The position numbers and the translations under genes were made by a program. 40,398 bases of DNA from Thioalkalivibrio sp. (GTDB lineage: Bacteria > Pseudomonadota > Gammaproteobacteria > Ectothiorhodospirales > Ectothiorhodospiraceae): positions 1-40,398 of the forward strand of contig SKJG01000107.1 in NCBI GenBank assembly GCA_007116035.1, written 5' to 3'. The notes below the pieces were generated by a model that was not told where the DNA came from, did not search any database, and saw only the letters and a list, made by a program, of their open reading frames with translations. This document shows, in pieces, positions 1 to 40,398 of this stretch. The first letter of the stretch is position 1; every line of letters begins with the position of its first letter.

Positions 1-69
1 ATTCTGTTCGATGATTAGGGCTGATGCGACCCCGGGTGTTCCGGAGGTCGAGCGCATAGGAGGTGATTC

Positions 70-1071
70 ATGATCCAGGCGTATGCGGCATTCGAGGCTG
101 GTGGTGAGCTGCGTCCCTTCGAGTACGACCCCGGGCCGCTGGGCACGGGCGAGGTCGAGATCGAAGTGGAGCATTGCGGCATCTGCCACAGTGACGTGAG
201 TATGCTCGACAATGCCTGGGGAATCAGCAGTTATCCTCTGGTGCCGGGGCACGAGGTGGTCGGTCGCATCGGTGCCGTGGGTCCGGGTGTCACCGGGCTT
301 GAGAGTGGCCAGCTGGTGGGGCTGGGCTGGCAGGCCGGCTACTGCATGCATTGCGATCCGTGTATGTCGGGGGACCATAATCTCTGCGCGCAGGCTCAGG
401 GAACGATCGTCGGGCACCACGGTGGTTTCGCTGACAAGGTGCGCGCTGCTGCCGCGAGTGTCGTGCCACTGCCGGAAGGCATCGACAGCGCCAGCGCCGG
501 TCCGCTGTTCTGCGGCGGCATTACCGTGTTCAATCCGCTGGTTCAGTACGACGTACCCCCAACCGCACGGGTGGGCGTGATCGGCATCGGCGGCCTCGGG
601 CACCTGGCACTGGGGTTCCTTAACGCCTGGGGCTGCGAGGTGACGGCATTCACTGCCAGCGAATCGAAGCGCGAGGAGGCGCTGCGCCTCGGTGCCCACC
701 ACACGCTGGACTCGCGGGATGCCAAGACGCTGGAGTCGGCGGCGAACCGCTTCGATTTGATCCTGTCCACCGTCAACGTGAAGCTCGACTGGAACGCCTA
801 CGTTGGCACGCTGAAACCCAAAGGGCGGCTCCACTTCGTTGGTGCTACCCTGGAGCCGATCGACCTTGCGGTTTTCCCACTGATCGCGGGTCAGCGGAGC
901 GTCTCCGGCTCCCCGGTCGGGAGCCCCGCGACCATCCAACGGATGCTTGAGTTCGCGGTCCGGCACGGCATCGCCCCGGTGACGGAGCACTTCCCCCTTG
1001 AGCGAGTCAACGACGCCATCGCCCACCTGCGCAGCGGGCAGGCGCGCTACCGCGTGGTGCTGGACCGTTGA
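70..1071 (+). CDS. Zinc-dependent alcohol dehydrogenase (MDR family)
   Basis: Probably a cytosolic NAD(P)-dependent alcohol/aldehyde oxidoreductase of the medium-chain dehydrogenase family. The 333-residue protein shows the catalytic zinc site HCGICHSD (Cys36, with His61-Glu62 in PGHE). The structural zinc cysteines follow at 92, 95, 98 and 106. A Rossmann nucleotide loop, GIGGLGHLA, lies near residue 173. The pattern is closest to the cinnamyl-alcohol/YahK-like branch, which usually uses NADP. The ATG is preceded by a near-perfect ribosome site, AGGAGGTGAT, at 58-67. No neighbour indicates the physiological substrate, so only the family is firm. Confidence 0.9.
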
Positions 1072-1333
1072 AGCGACCCGGGGTGTTTCTCCGCAACGAA
1101 CGATCGGAAGTGGGACTCGTCTCTGGTCTCGTCCCCGGATACGCTTCTCATCGCGCACGGTCATGCCGAGGACTCCGCTGCGGTGGGCAGAGAAGAACTC
1201 CTGGTGGGCGTTGAACTCCTCAGGCAGGCCCGGTGTTTGATGCAGTCCCGGGGTGCCTGGATCATGGGCTTCAACCTCCTGGGGCCGTTGGTTGATTGAC
1301 GTGGCTCACGCACGGCCTTCGGACATATCGGCC

Positions 1334-1759
1334 ATGAGCAAGCGCGACAAGAAGGGTCGTGAAACCGTTGACGTCTGCCCTTGTGGGTCCGGGGCGGTGC
1401 GTGGAGTGTGTTGCGGACCCTATCTGGATGGGGATGCCGTCGCGCCCACCGCGGAGGCGCTGATGCGTTCGCGGTACTCGGCGTTCGTGGAGGGGCGCCG
1501 GAAGTACCTGCTGAGCACATGGGCCGAGGAGACGCGTCCGCAGGAGCTGGACCTCGACCCGGGGCAGCGCTGGCTCGGCCTCAGCATTCGCGCAACGTCC
1601 GCAGGCGGGGTGGCCGATGATGTCGGTGAGGTGGAGTTCGTGGCCCGATCCAGAATCGGAGGGCTTGGGCAGCGCCTGCACGAGCGCAGCCGGTTCCGGC
1701 GCGTGAACGGTCTGTGGGTCTACGTGGACGGAATCTTTCCGGACAAGGCGCCGGCGTGA
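1334..1759 (+). CDS. YchJ-like SEC-C motif protein (UPF0225)
   Basis: A 141-residue protein. It opens with a SEC-C type zinc motif (CPCGSG, then CCGPYLDG, residues about 15-35). The YchJ-family core follows: TAEALMRSRYSAFVEG near residue 41, then a tail with RSRFRR and LWVYVDG. The fold is NTF2-like, and the cellular role of the family is not established. I chose the ATG at 1334 because the family begins just before the cysteine motif; the frame stays open upstream to 1253, but that extension has no family character. The gene appears monocistronic. Confidence 0.8.
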   Translation: MSKRDKKGRETVDVCPCGSGAVRGVCCGPYLDGDAVAPTAEALMRSRYSAFVEGRRKYLLSTWAEETRPQELDLDPGQRWLGLSIRATSAGGVADDVGEVEFVARSRIGGLGQRLHERSRFRRVNGLWVYVDGIFPDKAPA

Positions 1760-1828
1760 TCGCTTGTCGTTCGCGGGCGGCTGGGCAAGCTCAGCAGCTT
1801 TACCTGGTCAGATAGGTCCTCAACGCGA

Positions 1829-2683
1829 TTGAACAGCGGGCGCGCAGAACGGTTGGAGGAACTCGGTGTTCTTCTGGCGGCAGGTGTGGATACCGACCGT
1901 GCCCTTGGGATCGTCGGCGCCGGCAACCGTCGCGGGCGCGTGACTGAGCACCTGGTGGAGCAGGGTCTGGTGCTCCCGCAGGAACGGCCGATGATCGAAC
2001 GGATGCTCGAAGTCGGACGCCTGGACCGCGGGCTGCGCCACCTCGGCTCGGACCTCCGTCGTGAGGCGCGCCTGGTCGGTTGGATCAAGGGGCGGCTGGC
2101 GCTGCCGGTGGCCATCTGGGCGCTAGCGATTCTGATCGCGCCATTGCCGGCACTGTTCGGCGGCGACCTGAACCTCGCTGGGTACGCTGGGGCGGTCTTT
2201 CGGCCACTGCTTCTGACCGCGGCCCTGCTCTGGTTGGGTTTCCGCTACTGGCGCAGCTTGCTCGATGGCTCCCGCACGTTGCCTCTGCTTGCGGGCCGGC
2301 CTCCGGTCCCTGGCCTGCGGCTGCCCTTCCTGCGCGCGCTGCACGAGTTGCTGGCAGCGGGCAAGGACGCGGAACAGGCACTCCTGGCTCTGTCACGCGG
2401 TGCTTCCGGTGAGTGGCGCCGGCGGCTGGACGCGGCCAGGGCCGACATCCGTGGCGGCGCCGGTCTGGTCAGCGCTCTTGCGCGTCACGGCCTGCTGCAC
2501 CGCCGGCACGACGTGCCGCTACTCTCCGCGGGCGAAACGGCCGGCCGTCTCGTGCAGGCCCTCGAGCACCGCGTGGGCCAGTTGTGCCAGGAACGCGATC
2601 TGCGCAGGGAGATGGTCGCCGAGTGGCTGCCTCGGGGTGTCTATTTCCTGATCCTGCTGCACCTGGCGCGCGGGTTTCTCTGA
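1829..2683 (+). CDS. Type II secretion F-domain membrane protein (GspF/PilC-like), orphan
   Basis: A 284-residue protein with the two-repeat architecture of GspF/PilC inner-membrane platform proteins. A first F-like segment covers about residues 8-75 (LEELGVLLAAGVDTDRAL). Two hydrophobic spans lie near 90-112 and 120-142. A second F-like segment covers about 155-255 (RALHELLAAGKDAEQALLAL, later LLSAGETAGRLVQAL), and the C-terminus is hydrophobic. It is shorter than a usual GspF (about 400 residues), and no ATPase, pseudopilin or secretin gene lies nearby, so its role is unclear. The start is a TTG at 1829, the only plausible start before the first repeat; it is uncertain because no strong ribosome site precedes it. 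Confidence 0.6.
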   Translation: MNSGRAERLEELGVLLAAGVDTDRALGIVGAGNRRGRVTEHLVEQGLVLPQERPMIERMLEVGRLDRGLRHLGSDLRREARLVGWIKGRLALPVAIWALAILIAPLPALFGGDLNLAGYAGAVFRPLLLTAALLWLGFRYWRSLLDGSRTLPLLAGRPPVPGLRLPFLRALHELLAAGKDAEQALLALSRGASGEWRRRLDAARADIRGGAGLVSALARHGLLHRRHDVPLLSAGETAGRLVQALEHRVGQLCQERDLRREMVAEWLPRGVYFLILLHLARGFL

Positions 2684-2692
2684 GCGCTGGCT

Positions 2693-2709
2693 TGCCCGGG
2701 GACCGGGCA
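2693..2709 (+). terminator. Hairpin after the F-domain gene
   Basis: A perfect 7-bp stem (TGCCCGG / CCGGGCA) with a GGA loop lies 10 bases after the stop codon at 2683. It has no T-run, so a factor-independent terminator role is only possible. Confidence 0.35.
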
Positions 2710-2836
2710 TCCCCACCTGGATAAGGCCACGGGTCAACCGCTTTCCCGCTTTCCGGCTTTCGCGGGATGGCGGACACGGTCCAGCGGTGTGTCCAGGGAT
2801 GCTGCGCTCGCGCGCGGGATGATCTATCATTCACCT

Positions 2837-2890
2837 GCGCCGATTTGAAACGATTCAGCTTGCGGGCGCCTGACAAATGCGGCTAAAGCG
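2837..2890 (+). promoter_or_regulatory. SAM-II riboswitch aptamer, copy 1
   Basis: The sequence matches the SAM-II (metA/SAM-alpha) pattern: a P1 strand, GATTTg..., gCTTGC, the P1 partner, tgAcAAAtGc and GCTAAA. P1 pairs GCGCC (2837-2841) with GGCGC (2865-2869). The loop starts GATTTGAAA and ends CTTGCG. The 3' segment GCTAAAGCG is at 2882-2890 and in the known fold takes part in the ligand-binding pseudoknot. P1 bases differ from copies 2 and 3 but keep pairing, which supports a real RNA. SAM-II elements switch genes off when S-adenosylmethionine is abundant. This copy is coupled to the terminator at 2902-2935. Confidence 0.85.
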
Positions 2891-2901
2891 ATTCCGACAG
2901 G

Positions 2902-2935
2902 AGCCTGCTTTAGCGAACGCTGAACAGGCTTTTTT
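2902..2935 (+). terminator. Intrinsic terminator, probable SAM-II expression platform
   Basis: AGCCTG (2902-2907) pairs with CAGGCT (2925-2930). The stem continues inward as TTTAGCG/CGCTGAA with one bulged C, and six T's run from 2930 to 2935. The bases GCTTTAGC (2907-2914) in the 5' arm are exactly complementary to GCTAAAGC (2882-2889) at the aptamer's 3' end. Ligand binding would hold the aptamer strand and let the terminator form; without ligand the strand could pair with the 5' arm and prevent termination. The pairing is seen in the sequence; the switching is inferred. Confidence 0.8.
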
Positions 2936-2956
2936 GTTGGGCCCACGGATGGGTGA

Positions 2957-3006
2957 CCGCCGATTTATGACCTACTTGCGGGCGGGATAGAAATACAGCT
3001 AAAGCG
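2957..3006 (+). promoter_or_regulatory. SAM-II riboswitch aptamer, copy 2
   Basis: A second aptamer lies 22 bases after the T-run of copy 1's terminator. P1 pairs CCGCC (2957-2961) with GGCGG (2981-2985), a compensated change from copy 1. The conserved loop start GATTTA, CTTGCG, the segment GATAGAAATACA and GCTAAAGCG (2998-3006) are all present. Downstream, GTGCCCC (about 3018) can pair with GGGGCGC (about 3054) just before the ribosome site of the gene at 3072. Unlike copy 3, no CGCTTTA sequence lies in that hairpin loop, so the switching device is less clear here. From CTTGCG onward it is nearly identical to copy 3. Confidence 0.85.
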
Positions 3007-3071
3007 GCGACGGTCCCGTGCCCCAGGATCTTCTCCCGCCGGATCTCCGATGGGGCGCATAGGAGACCGCG

Positions 3072-3263
3072 ATGAAGGCCATTCCCGCAGTGCCCGGGCG
3101 CGACCCGGACTTCCCGAGCCGTTCCGATTCCGAGAATCCCCGGCCGGCGCCCGCTGCCGCCGCCGGGAGCGTCTGGCTGCTGGACCCGTCCCGCATCGGG
3201 CATCTGCCCGCCTGCCTGCGGGCGCTGGGCGCGCAAAGGATGCACGAGGGGAGGGAGGACTGA
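3072..3263 (+). CDS. Small hypothetical protein, first gene of a three-gene cassette
   Basis: A 63-residue protein I do not recognise. It is rich in Pro, Ala and Arg in its first half (RPAPAAAAG) and ends in a short segment, DPSRIGHLPACLRALG, that could be helical. It starts at an ATG preceded by AGGAGA and stops one base before the next gene, which suggests co-translation. It lies directly downstream of SAM-II copy 2 and its hairpin. High-GC open frames of this length can be spurious; the ribosome site and tight linkage to the next gene are the main support. Confidence 0.5.
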   Translation: MKAIPAVPGRDPDFPSRSDSENPRPAPAAAAGSVWLLDPSRIGHLPACLRALGAQRMHEGRED

Positions 3264-3264
3264 C

Positions 3265-3585
3265 ATGTGGCCCTTCGCGACCCGCGGCAGCCGTTTCCTG
3301 GGCGATGCCGCCGCCCGCTACCCCAGCCGCCTCGAACCGCGCGACTTCGCCCGCAACGACGCGGTGATCAAGCTCTGGCTTCCCGAGAAGCTGCTCGCGG
3401 CGATCGACGTGCTCTGTGGCGCCCACGACGCCAGCCGCCCGGATGTGCTGCGCTGGATCCTGTTCGAGCACGCCCATGGCCGCACCGAGCTTGCACACCT
3501 GCGCCGCCGCGCCGGTCCCGAACCGCCTGCCGATGACGAGGCGGGACCTGATATCCGTTGCTCGCCCCAGCGGCGCGCCGCCTGA
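3265..3585 (+). CDS. Ribbon-helix-helix-like small protein
   Basis: A 106-residue protein. Residues about 31-75 look like a ribbon-helix-helix module: a beta-like strand VIKLWLPEKL, helix LLAAIDVLC, a turn with SRPDVLRWI, and a second helix ending FEHAHGR. Such proteins are usually dimeric DNA-binding regulators or antitoxins; which applies here is unknown. A GGAGGG ribosome site sits in the end of the preceding gene. The following gene starts 16 bases later and encodes a second protein of similar type. No toxin-like partner is obvious. Confidence 0.6.
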   Translation: MWPFATRGSRFLGDAAARYPSRLEPRDFARNDAVIKLWLPEKLLAAIDVLCGAHDASRPDVLRWILFEHAHGRTELAHLRRRAGPEPPADDEAGPDIRCSPQRRAA

Positions 3586-3601
3586 ACCGGGGAGGGAGAC
3601 G

Positions 3602-3865
3602 GTGAACCGAAATTACCCGTGGGAACCGCGGCGGCAGCCACTGTTCAGCACCGGCCGTGCCGTCAACGCCCACCATCTCGGCAAGGCCACCGAGAACGTG
3701 AAGCGCGAGGTCCCGCAGGCGCTGAAGCAGGAGCTCGAGACCCTCGCCGCTCAGGCGGGCGAGCCCCTGTCCGACTACCTCCGCGGCGTCCTCGCCCGGC
3801 AACTGCTGGGCGAGGGTTTCTACCGACGCTGGCAAGCAGCCCTCACCAAAGCCCGTACACAGTAG
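3602..3865 (+). CDS. Second ribbon-helix-helix-like small protein
   Basis: An 87-residue protein. I chose the GTG at 3602, preceded by GGGGAGGGAGA, because coding character begins there; the frame remains open upstream but overlaps the preceding gene. The middle (residues about 31-70) reads KREVPQALKQELETLA, then GEPLSDYLRGVLARQLLG: a strand-helix-helix order typical of RHH/CopG-like proteins. It may work with the protein encoded at 3265-3585. Its stop codon overlaps a REP-like palindrome. Function unknown. Confidence 0.6.
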   Translation: MNRNYPWEPRRQPLFSTGRAVNAHHLGKATENVKREVPQALKQELETLAAQAGEPLSDYLRGVLARQLLGEGFYRRWQAALTKARTQ

Positions 3866-3884
3866 GAGCGGCCTCTGGCCGCGA
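3862..3884 (+). repeat. REP-like palindrome
   Basis: GTAGGAGCGGCC...GGCCGCGAT contains a 6-bp stem, GCGGCC/GGCCGC, around TCT. The head GTAGGAGCGG and tail CGCGAT resemble repetitive extragenic palindromes of Pseudomonas-type genomes. It begins at the stop codon of the gene before it and could also protect or end that transcript. Confidence 0.5.
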
Positions 3885-3977
3885 TTGCGGTCGCCGCCAT
3901 ATGCGGGGATTTTCTCCCGCCCCAACCATGACAAGACTACCCTGACCACGATGAAGCACAGCCCCACGGACGGGGCG

Positions 3978-4028
3978 CCGCCGATTTAAGCACCAACTTG
4001 CGGGCGGGATAGAAATGCAGCTAAAGCG
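3978..4028 (+). promoter_or_regulatory. SAM-II riboswitch aptamer, copy 3
   Basis: P1 pairs CCGCC (3978-3982) with GGCGG (4003-4007). The loop begins GATTTAAGC and ends CTTGCG; then come GATAGAAATGCA and GCTAAAGCG (4020-4028). From CTTGCG through the following GCGACGGTCC it is nearly identical to copy 2, so the two are recent duplicates. It sits 63 bases upstream of the gene at 4092, with a hairpin between them that ends at the ribosome site. Confidence 0.85.
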
Positions 4029-4039
4029 GCGACGGTCCG

Positions 4040-4085
4040 AGGCCCCGGGATCGCCACTCGCTTTACACTCCTGGGGCCTGAGGGG
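4040..4085 (+). promoter_or_regulatory. Hairpin next to the ribosome site, probable SAM-II expression platform
   Basis: AGGCCCCGGG (4040-4049) pairs with CCTGGGGCCT (4070-4079), immediately followed by the ribosome site GAGGGG (4080-4085) for the ATG at 4092. The loop contains CGCTTTA (4059-4065), exactly complementary to TAAAGCG (4022-4028) of copy 3. Competition between these pairings could couple ligand binding to translation start. There is no T-run, so translational control is likelier than termination. The direction of control is inferred. Confidence 0.55.
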
Positions 4086-4091
4086 ATTGTC

Positions 4092-4739
4092 ATGAGCCTT
4101 CGTTGCAAGCAGGGCGACCTTTACCGCCCCTCCAGCTACTTCCGGCCCCAGCCACTGGAAGAGTACGTCCTGTCCCGCGTGAAGGGCGCCCTGGTCAAGG
4201 CGCACCTGCGTGAACTGCTGGACTGCGACCGGCACGACGAGGTCGCCCGCCTGCTACGCGAAGAGGGGGTTCCCGAAGACGAGTGTCGGGCACTGGGCAG
4301 CGTGCACCCGCTGTTCATGGGCGGCAACTACCTGCCCAAGCTCAGGCCCCGAGAAGTGGAGATCGCCCGGATCTTCATCCAGTCCACCACCGGGGATGTG
4401 ACCGCCGTGCACGCCCAGCCGCACGAAGGGCGCATCCGCTACCGGGTGGTGGATGAGTACAACGGCGACACCCTGAGAAAGAGCAAGGCCCGGTGCAAGT
4501 CGGACGTCCCGCTGACCCTCAACGAGTTGTACGACTTCTTCACCGGCGCCTGGCCATTGCACCAGGTGCTGGACATGAACTTCCAGGGCGACGTGGGGGG
4601 CATGCTCGGGTTCTTCGTCGCCGAGTTCGACTTCTACCCTGGCCTGGAAGCTTTGTGCCGGCAGCGAGTGCTGGAGGCCTTCCCGAAGCAGGACGAGGAC
4701 GAGCAGGAAGACGACGACGCCGGCGAGGTCGGGAACTGA
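4092..4739 (+). CDS. Conserved protein of unknown function
   Basis: A 215-residue soluble protein with no signal peptide or membrane segment. Recognisable blocks are GGNYLPKLRPREVEIARI (about 76-93), STTGDVTAVHA, YRVVDEYNGDT, LTLNELYDFF and VLDMNF. I believe these recur in hypothetical proteins of several proteobacteria, but I cannot name a family. The C-terminus is very acidic (DEDEQEDDDAGE). The ATG follows GAGGGG at good spacing, and the gene is preceded by SAM-II copy 3. Immediately after its TGA the same frame stays open for 39 codons with protein-like composition. Whether it relates to methionine or SAM metabolism is unknown. Confidence 0.7.
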   Translation: MSLRCKQGDLYRPSSYFRPQPLEEYVLSRVKGALVKAHLRELLDCDRHDEVARLLREEGVPEDECRALGSVHPLFMGGNYLPKLRPREVEIARIFIQSTTGDVTAVHAQPHEGRIRYRVVDEYNGDTLRKSKARCKSDVPLTLNELYDFFTGAWPLHQVLDMNFQGDVGGMLGFFVAEFDFYPGLEALCRQRVLEAFPKQDEDEQEDDDAGEVGN

Positions 4740-4859
4740 CCCGCCCCGGCGGATCCTAACGATTTCGCGGCCGAACTCCGCATCCCGGTGGAGGAAGCGA
4801 ACGCGATCGCAGAGGAAAACGGCTGGACCATCCGTTTCGTGCGGGAGGGTGCTGTATGA
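4740..4859 (+). other. In-frame coding-like fragment after the TGA of the preceding gene
   Basis: Directly after the stop at 4737-4739 the same frame continues for 39 codons to a TGA at 4857-4859. The central part reads IPVEEANAIAEENGWTIRF and looks like the end of a real protein domain. No start codon with a ribosome site is visible. It may be a relic of another gene or the lost end of the 4092 gene. Its stop overlaps the ATG of the metK relic. Confidence 0.35.
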
Positions 4860-5032
4860 GGCACGGCTCCCTACTGTTCACCTCCGAGTCGGTCTCCGAG
4901 GGACACCCGGCCAAGATCGCTGACTAGATCTCCGATCGTGTCCTCGACGCCTCTCTCGCCTGCGACCCGGACGCCTGGATCGCTTGCGAGGCCCTTTCTG
5001 GGAACGGACTGAAGGGGTGGCTCAGTCTGTGA
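4856..5032 (+). pseudogene. metK: metK 5' relic (S-adenosylmethionine synthetase)
   Basis: The first codons encode LFTSESVSEGHP, the near-invariant N-terminal signature of MetK. Next is AKIAD, where the family has DKIAD, so the conserved Asp is Ala. An in-frame TAG (4925-4927) then stands where the family has Gln (ADQISD). Reading on gives ISDRVLDA and DPDAWIACE, still aligned with MetK, before similarity ends near 4990; the frame stops at 5030-5032. Only about 45 of roughly 390 codons remain. The relic is dead by its nonsense codon and truncation. A functional metK must lie elsewhere. Confidence 0.85.
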
Positions 5033-5145
5033 GCCACCCGGTGGCGTATCCTCGTGGCGGGGGTGCATGGATCTCTTGCGCATCGTCTACCCCGGCAGAC
5101 GTGGAGCGGCCCGGGGATAGAGAGTCATTCAACTGAGGAGAAAAA

Positions 5146-6198
5146 ATGGTTCGGTCGATTTGGGGCCCGACAGGACTGGTGTTGCTGTTCTTTCTCACCG
5201 GATGCGGTGGAGACGGAGGTGGGGGCGAGTTGGGCTGGTCGCTGATGACGCTCACCTCGGAAAACTCGCCCACTGTGGCCACTGCCGCGTGGGGCGCGCT
5301 GGCAAGCGGAGAACTTCTGCTCGATGACGACCTGCTGCCTCTGCAGGTAATGGGCACCGAACCGGAGAATTCTGCGACCGTCAGGCAGCTGTCGATCCTG
5401 CGCGGGGGGACTGCAACGACCCGTGGATACCTCGAACGGTCCGAGCCGCTCGTCCCGCTTGCGGAGCCGGGCGATCTCGCGCTCTCGCCGCAGGCCACGG
5501 AGACGGTTTCGTGCTCGATCAGCGGCAGCGTCGTGATCGGCAAGACGGGCGAGACTTCGGGTTACGCGGAATTCCGGGACTGTACCGAGTTTGAGGAAGG
5601 GGTGTACTTCCGGCTGAACGGGCGGGTGGAGCTCGGCAACGTGCAGCTCTCCGAGGACTCGTGTGTCCACAGGTTCTCGGCGACGATCCGCTTCCGTGAC
5701 CTGTCCGCTTCGATCTACGAAACCCTGGGCGGGTCGGTGTTGGAGAGAGTCGCCATCAACGGCTCGGCCAATGTGTCTGAGGTCGACGACTTCTGCGGGG
5801 GCGTGTACAGCCTGCGTCTCGACGGCCGGAGCCTGAGTTTCCGCACGCTGAGTGAGTCGATCGTGTATTCCAACTTTGACCTGCGCGGAAAAGATACCGG
5901 CTCATACTGGGAGGACGACATCCGCGTAACCCTGGACGTCGGTTCCCTGCCGGGAAGCATCACAGTGACCACGCCCCAGCCCCTGAGGAGTTTCTGGTAC
6001 GAAACCTATCCGTACGAAGGGCAGGTACGGTTGACCGGCGCTGGAGGCGGATACCTGCTGGCCACTGTCAATGCCAGTTCTGGCCCCGCCGCCGTCTCCA
6101 TCGTTGGTGATCTCAACAACGACGGGGCGCTGGACTGCGTGCCCGAGGTGTCCTGGGAGCAGATCGTGGAGGGATCGTGGTCCTGCGCAACACCCTGA
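5146..6198 (+). CDS. Putative lipoprotein of unknown function
   Basis: A 350-residue protein with a lipoprotein signal: a short charged start, hydrophobic GLVLLFFL and a lipobox LTGC at residues about 18-21, followed by a Gly/Asp-rich linker GGDGGGGE. The mature part is probably beta-rich, with several cysteines, and ends with a DLNNDGALDC segment like a calcium-binding or dockerin-type loop. The ATG has GAGGAG just upstream. A membrane-anchored periplasmic protein is likely; I recognise no family. Coding sequence starts 113 bases after the metK relic ends. Confidence 0.7.
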   Translation: MVRSIWGPTGLVLLFFLTGCGGDGGGGELGWSLMTLTSENSPTVATAAWGALASGELLLDDDLLPLQVMGTEPENSATVRQLSILRGGTATTRGYLERSEPLVPLAEPGDLALSPQATETVSCSISGSVVIGKTGETSGYAEFRDCTEFEEGVYFRLNGRVELGNVQLSEDSCVHRFSATIRFRDLSASIYETLGGSVLERVAINGSANVSEVDDFCGGVYSLRLDGRSLSFRTLSESIVYSNFDLRGKDTGSYWEDDIRVTLDVGSLPGSITVTTPQPLRSFWYETYPYEGQVRLTGAGGGYLLATVNASSGPAAVSIVGDLNNDGALDCVPEVSWEQIVEGSWSCATP

Positions 6199-6454
6199 AG
6201 CGCGACGGGTCCGGGGGAAGGTATCGCTTATGGCATTCGTGCCAATGTGCGAGACTTGACCGCAGGTTTCCTGCGACGGTGCAGGGTCGGATGGATACCG
6301 AGGGGAACCACTAGGGATGTGAGGTGCTGTCTTGGCACGAGACAGCATAGTGCGGGCGGTTCGACCTCGCAGCATGTTATGGTCAGCGCCGGTCGCCGGG
6401 GATGGGTGGCGGATCACGGGCCGGGATTGCCCTTGATTTGGGGGTCTGTGCACC

Positions 6455-8362
6455 GTGAGTGAGTCAAGTGCGCGCTACGGCTGGCAATCCGATCTTCCTG
6501 CGTTCGTGCGGGCGAGCCCCGCGGCTATCGAGGCGGCGCTGCTCCAGTTTCTGCAGGGTGCTTCCAGCCAGCAGATCACCAGTTGGCACGACTGCATCCG
6601 GTGGTTGCAGCGCGAGTACGATCGCTGTGTGCGGGAAGATTCGGCCGCCGAGACGTATTACACCCTCCTCGAGTATGAGCTGCCGCGCGACTTCCGGCGG
6701 CCCGATATCATCGTCCTTGAAGGTGGCACGGTGGTGGTGCTGGAGGTCAAGGGCCACGCGGGGGCAGGGCAGGCGGCCCGTGACCAGGTCGCGGGTTACG
6801 CGCGGGATCTGGCGGCCTACCACAGCGCCTGTGCCGATCGTTCCGTCTTGCCAGTGGTCGTTCCCTCGGACGGGCCGGCGCTGGTACAGGAGAAAGATGG
6901 CGTCTCGATCATCGGCCCGCACGGTGTGGCCCAATTCCTTCTGGACCACGCCGCCGTGCACAAGGGCCTACCCATCCGGCCGGACGACTTCCTCAATGAA
7001 GACGCCTATGCGCCACTGCCCACCATCGTCCAGGCTGCCCGCTCGATCTACGAACAGCGCCCGCTGCCCTTCATCAAACGAGCCCGGGCCAACACCGATC
7101 CAGCGCTTGAGGCGATCACCGACATCGCCCACCAAGCGGCCCGCACCAAGACCCGCCACCTCGTGCTGTTGAGCGGTATACCCGGCTCGGGCAAGACACT
7201 CGTTGGCCTGCAATTGGTGCACGCCGGTTGGTTGGACGATCTCGCAATCGAGCGCGGCGGACGCAAGCGCTCCCCGGCCGTGTACCTTTCGGGGAACGGT
7301 CCGCTCGTGGCCGTGCTTCAGGATGCCCTGAAGGGCGGAGCCGTACCGGGAAGCGTGTTCGTTCAGGACATCAAGAAGTATGTGGCCTACTACGCGCAAG
7401 GGCGCGGACGCACGCCTCCGGAACACCTGGTCGTGTTCGACGAGGCCCAGCGCGCCCACGACGCCGACCGTGTGGCCGAGGTGCACCGACAACCCCTGGG
7501 GTCCTCGGAGCCGGAGCATCTTCTGGAGTTCTGCTCGCGGATTCCCGAGTGGTGCGTTCTGGTCGCGCTGATTGGGGATGGCCAGGCGATTCATGTGGGC
7601 GAGGAGGTCGGCGTCGAGCTATGGCGCGAGGCCATCGCCGGTCGGCCTGCGTCCGAACAATGGAGCGTGCACGTGGCACCTCAAGTCGCCCCGTTGTTCA
7701 AGACCTGCCCGGTTCCAACGCACTGGCACGATGTGCTCAACCTGGACACCGAGATTCGCTTTCACCTCACACCGAAGGTGCACGCCTTCGTCGAGGCCTT
7801 GCTAGAAGGAACCGACCCGGCCGCGGCCCGCGAGATTGCCGATGAACTATACCAGGGTAACCATCGCTTCCTGGTCACACGCTCTCTGGAGGACGCGAAG
7901 GCCTATCTGCGCGAACGCTACGCAGACGCGCGCGAAGCACGATTCGGCTTGCTCGCCTCGTCGAAGGACAAGCTACTGATCAATTTCGGTGTCGACAACT
8001 CCTTCCAGACGACGAAGCGCCTCAGGGCCGGCCCATGGTACAACCGGCCGCCAGAGGATCCTCTGTCGTGCTGCCAACTCGATATGGTGGCGACCGAGTT
8101 TTCGTCCCAGGGGCTGGAACTGGACGCGGCCTTGCTTGCTTGGGGCTCAGATCTCATCCACGAGAACGGCGCCTGGTCGATCCGGATGTCACGGGGAACA
8201 CGAGGAAAGCTTCGCGACCCGAAGCAGTTGCGAAAGAACGTCTATCGTGTGCTCTTGACCCGGGGCCGCGACGGAACGGTGGTCTATGTCCCACCATCTC
8301 CACAGCTCGACGAGACATCACGATATCTGGTGGCCTGCGGGATGCGGCCACTGACGGACTAG
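6455..8362 (+). CDS. PD-(D/E)XK nuclease-like / DUF2075 helicase protein
   Basis: A 635-residue two-part protein. The N-terminal part has a nuclease-like core: RPDIIVL near residue 84 followed by VVVLEVKG near 98, the D...ExK pattern of PD-(D/E)XK enzymes. The C-terminal part is a P-loop ATPase with Walker A GIPGSGKT (near 245) and Walker B VVFDEAQR (near 329), then LIGDGQAI and a late LLTRGRDG segment. This is typical of DUF2075/Schlafen-group helicases. Such proteins occur in phage-defence islands, but their mechanism is poorly known. The start is a GTG at 6455. The next intact gene, at 8597, is on the same strand and may be its partner. Confidence 0.8.
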   Translation: MSESSARYGWQSDLPAFVRASPAAIEAALLQFLQGASSQQITSWHDCIRWLQREYDRCVREDSAAETYYTLLEYELPRDFRRPDIIVLEGGTVVVLEVKGHAGAGQAARDQVAGYARDLAAYHSACADRSVLPVVVPSDGPALVQEKDGVSIIGPHGVAQFLLDHAAVHKGLPIRPDDFLNEDAYAPLPTIVQAARSIYEQRPLPFIKRARANTDPALEAITDIAHQAARTKTRHLVLLSGIPGSGKTLVGLQLVHAGWLDDLAIERGGRKRSPAVYLSGNGPLVAVLQDALKGGAVPGSVFVQDIKKYVAYYAQGRGRTPPEHLVVFDEAQRAHDADRVAEVHRQPLGSSEPEHLLEFCSRIPEWCVLVALIGDGQAIHVGEEVGVELWREAIAGRPASEQWSVHVAPQVAPLFKTCPVPTHWHDVLNLDTEIRFHLTPKVHAFVEALLEGTDPAAAREIADELYQGNHRFLVTRSLEDAKAYLRERYADAREARFGLLASSKDKLLINFGVDNSFQTTKRLRAGPWYNRPPEDPLSCCQLDMVATEFSSQGLELDAALLAWGSDLIHENGAWSIRMSRGTRGKLRDPKQLRKNVYRVLLTRGRDGTVVYVPPSPQLDETSRYLVACGMRPLTD

Positions 8363-8368
8363 GTAACG

Positions 8369-8526
8369 ATGTCCGGTAGGGCATTACTGACGAGCGACAC
8401 GGCCGTCCGCAAGGGCCGCAGCCTCAATGAGATGGGGAGGGGGTTCCGGTCACCTATGTCCCCGCCCGCAACGCCGTGTTCCTGTCCTTCGCGGCGGACT
8501 GGACGGAGGTGCTGAGCGTGCCATGA
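8369..8526 (+). pseudogene. Short decayed coding fragment between the helicase and its neighbour
   Basis: Two overlapping frames read protein-like here. One gives [15 protein letters not shown]. About 8440 another frame takes over with [18 protein letters not shown] and ends at a TGA (8524-8526). Together they look like one gene end broken by a frameshift. I do not recognise the family, and the evidence is composition only. Confidence 0.3.
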
Positions 8527-8596
8527 AAGGGAATCCTAGAATCGTGCGCATAAATAAGATGCAACGGGTTACGTTGACCCTGAGGCGGTGCGGCTG

Positions 8597-9379
8597 ATGC
8601 AGATACGGGTAATCACCTCCTGTACCGGCGAGAAGTCGGTATCGAGCCCGGACCAGCTGGCGCTCGAGGACTTCCGCCAGGGTGACGCGCATGTCCGCAC
8701 GCGGGAGGCAGTTCTTGGCGATATCCGTTCTCCAGCCGAAGACCTTTACACAGGTTTGCAGCATCAGCGTCTGATGCGAGGGATCCGAGCAGCGAGGGAG
8801 GAAACCAGCATCGAGGTCGATCTGCGCATCCTGTCGGCGGGTTACGGGCTCGTCAGTGCCGATCAGAAGCTGGGCCCGTACGAGGCCACTTTTATCGGAA
8901 TGCGCCGCAAGGAGGCCGACGCCTGGGCCCAGACGCTGGGCATTCCCGCCGCGATCCGCACCGCGTTGGCAGAACCGTGCGACCTCTGCATCGTGCTTCT
9001 CGGCAACGACTACCTGCGCGCCTGCGCTCTGGACGAGCAGATTCAACTCGGGGGACCTACGCTGTTCCTGTGTGGCAAGCATGCTGCGCTGCGCCTCCCG
9101 CGGATTGCCAACCTGCACCCAGTGGTTCTGTCGAACGCCGAGGCGACGAGCTTTTCCTGCGGGTTGGTCGGTCTCAAAGGGGAAGTGGCAGCGCGCGTTC
9201 TCGAGAATCTTGCCAACAGGCAGGAACTCCTTGGGGGTTATCTCCGAGACCCGCAGGCGACCGTCGCTAACCCGGGTTTTTCGGCCGGGAAGGCCGAATT
9301 TACGGGCAAGCCGGGTGCAACAAGAGCGACAGGGGCGAAAGCGAACGCGGATCGTGTGATTGAGCCACTGGAGTCATAG
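8597..9379 (+). CDS. YaaA/DUF6884-like protein
   Basis: A 260-residue protein. It opens with IRVITSCTGEK, has PAEDLYTGLQHQRL near residue 50, and RILSAGYGLVSADQKLGPYEA near 80-100. This order (an ITSC-like strand, a DLYTG segment, LSAxYGLV, then PY) matches DUF6884/YaaA-like proteins, some of which occur in phages or beside base-modification genes; the biochemistry is unclear. The ATG at 8597 is preferred over the GTG at 8588 for spacing from GAGG. The C-terminal 30 residues are low-complexity and basic. It probably works with the DUF2075 helicase upstream. Confidence 0.65.
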   Translation: MQIRVITSCTGEKSVSSPDQLALEDFRQGDAHVRTREAVLGDIRSPAEDLYTGLQHQRLMRGIRAAREETSIEVDLRILSAGYGLVSADQKLGPYEATFIGMRRKEADAWAQTLGIPAAIRTALAEPCDLCIVLLGNDYLRACALDEQIQLGGPTLFLCGKHAALRLPRIANLHPVVLSNAEATSFSCGLVGLKGEVAARVLENLANRQELLGGYLRDPQATVANPGFSAGKAEFTGKPGATRATGAKANADRVIEPLES

Positions 9380-9410
9380 TGGAACACGCCGCACCGGGAT
9401 GCGCGAGGTG

Positions 9411-10346
9411 TCATGCACCGGTTACCAGAAATTCGCACGAATCCATATCGACGTTCACCTGCCCGCGGTGGAGTTCGAGCCAGGACGCGAATCTCTGTCT
9501 CAGAGAGGGGATGCAGGCGGATATGTGCATGCGACGAAACCCGAGACGCTCCAGTCGTAGCCGGGCCTTTTGCCCGTCAAAGATTCCGGTTTCGGGCTCG
9601 ATCTGCGTATAGGCCGGGACGGTCATTGCGGGCGTCTGGAAACGCGAGCTGTCGTTGGGTAAAGGCATGCGCGTGTAGGCGCAGAACTTGGACGGAGCAA
9701 AAAGGCCGCTCGAAGGGTGGGCGACGAGGTAACGGATACGGCGACGACCCCAAGCGTTGCGGCAGTGCATATCGGTCATGTCGCGATTCCACTGCTGCAG
9801 GTTGAGCAGTACTTCCAATGCGTTGGTTGCGTAATAGATCCGGCCGGCGTTGACGGACGCCACGGGTCGCGTCAGGTCGATGATTTCACGGACGTCGAGA
9901 TTCGGGAGGCCGTCGAGAGATGCCTCGCCTTGGTTCAAGGCCATAACCTTCCTTGCATCCAACTCGGGTAGCAGAGGAATCTGGAACGCCTTGAGGCCGG
10001 CAATACGGAGAAGGTAGATCGCGTGAGCGGCGAGATTCGCGCGGCCGCGAGCGACGTGGTTCGAGACGAGCGAGACGAAAGTGTCCCGTTCGGACAAAGG
10101 CTGCAGGAGGTGAGCCGACGCGAATTTCGCGTGGTTGGCCACGGGGTCTGCACGGCTGATCTCCAACTCGATCCAGAGCCGCTCGCCCGTTTGCCGCGAT
10201 TCCAAGAACAAGTCCACCGCTGGCCTGTAGTCGAGTATTCGCGTGGCATCTAGGTCGAGTAGGGGAATCTCGCGCCTCGCCGTCCATCCCGGTGGCGGCC
10301 TCGCGACCAGCCGGTTCTGAATTTCTGCAGCAAGGGAGAATCTCAC
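9411..10346 (-). CDS. Uncharacterised protein, possibly nuclease-like
   Basis: A 311-residue protein with a GTG start. A segment near residues 38-70 (DYRPAVDLFLES, then LWIELEISRADPV and NHAKF) has the spacing of acidic residues seen in PD-(D/E)XK enzymes. The usual Lys after the second acidic pair is missing, so catalytic activity is doubtful. The rest shows no motif I recognise. Its stop lies 31 bases from the stop of the convergent 8597 gene. It sits in a run of defence-type genes, which weakly suggests a role in DNA processing. Confidence 0.55.
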   Translation of the reverse strand: MRFSLAAEIQNRLVARPPPGWTARREIPLLDLDATRILDYRPAVDLFLESRQTGERLWIELEISRADPVANHAKFASAHLLQPLSERDTFVSLVSNHVARGRANLAAHAIYLLRIAGLKAFQIPLLPELDARKVMALNQGEASLDGLPNLDVREIIDLTRPVASVNAGRIYYATNALEVLLNLQQWNRDMTDMHCRNAWGRRRIRYLVAHPSSGLFAPSKFCAYTRMPLPNDSSRFQTPAMTVPAYTQIEPETGIFDGQKARLRLERLGFRRMHISACIPSLRQRFASWLELHRGQVNVDMDSCEFLVTGA

Positions 10347-10501
10347 GCCCTATTGTCCGTGGCAGTTGAGTCTCTGAGTACCCTCGGAAAAAAGCCGGCC
10401 GGCCGCTGACTGGAGCCCGAGGCATTACTGCTCTGACTGGCTTTACGAATCGGCAGCATCGTGACCCGTTCGATTGCAGCCAGAGGTGAGCGTTGCAGGA
10501 C

Positions 10502-11107
10502 TCAAGCATATCCCTGTACGCACTCGGAGATCCGAGAGCGGGAAGCCCGCTGAATTCGCTGAAGCAGCGCGTACGATACCGCTCCCAGGCGGAACCGCTC
10601 CACGAGCGAGCGTTCCAGGAAGAGCGTGAGGTGGGCGGCCATCTCGGCATCCGCGAGCGCGCGGTGGTGCCGGCCACCAACCGGCAGGTCGGCGTAGGTG
10701 GCGAGGGTCCCGAGTTTGTGGTTGGGGGCTTCCGGAAGGACCCGGCGTGCGACCAGCATTGAACAAACGAAGGCTCGGTCCGTTTGGTAGCCGATGCGCG
10801 CGAGTTCCGCCTGCCAGAACTTCCGATCGAACGACGCGTTGTGGGCAACCAGTGGGTAGTCACCGACGAAGTCCGCAACCTCGGCCATGACCTGTGCGGC
10901 GGGCGGCGCCTGTCGAATCATGGTGTTAGTGATTCCGGTCAGGCCCTGAATGAAAGCAGGAATCCGCTGTCCCGCATTCATCAGGCTTTGGTAGCGGTCG
11001 ACAACGTGTCCATCGCGCACCAGCACGGCGGCGATTTCCGTGGCTCGTGCGCCGTGATCCGGCGACAGCCCAGTGGTTTCAAAGTCGATGACGACGACCG
11101 GTTCCAT
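10502..11107 (-). CDS. DnaQ-fold DEDDh 3'-5' exonuclease
   Basis: A 201-residue exonuclease-domain protein. Motif I is VIDFETTGLSP (Asp8, Glu10), motif II VAHNASFDRKFW and motif III HHRALADAEMAAHL, with the His and Asp of the DEDDh class. The compact length and lack of a polymerase domain suggest a DnaQ/RNase T-like stand-alone nuclease. It could be an ordinary repair exonuclease or part of the surrounding defence region; it has no operon partner in tight linkage. The C-terminal 40 residues are basic. Confidence 0.85.
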   Translation of the reverse strand: MEPVVVIDFETTGLSPDHGARATEIAAVLVRDGHVVDRYQSLMNAGQRIPAFIQGLTGITNTMIRQAPPAAQVMAEVADFVGDYPLVAHNASFDRKFWQAELARIGYQTDRAFVCSMLVARRVLPEAPNHKLGTLATYADLPVGGRHHRALADAEMAAHLTLFLERSLVERFRLGAVSYALLQRIQRASRSRISECVQGYA

Positions 11108-11198
11108 GTCGGGTCCCGAGTTTCCTTCAGCTTACGTGTGGAGGATAGCACTGTCACGGCATGGCCCAGTTCCTTGCCGACAAGTGACCCGCGGCCTA

Positions 11199-11345
11199 AC
11201 CAAGCGTGACAAAGCGAGCGTGGACACCTTATGGTTCCGGGACGAAGCCCTCTCGGACCCCGATAGCCTACAGGCCCTGGAGGTCATCGCCCAGGAGATC
11301 GTGGAGGATCTGGAAGCCGAATTGAAGCAGTCTGTGCGACGTTAG
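11199..11345 (+). pseudogene. hsdM: hsdM C-terminal relic (type I restriction methyltransferase)
   Basis: The last 45 or so codons of this frame give LWFRDEALSDPDSL, then VIAQEIVEDLEAEL. This matches the usual C-terminus of HsdM proteins (pattern ...WL+DeSLeD...LP.P..lA.EivedLeaAL). The catalytic NPPY domain, hsdS and hsdR are absent. It looks like the tail of a lost type I restriction system. Confidence 0.6.
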
Positions 11346-11468
11346 CGACAACAGGGTACGAAGGTTGGACCAAGCGCAGGCGCCGGGCAGAACTTCTGAA
11401 TTGCTCGTGTTCGGGATGGCCATGCGTACGGGGCACAATTGACATGCGATTCCAAGGGGAGAGAGTGG

Positions 11469-11978
11469 ATGGACCCTATCAGTATGCTGTTCTCCGTCTA
11501 TCTCGATTCGATCGTGAACGTAACCCATCGGCAGCTTCAGCGATCCCTGGGTACGGAGCTACAGGCCGAGCAGATCGAATATGGCGGCACAGTGGTGGAC
11601 TTCCAGCACCAGCTTTGGCAAGTCCGGCATCCAACCGTCTGCGCATCGCAGCGCGGTAATCTGCAAGCGTTCTCAGAGTGCACCGTCGCGGCGCAGGCCC
11701 TGTTCACCGAGCTCTGCCAGTCCCTTACCCAGCGGCGGAACCTTGATGCGTATGCCTCGAGGACCCGTACCATGTATTGCAATGCCGCTGTCGCGTTCCG
11801 TCCTACGCTGGCCAGCATCTCAGCAGCGGGGGAGAGCGATGCGCTGGCGGATGCCCGCCGGCGGTGCAATACGGCGACTGCCGCGGCGCTCGGCTCCAGC
11901 GACCCGCGGCGGATTGCGGAACGCGAGAAGGCCTGCAGCGAGTTGAGCGAGCTTCGTGCGGCGGCGGGGCTGGAATGA
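11469..11978 (+). CDS. Hypothetical protein, cysteine-containing
   Basis: A 169-residue protein I do not recognise. The ATG at 11469 is preceded by AGGGGAGAGAG. It is largely helical by composition, with five cysteines (in VCASQRG, FSECTV, LCQSL, MYCNAA and RRCNTA) and a sixth in KACSEL near the end, spaced through the chain. The first residues are mildly hydrophobic but make no clear signal peptide. It lies 36 bases upstream of the NERD-domain gene in the same orientation and may have been co-transcribed with it. Confidence 0.6.
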   Translation: MDPISMLFSVYLDSIVNVTHRQLQRSLGTELQAEQIEYGGTVVDFQHQLWQVRHPTVCASQRGNLQAFSECTVAAQALFTELCQSLTQRRNLDAYASRTRTMYCNAAVAFRPTLASISAAGESDALADARRRCNTATAAALGSSDPRRIAEREKACSELSELRAAAGLE

Positions 11979-12014
11979 ATCGTCGCGCCCCGGACTTGTG
12001 AACGGAAGATCAGG

Positions 12015-12787
12015 ATGGATTTGACCCCGGTGCCGGTAGAGGCCCTTGCCGCGTGGTGGTGGATTGCCGTGGTCGCGGTGTTGATCGGGTTGGCGCGCTT
12101 GCCGGTCGTGAAAGGGTATTTCGGCGAACTGCTGGTCCGGCTCACGGCGCGGCTGTCTTTGAATCGGGAGACTTACCACCAGCTGGACAATCTCACCCTC
12201 GAGACTCGGGACGGCACCACTCAAATCGACCACGTGATCGTGTCCCCCTTCGGTGTCTTCGTGATCGAGACGAAGAACATGGGCGGCTGGATCTTCGGCA
12301 GCGAGAGGGAGCCGCAATGGACGCAGAAGATCTTCCGGAAAACCTTCCGCTTTCAGAACCCTCTGCGGCAGAACTACAAGCACTTGAAGGCGGTGGAAGA
12401 GTCCTCGGGGTTCCGTCCGACACCGTCTACTCCGTGGTGGTTTTCATGGGCGACAGCCGGTGCAAGACGCCGATGCCGCCGAACGTGACGCAGGGCCTCG
12501 GATACATCCGTTACATCAAGTCGTTCCGAGAGCCTGTGTTCTCGGAGGAGCAGGTTCGGGGTTTGGTTTCCCTGCTGGAATCGGGTCGCATGCGGCCGTC
12601 GTTGGAGACACACCGGAACCACGTGACCAACCTGAAGAAGCGCGCGGATCCCACCGCTGAGCGCTCGTGTCCTGCTTGCGGTAGCCCGATGTTGATCCGC
12701 AACGTGCGGCGCGGTGCCCGCGCAGGTCAACGGTTCTGGGGTTGCTCGGGCTATCCGAAATGTCGGGTGACACGGGAAGCGGGGTAG
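12015..12787 (+). pseudogene. NERD-domain / zinc-ribbon protein gene split by a frameshift
   Basis: The first frame (from 12015) encodes an N-terminal membrane span (WWWIAVVAVLIGLARL) and a NERD nuclease-related domain: YFGELLVR, then TQIDHVIVSPFGVFVIETKN and NPLRQNYKHLKAVEES. Near 12400-12415, at TCCTCGGGG, the family sequence moves to the -1 frame: VPSDTVYSVVVFMGDS, then GYIRYIKSFREPV. It ends in a topoisomerase-type zinc ribbon with CPACGSPM and FWGCSGYPKC. One missing base explains the break. The reading frame up to 12488 alone makes a 157-residue truncated protein. A sequencing error or programmed frameshift would restore about 257 residues. Confidence 0.8.
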
Positions 12788-12936
12788 CGGCGCGGACCCG
12801 CCTGGGACCGCAGGGCAGGCTGCATCTGTTCGCGAAAAAGGGCTCTCTCGCGTCGTGCGGTTTCAGCAGGCATTGGAACTCATGACCCGACCCGGTACGA
12901 TTGGCACATCCCGCCACGGAAGGAGGGCCCCAGTGC

Positions 12937-13887
12937 ATGACGCACGACCAGAACTTCAAGAATCTCATTCTCGACTACCCCCGCGAGGCGATTTCGCTCT
13001 TTGCGGCATCAGAGGCGCAGGCGATCGATGCCGATGCGCGGGTCACCCCGGTGCGCCAGGAGCAACTCCAGGAACGCCTCGGTGAGCGTTTCCGGGAACT
13101 CGACGTTCCCCTTCTCGTGGAGTGGCCCGACGGTCGGCGCGAGGCGATCCTGTTCGTGATCGAGGAGGAGACCGAACCTGCTCGGTTCTCGATCCACCGC
13201 CTCGCGCACTACTGCCTGGATCTTTCCGAGTTACTGAACACGCAGAGGGTCGTTCCGGTTGTGGTGATCCTGCACGCAGGCGACTTTCCGGAACAGCTGA
13301 CTCTGGGCGGGGATGCCGCGGCATATCTGGATTTTCGGTTCCTCGCGTATTCGTTACCGCGGATTCCGGCCCGGGAGCATTTTCGGAGCAGCAATCTGGT
13401 GGCCCGTTTGAACCTGCCAAACATGGCCTACCGTCCCGAGGAGAAGCTCGAGGTTTATGCTCGGGCGGTACGCGGGTTGGCGGATCTCGAGCCGGATCCC
13501 CAGCGGCAGCTCAAGTACCTGGATTTCATCGACATCTATTCGGCGCTGGACGAGAATGAACGCATCGTCTACCGCCAGCGGTATCCGGAGGAGGTGGCAG
13601 AGATGACACGGTTTGCAGAGCGGTTCATGGAAAAGGGCCGGGAAGAGGGCCTGGAACAGGGCCTGGAGCAGGGCCTGGAGCAGGGCCTGGAGCAGGGCCT
13701 GGAGCAGGGTTTGAAGAGGGGTATCCGGCAGGGTGAAGCGCAGATGCTACTGCGGCAGTTGTCGCTGCGTTTCGGCGATCTGCCCCAGAGTGCCCGGGAA
13801 CAAGTGGAGTCCGCAGATGCCGACACGCTGCTGCGTTGGTCTGAACGTATTCTTACCGCAACGACGTTGGACGAGGTGTTCCGATAA
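12937..13887 (+). CDS. Rpn-family / DUF4351 nuclease-like protein
   Basis: A 316-residue protein of the Rpn/PD-(D/E)XK transposase-like superfamily. The N-terminal part carries LLVEWPDG, then AILFVIEEETEPARF and HRLAHYCLDL (residues about 50-95). A charged linker with five EQGL repeats precedes a C-terminal DUF4351 segment (LLRQLSLRFGDLPQ ... TTLDEVF). Related proteins promote recombination or nick DNA. The ATG at 12937 follows GGAGGG; the TTG 36 bases upstream is less likely. Its 3' end overlaps the convergent Nudix gene by 35 bases. A broken second copy lies at 18327-18830. Confidence 0.8.
   Translation: MTHDQNFKNLILDYPREAISLFAASEAQAIDADARVTPVRQEQLQERLGERFRELDVPLLVEWPDGRREAILFVIEEETEPARFSIHRLAHYCLDLSELLNTQRVVPVVVILHAGDFPEQLTLGGDAAAYLDFRFLAYSLPRIPAREHFRSSNLVARLNLPNMAYRPEEKLEVYARAVRGLADLEPDPQRQLKYLDFIDIYSALDENERIVYRQRYPEEVAEMTRFAERFMEKGREEGLEQGLEQGLEQGLEQGLEQGLKRGIRQGEAQMLLRQLSLRFGDLPQSAREQVESADADTLLRWSERILTATTLDEVFR
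13648..13707 (+). repeat. Five tandem 12-bp units inside the Rpn gene
   Basis: Five copies of GGCCTGGAGCAG (the first has GAA for GAG) encode (GLEQ)5. The homologous broken gene at 18327 has only one unit. The array is likely to vary in length by slippage in whole four-residue steps without breaking the frame. Confidence 0.95.
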
Positions 13888-14287
13888 GCGCTCGCTTGTC
13901 CTTCCATAACGATTCCAGCAAGGGGATGTCCGCGGGTGCCAGGACGAGCGTCGTGGTCTCGCCCGGTGCGAACCAGTGGATGGTGTCGTGAACGGCCATG
14001 TGGTCGATTTCCCCGTCGGTCGTGGTGGCCAGGGCGATCAACTCGATACTCCCGCGCTCATAGTGGTAGACGGTTCGCGCCAGTTCTTCCCCCACCGTCA
14101 CCATGAGCCCCAGTTCTTCGAGCAACTCCCGCTCGAGTGCAGCCTCTAGCGATTCTCCCGGTTCCACCTTTCCGCCCGGCAGTTCCCAATGCCCTTCCAG
14201 GTGCTGCCCAGGCGCGCGCCGGGCCAGCAGGATGCGCCCTTCCGTGTCGCGGATGACTGCGCAGACGACCTGTTTGATCGGCGCCAT
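13853..14287 (-). CDS. Nudix hydrolase, MutT-like
   Basis: A 144-residue protein with a complete Nudix box, GGKVEPGESLEAALERELLEEL (about residues 38-59), after the MutT-like start VVCAVIRDTEGRILLARRAPG and GHWELPGGK. It probably hydrolyses a nucleoside triphosphate or related diphosphate; 8-oxo-dGTP is the usual guess for this subgroup. It lies one base after the stop of the large helicase gene upstream on the same strand, so the two form an operon, and the pairing suggests a joint role. The 3' end overlaps the Rpn gene tail to tail. Confidence 0.9.
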   Translation of the reverse strand: MAPIKQVVCAVIRDTEGRILLARRAPGQHLEGHWELPGGKVEPGESLEAALERELLEELGLMVTVGEELARTVYHYERGSIELIALATTTDGEIDHMAVHDTIHWFAPGETTTLVLAPADIPLLESLWKDKRALIGTPRPTSLR

Positions 14288-14288
14288 A

Positions 14289-17200
14289 TCAGCCCCCCAC
14301 CTCGAAGATCACGCTCATCGGTCCGCTGCCGCTGTGGGTCCGGTAGCGCACCTTGCCGTGGTAGACGAACGGCGCCGCCTTGCCGCCGCTGAGCTTGGTG
14401 TCGCGCACGAACAGGTGCAGCGCGATGCCGAGGCGTTCGTGCTCGATGATCTCCCGGCCGCGCTTGCCTTGCGGCGTCGTGGAGTTTTGGGTCTGCCAGT
14501 GGAAGGTATGGTCGTCGATCCAGTGGTCCAGGTAGCGGTGGTCTTCGGCCTTGCCCTGTTTGTTCAGGGTGACCAGCAGGATGTGGGCCTTCTGGTCGGC
14601 GAGTACGACGTGGCCGGTGTTCCAGCTGCCGGGGTTGAAGTTCTCGCCGAACAGGGCGGGGATTTCCTCGCGCATGAAGGACTCGCCCACTGCGAGTTCG
14701 AGTGGATCGAGCACGGCCCGCAGGCGAGCGATGGTGCGCATGGCCTGGGTCGCTTCCAGGTCTTCGTACTCGGGGTTGTTGGCCTTGAGGATGTAGCGGC
14801 CGTCCGGGGTCTTGGTGACCACGCGCAGCAGGTACTGGTTGTCGCCGGCTTCGTCCTGGCGTTCGATCGCCGTCACGGTGCCGGTGATCGAGCCGGCACT
14901 TTGCGGGCTGACGAGTTCCAGCAGCAGGTAGTCGCCGTCGTGGATCGGGTTCTTGCCGCCGTCCATCGAATTCCCGGTCGCGCGAGCGATGAAGTGCCGC
15001 GCCGGATCCAGGTTGCCGTGGCCGGGACCGAGGCTTCGGTGCTCCTCGGCGTCCGCGCGGCCGGTCTTGAAGTGGCCGCAGGCGATGCGCAGGTTCGGGA
15101 AGTAGGGAAGTTCGGTGCGGTTGGGCTGGGTCGGCTGGAAGGGGACGACGTTGTCCGGCGTCGCGTTCCCGGCGGCGCGGGCCTCATAGGCGGCGAGGCG
15201 GTAGTCGATCAGCTCCTGCACGAGTTCGGCGAAGGGTTCGCGGTGTTCAGCCGACACCTCGAAGGTGGGTTCGAAGCGTTCGTCCGCCACGCGGAAGAAG
15301 TTGCGCTTGGCGGTGGGTTGGTTGCCGCCGATCCAGGCGTTCACCGGGTTGCCGCTCCAGTAGCGCTGCCAGGCGGGACTGGCGCCGTCTTTGCCGGCGC
15401 GCATGGTCTCGGGCAGATCGCTCAGCAGGGGGCGCCGACGTTCGAGAACCGCACGGGAGCGCTGCGCGAGCCGTTCGAGGCTGGGATGTGCGGCCCAGCC
15501 GTCGAGTTCCTGGAAGGCCTCGAGCAGGACCATCTTGAAGCTCTTGGTCATCGGTGTGGTTTCGAGTTCGCGCAAAAACTCGCGCTGCGTCGCGGCCACT
15601 TGCGTCTCGGCTTCGTCCAGGTCTTCGTTCGCGGCGACCAGTTCGAACCAGCTTCCGTACTCCTTGCGCATACGCGGCAGGTTCGCGCCGGAGCGGTAGA
15701 ACTCGGCCAGCGTGGGGCGCCGGCCGAGACCGTCCTTCAGGACCTGGTAGTCCTTGGCGGTGCCGTCGGAGTCGAGGGACTTCAGGAAGTCGATCAGCGC
15801 CAGGTCGTAGTTGAGGAAGCAGCCGTCGGGTAGTTCGAGGCGGCCGGCTTCGAGCTTGCGCGCGAATGCGGCGAGTTCGCGGTAGGTCGAGCCGGCCTGG
15901 GCCAGGGCCTGGGTCTTGTGCAGGAAGGCCTGGTGGTTGCCGATAAAGTCGAGGACGACGAGCTTCTCCTTCCCCTCCGCCCGGCGCAGCCCGCGCCCGA
16001 GCTGCTGCAGGAACAGGATCTTCGACTCGGTGGGGCGCAGCATCAGGATGGTGTCGATGGTGGGCAGGTCGACGCCCTCGCTGAACAGGTCGACCGAGAA
16101 GATGACCTGCAGGCGGCCGTCGGTGAGGCGTTGCAGCGCCTCACCCCGACTCAGGTCGGAGCCGCCGTACACGGCGGCGGCCGCGATGCCTTCGCGCTGG
16201 AACTGCTCGGCCATGTACTCGGCGTGACGGATCGACACGCAGAAGGCCAGCGTGCGCTGCTGGGAGCGCTGGCGCCACTGTTTCAGCGCGTGCCGCGCGC
16301 GGGCGAGGGTGGCCAGTTTGTTCGAGAGCTGTTCCGGGTCGAAGCGGCCGTTGCGCCAGGGGATCTCGCGGTAGTCGACCGACTCGTCCCAGATGCCGTA
16401 GTAGTGGAACGGCGCGAGCAGCCCGGCCTCGATCCCGGCGAAGAGATCGCGAGTGAACACGAGGTTGTCGTCGCAGAGGGACAGGATGTCGGACTGGTCG
16501 GTGCGGTCCGGGGTGGCGGTGAGGCCGAGTAGGAAGCGCGGCTCGAAGTGGCTGAGAAGGCGCCGGTAGGTGGGCGCGGCGGCGTGGTGGAATTCGTCGA
16601 TCACGATGTAATCGAAGTGGTTTGGCGGGAAGCGCCCCAGGTGCGCGCTCTTGCCGAGCGTCTGCACCGACGCGCAGAGCACGTCGACCTGCGTGTCGCG
16701 CGTCTGGCCCATGTAGAAGCCGATGCGCGCCTTGGTGCGGATGCGAGCGAAGGTACCGGCGGCCTGGCCCAGGATCTCTTCGCGGTGGGCGACGAACAGC
16801 ACGCGCCGGGCTCCCATGTGTTCGGCGTCGAAGGCCGCGAGCCAGGTCTTGCCGAGACCGGTGGCGAGCACGACGAGGCCGCGGCGGTAGCCGTCGTGGC
16901 GGGTGGCGTCGAGTGCGGCGAGGGCTTCGGACTGGATTGGTGTGGGTTCCGGTGGCGGCTCGGTTTCCTGGCTGCCGGGGGCGATCGCGCGCGGCGGCGG
17001 GACGCGGCGCTTTTCGTAGGTATCGATCCAGTCGTCGTTGAGCGGGACGGTGCGCGAGTCGCGGAAGATCTCCTCGAACCTTGCGCGCGCTTCCAGGAAG
17101 CCGTCGTCGCCGGGGTATTCGACGCGATAGTTCCACTCCAGCCCGTCGGTGAGCGCCTGGCGGCTGATGTTGCTCGAGCCGATGAACGCGGTGCCGCGCA

Positions 17201-18146
17201 GCTGGTGGTCCGCGCCGAAGCGGGCGAACAGGTAGGCCTTCAGGTGGAAGCTGGTGCCGGCGGCGCGGAACACGCGGGCCTGGGCGCCCTGCTCCTGCAG
17301 CAGCATCAGCAAGCGCAGCGCCTCGGGGTCGGTGACGTCGAGGTAGTCGCTGGTGACGATGCGGATGCGGGCTGGGGCGGGGCCGGGTTCCTCGGTTCGG
17401 CTGAGCGCGGTTTGTAGTTCGGGGAGCAGCATGCGCAGGCCGGTGACCTTCACGAAGCTGACGGCGAGGTCGATCTCGTCGGCGTGGGCGATCGCGTCGC
17501 AGAGTTGCGGCAGGAAGGGGTTGGTTGGCTCGCCGGTGACGAGCTTCGCGGCCGGCGCGATCTCCCGGCGCACGAGGGCGTTCAGCCAGGTCTCGGAACG
17601 GTCTGGGCGCTCATCCGGGGTGAGCCAGCAGTCGATCGTGGCGACTTCTTGCAGTTCGGCCAGCCAGTCGCGGAGGCACGCTTCGGTGGCATCGGTGAAG
17701 TGGCGGCCTTCGGCGTCGATACGCTCGCCGTCGCCGTGCTTCAGGCTCAGGTACAGGACGCCGTGGGGTTTGAGAGCGATCCAGAGTCGCTGCAGCGCGT
17801 TGGGAATCTCGGCCGCGGGCAGGTGCAGCAGGCTGGCGCAGGCCCAGACGCCGTCGTAGGCGGCGCGTTGGTCGAGTTCGGCGAAATGCTGCACCCGCAC
17901 CGGCTGGCGGATGCGCTCGGCCGCGAGGCGGGCGATTTCCGGGGCGGCGTCGAAGGCGCGCACTCGGTAGCCTTGCTGCAGGAAGGCGAGGCTGTCGCGC
18001 CCCGAGCCGCAGCCGGCGTCGAGGATGAACCCGCCGGTGGGGATCTGCGCCAGGAAGCGCTCGCGCAGCGCCGACAGATCGACCTCCACGGTTTCCGCGA
18101 CATACCGCGCGGCATTCCGGTTGTAGTAGGCAACCGTGTCGGTCAT
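14289..18146 (-). CDS. Methyltransferase-PLD-helicase-S24-DUF3427 fusion protein
   Basis: A 1285-residue protein. In order: a class I SAM methyltransferase-like domain with motif I ILDAGCGSGRDS near residue 40; a phospholipase D-type nuclease module with FHLKAYLF near 299 and IGSSNIS (one HKD set); and an SF2 helicase with Walker A ATGLGKT near 427, DEFHH near 513 and QQLGRGLRR near 715. After a long linker, an S24/LexA-like segment, ATGNSMDGG, lies near 1052 with a possible partner Lys (RVVTKTPDG). The DUF3427-type C-terminus contains HWQTQNSTTPQ. I chose the ATG at 18146 (MTDTVAYYNRNA); the frame extends upstream 41 codons without family character. It is probably a DNA-targeting defence protein and forms an operon with the Nudix gene. 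Confidence 0.85.
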   Translation of the reverse strand: MTDTVAYYNRNAARYVAETVEVDLSALRERFLAQIPTGGFILDAGCGSGRDSLAFLQQGYRVRAFDAAPEIARLAAERIRQPVRVQHFAELDQRAAYDGVWACASLLHLPAAEIPNALQRLWIALKPHGVLYLSLKHGDGERIDAEGRHFTDATEACLRDWLAELQEVATIDCWLTPDERPDRSETWLNALVRREIAPAAKLVTGEPTNPFLPQLCDAIAHADEIDLAVSFVKVTGLRMLLPELQTALSRTEEPGPAPARIRIVTSDYLDVTDPEALRLLMLLQEQGAQARVFRAAGTSFHLKAYLFARFGADHQLRGTAFIGSSNISRQALTDGLEWNYRVEYPGDDGFLEARARFEEIFRDSRTVPLNDDWIDTYEKRRVPPPRAIAPGSQETEPPPEPTPIQSEALAALDATRHDGYRRGLVVLATGLGKTWLAAFDAEHMGARRVLFVAHREEILGQAAGTFARIRTKARIGFYMGQTRDTQVDVLCASVQTLGKSAHLGRFPPNHFDYIVIDEFHHAAAPTYRRLLSHFEPRFLLGLTATPDRTDQSDILSLCDDNLVFTRDLFAGIEAGLLAPFHYYGIWDESVDYREIPWRNGRFDPEQLSNKLATLARARHALKQWRQRSQQRTLAFCVSIRHAEYMAEQFQREGIAAAAVYGGSDLSRGEALQRLTDGRLQVIFSVDLFSEGVDLPTIDTILMLRPTESKILFLQQLGRGLRRAEGKEKLVVLDFIGNHQAFLHKTQALAQAGSTYRELAAFARKLEAGRLELPDGCFLNYDLALIDFLKSLDSDGTAKDYQVLKDGLGRRPTLAEFYRSGANLPRMRKEYGSWFELVAANEDLDEAETQVAATQREFLRELETTPMTKSFKMVLLEAFQELDGWAAHPSLERLAQRSRAVLERRRPLLSDLPETMRAGKDGASPAWQRYWSGNPVNAWIGGNQPTAKRNFFRVADERFEPTFEVSAEHREPFAELVQELIDYRLAAYEARAAGNATPDNVVPFQPTQPNRTELPYFPNLRIACGHFKTGRADAEEHRSLGPGHGNLDPARHFIARATGNSMDGGKNPIHDGDYLLLELVSPQSAGSITGTVTAIERQDEAGDNQYLLRVVTKTPDGRYILKANNPEYEDLEATQAMRTIARLRAVLDPLELAVGESFMREEIPALFGENFNPGSWNTGHVVLADQKAHILLVTLNKQGKAEDHRYLDHWIDDHTFHWQTQNSTTPQGKRGREIIEHERLGIALHLFVRDTKLSGGKAAPFVYHGKVRYRTHSGSGPMSVIFEVGG

Positions 18147-18326
18147 CCGCTGTGGTTCCCCCCTGTCTATCGTTCCGGAGTATAGGGGAGGGGGTTGCTC
18201 AGGGGGTGAGCCTGTGGGGCGGGAAGGGCGGACGCATGGGTGTCGAACGGCTTCAGTGGCCTTTGGCACTCCTGAGCGGACGCGTTACGATTCCCGGATC
18301 CCGCCATGGAAGGAGGGCCCCAGTGC

Positions 18327-18830
18327 ATGACGCACGACCAGAACTTCAAGAATCTCATTCTCGATGACCCCGCGAGGCCATTGCGCTCTTTGCGGCTGTA
18401 GAGGCGCAGGCGATCGGTGTTGATGCGCGGGTCACCCCAGTGCGCCAGGAGCAGTTGCAGGAACGGCTCGGCGAGCGTTTCCGGGAACTGGATGTGCCGC
18501 TTCTCGTGGAGTGGCCCGACGGCAGCTCAAGCATCTGGATTTCATCCACATCTATGCGGCGCTGGACGAGAATGAACGCATCGTCGACCGCCGGCGGGAC
18601 GCGGTTTGCAGAGCGGTTCATGGAGAAGGGCCGGGAAGAGGGTCTGGAGCAGGGTTTGAAGAAGGGTATCCGGCAGGGTGAGGCGCAGATGCTGCTGCGG
18701 CAGTTGTCGCTGCGTTTCGGCGATCTGCCTCAGAGCGCCTGGAACAAGTGGAGTCCGCAGATGCCGACACGCTGCTGCGTTGGTCGGAACGTATCCTTAC
18801 GCGACGACGCTGGACGAGGTGTTCCGATAA
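18327..18830 (+). pseudogene. Broken second copy of the Rpn/DUF4351 gene
   Basis: The sequence is homologous to the intact gene at 12937-13887, including the ribosome site and about 25 bases upstream. A one-base loss near codon 13 leads to an early TAG. A 373-base internal deletion joins two CGG triplets (equivalent to 13131-13133 and 13504-13506). A further small deletion removes the segment before RFAERFMEKG, and only one EQGL unit is present. It ends at the TAA matching the intact gene's stop. It is certainly non-functional as a full protein. Confidence 0.9.
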
Positions 18831-18955
18831 GCGCTTGCGGGAGTGGTTGTAGTCAGCCGCAGCGTCGGGTCGCGCCGTCGGACGGGTGACGGGTCGGAAC
18901 GGCTGGGCTTCCAGGGAGTCCAATGCCTGTGATCCATCGTTACGGAGGGTGTCCG

Positions 18956-19618
18956 ATGTCCCAGCATTCGAAGTTACGCCGGCAGCTGGTGCTCGGGGGA
19001 GGTGCCGCGCTGCTGTCGCTGCCGCTGGGAGCCGCACAGCGGGTTTTGACCCCGGGTCAGGCCGCCGGGCCGTTTTACCCGGTGATTCCTCCACTGCACA
19101 AGGACAACGACCTGACGCAGGTGGAAGGCCGTTCCGGGCGGGCTGCTGGGCAGATCAGCGACCTGTCCGGGCGCGTGATGGAGGTGGACGGCCGGCCGCT
19201 CGCGGGTGTCCGCGTGGAAATCTGGCAGTGCGACGCGAATGGGCGCTACCGGCACCCCCGTGATCGCCAGGCCGTGGCGGAGGACCCGAATTTCCAGGGC
19301 TTCGGGCATACGGTCACCGATGACGAGGGCCGCTATCGCTTCCGGACCATCCGGCCCGTTCCCTATCCGGGCCGCACGCCGCACATCCACGCGGCGGTGT
19401 TCCGTGAGGGCGATTCCCCGTTCGTTACCCAGATCTACGTGGCGGGCGAACCGCGCAACGCGGACGATTTCCTCTTCCGCCAGGTACCGGAGCACCTGCA
19501 CTCCCTGTTGCTGGCCGATTTCCGACCCGTGGAGGACCCGGTCGCGGAACTCGCGGCGTCGTTTGACTTCGTGCTTTCGCCATCCCTGGTGGGATTGTTC
19601 GACGCGCCCCACGCGTAG
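18956..19618 (+). CDS. Exported intradiol ring-cleavage dioxygenase-like protein
   Basis: A 220-residue protein related to protocatechuate 3,4-dioxygenase subunits, which cleave catechol-type rings with Fe(III). Expected iron ligands are present: Tyr in GRYRHP, Tyr in PVPYPG, and both His in HIHAAV. The start MSQHSKLRRQLVLGGGAALL is an export signal with a twin-Arg-like RRQ, followed by a cleavage-like GAAQ, so the mature enzyme is probably periplasmic. The ATG at 18956 follows GGAGGG. It is a single gene with no partner subunit or aromatic pathway nearby, so the substrate is unknown. Confidence 0.85.
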   Translation: MSQHSKLRRQLVLGGGAALLSLPLGAAQRVLTPGQAAGPFYPVIPPLHKDNDLTQVEGRSGRAAGQISDLSGRVMEVDGRPLAGVRVEIWQCDANGRYRHPRDRQAVAEDPNFQGFGHTVTDDEGRYRFRTIRPVPYPGRTPHIHAAVFREGDSPFVTQIYVAGEPRNADDFLFRQVPEHLHSLLLADFRPVEDPVAELAASFDFVLSPSLVGLFDAPHA

Positions 19619-19843
19619 GGAATCAGCCCCGGTCATGTGGGTGGCCGAAGCGACGCGGTCGAGTTTCCCGATGATGGGCCAGCGTACATGAGCAAGCGGA
19701 ACGGACTCTTGGCAGGGGTTAGCCGGTAGAGCCTCGTTTTTGCTGCCAAAAATGGGGCTTCAAGGCCCTTTTGGCGGCCGTATATTGCATTAATTATATT
19801 GAAGATCAAGGGTTTGGTTTGGTCCGACCCCGCTGGATGGGAC

Positions 19844-21019
19844 TCAGGGGCGCGCGCCGGAGACGATGGAGAGGCGGCCCAGGGCGTAGGCCCAATCGAT
19901 GCGTTCCTGTTCAAGACGCACGCCCGGCCCCCAGCGGTTGGATTTCAATCCATGGAAGACCTCGCGCTCCCGCGTGTCGAGGCGAGGGAGTTCGGTCTCC
20001 GCCGTAGGGCTGCCCTCGTGCCCCCAGAGTGATCGGTGTGCGAGCAGCGTGTCTTCGTCCATCAGCAGCGACTGCACGTCGGGCAGATAAAGCCGGAGGC
20101 GATCCAGAATCGCGAAGCCGTGCGTGTCGAGGTCGCCCCAGTAGTGGCAGGGGACATCGCGCAGCCAGGGCAGGTCTGCGAAGGGCTCCACCGCGTATCC
20201 CTGGCGCATGAACAGCACGGCCCCGGGTATCGACTCGAAGGCGAGTCCCGTCTGCAGGTTTTCGACGATGAAGACCCTGCGGACCGGCAGGTCCAGTGCC
20301 GCAAGCTCGGGCACCGGGGCCTGGATGTCGCCGAGCCCGCCCAGCTGTCTGCGCAGATCGGGGTCAAGCAGACGCATCCGCAGCAGTTGCGGGGGGCGGC
20401 GCAGTCCGGCGAGCTCGTGGAAATCGCCGCTATCGGTAGAACCGAGCAGGGCGCGCAGCCAGGTCGCAAGCACCCGGCGCCGCGTTTCCAGCCACTTGCT
20501 GTCGAGACCGGAGACGGGGATCTGCCGCGCGTAGAGTCCTGAGCGGGGGTTCGCTTCGAGCCAGCCGAGCAGCGCAACCAGCCGTTCGAAATCGGCGTCG
20601 TCCCAATCCATCAGCAGGTCGGTGGCGCCGGTGGCCAGCTCCCGCAGATGCGGCCAGCGGGCGGCCAGCGCATCCCTGCGCCGAACGGCCTGCGACCAGA
20701 CCTCGGCGTGGCCGATCAGTTCGACGATCTGCTCGGGGCTGTCGAAGGTCACCGATTCGGGGAGCCGCTGCGTGCCGAGCCCCGGCCAGCGGCGCTCGCA
20801 CCAGTGCACCGAACCGGGTCCCTGCCACTTGGCCCACTGCGCTTGCCATGCCTGGACCCGAGCGAGGTGAGCGCTGGCCTCGCGTTCGCTGGGCACTCCC
20901 AGCGGCAGACGCAGCGGCCAGGCGTCCTCACCGGTCAGCCAGTGACGGCTGTGCTGGCGAAAGCGGGTCGCGAGCCGCTCGCGGATCGCCCCCGGCTCAA
21001 GCAGGAAGCTCTTCGCCAC
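19844..21019 (-). CDS. jetD: Wadjet type I nuclease subunit JetD
   Basis: About 391 residues from a GTG at 21019, which overlaps the end of jetC by 23 bases; the frame extends to 21121, but that would overlap 125 bases with no family similarity. It matches JetD (DUF3322/DUF2220, topoisomerase VI A-like). The Toprim features are the Glu in VFIVENLQTG and the acidic pair in YWGDLDTHGF. In Wadjet this subunit cuts plasmid DNA after the SMC-like complex has extruded a loop. It is the last gene of the jetABCD operon. Confidence 0.88.
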   Translation of the reverse strand: MAKSFLLEPGAIRERLATRFRQHSRHWLTGEDAWPLRLPLGVPSEREASAHLARVQAWQAQWAKWQGPGSVHWCERRWPGLGTQRLPESVTFDSPEQIVELIGHAEVWSQAVRRRDALAARWPHLRELATGATDLLMDWDDADFERLVALLGWLEANPRSGLYARQIPVSGLDSKWLETRRRVLATWLRALLGSTDSGDFHELAGLRRPPQLLRMRLLDPDLRRQLGGLGDIQAPVPELAALDLPVRRVFIVENLQTGLAFESIPGAVLFMRQGYAVEPFADLPWLRDVPCHYWGDLDTHGFAILDRLRLYLPDVQSLLMDEDTLLAHRSLWGHEGSPTAETELPRLDTREREVFHGLKSNRWGPGVRLEQERIDWAYALGRLSIVSGARP

Positions 21020-24000
21020 GCGCGGATGCGGGCAGGCGGAGCCGCCGCTGCTCGTTGTCGTATTCGATCGGGAGGGTGGCCGAGCGCCTGCGGTCGGCGA
21101 TATCGACAAAACAGGCACCACCGATGAAGGGCTCGAGCGTCATCACCGACTTCAGCGGGGTCGCGACGATCATCTGGAAGCCGAATTTCTCGAAGATGCG
21201 CATCGCGAGTTCGGTGAACTCGTTGTCCGCCTTGCCGAAGGCTTCGTCGAGCACCACCGGGCCGTACACCGGCAGGCCGCCCTCGGAGCCTCCGAGCTGA
21301 TAGCGCAGCGCCGCAGCGAGGCAGGTCGTCGCCAGCTTTTCGCGCTGGCCGCCGGACTTGCCGGCGCCGGAGCGGTAGATCTCGATTTCGTTGCCCTCGG
21401 CGTCCAGCTCGCGGCCGATGAATTCCACGTGCAGGCGAACGTCGAGGACCTGTTCGCGCCAGTGCCGATGTTCGGGTTCGTCGCCGCCGAGGCGACGCAC
21501 GAGCTGTCGCAGGGTCAGGAAACGCTGCTCGGCACCGGCTCGATCGAGTTGCCAGACGTGGCCGAGCACCTGCTGGACCTGCTCGCGGAACTCCCGGACA
21601 TCCTGCAGGTGCCGGTCGGAGATTTCGATCTGCAGGTGGGTGCCGGGGTTGAACTCCGCGTCGGCCAGGCCCTCGTTGACCGTTTCCATGCGCACGTGGA
21701 TGTCCTTGCGTGCCTGCAGGATGTGGGCGTTCAGCGCCGCAAGGTTTTCCGTGCTCTGCTCTTTCAGCAGGTCGAAGAAACGCTGCTCGTGGCGCGGTAG
21801 GCCGTCGTGTTCCAACCGCTGCAGCAGGGCCATGAAATCCGGCGCCGCGTCGATGCTCGCGTCGAGGTCGGCGCTTTCCTGGGGCCATTGGCTCAGGAAA
21901 CCCGCGAAGGCGCGTTCGATTCGCTTCACGCTGTCGGCGCGTTCTGCGCGCAGTTCGGTCAGTTCCTCCTGGATCGCACGTTCGACCTGGCGGCGGCGCT
22001 CGTCGAGGTTGGCAAGCGAGAGCATGCCCTTGGCGGCGAAGCGCTCGGTTAGGGCCTCCTGCTCCGGAGGCGCGGGGTGGATGCAGTCCGTCAGCCGCTC
22101 CAGCACGGCAGCGCGTTCCTGGACGCGGCGGGTCAGGTCGTTCTGCGCGGTGCCGCGCTCGATGCGCAGCTGTTGCAGCCGGGCTTCCGTCTGGTCCACG
22201 GCGCTGCGCTGGGTCTCGATCCGCTCGCCCAGATCGCGCAGCTCGCGGTTGCCCTCGCGTAGTTCGTGCAATTGGGTCTCGATGTCGCGGATCCGGTCCA
22301 GGGTGCCGGCCACGTCGATTGCCTGCCAGTCGAGGTTGCTGAGTACCATGCAGGCGTCGTAGCGCCGCTGTTCTGCCTCGCGCTCCTCCTTCAACGCGCG
22401 GAGCGCCTGCCCGATCTCGGCGAGCGCGAGCCCCAGTTCCTGGGCACGCTGGCGGTACAGCGCGAGCTTCTGCCGGTTGTCGAAGCCGAGCACCCAACGG
22501 CGGCGGTCGTCCACCGCCCAGCGATCGTCCTTTTCATGCCGGTCCCGACCGTGGCGCACCTGGCCCTGGCGGGTCAGGGCCCGCGTCTCCTGCCGGAAAT
22601 CCCGGAGGTTGTCGACACAGGCGTAGTCGAAGCGGCGCAGCAGTTCGGCCTGGAGCCAGGGGAGGTAGCTGGTCTCGCGGAGCTCCAGCTTGTGCCACAG
22701 CGAGTTCGGACGCGGCTGGGCCAGGTCGGTGGGGCGCTCGTCGCCGACCCGGTAGTACACTGCCCGGGTACCGAGGTGGGTGTCGTTGATGTACCCGGAG
22801 ACGGCAGCGTAGCGGCGCTCGTCGACCAGCAGGGACAGCGCGAATCCGTGCAATACCCGCTCGATCGCGCCCTGCCAGCCGGCAGCCGTCTCCTTCACCT
22901 GGATCAGTTCGCCGACGAACGGCAGGTCCGCCTCGGACCAGCCCAACTCGGTGACCATCCCGCGCCGCAGCTCGAGCATGTGGGCGGGAATGTTCGATGG
23001 CTGGCGTTCCATCGCGTCGATCTCGCGCCGCACCTCGGTGAATTCGCGTTCGAGTTCGGCATTGCGGTCGCGTAGGTCGTCGCGGCGGGCGTCGGCAGCT
23101 TCCTGCCGGTCGCGCCAGCCCTCCACCAGGCTGCGCGCCTCGGTGAGTCGTTCGCTGAAGGCGTGGGCGTTGTCGGGGAGGGTCCAGTCCATCACGCGGC
23201 ACGCGGCCTCGACCTGTCCGCGCCGCTTCATGCGCTCGTCGCGCTGCTCCTGCGCGCGGCTGCGCTCCTCTTCCAGGGTCTCAATGCGGTGCCCGCCGCG
23301 TTCCCGGTGCTGGTCCTCGAGGTCGCGCAGCAGTGCTCGCTGCGCCGTGTGACGCTCGGCTGTCTGCCGCTCCTCGCCGGCCAGCCCCTCGTCGCGTGTC
23401 TTGAGTTCCTCGATTGCGCGGGATAGAAGATCGGCACGCGTTCCTTCCGCGTAGCCGTCGATCGCCTGCAGCAGGCGTTCCTGCGCTTCGATCCGGTTCC
23501 CGAGCGCGAGCATCCGTTCGTGCTGCTCACGTGCCGGCACCAGCGTGTCCACCTGCCGGCGCACCGTCACGACCTCCTGGTGGGCGGCGTCGAGTTCCGC
23601 GAATTCGGCGACCAGACGGTCGGCGGCGGCGAAGGACTCGGGCGACTCCAGCATGAACTCGCGCAGGAAGCTGTTCAGGTCACCGAGGTTTTTGGCCGAC
23701 TGGGTCTTGTGCAGCAGCTTCAGCGCCAGCTCCGACTCGATGCCGAGCAGGCGGCGAAAGCGCTCGGCGTAGCCGCGGAAGGTGTCGCCGTAGTGCTCGA
23801 CGTCGGGCAGGGCGTTTTTCAGCGCACGCACGTCCAGGTCGAAGTCCTGCAGTTCGCCGGCGATGTCGAAGCCGCGCTCAGCCACCATGTAATGCCGCCG
23901 GACGTCGCTGTTCGCTGCCTGAGTGCCGCGCAGCCAGTAGAGCTGGATCAGGCTGATCTCCCGGCCCTCGGCGTTGGCGAAAGTCAGCGCGAGTGCGGAC

Positions 24001-24362
24001 CAGGTGGTGCCCGTGCGCAGGAACCGGGTGGCGATCTCGCCCGAGTCGATGTCTTTCTGGTCGCCCCAGGCGCCGCGCACGTAGGAGGCCAGGTTGCGGT
24101 CGCGACGGCTGCGGTCGCCGTCGCGCGCGGCGGCGTTGAAGGTGAGCCACTGCGGCGGTACCAGCAATGCGCCGAGGGCGTCGAGCAGGGTGGACTTGCC
24201 CGAGCCGGACCGGCCGACGAACAGGAACCCGTCCTCGGCGATCGTGATGTCGTGCAGGTCCGAGAAGGTGCCCCAGTTCAACACCTGCAGCCGGCGCATC
24301 CGGAACTGCTGGCGCCGCTGCAGCGCGGTCACGTCGACGAAAAAGTCGGTTTGGCCTCTCAT
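20997..24362 (-). CDS. jetC: Wadjet SMC-like ATPase JetC
   Basis: 1121 residues. The N-terminal ATPase half has VLNWGTFSDLHDITI and Walker A GRSGSGKSTLLDAL near residue 50. A long charged coiled-coil region follows. The C-terminal half has an ABC-type signature, GAGKSGGQREKLA (near residue 1016), and Walker B GPVVLDEAFGKAD. This is the MukB/SMC-like motor that, with JetA and JetB, recognises and extrudes circular plasmid DNA. Its ATG shares an ATGA overlap with the jetB stop, so the two are translationally coupled. All key ATPase motifs look intact. Confidence 0.93.
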   Translation of the reverse strand: MRGQTDFFVDVTALQRRQQFRMRRLQVLNWGTFSDLHDITIAEDGFLFVGRSGSGKSTLLDALGALLVPPQWLTFNAAARDGDRSRRDRNLASYVRGAWGDQKDIDSGEIATRFLRTGTTWSALALTFANAEGREISLIQLYWLRGTQAANSDVRRHYMVAERGFDIAGELQDFDLDVRALKNALPDVEHYGDTFRGYAERFRRLLGIESELALKLLHKTQSAKNLGDLNSFLREFMLESPESFAAADRLVAEFAELDAAHQEVVTVRRQVDTLVPAREQHERMLALGNRIEAQERLLQAIDGYAEGTRADLLSRAIEELKTRDEGLAGEERQTAERHTAQRALLRDLEDQHRERGGHRIETLEEERSRAQEQRDERMKRRGQVEAACRVMDWTLPDNAHAFSERLTEARSLVEGWRDRQEAADARRDDLRDRNAELEREFTEVRREIDAMERQPSNIPAHMLELRRGMVTELGWSEADLPFVGELIQVKETAAGWQGAIERVLHGFALSLLVDERRYAAVSGYINDTHLGTRAVYYRVGDERPTDLAQPRPNSLWHKLELRETSYLPWLQAELLRRFDYACVDNLRDFRQETRALTRQGQVRHGRDRHEKDDRWAVDDRRRWVLGFDNRQKLALYRQRAQELGLALAEIGQALRALKEEREAEQRRYDACMVLSNLDWQAIDVAGTLDRIRDIETQLHELREGNRELRDLGERIETQRSAVDQTEARLQQLRIERGTAQNDLTRRVQERAAVLERLTDCIHPAPPEQEALTERFAAKGMLSLANLDERRRQVERAIQEELTELRAERADSVKRIERAFAGFLSQWPQESADLDASIDAAPDFMALLQRLEHDGLPRHEQRFFDLLKEQSTENLAALNAHILQARKDIHVRMETVNEGLADAEFNPGTHLQIEISDRHLQDVREFREQVQQVLGHVWQLDRAGAEQRFLTLRQLVRRLGGDEPEHRHWREQVLDVRLHVEFIGRELDAEGNEIEIYRSGAGKSGGQREKLATTCLAAALRYQLGGSEGGLPVYGPVVLDEAFGKADNEFTELAMRIFEKFGFQMIVATPLKSVMTLEPFIGGACFVDIADRRRSATLPIEYDNEQRRLRLPASARGEELPA

Positions 24363-25066
24363 TCGTCGTCTCGCTGCGCGGGTGCCGGTGTCGCTGTAGC
24401 GCGCGCCGCCGCGTAGGTCCGGACCAGAGCGGCGACTTCCTCGGCACTGAACAGCAACTTCAGCGTGGGGGAGATCTCGAAGCGGTCCTCGCTGCCGCGG
24501 ATCGCACTGATCAGGCTGTTTTTCTTCACCTTCTCGATCGCGGCGTTCGCGCGCCGGTCGAATCCGGCCTGGTCGGTGCTCAGTGCGTGTTCGAACAGCC
24601 GCATCTGGTCCAGCATTTCGGACGCGGCCACCACCGCCCGTTCGCCGCGCAGGTCGGCCTCGGCCAGCAACTGGCGCAGGTAGAGGAGCAGCACGGATTC
24701 GAGGAAGGTCAGCCGGGTGCGCCGCAGCAGGATCGGGGCCTCCAGTTCCCCGGTGTCCGCCTGTCGGACGAAGGCCACCTGGGCATCGGTATCGACCACG
24801 AGCTCCAGGAACAGGTCGGCCAGGCGGGACTGCACCTGTTCCCGGTAGCGCAGCAGCACCGGCCAGAGGCGCCCGTGCCGACGGCCGTCCAGAGAGGGAC
24901 CGGACAGCAGTTGCACCAGCAGTCTTCGGGCTTCCGCCGGCAGTTCGCCGGTGTCGCCGGGGTACAGGGCCTGCGGCCCCTCGGACTCAGCCCCGGGGCG
25001 GTCGCCTTCTAACGGCGGGCTTGCGTCGGCAGTACCGACAGATTCTGTATCATGCCACTCGTTCAT
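24359..25066 (-). CDS. jetB: Wadjet subunit JetB (DUF4194)
   Basis: 235 residues from the ATG at 25066 (MNEWHDTES), 17 bases inside the end of jetA; the longer open frame upstream would lie over jetA. The body is typical of DUF4194/MukE-like accessory proteins: an ARRLLVQLLSGPSLD start, then RLTFLESVLLLYLRQLLAEA, and winged-helix-like segments toward FEISPTLKLLFSAEEVAAL. The first 40 residues are acidic, disordered linker. JetB bridges JetA and the JetC motor. Confidence 0.9.
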   Translation of the reverse strand: MNEWHDTESVGTADASPPLEGDRPGAESEGPQALYPGDTGELPAEARRLLVQLLSGPSLDGRRHGRLWPVLLRYREQVQSRLADLFLELVVDTDAQVAFVRQADTGELEAPILLRRTRLTFLESVLLLYLRQLLAEADLRGERAVVAASEMLDQMRLFEHALSTDQAGFDRRANAAIEKVKKNSLISAIRGSEDRFEISPTLKLLFSAEEVAALVRTYAAARATATPAPAQRDDE

Positions 25067-26510
25067 GTTTACCGCGTACAAAGTAGATGCGTGGGATATG
25101 CGCGCAGCGCGCGACTCCGTCGAGACCCGTCCAGCAGACGCGGTCTCTGACTTCGGAGGGGATACCCTCCCGGGATGCCAGCGCCAGCAGACCGACAATG
25201 GTGCCGAGCCCCTGCTCCGCCGGGTAGTGTTCGATCACGTCGGCCACCGAGACCTGCTCGTGCCGCGCCAGCAGGGCATCGACCTGTTGGCGCAGGCGCC
25301 GGAAATCGATCTCGGACTGAGCCAGCAGTTCACCCACCGCCTCGAGCGAAATCTCGGCCTGGCTGGCGGTGGCGATGCCGCCCTCGACCCGGTCCAGGCT
25401 GGGATCATGCAACTGCCATTGTGCCAGTGAACGCAGGTTCGCGCTGGTGAGGTGCAGTTCGTGGCCGATGTCGTCGGTGGGCCGGAAATGCTCCTTGACC
25501 TCCAGCGCCGATCGCTGGGCCTGGCGGAGCAGCCGGTTCAGCCGACGTTGCTCTTGGTAGGCGCGGCTCTGCACGAACTGCTTGAGCCCGCGCGCAAACT
25601 GCTGGAACACCTCGTGCACTTCGCCGCCGTTATCGAGCAGGACGCGGGTGACTTGCATCAGGAACCGGCGCTCCCGCCGATCGAGCCGTCGGGCGAAGTC
25701 GCGGGTCAGCACCCGGTCGAGTGCCTCCTCGAAGTCCAGCGTCTGTTCCGGATCGGTGAGCAGGCGCCAGAAGGCCCGAAAAGTCCGGCCGGCATCGCTC
25801 TCGGCGACGAGGTCGACCCCGGAAAAGACCTTCTCCAGCACTTCGCCCCGGCTGCCCTCGTTCTCCACGATCTGTTCGCGAAGGCTGCGGTTCAGGGTCT
25901 GGAACTCGTCACGCACGCGCCGGAAGTCGTTGGCCAGCTCCTGTGCCAACGCGAGGATCTCGCGGGTCCGCTCCAGCGCACGCTCCTCGGGCAGCGGTTC
26001 GACCCGGCCCGACCGGACGGCCTCGATCTCCTCATCCAGACGGGCACGCTCGCGCAGCAGCGCGTCGATGCGCACCTGCGGGTCGGTTTCGGTCTGCTCC
26101 GCAAGCTGACGCAGCTGGTCGATCACCAGCGACAGCCGGGTTTCGGTCGCGAAGGCGCGTCGCTCGCTCAGGCCCTGGATAAACTGGAGCGCGCGCACGG
26201 CGGAGGCGCTGAGTTCGTACTCCTCTTCGCTCGCACCCGGCTGGAACGAGCGCATCAGGTAGCCCGTGCGCAGCCAGTTGCCGAGATACGCCTCGGCCGT
26301 CTGGGGCAGGTCGATGCCCTGAGCACGCAACTGTTCGAGATCCTGGCGCAGCCGCTCGAGCAGAATGGAACTGGGCAGTCGCCGTTCCTTGTCCAGCAGG
26401 TGGACCTGCAGGAGCCCCAATGCGGCCGGGGCATGGTCTAGCGCCAGCAACGCCCACGCGGATTCCCGCCGCAGGCGCTGATTGACCAGGACTTGTTGCG
26501 CAGCCTTCAT
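25050..26510 (-). CDS. jetA: Wadjet kleisin-like subunit JetA (DUF3375)
   Basis: 486 residues, matching DUF3375/MukF-like JetA. An N-terminal helical region (AWALLALDHAPAALGLLQVHLLDKERRLPSS) is followed by GNWLRTGYLMRSF. Long coiled stretches come next, with ALERTREILALAQELANDFRRVRDEF, and then a C-terminal winged-helix-like part. It is the kleisin that links the JetC heads. It is the first gene of a minus-strand operon jetA-jetB-jetC-jetD with overlapping genes. The ATG follows AAGGGAAG. All four subunits are present with no visible lesion, so the system may be active. Confidence 0.92.
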   Translation of the reverse strand: MKAAQQVLVNQRLRRESAWALLALDHAPAALGLLQVHLLDKERRLPSSILLERLRQDLEQLRAQGIDLPQTAEAYLGNWLRTGYLMRSFQPGASEEEYELSASAVRALQFIQGLSERRAFATETRLSLVIDQLRQLAEQTETDPQVRIDALLRERARLDEEIEAVRSGRVEPLPEERALERTREILALAQELANDFRRVRDEFQTLNRSLREQIVENEGSRGEVLEKVFSGVDLVAESDAGRTFRAFWRLLTDPEQTLDFEEALDRVLTRDFARRLDRRERRFLMQVTRVLLDNGGEVHEVFQQFARGLKQFVQSRAYQEQRRLNRLLRQAQRSALEVKEHFRPTDDIGHELHLTSANLRSLAQWQLHDPSLDRVEGGIATASQAEISLEAVGELLAQSEIDFRRLRQQVDALLARHEQVSVADVIEHYPAEQGLGTIVGLLALASREGIPSEVRDRVCWTGLDGVARCAHIPRIYFVRGKHERVA

Positions 26511-26848
26511 TCAGGCTTCCCTTGCACCTTCACTGGCAGAACAGACCGTTGGCTTTAAGGATGACAACAGGACTGCCGTTAATCGGTATAGGGTCCATTT
26601 TTACAGAAGCTTTCCGACCGTGTGTGCGATCGCCCATTTGGTTGGGAACACTCGGTCCGCCGCCGGCATAAACCATGACCTCCGGGGTTGCCCGTTGGGC
26701 GACCCGGCGCCCGCGCTGTGGCACCAAAAGGTGCGCAGGCGTCAGGAACGAAGCGCGAACCGGAATGCGGCGGGCGGCGCCAGCAGGTCGATCGATGCTG
26801 TGCGCGCTGCGGTTGGGATCGGGCTGAAACCCACCGCGACTGCGAGGA
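26511..26848. other. Intergenic region upstream of jetABCD
   Basis: This 338-base stretch between jetA and the next gene should hold the jet promoter. Frames here show no protein I recognise. The part nearest jetA (26530-26650) looks less GC-rich than the surroundings and might be a decayed mobile-element end, but I found no inverted repeats to support that. I cannot place a convincing promoter. Confidence 0.4.
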
Positions 26849-27373
26849 TCAATGCAGCACGCCGTCACCGTCGCTGCGCTCCCCTGGCTGTGGCAACAGT
26901 GCCGCGAACCCCTGTACAGACTCGGTGACGAGCCGGAAGCGCGGTTCGGCGAAGGTTTTCTTCCGTTTCGAGATGCCCTTCGGCTTCAACGGGGCCTGCG
27001 CCACCCAGGATCCTCGGACGGTTTCCAATGCGAACGAAACGAAATCGACGGCGTAGGGCGACGCCTCGATCGATCCGTATTGTTCGAGGATTTCCTGGTA
27101 TTTGCCCACCTTGTCCGGTGGCAGCCCCCAGGCTTCCATGACCGTGAAGACGAAGTCTGCGTCCTCCCGGTAGGCAGCCTGGCGCACCTGTTCGGCGGAA
27201 GTATCCTGGACGTCTCCATCGGCGGTATTGAGCACGACGATTTTGATCGTCCGTTTCTCCGAGGACCCGACGAAGGCGATGGGGTGCAAGCTCTCGTCGT
27301 CCTCGAGAAGAACCCGTGCCCGTTCGACCAGTGGCGCCACCATTTTCCAGTAGGCCTCGGGGATCGCGCTCAC
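26849..27373 (-). CDS. Hypothetical protein
   Basis: About 174 residues from a GTG at 27373 (VSAIPEAYWKMVAPLVERARVLL), which follows GGGGAC; the frame continues to 27505, but those codons look non-coding. Visible segments are IAFVGSSEKRTIKIVVLNT, FVFTVMEAWGLPP and SPYAVDFVSFALET. The order suggests a small alpha/beta protein, and the basic C-terminus (KPKGISKRKK) may bind nucleic acid. I do not recognise the family. It is transcribed away from the AraC-type gene and toward jetA. Confidence 0.6.
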   Translation of the reverse strand: MSAIPEAYWKMVAPLVERARVLLEDDESLHPIAFVGSSEKRTIKIVVLNTADGDVQDTSAEQVRQAAYREDADFVFTVMEAWGLPPDKVGKYQEILEQYGSIEASPYAVDFVSFALETVRGSWVAQAPLKPKGISKRKKTFAEPRFRLVTESVQGFAALLPQPGERSDGDGVLH

Positions 27374-27636
27374 AGTCTGTCCCCGGCACCTTCGAAGTCC
27401 TTCGTTCCGGTAATGCGAGTCTCCGGCGTCGGCATGGATGCGTCTGGGTTTCTGACGGGTGTCTGCCGAATTCCTGCTGTGTTTCGTTCTCTCATGAGTT
27501 ATCACTGCGGCAAGGGTGTTTTCGAATGATGGACCCGAGTCTACACGATGGGCTCGGGACCCGACGGAGTATGGAAGGAAGGCGTCTTTGCTTCACGTGC
27601 CGGGATGGCCTATACACCCACGACGGGGTGAAGAAG

Positions 27637-28551
27637 ATGCCCAAAGGACAGCCGAACATTCTGGAGTCCTACGCCCGGGGACGCCGGGTGCCGCGTCTGC
27701 AGGAGGCGCGTCAGGCCCCGACCGTGCCCATCGCCATGTTGGAAAGTTCGCAGCCGTCCGGAACCTTCGAGGTGCCGGCAGTCAGTGACCTCGTGCTGAG
27801 CCAATCCGTCGGCCGCCCGTTTCGCTATGTCTGCGATCTCGGTGCCGGGCGCTTCTCCGGACAAACCCAGCCGATGGATTTCGTGGCGGTCGCCCCGGGC
27901 GTCTCGACCTGGTGCGAAGTAGCCGAGCCCGCCAACCTGCGGTTCATGGGGATTCCCGGCGAGTTGGCCTGCGCCTGCCTGGAGCGCGATGCCGACGACC
28001 CGCTGGATTTCGGCCTCGTCCACACCTGCCATCACGGCGACCCGCTGATCGCTCAGGGGCTGGATCTCCTGTGGCAGGAACTGGGCCGCCGCGACCCCGC
28101 CGCCCGGCTCTTCGTGGATAGCATGATGAGCGCTCTGGTGATCCGTCTGGCCCGGTTGTCCGATCAGCGCACCGAAGCCGATGATCTGCGCGGCGGACTC
28201 GCCCCGTACCAGTCGGCGCGGGTTGTCGACTACATGCAGACCCACCTCGACCAACGCATCACGCTCGCCGAACTTGCCGCCATCTGCGACCTGTCGCCCT
28301 GGCACTTTTCCCGAGCCTTCCGCGAGACCCACGGCCACCCGCCGCATCGCTACCTGACCCGGCTGCGCATCCAGCGGGCGCGTGAACTGCTGGAGCGCTC
28401 GCCGCTGTCGATCACCGCGATCGCGATGGCCACGGGCTACTCGCCACAACAACTCGTCCGCCACTTCCGCCAGGCTACCGGCCTGCCCCCCAGCACATAC
28501 CGACGCCTGCACCAGGAGCGCCCGCCCTCCACACCCGGGCCTGCCGCGTAA
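27637..28551 (+). CDS. AraC-family transcriptional regulator
   Basis: A 304-residue regulator. The C-terminal third is a double helix-turn-helix of AraC type: DQRITLAELAAICDLSPWHFSRAFRE, then PHRYLTRLRIQRARELL and ITAIAMATGYSPQQLVRHFRQATG. The N-terminal part is a sensing domain of unclear ligand. I chose the ATG at 27637 after GGGGTG; the open frame continues 107 codons upstream but lies over the divergent gene. Its target is not evident, and no adjacent gene is an obvious effector. Confidence 0.88.
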   Translation: MPKGQPNILESYARGRRVPRLQEARQAPTVPIAMLESSQPSGTFEVPAVSDLVLSQSVGRPFRYVCDLGAGRFSGQTQPMDFVAVAPGVSTWCEVAEPANLRFMGIPGELACACLERDADDPLDFGLVHTCHHGDPLIAQGLDLLWQELGRRDPAARLFVDSMMSALVIRLARLSDQRTEADDLRGGLAPYQSARVVDYMQTHLDQRITLAELAAICDLSPWHFSRAFRETHGHPPHRYLTRLRIQRARELLERSPLSITAIAMATGYSPQQLVRHFRQATGLPPSTYRRLHQERPPSTPGPAA

Positions 28552-28563
28552 GAAGACGCCGGA

Positions 28564-28614
28564 ACCCCGGGGTCGGACCAAGCCAGGCTGTCCGACCCCG
28601 CTGGGGTGTTTTTT
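28564..28614 (+). terminator. Strong intrinsic terminator after the AraC-type gene
   Basis: A long stem pairs GGGGTCGGAC (28569-28578) with GTCCGACCCC (28590-28599), extended outside by ACCCC/GGGGT, and ends in T's at 28609-28614. It touches the stop of the convergent gene at 28613. GTCGGAC-type sequences recur near 19820 and 35580. Confidence 0.85.
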
Positions 28615-28909
28615 AGAGAAGGAGGAGCAGCAGGTGGTAGGAGAGGCCGCCGAGGATGGCGCTGATGAAGTAGAAGCGGCTTACGGGGAACAGGGCAATG
28701 GGGATTGCGATCAGCATGGCGAGCATGAGGCGGGGCCATACGAGCTGTGATGCGAGAATCGTGAGCAGGGACCATTCCTTGAAAAACATGATGACGGTGC
28801 CGCCGCCGAGGGTCACCAGCCCAGTCAGTGCGAGCCAGCCGAAATAGCGGGCGAGGAAGGCGGGGAAGCCCGTCACGATGCGGGTCGGGATGCTGCGGAC
28901 GCGGGACAT
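28613..28909 (-). CDS. Small membrane protein of unknown function
   Basis: A 98-residue protein from the ATG at 28909. After a basic start (MSRVRSIPTRI) come three hydrophobic stretches: FGWLALTGLVTLGGGTVIMFF, LILLMLAMLIAIPIAL-like residues in the middle, and a Leu-rich end. It is probably an inner-membrane protein of three spans. No family is recognised. It is the last gene of a minus-strand run after the MOSC gene. Confidence 0.65.
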   Translation of the reverse strand: MSRVRSIPTRIVTGFPAFLARYFGWLALTGLVTLGGGTVIMFFKEWSLLTILASQLVWPRLMLAMLIAIPIALFPVSRFYFISAILGGLSYHLLLLLL

Positions 28910-28977
28910 CAATCGGTTCCTGGAGCCGGCGGTTACCGCGCGGATTGTGCCACGAGGCGCCATGCTTCGGCCGCGTC

Positions 28978-29559
28978 TCAGGGTGCCCTGCGGGGAAGTA
29001 CCGTGACCGTGTCGCCAACGCGAAGGATACCTCCGGCCAAGACCCGCGCGGTGACTCCGCCGTGACCGCGCATGGCGTTGTATCCGCCCGGTCCCAGCGT
29101 GCTTTCCATGCGAGAACAGGGTTCGCAGGTTCCCGTGATTTCGAGCTGGACCTCGGTGCCAATGCACAGCACGAGTGGTGCATCGGCGAACAAAGAGGCT
29201 GCTGCGAGTAGGTTGATCCCGGAGACCACCAGGTTGCGGCGCAGCATCGCCGGATCGATGTGCGGATGACCGGTCAGCGCCGCAACCACGGGCAGGTGTT
29301 CGGCCTGGATGAGCGTCACCTGGCGCTTGCTGGGTCCGCTGCGGCGCGCTTTCGCTTCCGCCATGTGATCCCCCTGGAGTCCGCGATCGACAATGGCGAG
29401 CGCCTCGTGCGCTTTCTCGAGCGTTCCCCGCCGCTCTGCGCGCAGGAGGATGCGATCGAGACGCCCGGGACGGGGAAACTGATTGCACAGGGTGCGCAGA
29501 TCGGGCGTGGCGGCGGGACGGGATCGAGTCATAGGCCAAGGATACGCATGTTTTTTCAT
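28978..29559 (-). CDS. MOSC-domain protein
   Basis: A 193-residue protein with the C-terminal domain of molybdenum cofactor sulfurases. The conserved Cys lies in TGTCEPCSRMES, preceded by RRNLVVSGINLLA and followed by GGVTARVLAGG and VGDTVTVL. MOSC proteins handle sulfur or molybdenum cofactor ligands; YiiM-like members are involved in detoxification. The ATG at 29559 follows GGGAGG; an in-frame ATG at 29532 is the alternative. It lies 56 bases after the AbrB-family transporter gene in a shared operon. Confidence 0.85.
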   Translation of the reverse strand: MKKHAYPWPMTRSRPAATPDLRTLCNQFPRPGRLDRILLRAERRGTLEKAHEALAIVDRGLQGDHMAEAKARRSGPSKRQVTLIQAEHLPVVAALTGHPHIDPAMLRRNLVVSGINLLAAASLFADAPLVLCIGTEVQLEITGTCEPCSRMESTLGPGGYNAMRGHGGVTARVLAGGILRVGDTVTVLPRRAP

Positions 29560-29615
29560 GTCGGTGCGCCTCCCGGAAGGTTGCCTTTGCGCGCTGCGGC
29601 TGTGCCTCGGGCGCC

Positions 29616-30740
29616 CTAATGCTGCCGGGACCAGCGGCGCCGGGCGTAGCGGTCGAGCAGGGTGAAGGCGAGCGGTGCGGCGAGCATGATCGCGGCGATC
29701 CGCAGCACGTGCAGGGTCGAGACCATCGCGGTATCGATCCCGAGCGACAGGGCGATCAGCCCCATTTCCACCAGGCCGCCCGGCACCAGGGCCAGCATCA
29801 GTGCCATCGGATCGACGCCCACCCGTTCCGCGAAGAGGATCGCCGCGAGCCACGACATGGCCAGCATGATCAACGCGGAGCCCGCACCGACCAGCAGGTA
29901 CGGCCAGACGCGGCGCAGGGTCACCCCGGCGAAGCGTGCTCCCAGTGCGGTCCCGACCACTACCTGGGCGGCGGCGATGAGTTCGAACGGGGGCGTGGCG
30001 GCGGTCCAGCCGGCCATGTGCACGCCTGCGCTGAGCAGCATCGGGCCGACCAGTGCTGCGGCCGGCAAGCGCAGGAGCCGGGCGAGCCCGTATCCGAGCA
30101 CCCCGCAACCCGCCATCAGAATCCCGTCGAACACCGGTGTGTCCAGCAGGCTGGCCGCGTCGGGCGGCAGGGTAGGGACATCGATGCCCCCGAGAACGCG
30201 AAAATAGAACGGGATCACGGCGACGATGACGAGGATCCGGGTGGCGTGCATCAGGGTGATGACGCGGCTGTCGGCGCCGTGCGCCTCGCCCGCCAGCGCC
30301 ATCTCAGTGATGCCGCCCGGCGCGCCGGAGAAGTAGGCAGCGACCCGATCCATGCCCACGCCGAAGCGAAAGAACGCCACCGCCAGGGCCATGGTCACCA
30401 CCAGAAAACCGAGCAGCACCAGCACCGCGCCGCTCCAGGCGGCGATGTGCGCGGTGATCTCCGGGGTGAACGCGGAACCCAGCATGACGCCGAGCACCGC
30501 AATCATCACCGTGCGCAGCGGCGATGGGATCGCCAGGCGGGCGCCGGCAAGACTTGCCAGGGTGACGGCGATCAGCGCGCCCAGCATCCACGCGAGCGGG
30601 GCCCCTGCCCACGCGAACAGCGCCCCGCCGGTGATGCCGATCCCGAGACCGGCCACGGTCCGCGAGCGCGTCGGTCGCAGCGGTTTGCCGACATCGTCGG
30701 TGAGGGCCGGCAGTGGGCCGAAGAGGTGCTTCCCGAACAT
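29616..30740 (-). CDS. AbrB-family membrane transporter (PF05145-like)
   Basis: A 374-residue polytopic membrane protein with about ten hydrophobic spans. It has two similar halves, each with the family pattern GxxLAxMLGALIAV / ALVGPMLLSAGVHM and GAPGGITEMALAGEAHG / LVPGGLVEMGLIALSLG. The family was once annotated as ammonia monooxygenase-like and is now described as AbrB-type putative transporters; the substrate is unknown. It starts 20 bases after the small gene at 30761-31033, so the two are likely co-transcribed. Confidence 0.85.
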   Translation of the reverse strand: MFGKHLFGPLPALTDDVGKPLRPTRSRTVAGLGIGITGGALFAWAGAPLAWMLGALIAVTLASLAGARLAIPSPLRTVMIAVLGVMLGSAFTPEITAHIAAWSGAVLVLLGFLVVTMALAVAFFRFGVGMDRVAAYFSGAPGGITEMALAGEAHGADSRVITLMHATRILVIVAVIPFYFRVLGGIDVPTLPPDAASLLDTPVFDGILMAGCGVLGYGLARLLRLPAAALVGPMLLSAGVHMAGWTAATPPFELIAAAQVVVGTALGARFAGVTLRRVWPYLLVGAGSALIMLAMSWLAAILFAERVGVDPMALMLALVPGGLVEMGLIALSLGIDTAMVSTLHVLRIAAIMLAAPLAFTLLDRYARRRWSRQH

Positions 30741-30760
30741 CCGATTGCCTTTGGGCGGAC

Positions 30761-31033
30761 TCAGTCGTCAGGCCGCGAGGGGATCGGGATCTCGACCCGT
30801 TCCTGGCGCATCAGCGACGGGTCATCGGGCGGCCGGATGTAGAAGCCGACAACCTCCTCCCCGCGGATCAGGATGGCCAGCCGGAAACGCTCCAGGTCAT
30901 GCGTGCGAACGCAAAGCCTCGCGTCGTCCTCGTCTTCGAACCAGAGGCAGGGCGCGTCGGCAGCCCTGGACCGCCAGCCCTGGAGCGACGGGTAGAAATG
31001 GACCTGGAGCCGGCCTGGAGGGTGATCGTTCAT
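30761..31033 (-). CDS. Small hypothetical protein
   Basis: A 90-residue soluble protein from the ATG at 31033 (MNDHPPGRLQVHFYPSL). It contains PCLWFEDEDDARLCVRTHD and GEEVVGFYIRPPDD, and could be a small alpha/beta domain. No family recognised. It heads the presumed operon with the AbrB transporter and MOSC genes. Confidence 0.6.
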   Translation of the reverse strand: MNDHPPGRLQVHFYPSLQGWRSRAADAPCLWFEDEDDARLCVRTHDLERFRLAILIRGEEVVGFYIRPPDDPSLMRQERVEIPIPSRPDD

Positions 31034-31468
31034 GTCATGCGTTCTCGAGCGGATGTGGCATGCATTCAGGTTAGCGGATTGAACCATCCCGGATCTGAGC
31101 CCGTTCTTTCGTAGGGTGCAATGACCGCGTATTGCGCCGCCAGCGAGTTTGAGTCGCGGTGCGCGCGAGTGTCCGCCGGGCTGAAGCACCGAGCAGACCG
31201 TGGGACCGAGGGTCTCGGTGTCGAAGCGTCACGCCGTGACCTTCACGTTGAGTGGCGTGCAGTGAGGACAAGCCGAAACCGACCGGCATCGCGGCGGGGA
31301 TTCATGGCCGTTGCGTTGCTATGATGCGGCCTTCACGTCACGCGGCCGGGAGCCGTTCATGAAGCTGCAGTCCGCGCGAAACCCAGGCTTACCCGGACCC
31401 GATGGTCTGGAACCTGTGCGCACGGCATTATTGCCGCAGCAATCCTGCTGAGCCCGCCCGGGTCGTCC
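31034..31468. other. Intergenic region between divergent genes
   Basis: This 435-base stretch should contain the divergent promoters of the 30761-31033 gene and the MFS gene. A 30-codon frame at 31359-31451 (MKLQSARNPG start) just upstream of the MFS gene has no clear support. I see no RNA gene, repeat or convincing promoter. Confidence 0.4.
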
Positions 31469-32635
31469 ATGCATCCAACCGGCTTTCAGATTTCCTACCG
31501 CGAAGTCGGTCTGCTGGCGCTTGCCCAGGCGATGCTGATGACGGGCACTTCGCTGCTGATCTCGACCTCGGCGCTGGTCGGACGCAACTTGTCGGCGGAC
31601 CCGGCGCTGGCCACCATCCCGCTCGGGCTGCAGTTTCTGGCGATGACACTGTCGACCATCCCGGCGTCACTGTTCATGGGGCGCTATGGGAGACGGGCTG
31701 GATTCCTGGTGGGTGTGAATCTGGGAATCGTTGGGACGCTGCTCGCCGGTTATGCGGTATTCATGAGCAGCTTTGTGCTCTTCTGCGTGGCGGCGGTGCT
31801 GCTGGGCAGCTTCAACGCAACCGGCCAGTTCTACCGTTTCGCGGCGGCCGAGGTGGCTTCCGAGGCCCTGCGTGCGCGGGCGATCGGGCTGGTGCTGGCC
31901 GGTGGTATTGTGGCCGCATTCATGGGCCCGAATCTGGCCGCCTGGACGCGCCACCTGGCAGGGCCGGAGTTCGCGGCAAGCTACCTGATTCTCGCAGGGC
32001 TCTACCTGGTGGGCTTAGCGGCCATTCTGCCGCTCAGCATCCCGATGCCGGCGCAGGTGAAACTGCGCTCAACCGGGCGGCCCGTACGCACGATCGCAGC
32101 GAGCCCGGTGTTCGCGATGGCCGTGATCGCCGCGACGGTGGGCTATGGGGTCATGAACCTGCTGATGGTGGCCACGCCGCTTTCGATGGAGGGATACCAC
32201 CACGGCTTCGAGGATGCTGCTTTTGTGATCCAGTGGCACGTCGTCGCGATGTTTCTGCCGTCGTTCTTCACCGGCGACCTGATTCGGCGCTTTGGCCTGC
32301 GCCGGATCCTGATCGTCGGCGTGCTGCTGAATCTCGCCTCCGTGGGCGTGAATTTCCACGGCCACGGGGTGGCCCACTACTGGTTCGCACTGGTGCTGCT
32401 CGGTGTCGGCTGGAATTTTCTGTTCATTGGCGGGACGACGCTGCTCACTCTGGCTTACCGCCCGGAGGAAAAGGCCAAGACCCAGGCGCTGAACGACTTC
32501 ATCGTATTCGGAACCGTCACCGTCACGGCCCTGGCCTCCGGCGCACTCCTGTCCACCCTCGGCTGGGTCGCGATCAACGCGCTGGTGATCCCTTTCCTGC
32601 TGGTCGTTCTCGTCCTGATCCTGCGCATTCGCTGA
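31469..32635 (+). CDS. MFS transporter
   Basis: A 388-residue membrane protein with about twelve hydrophobic spans in two halves. A typical loop, FMGRYGRRAGFLVG, lies between spans 2 and 3 and a matching one, GDLIRRFGLRRILIVG, in the second half. This is a major facilitator of unknown substrate. The start at 31469 has a weak ribosome site, so it may be slightly misplaced. A REP-like palindrome lies after its end. Confidence 0.85.
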   Translation: MHPTGFQISYREVGLLALAQAMLMTGTSLLISTSALVGRNLSADPALATIPLGLQFLAMTLSTIPASLFMGRYGRRAGFLVGVNLGIVGTLLAGYAVFMSSFVLFCVAAVLLGSFNATGQFYRFAAAEVASEALRARAIGLVLAGGIVAAFMGPNLAAWTRHLAGPEFAASYLILAGLYLVGLAAILPLSIPMPAQVKLRSTGRPVRTIAASPVFAMAVIAATVGYGVMNLLMVATPLSMEGYHHGFEDAAFVIQWHVVAMFLPSFFTGDLIRRFGLRRILIVGVLLNLASVGVNFHGHGVAHYWFALVLLGVGWNFLFIGGTTLLTLAYRPEEKAKTQALNDFIVFGTVTVTALASGALLSTLGWVAINALVIPFLLVVLVLILRIR

Positions 32636-32744
32636 TTCCCATGGCCTCGGAGGGCGCCACCCCAAATGCTGAAAGGGAAAGCCCCTATGAAGTGCTTCGG
32701 CTTGCCGCCGCTGTAGGGAACTGGGTGATCCCCGACGCCCAATA

Positions 32745-32762
32745 GCGGGAGCCATCTCCCGC
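32745..32762. repeat. REP-like palindrome
   Basis: GCGGGAG (32745-32751), loop CCAT, CTCCCGC (32756-32762). The same stem and flanks (TAGCGGGAG ... CTCCCGCA) recur at 38097-38114, so this is a dispersed element rather than a local terminator. Confidence 0.6.
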
Positions 32763-32842
32763 ACTCCCTTCAGCTACGGGAATTGCCCGCCAATCGGGTA
32801 CCATGACACCGTTTTCGTGAAATATTGCCGGGGGGATCGACC

Positions 32843-33430
32843 ATGGAACTGCTGATCGGGCTGGGCGTCATCATCGCCCTGGTGTTCTTTGTTTTCCGTA
32901 TCTACAACGGGCTCGTGTTGGCCCGGAACCAGTACAAGAACGCCTTCGCGCAGATCGACGTGCAGCTGACGCGGCGCCACGACCTGATTCCCAATCTCGT
33001 CGAGACAGCCAAGGGCTATATGGCCCACGAACGCGAGACCCTCGAAGCCGTGGTGCAGGCCCGCAACGCGGCGGTCAGCGGCCTGAAGGCGGCGGCGGCC
33101 GATCCGGGCAACCCCGATGCCATGAAGGAGCTCGGCGGGGCCGAGAACCAGCTCACCCAGACCCTGGGCCGCTTGTTTGCGCTGTCCGAGTCCTACCCGG
33201 ATCTGAAGGCCAACCAGAACATGATGCAGCTTTCAGAGGAGCTCGCGAGCACGGAGAACCGGGTGGCCTTCGCGCGTCAGGCCTACAACGATGCCGTGAT
33301 GGCCTACAACAACAAGCGCGAGGTCGTCCCCAACAACTTCATCGCCGGCATGTTCAATTTTGACCCGGCACAACTGTTGGAGATCGAGGAAAAGGCCATG
33401 CGCGCGGCGCCGAAGGTGACCTTCGGCTGA
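32843..33430 (+). CDS. lemA: LemA-family protein
   Basis: A 195-residue protein with one N-terminal membrane span (LLIGLGVIIALVFFVFRIYNG) and the LemA body: NQYKNAFAQIDVQLTRRHDLIPNLV, then AHERETLEAVVQARN, and AYNDAVMAYNN with FNFDPAQ at the end. LemA proteins are membrane-anchored helical proteins of uncertain role, commonly paired with M48 peptidases, as here. The ATG at 32843 follows GGGGG; the peptidase gene begins 31 bases after its stop. Confidence 0.92.
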   Translation: MELLIGLGVIIALVFFVFRIYNGLVLARNQYKNAFAQIDVQLTRRHDLIPNLVETAKGYMAHERETLEAVVQARNAAVSGLKAAAADPGNPDAMKELGGAENQLTQTLGRLFALSESYPDLKANQNMMQLSEELASTENRVAFARQAYNDAVMAYNNKREVVPNNFIAGMFNFDPAQLLEIEEKAMRAAPKVTFG

Positions 33431-33461
33431 GCCTGCGGGCTGACGGCGAGGGACTGGGGCA

Positions 33462-35531
33462 ATGGATTTCTTCGGCGAGCAGCGCCGCGCGGTCGGGCAG
33501 TCGAAGCGGCTGGTGGCGCTCTTCGCGATCGCGGTCGCGCTGATCGTGGCCGTGGTCTCCGGCGTCGTGGCCTTGGCCTGGATCGCATTCGCGGACGGCG
33601 AGGCAATGGCCCGGACTCCCACACCCGGCGAAGTGATCCAGGTCGCGGTCATCGCGGGCCTGATCACGCTCGCGGTGATCGCGCTGGCCAGTTGGACGCG
33701 CACCAGCCGCCTGCGCCAGGGCGGTGGCGTGGTGGCGCAGCAGCTCGGCGGCAGCCTGATTCCCCCCGACACGACCAACCCGAGTTACCGCCGGCTGCGC
33801 AACGTGGTCGAGGAGATGGCCATCGCCTCCGGTATCCCGGTGCCCGAGATCTATGTGCTCGAACAGGAACCCGGCATCAACGCTTTTGCCGCCGGGTACA
33901 CGCCCTCCGATGCGGCCATCGGTGTCACCCGCGGCTGTCTTGAGCAGATGACCCGGTCGGAACTGCAAGGGGTGATCGCGCACGAGTTCAGCCATATCCT
34001 CAATGGCGACATGCGCCTGAATATCCGCCTGGTGGGGCTGCTGTTTGGCATCCTGATGCTCTCGATTCTGGCCCGTACCGTGATGCGGGGCGCGCGCGGA
34101 GGTCGCGATAGCCGCGGCGCAGCGCCGATCCTTATGGCGGCATTGGCGGTGGCGGTGGTCGGTTCCATCGGCGTGTTCTTCGGCCGGCTGATCAAGGCCG
34201 GGCTGTCGCGCCAGCGTGAATACCTGGCGGACGCCTCGGCCGTGCAGTTCACGCGCGACAACACGGCGGTGGCCGGCGCGTTGAAGAAGATCGCCATTAC
34301 CGCGCGGGGGTCGCAACTGACGATGGCTGACGGCGAGGAGTTCAGTCACATGCTGTTCGGCGATGGCGTCGGCTACTCCCGACTGTTCGCGACGCATCCG
34401 CCGTTGATGGACCGCATCCAGCGCCTGGACCCGGGCTTTCAGCCCGAGCAGCTCCAGGAGCTCGCGGTACAGTGGCAGCGGCGGCGCAAGGTCGAGCAGG
34501 AAGCCGAGGAAGCGGCGGAGTTGCAGGAGGCCCGGAATCGGTTTCCCGGCGGGCTGGGCTCCTTCCCGGGAACCGAGGCGTTACCCGGCGGCGCGGTCGG
34601 TGGGGTGCTTGCGGGTGCGATCCTCGCGGGCGGTGCCGCCTCCGGGTCCAGTACGCCGGCGGGGGAGGGCGGTAGCGCCCGGAGTCGCCCGCCGACGGAC
34701 ACGCGGGGCCCGTCGGTGGCCCCGCGTGTCGCGAATCCAAGCCTCGATCACGTTCGTTACGCGGAGTTGCTGCGCGCCGATCTTCCAGAAGCGCTGGCGG
34801 ACGCCGCGCACACGCACGACCATGTGATCGACCTCGTGCTGGCGGTACTGGTCGATGCCGCCGGTCGCGCCCCGGCTCCGCACCTGGCGCGCATCGAGGA
34901 AAGCCGCGGGGCCGACTCGAGGGCGGCGGTCGAGGCGTTGCTGCCGCACTTCGCGCGACTGCACCCCGTGCAGCGAGCGCCGTTGCTTGCCATCGCCTTC
35001 CCCGCGCTGAAGCGCCGCCCGGAACCCGAACTGGAGACGTTCCGCGAGCTTGTCGATGGGCTGATCCATCTCGACGGCGAGGTCAGCCTGTTCGAGTACG
35101 CGCTGGGCCGCGACTTGGCCGCGCACCTGGAGGAAGCCCTTGATCCGTCGAGTGCGCGTGTGTTTGGCACGGTGCATCTGCCCGAGGTGCAGGCCGAGGC
35201 GGCGACCGTGCTGGGGGTGCTGGCCATGCACGGCCACGAGGATGAGGAATCGGCGCGCCGAGCCTACCTGAAGGGCCTGTATACGCTGCTGCCGCAGGCA
35301 TCGATCCCCTATGCGCCGCCGCAGGACTGGGGGGCGGCGCTGGACCAGGCCCTGCCAAAACTAGATCGCCTGGAGCCTGTCGCCAAGGCGCTGTTGCTGG
35401 ACGCGCTCCTGGCAACGCTGCACCACGACGGAAGGATCACCCCGCAGGAGTCGGAGCTGCTGCGCGCCGTGTGCGCGGCCGTGCATTGTCCGCTGACGCC
35501 GTTCCTGCCGCAGCAAGCCGGCGGGAATTGA
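33462..35531 (+). CDS. M48-family membrane metallopeptidase with long C-terminal extension
   Basis: A 689-residue HtpX-like zinc peptidase. Two N-terminal spans (about 20-44 and 63-80) precede the catalytic HEFSH near residue 182 and the third-ligand region REYLADASAV near 251; two more spans lie between them. The catalytic domain ends near residue 325 (THPPLMDRIQRL). The remaining 360 residues include a Gly-rich linker and a helical domain ending DGRITPQESELLRAVCAAVHC, which looks TerB-like. It probably acts in membrane protein quality control with LemA. Confidence 0.9.
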   Translation: MDFFGEQRRAVGQSKRLVALFAIAVALIVAVVSGVVALAWIAFADGEAMARTPTPGEVIQVAVIAGLITLAVIALASWTRTSRLRQGGGVVAQQLGGSLIPPDTTNPSYRRLRNVVEEMAIASGIPVPEIYVLEQEPGINAFAAGYTPSDAAIGVTRGCLEQMTRSELQGVIAHEFSHILNGDMRLNIRLVGLLFGILMLSILARTVMRGARGGRDSRGAAPILMAALAVAVVGSIGVFFGRLIKAGLSRQREYLADASAVQFTRDNTAVAGALKKIAITARGSQLTMADGEEFSHMLFGDGVGYSRLFATHPPLMDRIQRLDPGFQPEQLQELAVQWQRRRKVEQEAEEAAELQEARNRFPGGLGSFPGTEALPGGAVGGVLAGAILAGGAASGSSTPAGEGGSARSRPPTDTRGPSVAPRVANPSLDHVRYAELLRADLPEALADAAHTHDHVIDLVLAVLVDAAGRAPAPHLARIEESRGADSRAAVEALLPHFARLHPVQRAPLLAIAFPALKRRPEPELETFRELVDGLIHLDGEVSLFEYALGRDLAAHLEEALDPSSARVFGTVHLPEVQAEAATVLGVLAMHGHEDEESARRAYLKGLYTLLPQASIPYAPPQDWGAALDQALPKLDRLEPVAKALLLDALLATLHHDGRITPQESELLRAVCAAVHCPLTPFLPQQAGGN

Positions 35532-35725
35532 AATGCCTGGCACGGAACCCTAGTCGGTTGTCAGCCTGACGAACACCGGGTCGGACGAAGCCAACCCATG
35601 GATCAAAAAAATAAACGTCGCGGATTTTGGGTTCTCTACGGCCTTGAACGCGCCATTTGCGGGCCAAGAACAGCCCGGTCCGCAGGGGTTGCACTGCGCG
35701 GTGCGGTTTCGTCGGTCTTTGCGAC

Positions 35726-36436
35726 TCAGTCATCCAGTTCAGGATAGCGCCGGAATATGCCGTCCTCGTTGAAGGCGATGCGCCGCGCCGAATCCAGGTA
35801 TGCGGCGACATTGGGCCGTCGGGCCACGCGATCGTGCAGCGACACCAGCCGGGGTATGGAGGGCTCCAAGCGTGCCATCATGCGGGGGAATGCATAGCGC
35901 AGTCCGGCTACGACCTGGAACATGGAGAGGTCCGCATAGGTCAGCGTCCGGCCGACCATGTGGCCGCGGCCGCCCGGATTGCGTGCCAGAACCGTTTCGA
36001 AATAGCCGAGAAGCTCCGGGGCCCGGTCCCGGGTGAAGTACGCCGCACGCCGTTTCGCTTCCTGCTTCTGCTCGTCGTAGTAGAGTCCGGCGCCTGCGGG
36101 GTGGTGGGTTTCGTGTACATCCACCACCAGGTCTTCCACGGTCAATTGCAGTTGATGTATCCACAGTCGCGTAGGCTCAGATTCGGGCACCAGCCCGAGC
36201 CTGGGCCCCAGGAAGTGCAGAATATTCGCCGTTTGTGCGATGACCTGCTGGCCGGCGCGGAGGAACGGCGGCGCAAACGGCGGGCGGGGCTGGCTGCTGT
36301 CCGCCAGCACATCGAGCATCTTCTGCATGTCGTCGCGTGCGACGTCCAGGTAATCCGCTCCGGACTCCTCCAGCGCCAGACGCACGAATTCCCCGCGCCC
36401 TGGAATGGAAGGCCAGTAGTAGAGTTCGTAGCGCAT
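35726..36436 (-). CDS. Glutathione S-transferase family protein
   Basis: A 236-residue protein with a thioredoxin-fold N-terminus (YELYYWPSIPGRGEFVRLALEE) and a helical C-terminal domain containing LTYADLSMFQVVAGL, the N-capping region of GST folds. The Tyr in YYWPSIPGRG is the likely catalytic residue, as in alpha/mu/pi-type enzymes. It is somewhat longer than classic GSTs. It is a single gene, and the substrate is unknown. Confidence 0.85.
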   Translation of the reverse strand: MRYELYYWPSIPGRGEFVRLALEESGADYLDVARDDMQKMLDVLADSSQPRPPFAPPFLRAGQQVIAQTANILHFLGPRLGLVPESEPTRLWIHQLQLTVEDLVVDVHETHHPAGAGLYYDEQKQEAKRRAAYFTRDRAPELLGYFETVLARNPGGRGHMVGRTLTYADLSMFQVVAGLRYAFPRMMARLEPSIPRLVSLHDRVARRPNVAAYLDSARRIAFNEDGIFRRYPELDD

Positions 36437-36587
36437 GGCCGTTGTCCTCCGAAGGCCACTGGGCCGGACGAAAAAACATCGTGGTCGACCAACCGTGTCC
36501 CCTCAGCGGCAGTGCGACGGCCAGGGAACGATACCGTCCCAGACTGGTATATTAGCCGTGCAGCTTGTGCAACGTGAGGCGCGGATC

Positions 36588-36818
36588 ATGCAGAAATGGG
36601 TTTCGGTACTTTGGCCGTCCTTCATCATGTCGGCCGTGGCGACGGCGGTCGTCTTCGTGTTTCTCAATCCCGCCAATCTCGCCGCAAGCGGAGGTCCTGC
36701 GCTGACGAGTCTCGGTTACTACTCCGTCACTTTCCTGTTTCTTTGGGCGACAACGGCGCTAACGACCTTGATCTCTCACTTCTTTCAGCGGCCCCCCGAT
36801 AGCGTCAACCGGGACTGA
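36588..36818 (+). CDS. Small two-span membrane protein
   Basis: A 76-residue protein from the ATG at 36588. It has two hydrophobic spans (SFIMSAVATAVVFVFL and YYSVTFLFLWATTALTTLI) and a short charged tail. It resembles small uncharacterised inner-membrane proteins of proteobacteria. The longer frame from 36435 is unlikely because it would cover the divergent GST promoter. Confidence 0.65.
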   Translation: MQKWVSVLWPSFIMSAVATAVVFVFLNPANLAASGGPALTSLGYYSVTFLFLWATTALTTLISHFFQRPPDSVNRD

Positions 36819-37006
36819 CCGGGATCCATTGGGGCGGATCGTCCTTGGGCTGCCGGTTCTGGCAGCACCCTTTGGCGGCGCCCATTGGATGTCCGCGCTG
36901 TCTTGCTCACTGCGCTCTCTGCCCCTGAGTCCAGGCCAGAACGATCTCTTCGAGTGGGCTGTGGGGGAGGTCAGATTTGATGCAAGCCAACCGGAATGGG
37001 GGCGCG

Positions 37007-37040
37007 AAAAAAAGGATCAGAGGCTGTAAGCGTCTGATCC
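37007..37040 (-). terminator. Terminator of tRNA-Arg
   Basis: On the minus strand GGATCAGA pairs with TCTGATCC around an 11-base loop and is followed by seven T's (37013 to 37007). It lies 14 bases after the tRNA 3' end. Confidence 0.9.
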
Positions 37041-37054
37041 TTATCGGTGTTTTG

Positions 37055-37131
37055 TGGCGCGCCCGGAAGGATTCGAACCTCCGACCACCTGGTTCGTAGC
37101 CAGGTACTCTATCCAGCTGAGCTACGGGCGC
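37055..37131 (-). tRNA. tRNA-Arg (anticodon ACG)
   Basis: A complete 77-nt cloverleaf on the minus strand: acceptor GCGCCCG/CGGGCGC, D arm AGCTCAGCTGGATAGAGT, and anticodon stem CCTGG/CCAGG with loop CTACGAA (anticodon ACG). The T arm contains GGTTCGAATCC, and an encoded CCA lies at 37055-37057. A34 would be edited to inosine to read CGU, CGC and CGA. Confidence 0.97.
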
Positions 37132-37228
37132 GTTGCTGCAGGCGCGCATTATCTCGGTCTGTGCACGCTGATGCAAGTCCGGCGGGACAGCGGCTACGCG
37201 GCGTTTTCCCTCCGCCGCCGGCGATTGC

Positions 37229-37951
37229 TCAATTGCCGCGCTTGGCGGGCACCGGCCCGTAGGGTGAGTTTCGAACGCGGTCGTGTTCGTGCATCCGGTA
37301 GTGGACGAAGTCGCCCATGTCGTGAAAGTGCAGGAAGGGGTTCCCCTCGGCCTCTTCCTCAAGGGTCGAGGTGGGTTTTACCGAGTAATTGTGCCCCGGA
37401 TGGATGCAGGTGTGCCGGGGTAGCCCGGTGCGCAGATCCTTCAGGGTGTGGAACATCTGCTCGGGGTCGCCGCCGGCGAGGTCGCAACGGCCGCAGCCGA
37501 AGACGAACAGTGTGTCGCCGGTGATCAGGTCGTCGCCGGCGGGAAGATGGAAGCAGGCGGAGCCGGGCGTGTGGCCCGGCGTGTGCAGGAACAGGATCTC
37601 GGTGTCGCCCAGCTTCATGCGACCGCCGCCGTGGTGCAGTTCCGGCTTCGCCAGGCTGTGGCCCCAGAAGTCGGCTTCCGGTTTCAGGAGGTGCAGACGT
37701 GCCGTGGGGGCCGATTCCAGCACCCGCTCGATGCCGTTGATGTGATCGTGGTGGCTGTGGGTCAGCAAAAGGTCGGTGATCTTCAGGCCCTTCTTCTCGA
37801 CGAGCGCAAGGATGTCCTCCGGCTCCCAGGCCGGGTCGACCACGGCGGCGCGGCCGCTGGCGATGTCCTCGATGACGTAGATGAAGTTCTCCATCGGCCC
37901 GAGTTCCAGGGCGTGGATGCGATAGGGCAGTTCAGGCTTGGTGTCGTTCAT
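37229..37951 (-). CDS. Metallo-beta-lactamase-fold hydrolase, glyoxalase II-like
   Basis: A 240-residue protein with the two-metal signature THSHHDH near residue 65, then HTPGHTPGS, GDTLFVFGCGRCD and HPGHNYS. This pattern belongs to hydroxyacylglutathione hydrolase-like and persulfide dioxygenase-like enzymes. The GCGRCD segment is the glyoxalase II type, so glutathione thioester hydrolysis is likely; a sulfur dioxygenase is less likely. I chose the ATG at 37951 (MNDTKPELPY); upstream codons look non-coding. Confidence 0.88.
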   Translation of the reverse strand: MNDTKPELPYRIHALELGPMENFIYVIEDIASGRAAVVDPAWEPEDILALVEKKGLKITDLLLTHSHHDHINGIERVLESAPTARLHLLKPEADFWGHSLAKPELHHGGGRMKLGDTEILFLHTPGHTPGSACFHLPAGDDLITGDTLFVFGCGRCDLAGGDPEQMFHTLKDLRTGLPRHTCIHPGHNYSVKPTSTLEEEAEGNPFLHFHDMGDFVHYRMHEHDRVRNSPYGPVPAKRGN

Positions 37952-38096
37952 GGCGACGGTGTGCTCGGGCGGTTGCAGTGAGGAGTGTTGAGGGTCACGC
38001 AAAAGCAAGGGGGAGTGCAAGCGGGGTAACGGCCTTGGGTTGGGGGTCTGCGTTGTTGGTCTTGGCAGGCATCGGTTCCTGCTCTGGGGTCCGGTA

Positions 38097-38114
38097 GCGG
38101 GAGCAAGCTCCCGC
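38097..38114. repeat. REP-like palindrome
   Basis: GCGGGAG (38097-38103), loop CAAG, CTCCCGC (38108-38114): the same stem as at 32745-32762, flanked by TA before and AGTCC after. It lies between the hydrolase and DUF2892 genes. Confidence 0.6.
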
Positions 38115-38184
38115 AGTCCACAGGGCGGATGGCTCATGCTTGCGCGGTTGGGTCGGAAGGGGAATTCGAGCGCATGAAACGAAC

Positions 38185-38217
38185 AAGGCCCGCCCGGCAC
38201 GTTGCCGGGCGGGCCTT
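38185..38217 (-). terminator. Hairpin terminator after the DUF2892 gene
   Basis: A perfect 15-bp stem, AAGGCCCGCCCGGCA / TGCCGGGCGGGCCTT, with a 3-base loop lies 21 bases after the stop of the minus-strand DUF2892 gene. A T-containing tail (TTGTTCGTTT) follows on the minus strand. Confidence 0.8.
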
Positions 38218-38238
38218 CAAGACCTTTGGACGACGCGT

Positions 38239-38442
38239 TTAGCTGAAAGCCGGGCCGGGGCTGACGCCCATCTTCTTCAGGATGATGGCTAACGGGCAGA
38301 AGCCCGTGAAGGCCGACTGCACCAGATTGATGCCCACGAAGGCGGTCAACAACAGCCAGGCGGGGCTGACCAGCCAGGCCAGAAGGGCGCTGAGGAGGAC
38401 GACGACGCCGGCGCCGGCGAGAACGAGTTGATCAATGCGCAT
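38239..38442 (-). CDS. DUF2892 (YgaP-like) small membrane protein
   Basis: A 67-residue membrane protein with two spans ([19 protein letters not shown] and [16 protein letters not shown]) and the family end [14 protein letters not shown]. This is the membrane half seen in YgaP-type proteins. Such proteins are often linked to rhodanese or sulfur genes, but none is adjacent here. The ATG follows TTGGAG. Function unknown. Confidence 0.9.
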
Positions 38443-38453
38443 GGTGGATCTCC

Positions 38454-38476
38454 AATAATATAAGTAATCACTAATC
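38454..38476 (-). promoter_or_regulatory. AT-rich upstream region of the DUF2892 gene, possible operator
   Basis: The minus strand reads TTAGTGATTACTTATATTATT just upstream of the start codon, the most AT-rich stretch in this part of the window. It contains an imperfect inverted repeat (AGT....ACT) reminiscent of ArsR-type operators, which often precede DUF2892 genes. This is suggestive only. Confidence 0.3.
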
Positions 38477-38528
38477 TACGGCTGTCTCGAAGTCAGCGCA
38501 AGCCAACCGCATCCAACGTGGGGCCGGA

Positions 38529-39830
38529 TCAGCGGTCTTCGATGGGGATATAGTTCCGCGTCTTGGAACCGATGTAGAGCTGCCGGGGACGGCCGATTCG
38601 GGACTCGGGATCCTGCATCATCTCATTCCAGTGCGAAATCCATCCGACGGTGCGCGCCAGGGCGAAAATCACGGTGAACATGTTCAGGGGGATGCCCATC
38701 GCGCGCAGGATGATCCCGGAATAGAAGTCGACGTTCGGATAGAGTTTACGTTCCACGAAGTAGTCATCCTCGAGGGCGATCTTCTCCAGCTTCAGTGCGA
38801 CCTCAAACAGGGGGTCGTGTTCGCCACCTCCGATCTCGGCCAGCAGTTTATGGGTCATCTCGCGGATGATTTTCGCGCGCGGGTCGTAGTTCTTGTACAC
38901 ACGATGCCCGAAGCCCATCAGGCGGAACGAGTCGTCCTTGTCCTTGGCCCGCCCAACGAATTCCTCGACCGTCTTGCCGCTGTGCACGATGTCCTCGAGC
39001 ATCATGACGACCTTCTCGTTGGCACCGCCGTGCAGCGGGCCCCAAAGCGAGGCGATGCCTGCGGAGATGGCCGCGAACGGGTTGGCCTCGGAACTGCCGG
39101 ACAGGCGCACCGTGGAAGTGGAGGCGTTCTGTTCGTGGTCGGCGTGGAGGATCAGGATCAGGTCTAGCGCACGTACGAAGATGGGGTCGGGCTCGTAGGT
39201 GCTGGTCGGGACCCCAAACATCATGGCAAGAAAGTTGCCGGTGTAGGACAGCCGGTTTTTCGGGTACATGAAGGGCTGTCCGTTGGCGTACTTGTAGGAC
39301 CAGGCGGCGATGGTGGGCATCTTGGAGATCAGGCGGTGCGCCGCGATCTTGCGGTGCACTGGGTTATGCACGTCGGTGGCGTCGTGGTAAAATGCCGACA
39401 GCGCGCCGACCACGCCCACCATGATCGCCATCGGATGGGCGTCGTGCCGGAAGCCGTCATAGAAGCCGCGCACGGCCTCGTGCATCATCGAGTGCTCCTT
39501 GATGATCCGCGAGAAGTTGTGCAGTTCGTCGGACGAGGGCAGATCACCGTTCAGCAGCAGGTAGCAGACCTCCAGATAGGTGCTCTGCTCGGCCAGTTGT
39601 TCGATCGGGTAGCCGCGGTACAGAAGAGTTCCCTCGTCACCGTCGATGAAGGTAACCGCGCTGCTGCAACTGGCCGTGGACATGAAGCCGGGGTCGTAGG
39701 TGAAGTAGCCCAGCTCCTTGTACAAGGTACGGATGTCGATACAGTCCGGGCCGTGGCTGCCTTGGTGCACGGGTAGTTCGATGACCTTGCCGGTCGCGTT
39801 GTCGGTGAGCGTTACGGTCTTTGAAGTCAT
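38529..39830 (-). CDS. gltA: Citrate synthase, hexameric type II
   Basis: A 433-residue citrate synthase that condenses acetyl-CoA and oxaloacetate in the TCA cycle. Catalytic His lie in LHGGANEKV and GFGHRVYKN, and Asp in NVDFYSG. The N-terminus has the extra domain of NADH-regulated hexameric enzymes ([10 protein letters not shown], then [12 protein letters not shown]). Length fits the family. The ATG at 39830 follows AAGGAG. It is a core gene and appears intact. Confidence 0.96.
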
Positions 39831-39922
39831 TGGGGCTCCTTGCGTGTACTGGGCCGATGGACGGCGGAGTCACTGCTGCGTTTCAGTGTAGTTCGTTGTT
39901 GAGTGCACTGCACCATTTGTCC

Positions 39923-40398
39923 TCAGGATACCAGCCCGAGCGCCTCTCGAAGCTCCTGGCTCGATAGCACGTGGCAGTAGATCATGTTGATCACTTCGAG
40001 CTCGTGCCGGTGCAGCGCCTCAGTCCCGGCGGCACAGCAGTCTTCCACGAGCAGCACATTGAAGCTTTCATCTGCCAGGCTGCGTACCGTCGACGACACG
40101 CACTGGTCGGTGTAAATGCCGGTGACCACGACATTGCGCACGCCCATGTTGTGCAATACCAGGCGCAGGTTGGTGCCGGTGAGCGCGCTGTCCGTGGTCT
40201 TGATCACGACGATCTCGCCTGCTGCCGGTGCCACCTCGGGGGCGATCTGCGAGGCCTCGGAGTCCAGCGGCATCAGGAGGTTGTTCCAGCCCGGCATCTT
40301 CTGGCTCAGTGAACGATCGCGGCCGTCTTCCAGCAGGCAGGCGATGCGGGCATGCAGCACGTCCATGCCCTTGCGCCGGAATGCGTCCTGCAATGCAC
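39923..40398 (-). CDS. Cysteine hydrolase (isochorismatase-like), cut by the window end
   Basis: The visible 156 residues cover the C-terminal part of an isochorismatase-fold hydrolase. Conserved segments are EIVVIKTTDSALTGTNL, then NVVVTGIYTDQCVSSTVRSLADESFN with the nucleophile Cys in TDQCV. The catalytic Asp of the DxQ start lies beyond the window. Nicotinamidase-like or other amidase activity is possible; the substrate is not shown. It is read in the same direction as gltA, about 90 bases upstream of it. Confidence 0.85.
   Translation of the reverse strand, partial: ALQDAFRRKGMDVLHARIACLLEDGRDRSLSQKMPGWNNLLMPLDSEASQIAPEVAPAAGEIVVIKTTDSALTGTNLRLVLHNMGVRNVVVTGIYTDQCVSSTVRSLADESFNVLLVEDCCAAGTEALHRHELEVINMIYCHVLSSQELREALGLVS

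Follow-up and report, generated by a model that had tools for sequence, protein, structure and literature searches.

Why should a stretch of about a kilobase carry three leaders of riboswitch appearance above genes that are not methionine genes? SAM riboswitches are known for their feedback control over the making of methionine and of the cofactor SAM, and the SAM-II riboswitch senses the latter. On contig C90 of a Thioalkalivibrio-like bacterium (genome size 3.03 Mb), three RNA elements, here called E1, E2 and E3, fall within 1.2 kb of the stretch analysed (the window, 40,398 nt, to which coordinates refer; all features are on the + strand unless stated otherwise). We propose that the three quite probably serve as OFF switches of SAM-II type for a single accessory operon, E1 acting on transcription and E2 and E3 on translation, and that a metK gene of the same module has decayed here.

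The aptamers of E1 (2837..2889), E2 (2957..3003) and E3 (3978..4025) share the layout of SAM-II (RF00521), P1, GAUUU, CUUGC and GCUAAA, and the pocket motifs GATTT, CTTGC and GCTAAA are intact in all three (in E1, GATTT begins at 2842 and CTTGC at 2859), so that a shared layout, the starting point of the preliminary description of this DNA, holds for every motif. P1 reads GCGCC/GGCGC in E1 (2837-2841/2865-2869) and CCGCC/GGCGG in both E2 (2957-2961/2981-2985) and E3 (3978-3982/4003-4007). This is the covariation within a single locus that had been claimed, but E3 duplicates E2, with 86% identity over 70 nt, and the locus therefore offers two independent kinds of element rather than three. A covariance model (R2) whose training set was 23 metZ leaders, all from genera other than that of the window, recovers E1 at 67.5 bits (E 3e-16), E2 at 48.9 bits (E 2.2e-11) and E3 at 53.3 bits (E 1.5e-12); it finds no further site in the window at E<=10, nor elsewhere in the genome at E<=1, where scoring covered 150 of the 1101 candidates of a first look. 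The exact motif pattern likewise has three forward matches in the genome, and its reversed control none. Rfam is more reserved. At gathering level a scan of the window reports a tRNA and nothing else; by an E-value threshold RF00521 (SAM_alpha) does find all three sites, at 22.5, 22.9 and 22.2 bits for E1, E2 and E3 (E 0.026-0.04 for a search space of 2401 bases and 4227 families), all short of the family's cut-off, 36 bits. The support for kinship with SAM-II comes from the sequence, the covarying P1 and the R2 model, and we describe the elements as SAM-II-like by anatomy, their RF00521 scores of 22-23 bits and their non-methionine targets setting them apart from that family.

E1 has the parts of a transcriptional switch. 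Its aptamer is followed by an intrinsic terminator, recognised from sequence and by folding (2902..2935; hairpin and T-run at -18.2 kcal/mol), whose 5' arm GCTTTAGC (2907-2914) complements, letter for letter, GCTAAAGC of the aptamer (2882-2889), which makes an antiterminator. A generic terminator scan of the window does not list this terminator, folding of the full E1 leader against shuffles gives a z of -1.84, and no sigma-70 consensus promoter was found upstream. In a related genome, G017, E1 and its terminator are kept in the same layout with different stem letters. More widely, 69 of 85 distinct E1-type copies in the loci collected carry a terminator and 53 of 85 the antiterminator complement, which, as defined here, is absent from the other 32; control stretches 400 nt downstream, in which copies were not made distinct, show a terminator in 3/92 and a complement in 13/92. 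Where E1-type copies stand in tandem, 35 of 40 have the terminator. On the opposite strand, the Burkholderia 'sRNA' candidate RF02424 (Bp2_287) matches the window at 2806-2934 (-) and three further leaders (L002, L003 and L005) at 20-36 bits, its cut-off being 70; the family may have been built from a SAM-II leader read in the wrong orientation.

E2 and E3 represent a divergent form, hereafter the E2-type. Neither is followed by a T-run, and a terminator accompanies just 4 of 60 E2-type copies. Downstream of each lies a predicted hairpin at the ribosome site, which is one departure from SAM-II: that of E2 spans 3009..3070 and includes AGGAG at 3061-3065, and that of E3, from folding, spans 4030..4090 and ends at the ribosome site. 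A ribosome site with a start codon was found 62-94 nt past GCTAAA in 58 of 65 E2-type places (50-100 nt searched). In 57 E2-type tails folded alone, the paired share of Shine-Dalgarno (SD) letters is 0.82 versus 0.64 in shuffles, and the folding energy -31.7 versus -25.1 kcal/mol; since these rows are related to one another, the SD-pairing enrichment serves as supportive evidence. In the window's own E2, half of the four SD letters are paired in the predicted fold, and the minimum-energy fold of E3 leaves the GAGG letters unpaired and pairs those just after them. Folding of the full leaders is no better than shuffles for E2 (z +0.50) and stands at z -1.50 for E3.

A second departure is an additional hairpin, P0, directly 5' of P1 (2941..2954, GCCCA/TGGGT, in E2; 3961..3976, GCCCC/GGGGC, in E3). 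Stems of at least 4 pairs occur here in 44 of 56 E2-type copies (mean score 11.4 versus 5.6 shuffled); the stem is absent from 7 of the 56, and the G017 copy has 3 pairs only. E1-type copies show no excess (16/82; score 3.9 versus 4.5 shuffled), and in some betaproteobacteria the stretch before P1 may be a promoter instead. Across 41 aligned E2-type leaders, 3 of the 5 P1 pairs change on both sides and 0 are broken. The P2 pseudoknot, CTT/AAG, can pair in 41/41 and never varies, and so lends no covariation support; similarly, the search pattern behind the set prescribes the pocket letters, whose conservation there is therefore not independent. The E2-type has ACTTGC where the SAM-II consensus has GCTTGC, and in 19 loci no E2-type copy passes the Rfam cut-off, which three E1-type copies do.

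Similar leaders occur in other genomes. The pattern GATTT..CTTGC..GCTAAA was present in 7 of 58 genomes, the window's included, with 0 matches for the reversed control, and in the five genomes of other families the leader precedes metZ, which by resemblance we take to encode O-succinylhomoserine sulfhydrylase. Two of these five metZ leaders, both gammaproteobacterial relatives, pass RF00521 at 42.1 and 40.8 bits; two fall short at 33.4 and 32.1 bits, and one (L007) is unlisted by RF00521 even at E<=1. A second model, R1, which included the window copies in its build, found relatives in 173 of 371 genomes. Among its best 30 loci (L048-L077), 24 lie before metZ, two before metK-like genes and one before a metF-like gene; the remaining three are the window, G017 and a further genome, G163. 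SAM-II-like leaders standing directly before genes that resemble metK or metF were seen at L058, L060 and L074, all in gammaproteobacteria. The motif was found, under strict filters, in 2 of 30 genomes of the genus, and the strictness of the filters in the 371-genome search means that absences there are no proof. As a local target metZ was considered and rejected: the window genome's own copy lies elsewhere (C118:81-1268), without a leader in the 70-80 nt available, and a metZ leader of this type was seen in none of 21 genus genomes inspected by eye, some with short upstream sequence.

The E2-type has a distribution of its own. Run over a collection of 84,980 species genomes, its pattern returned 57 genome stretches, 32 of them from Halomonas or Billgrantia and the others mostly from betaproteobacteria, gammaproteobacteria and Desulfobulbales, apart from a few metagenome-assembled genomes (MAGs) that bear other labels. 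Counting two window copies, three from further genomes and one viral copy, 65 E2-type places were compared (L089 and L115 being the same contig), and an E1-type element lies at most 180 nt upstream in 43 of the 65, at 110-113 nt in 32. This order, E1-type before E2-type, recurs in Gammaproteobacteria, Betaproteobacteria and Desulfobulbales. The E2-type leader also occurs on four environmental viral contigs (L155-L158), where an 84-residue ORF follows it. One gammaproteobacterium (G291, L084-L088) has 10 model matches, apparently five tandem loci, which precede a 98-residue ORF, itself followed by a protein of HD type by eye, and also a 350-residue protein. For the E3 leader, plasmid and phage collections gave one partial match, on a Paracoccus seriniphilus plasmid (L183 4001-4058; 81% across 57 query nt), just 5' of a 342-bp hypothetical gene, and none in the phage collection.

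The genes below the window's leaders were described earlier as two ribbon-helix-helix-like proteins and an uncharacterised 215-residue protein; the last stands, but a 63-residue ORF (3072..3263, from the ORF list), which is the gene directly below E2, had been missed. A search of 96 genomes lists many matches to it at E<=1, but apart from the ORF's own locus the only one below 1e-3 comes from G017, 68% identical and again situated under the tandem. Over the 63 codons the two ORFs agree at 30, differ silently at 13 and differ in the residue at 20 (dN 0.22, dS 0.69; in the C-terminal half 0.12 versus 1.05), and eleven silent changes fall in one replacement-free stretch, as they do in 1 of 20,000 shuffles; judged from this comparison, the ORF looks to be under selection. 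Kinship with the ~75-residue ORFs of Halomonas was rejected on a profile comparison (probability 0.1%). The ribbon-helix-helix labels are weak. The 106-residue protein (3265..3585) matches RHH_1 at E 0.0087, below cut-off, and a search of 279 genomes adds to the protein itself no more than three matches, all weak and partial (E 3e-4 to 0.01); the 87-residue protein (3602..3865, GTG start assumed) resembles RelB antitoxins, through NF048017, at E 0.0021 and 18.3 bits, the cut-off being 50.

The first gene below E3 encodes the 215-residue protein (4092..4739, from the ORF list), which has no match in Pfam, NCBIfam, PADLOC or PDB sequences; neither it nor the 106-residue protein has a match in the plasmid collection. 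Its relatives at L137 (62%), L096 (35%) and L101 (35%) each lie below a SAM-II-like leader and were fetched through that leader. Unbiased searches of 116 relatives and 398 genomes of the phylum return the window only, and the link of this family to the leader elsewhere consequently rests on the leader-fetched loci. Kinship of the window's proteins with Halomonas proteins of 71, 216 and 225 residues was also rejected (best E 0.16).

Elsewhere the E2-type precedes other genes again: ~75-residue proteins at 25 loci, a ~225-residue family, and MoxR-like ATPases, as first gene at L113, L115 and L134 and as a later gene at L127 (called by Pfam, with AAA_5 and AAA_3 over cut-off, for L113 only; by likeness for the other three). 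That genes new to SAM control had been captured, one of two origins first suggested for this locus, is supported as a pattern, the E2-type standing before non-methionine genes in many genomes. Further along the window (6455-8362, +) is a 635-residue Schlafen-type helicase, which PADLOC scores at 437 bits as the candidate defence protein PDC-S41; a betaproteobacterial MAG (L139) has a counterpart of 63% identity, and there an E2-type leader and a 215-family frame lie near the helicase.

The other suggested origin was that the leaders are fossils of a methionine locus, for which there is partial support. Below the 215-residue gene is an N-terminal metK remnant (4856..5032) with 48 residues aligned (4868-5011, 60% identity, E 1e-11) and an in-frame TAG at 4925-4927. 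Intact metK lies directly below E2-type leaders at L102, L104 and L123, and broken metK frames lie behind them in the window and at L110, L111, L148 and L120. The order E1, E2, small ORF, ORF, E3, ~220-residue ORF and metK remnant is common to the window and Halomonas daqiaonensis (L110, L111), the gene order being alike and the proteins not. The window genome's main metK adjoins a gene resembling adenosylhomocysteinase, and further metK-like genes are found on C163 and C37; the former (L165, G000:C163:15465-16622) is 73% identical to the E2-type-controlled metK of L102 and is without such a leader.

One might then read the leaders as decaying relics of a methionine or metK locus, useless by now, with the genes below inserted by chance. 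The stop-bearing remnant, the broken metK frames behind E2-type leaders elsewhere, scores below the SAM-II cut-off and a copy in just 2 of 30 genus genomes under strict filters all fit such a history. We nevertheless consider it unlikely, given that the pocket motifs are intact in three copies, that the E1 terminator stems differ between the window and G017 yet remain paired, that the 63-residue ORF looks selected, and that E1-type precedes E2-type in 43 of 65 places across Gamma- and Betaproteobacteria and Desulfobulbales. With a selected-looking ORF below E2 and the E1 terminator kept in two genomes, the leaders give no impression of being dead; the locus combines a decayed metK with accessory genes that SAM probably controls, and both origins first suggested are therefore partly right.

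In the OFF-switch reading that we prefer, E1 would decide whether the operon as a whole is transcribed. When SAM is bound, GCUAAAGC would stay in the E1 aptamer and the terminator would form; without SAM, GCUAAAGC would pair with GCUUUAGC, breaking the terminator and letting transcription continue. E2 would gate translation of the 63-residue ORF, and E3 that of the 215-residue protein, each through its ribosome-site hairpin, and if a single transcript spans the operon, low SAM would open all three. The module would formerly have held a metK paralogue, decayed in the window.

Parts of such a design have precedents. The available text of PMC9373788 describes the SAM-II of Sinorhizobium meliloti metZ in a predicted terminator form with a measured sRNA, and that of PMC9481103 reports 44 tandem SAM-II doublets, some pairing a terminator aptamer with a following ribosome-site aptamer. 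The window resembles these in the terminator of E1, and E2 may act at the ribosome site, SD pairing being enriched over 57 leaders, partial in E2 itself and off the GAGG letters in E3; it differs in a third aptamer within the operon and in the divergence of the second type. Tandem terminator-then-ribosome-site SAM-II pairs are thus already published; that text names neither organisms nor genes for the doublets, and some of the 44 may be the same elements. The apparent novelty lies in the E2-type variant and in the non-methionine genes that it precedes. Pelagibacter is reportedly an organism with a tandem of SAM-II and SAM-V. Such tandems are described, in the portions available of PMC9481103 and PMC6061858, as a transcription gate followed by a translation gate, the order proposed for the window, where the second element instead derives from SAM-II and the predicted place of the ribosome site is a hairpin of its own further downstream rather than P2a. 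A further comparison is the metXZ element of betaproteobacteria (Leyn 2014; PMC4239095, as far as its available text goes), a metX/metZ leader with a pseudoknot and a terminator-antiterminator; judged by description, it is probably kin to these leaders, although it is given there for methionine genes only, with one copy per genome, and the same text places SAM_alpha only in two alphaproteobacterial orders. In literature searches on SAM-II with metZ or Gammaproteobacteria, tandems, metK and SAM_alpha, the gene set was undescribed among the matches listed, with supplements and subscription papers outside that scope; a search with Halomonas found none. It was likewise undescribed in Thioalkalivibrio riboswitch literature, including the accessible part of PMC11109978, and in that of PMC12452182 on SAM_alpha.

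That SAM is the ligand of E1-E3 is suggested by the kept pocket letters and by E2-type leaders standing before metK. SAM-V is said to bind SAM almost identically to SAM-II (PMC6061858, in its available text), and the SAM-holding letters of SAM-V, when mapped by motif, are present in E1, E2 and E3 alike. It is conceivable that the E2-type answers to something else, such as SAH or another adenosyl compound, and that the tandem is a two-input gate, which its distance from the SAM-II consensus (ACTTGC for GCTTGC, P0 in most copies, no Rfam match at cut-off) would fit; we find this improbable, in view of those retained letters and of E2-type leaders before intact metK, where SAM feedback makes sense. 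Chance or repeat-derived resemblance, to which the missing gathering-level match and the duplication of E2 and E3 might point, can be set aside in the face of the R2 E-values, 0 control matches, P1 covariation and recurrence before metZ.

More speculatively, and at a low confidence, E2-type RNAs might constitute a SAM-sensing regulon of exchangeable accessory genes in defence-like islands (small proteins, MoxR-like ATPase with metallopeptidase, the 215-residue family, a metK paralogue) that would be turned on when SAM falls, for example through methionine shortage or a SAM-destroying phage enzyme. Beyond the window, a SAM-II-derived leader has spread recurrently to uncharacterised accessory genes, in Halomonas above all, in a divergent form that falls below the current Rfam threshold. 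In Halomonas and Thioalkalivibrio it would place a transcription gate and translation gates on an apparent single operon, and the E1-E2-E3 arrangement may thus offer a natural multi-gate SAM sensor. For the small proteins below these leaders, it gives a hint of function: they may do something that the cell wants at low SAM.
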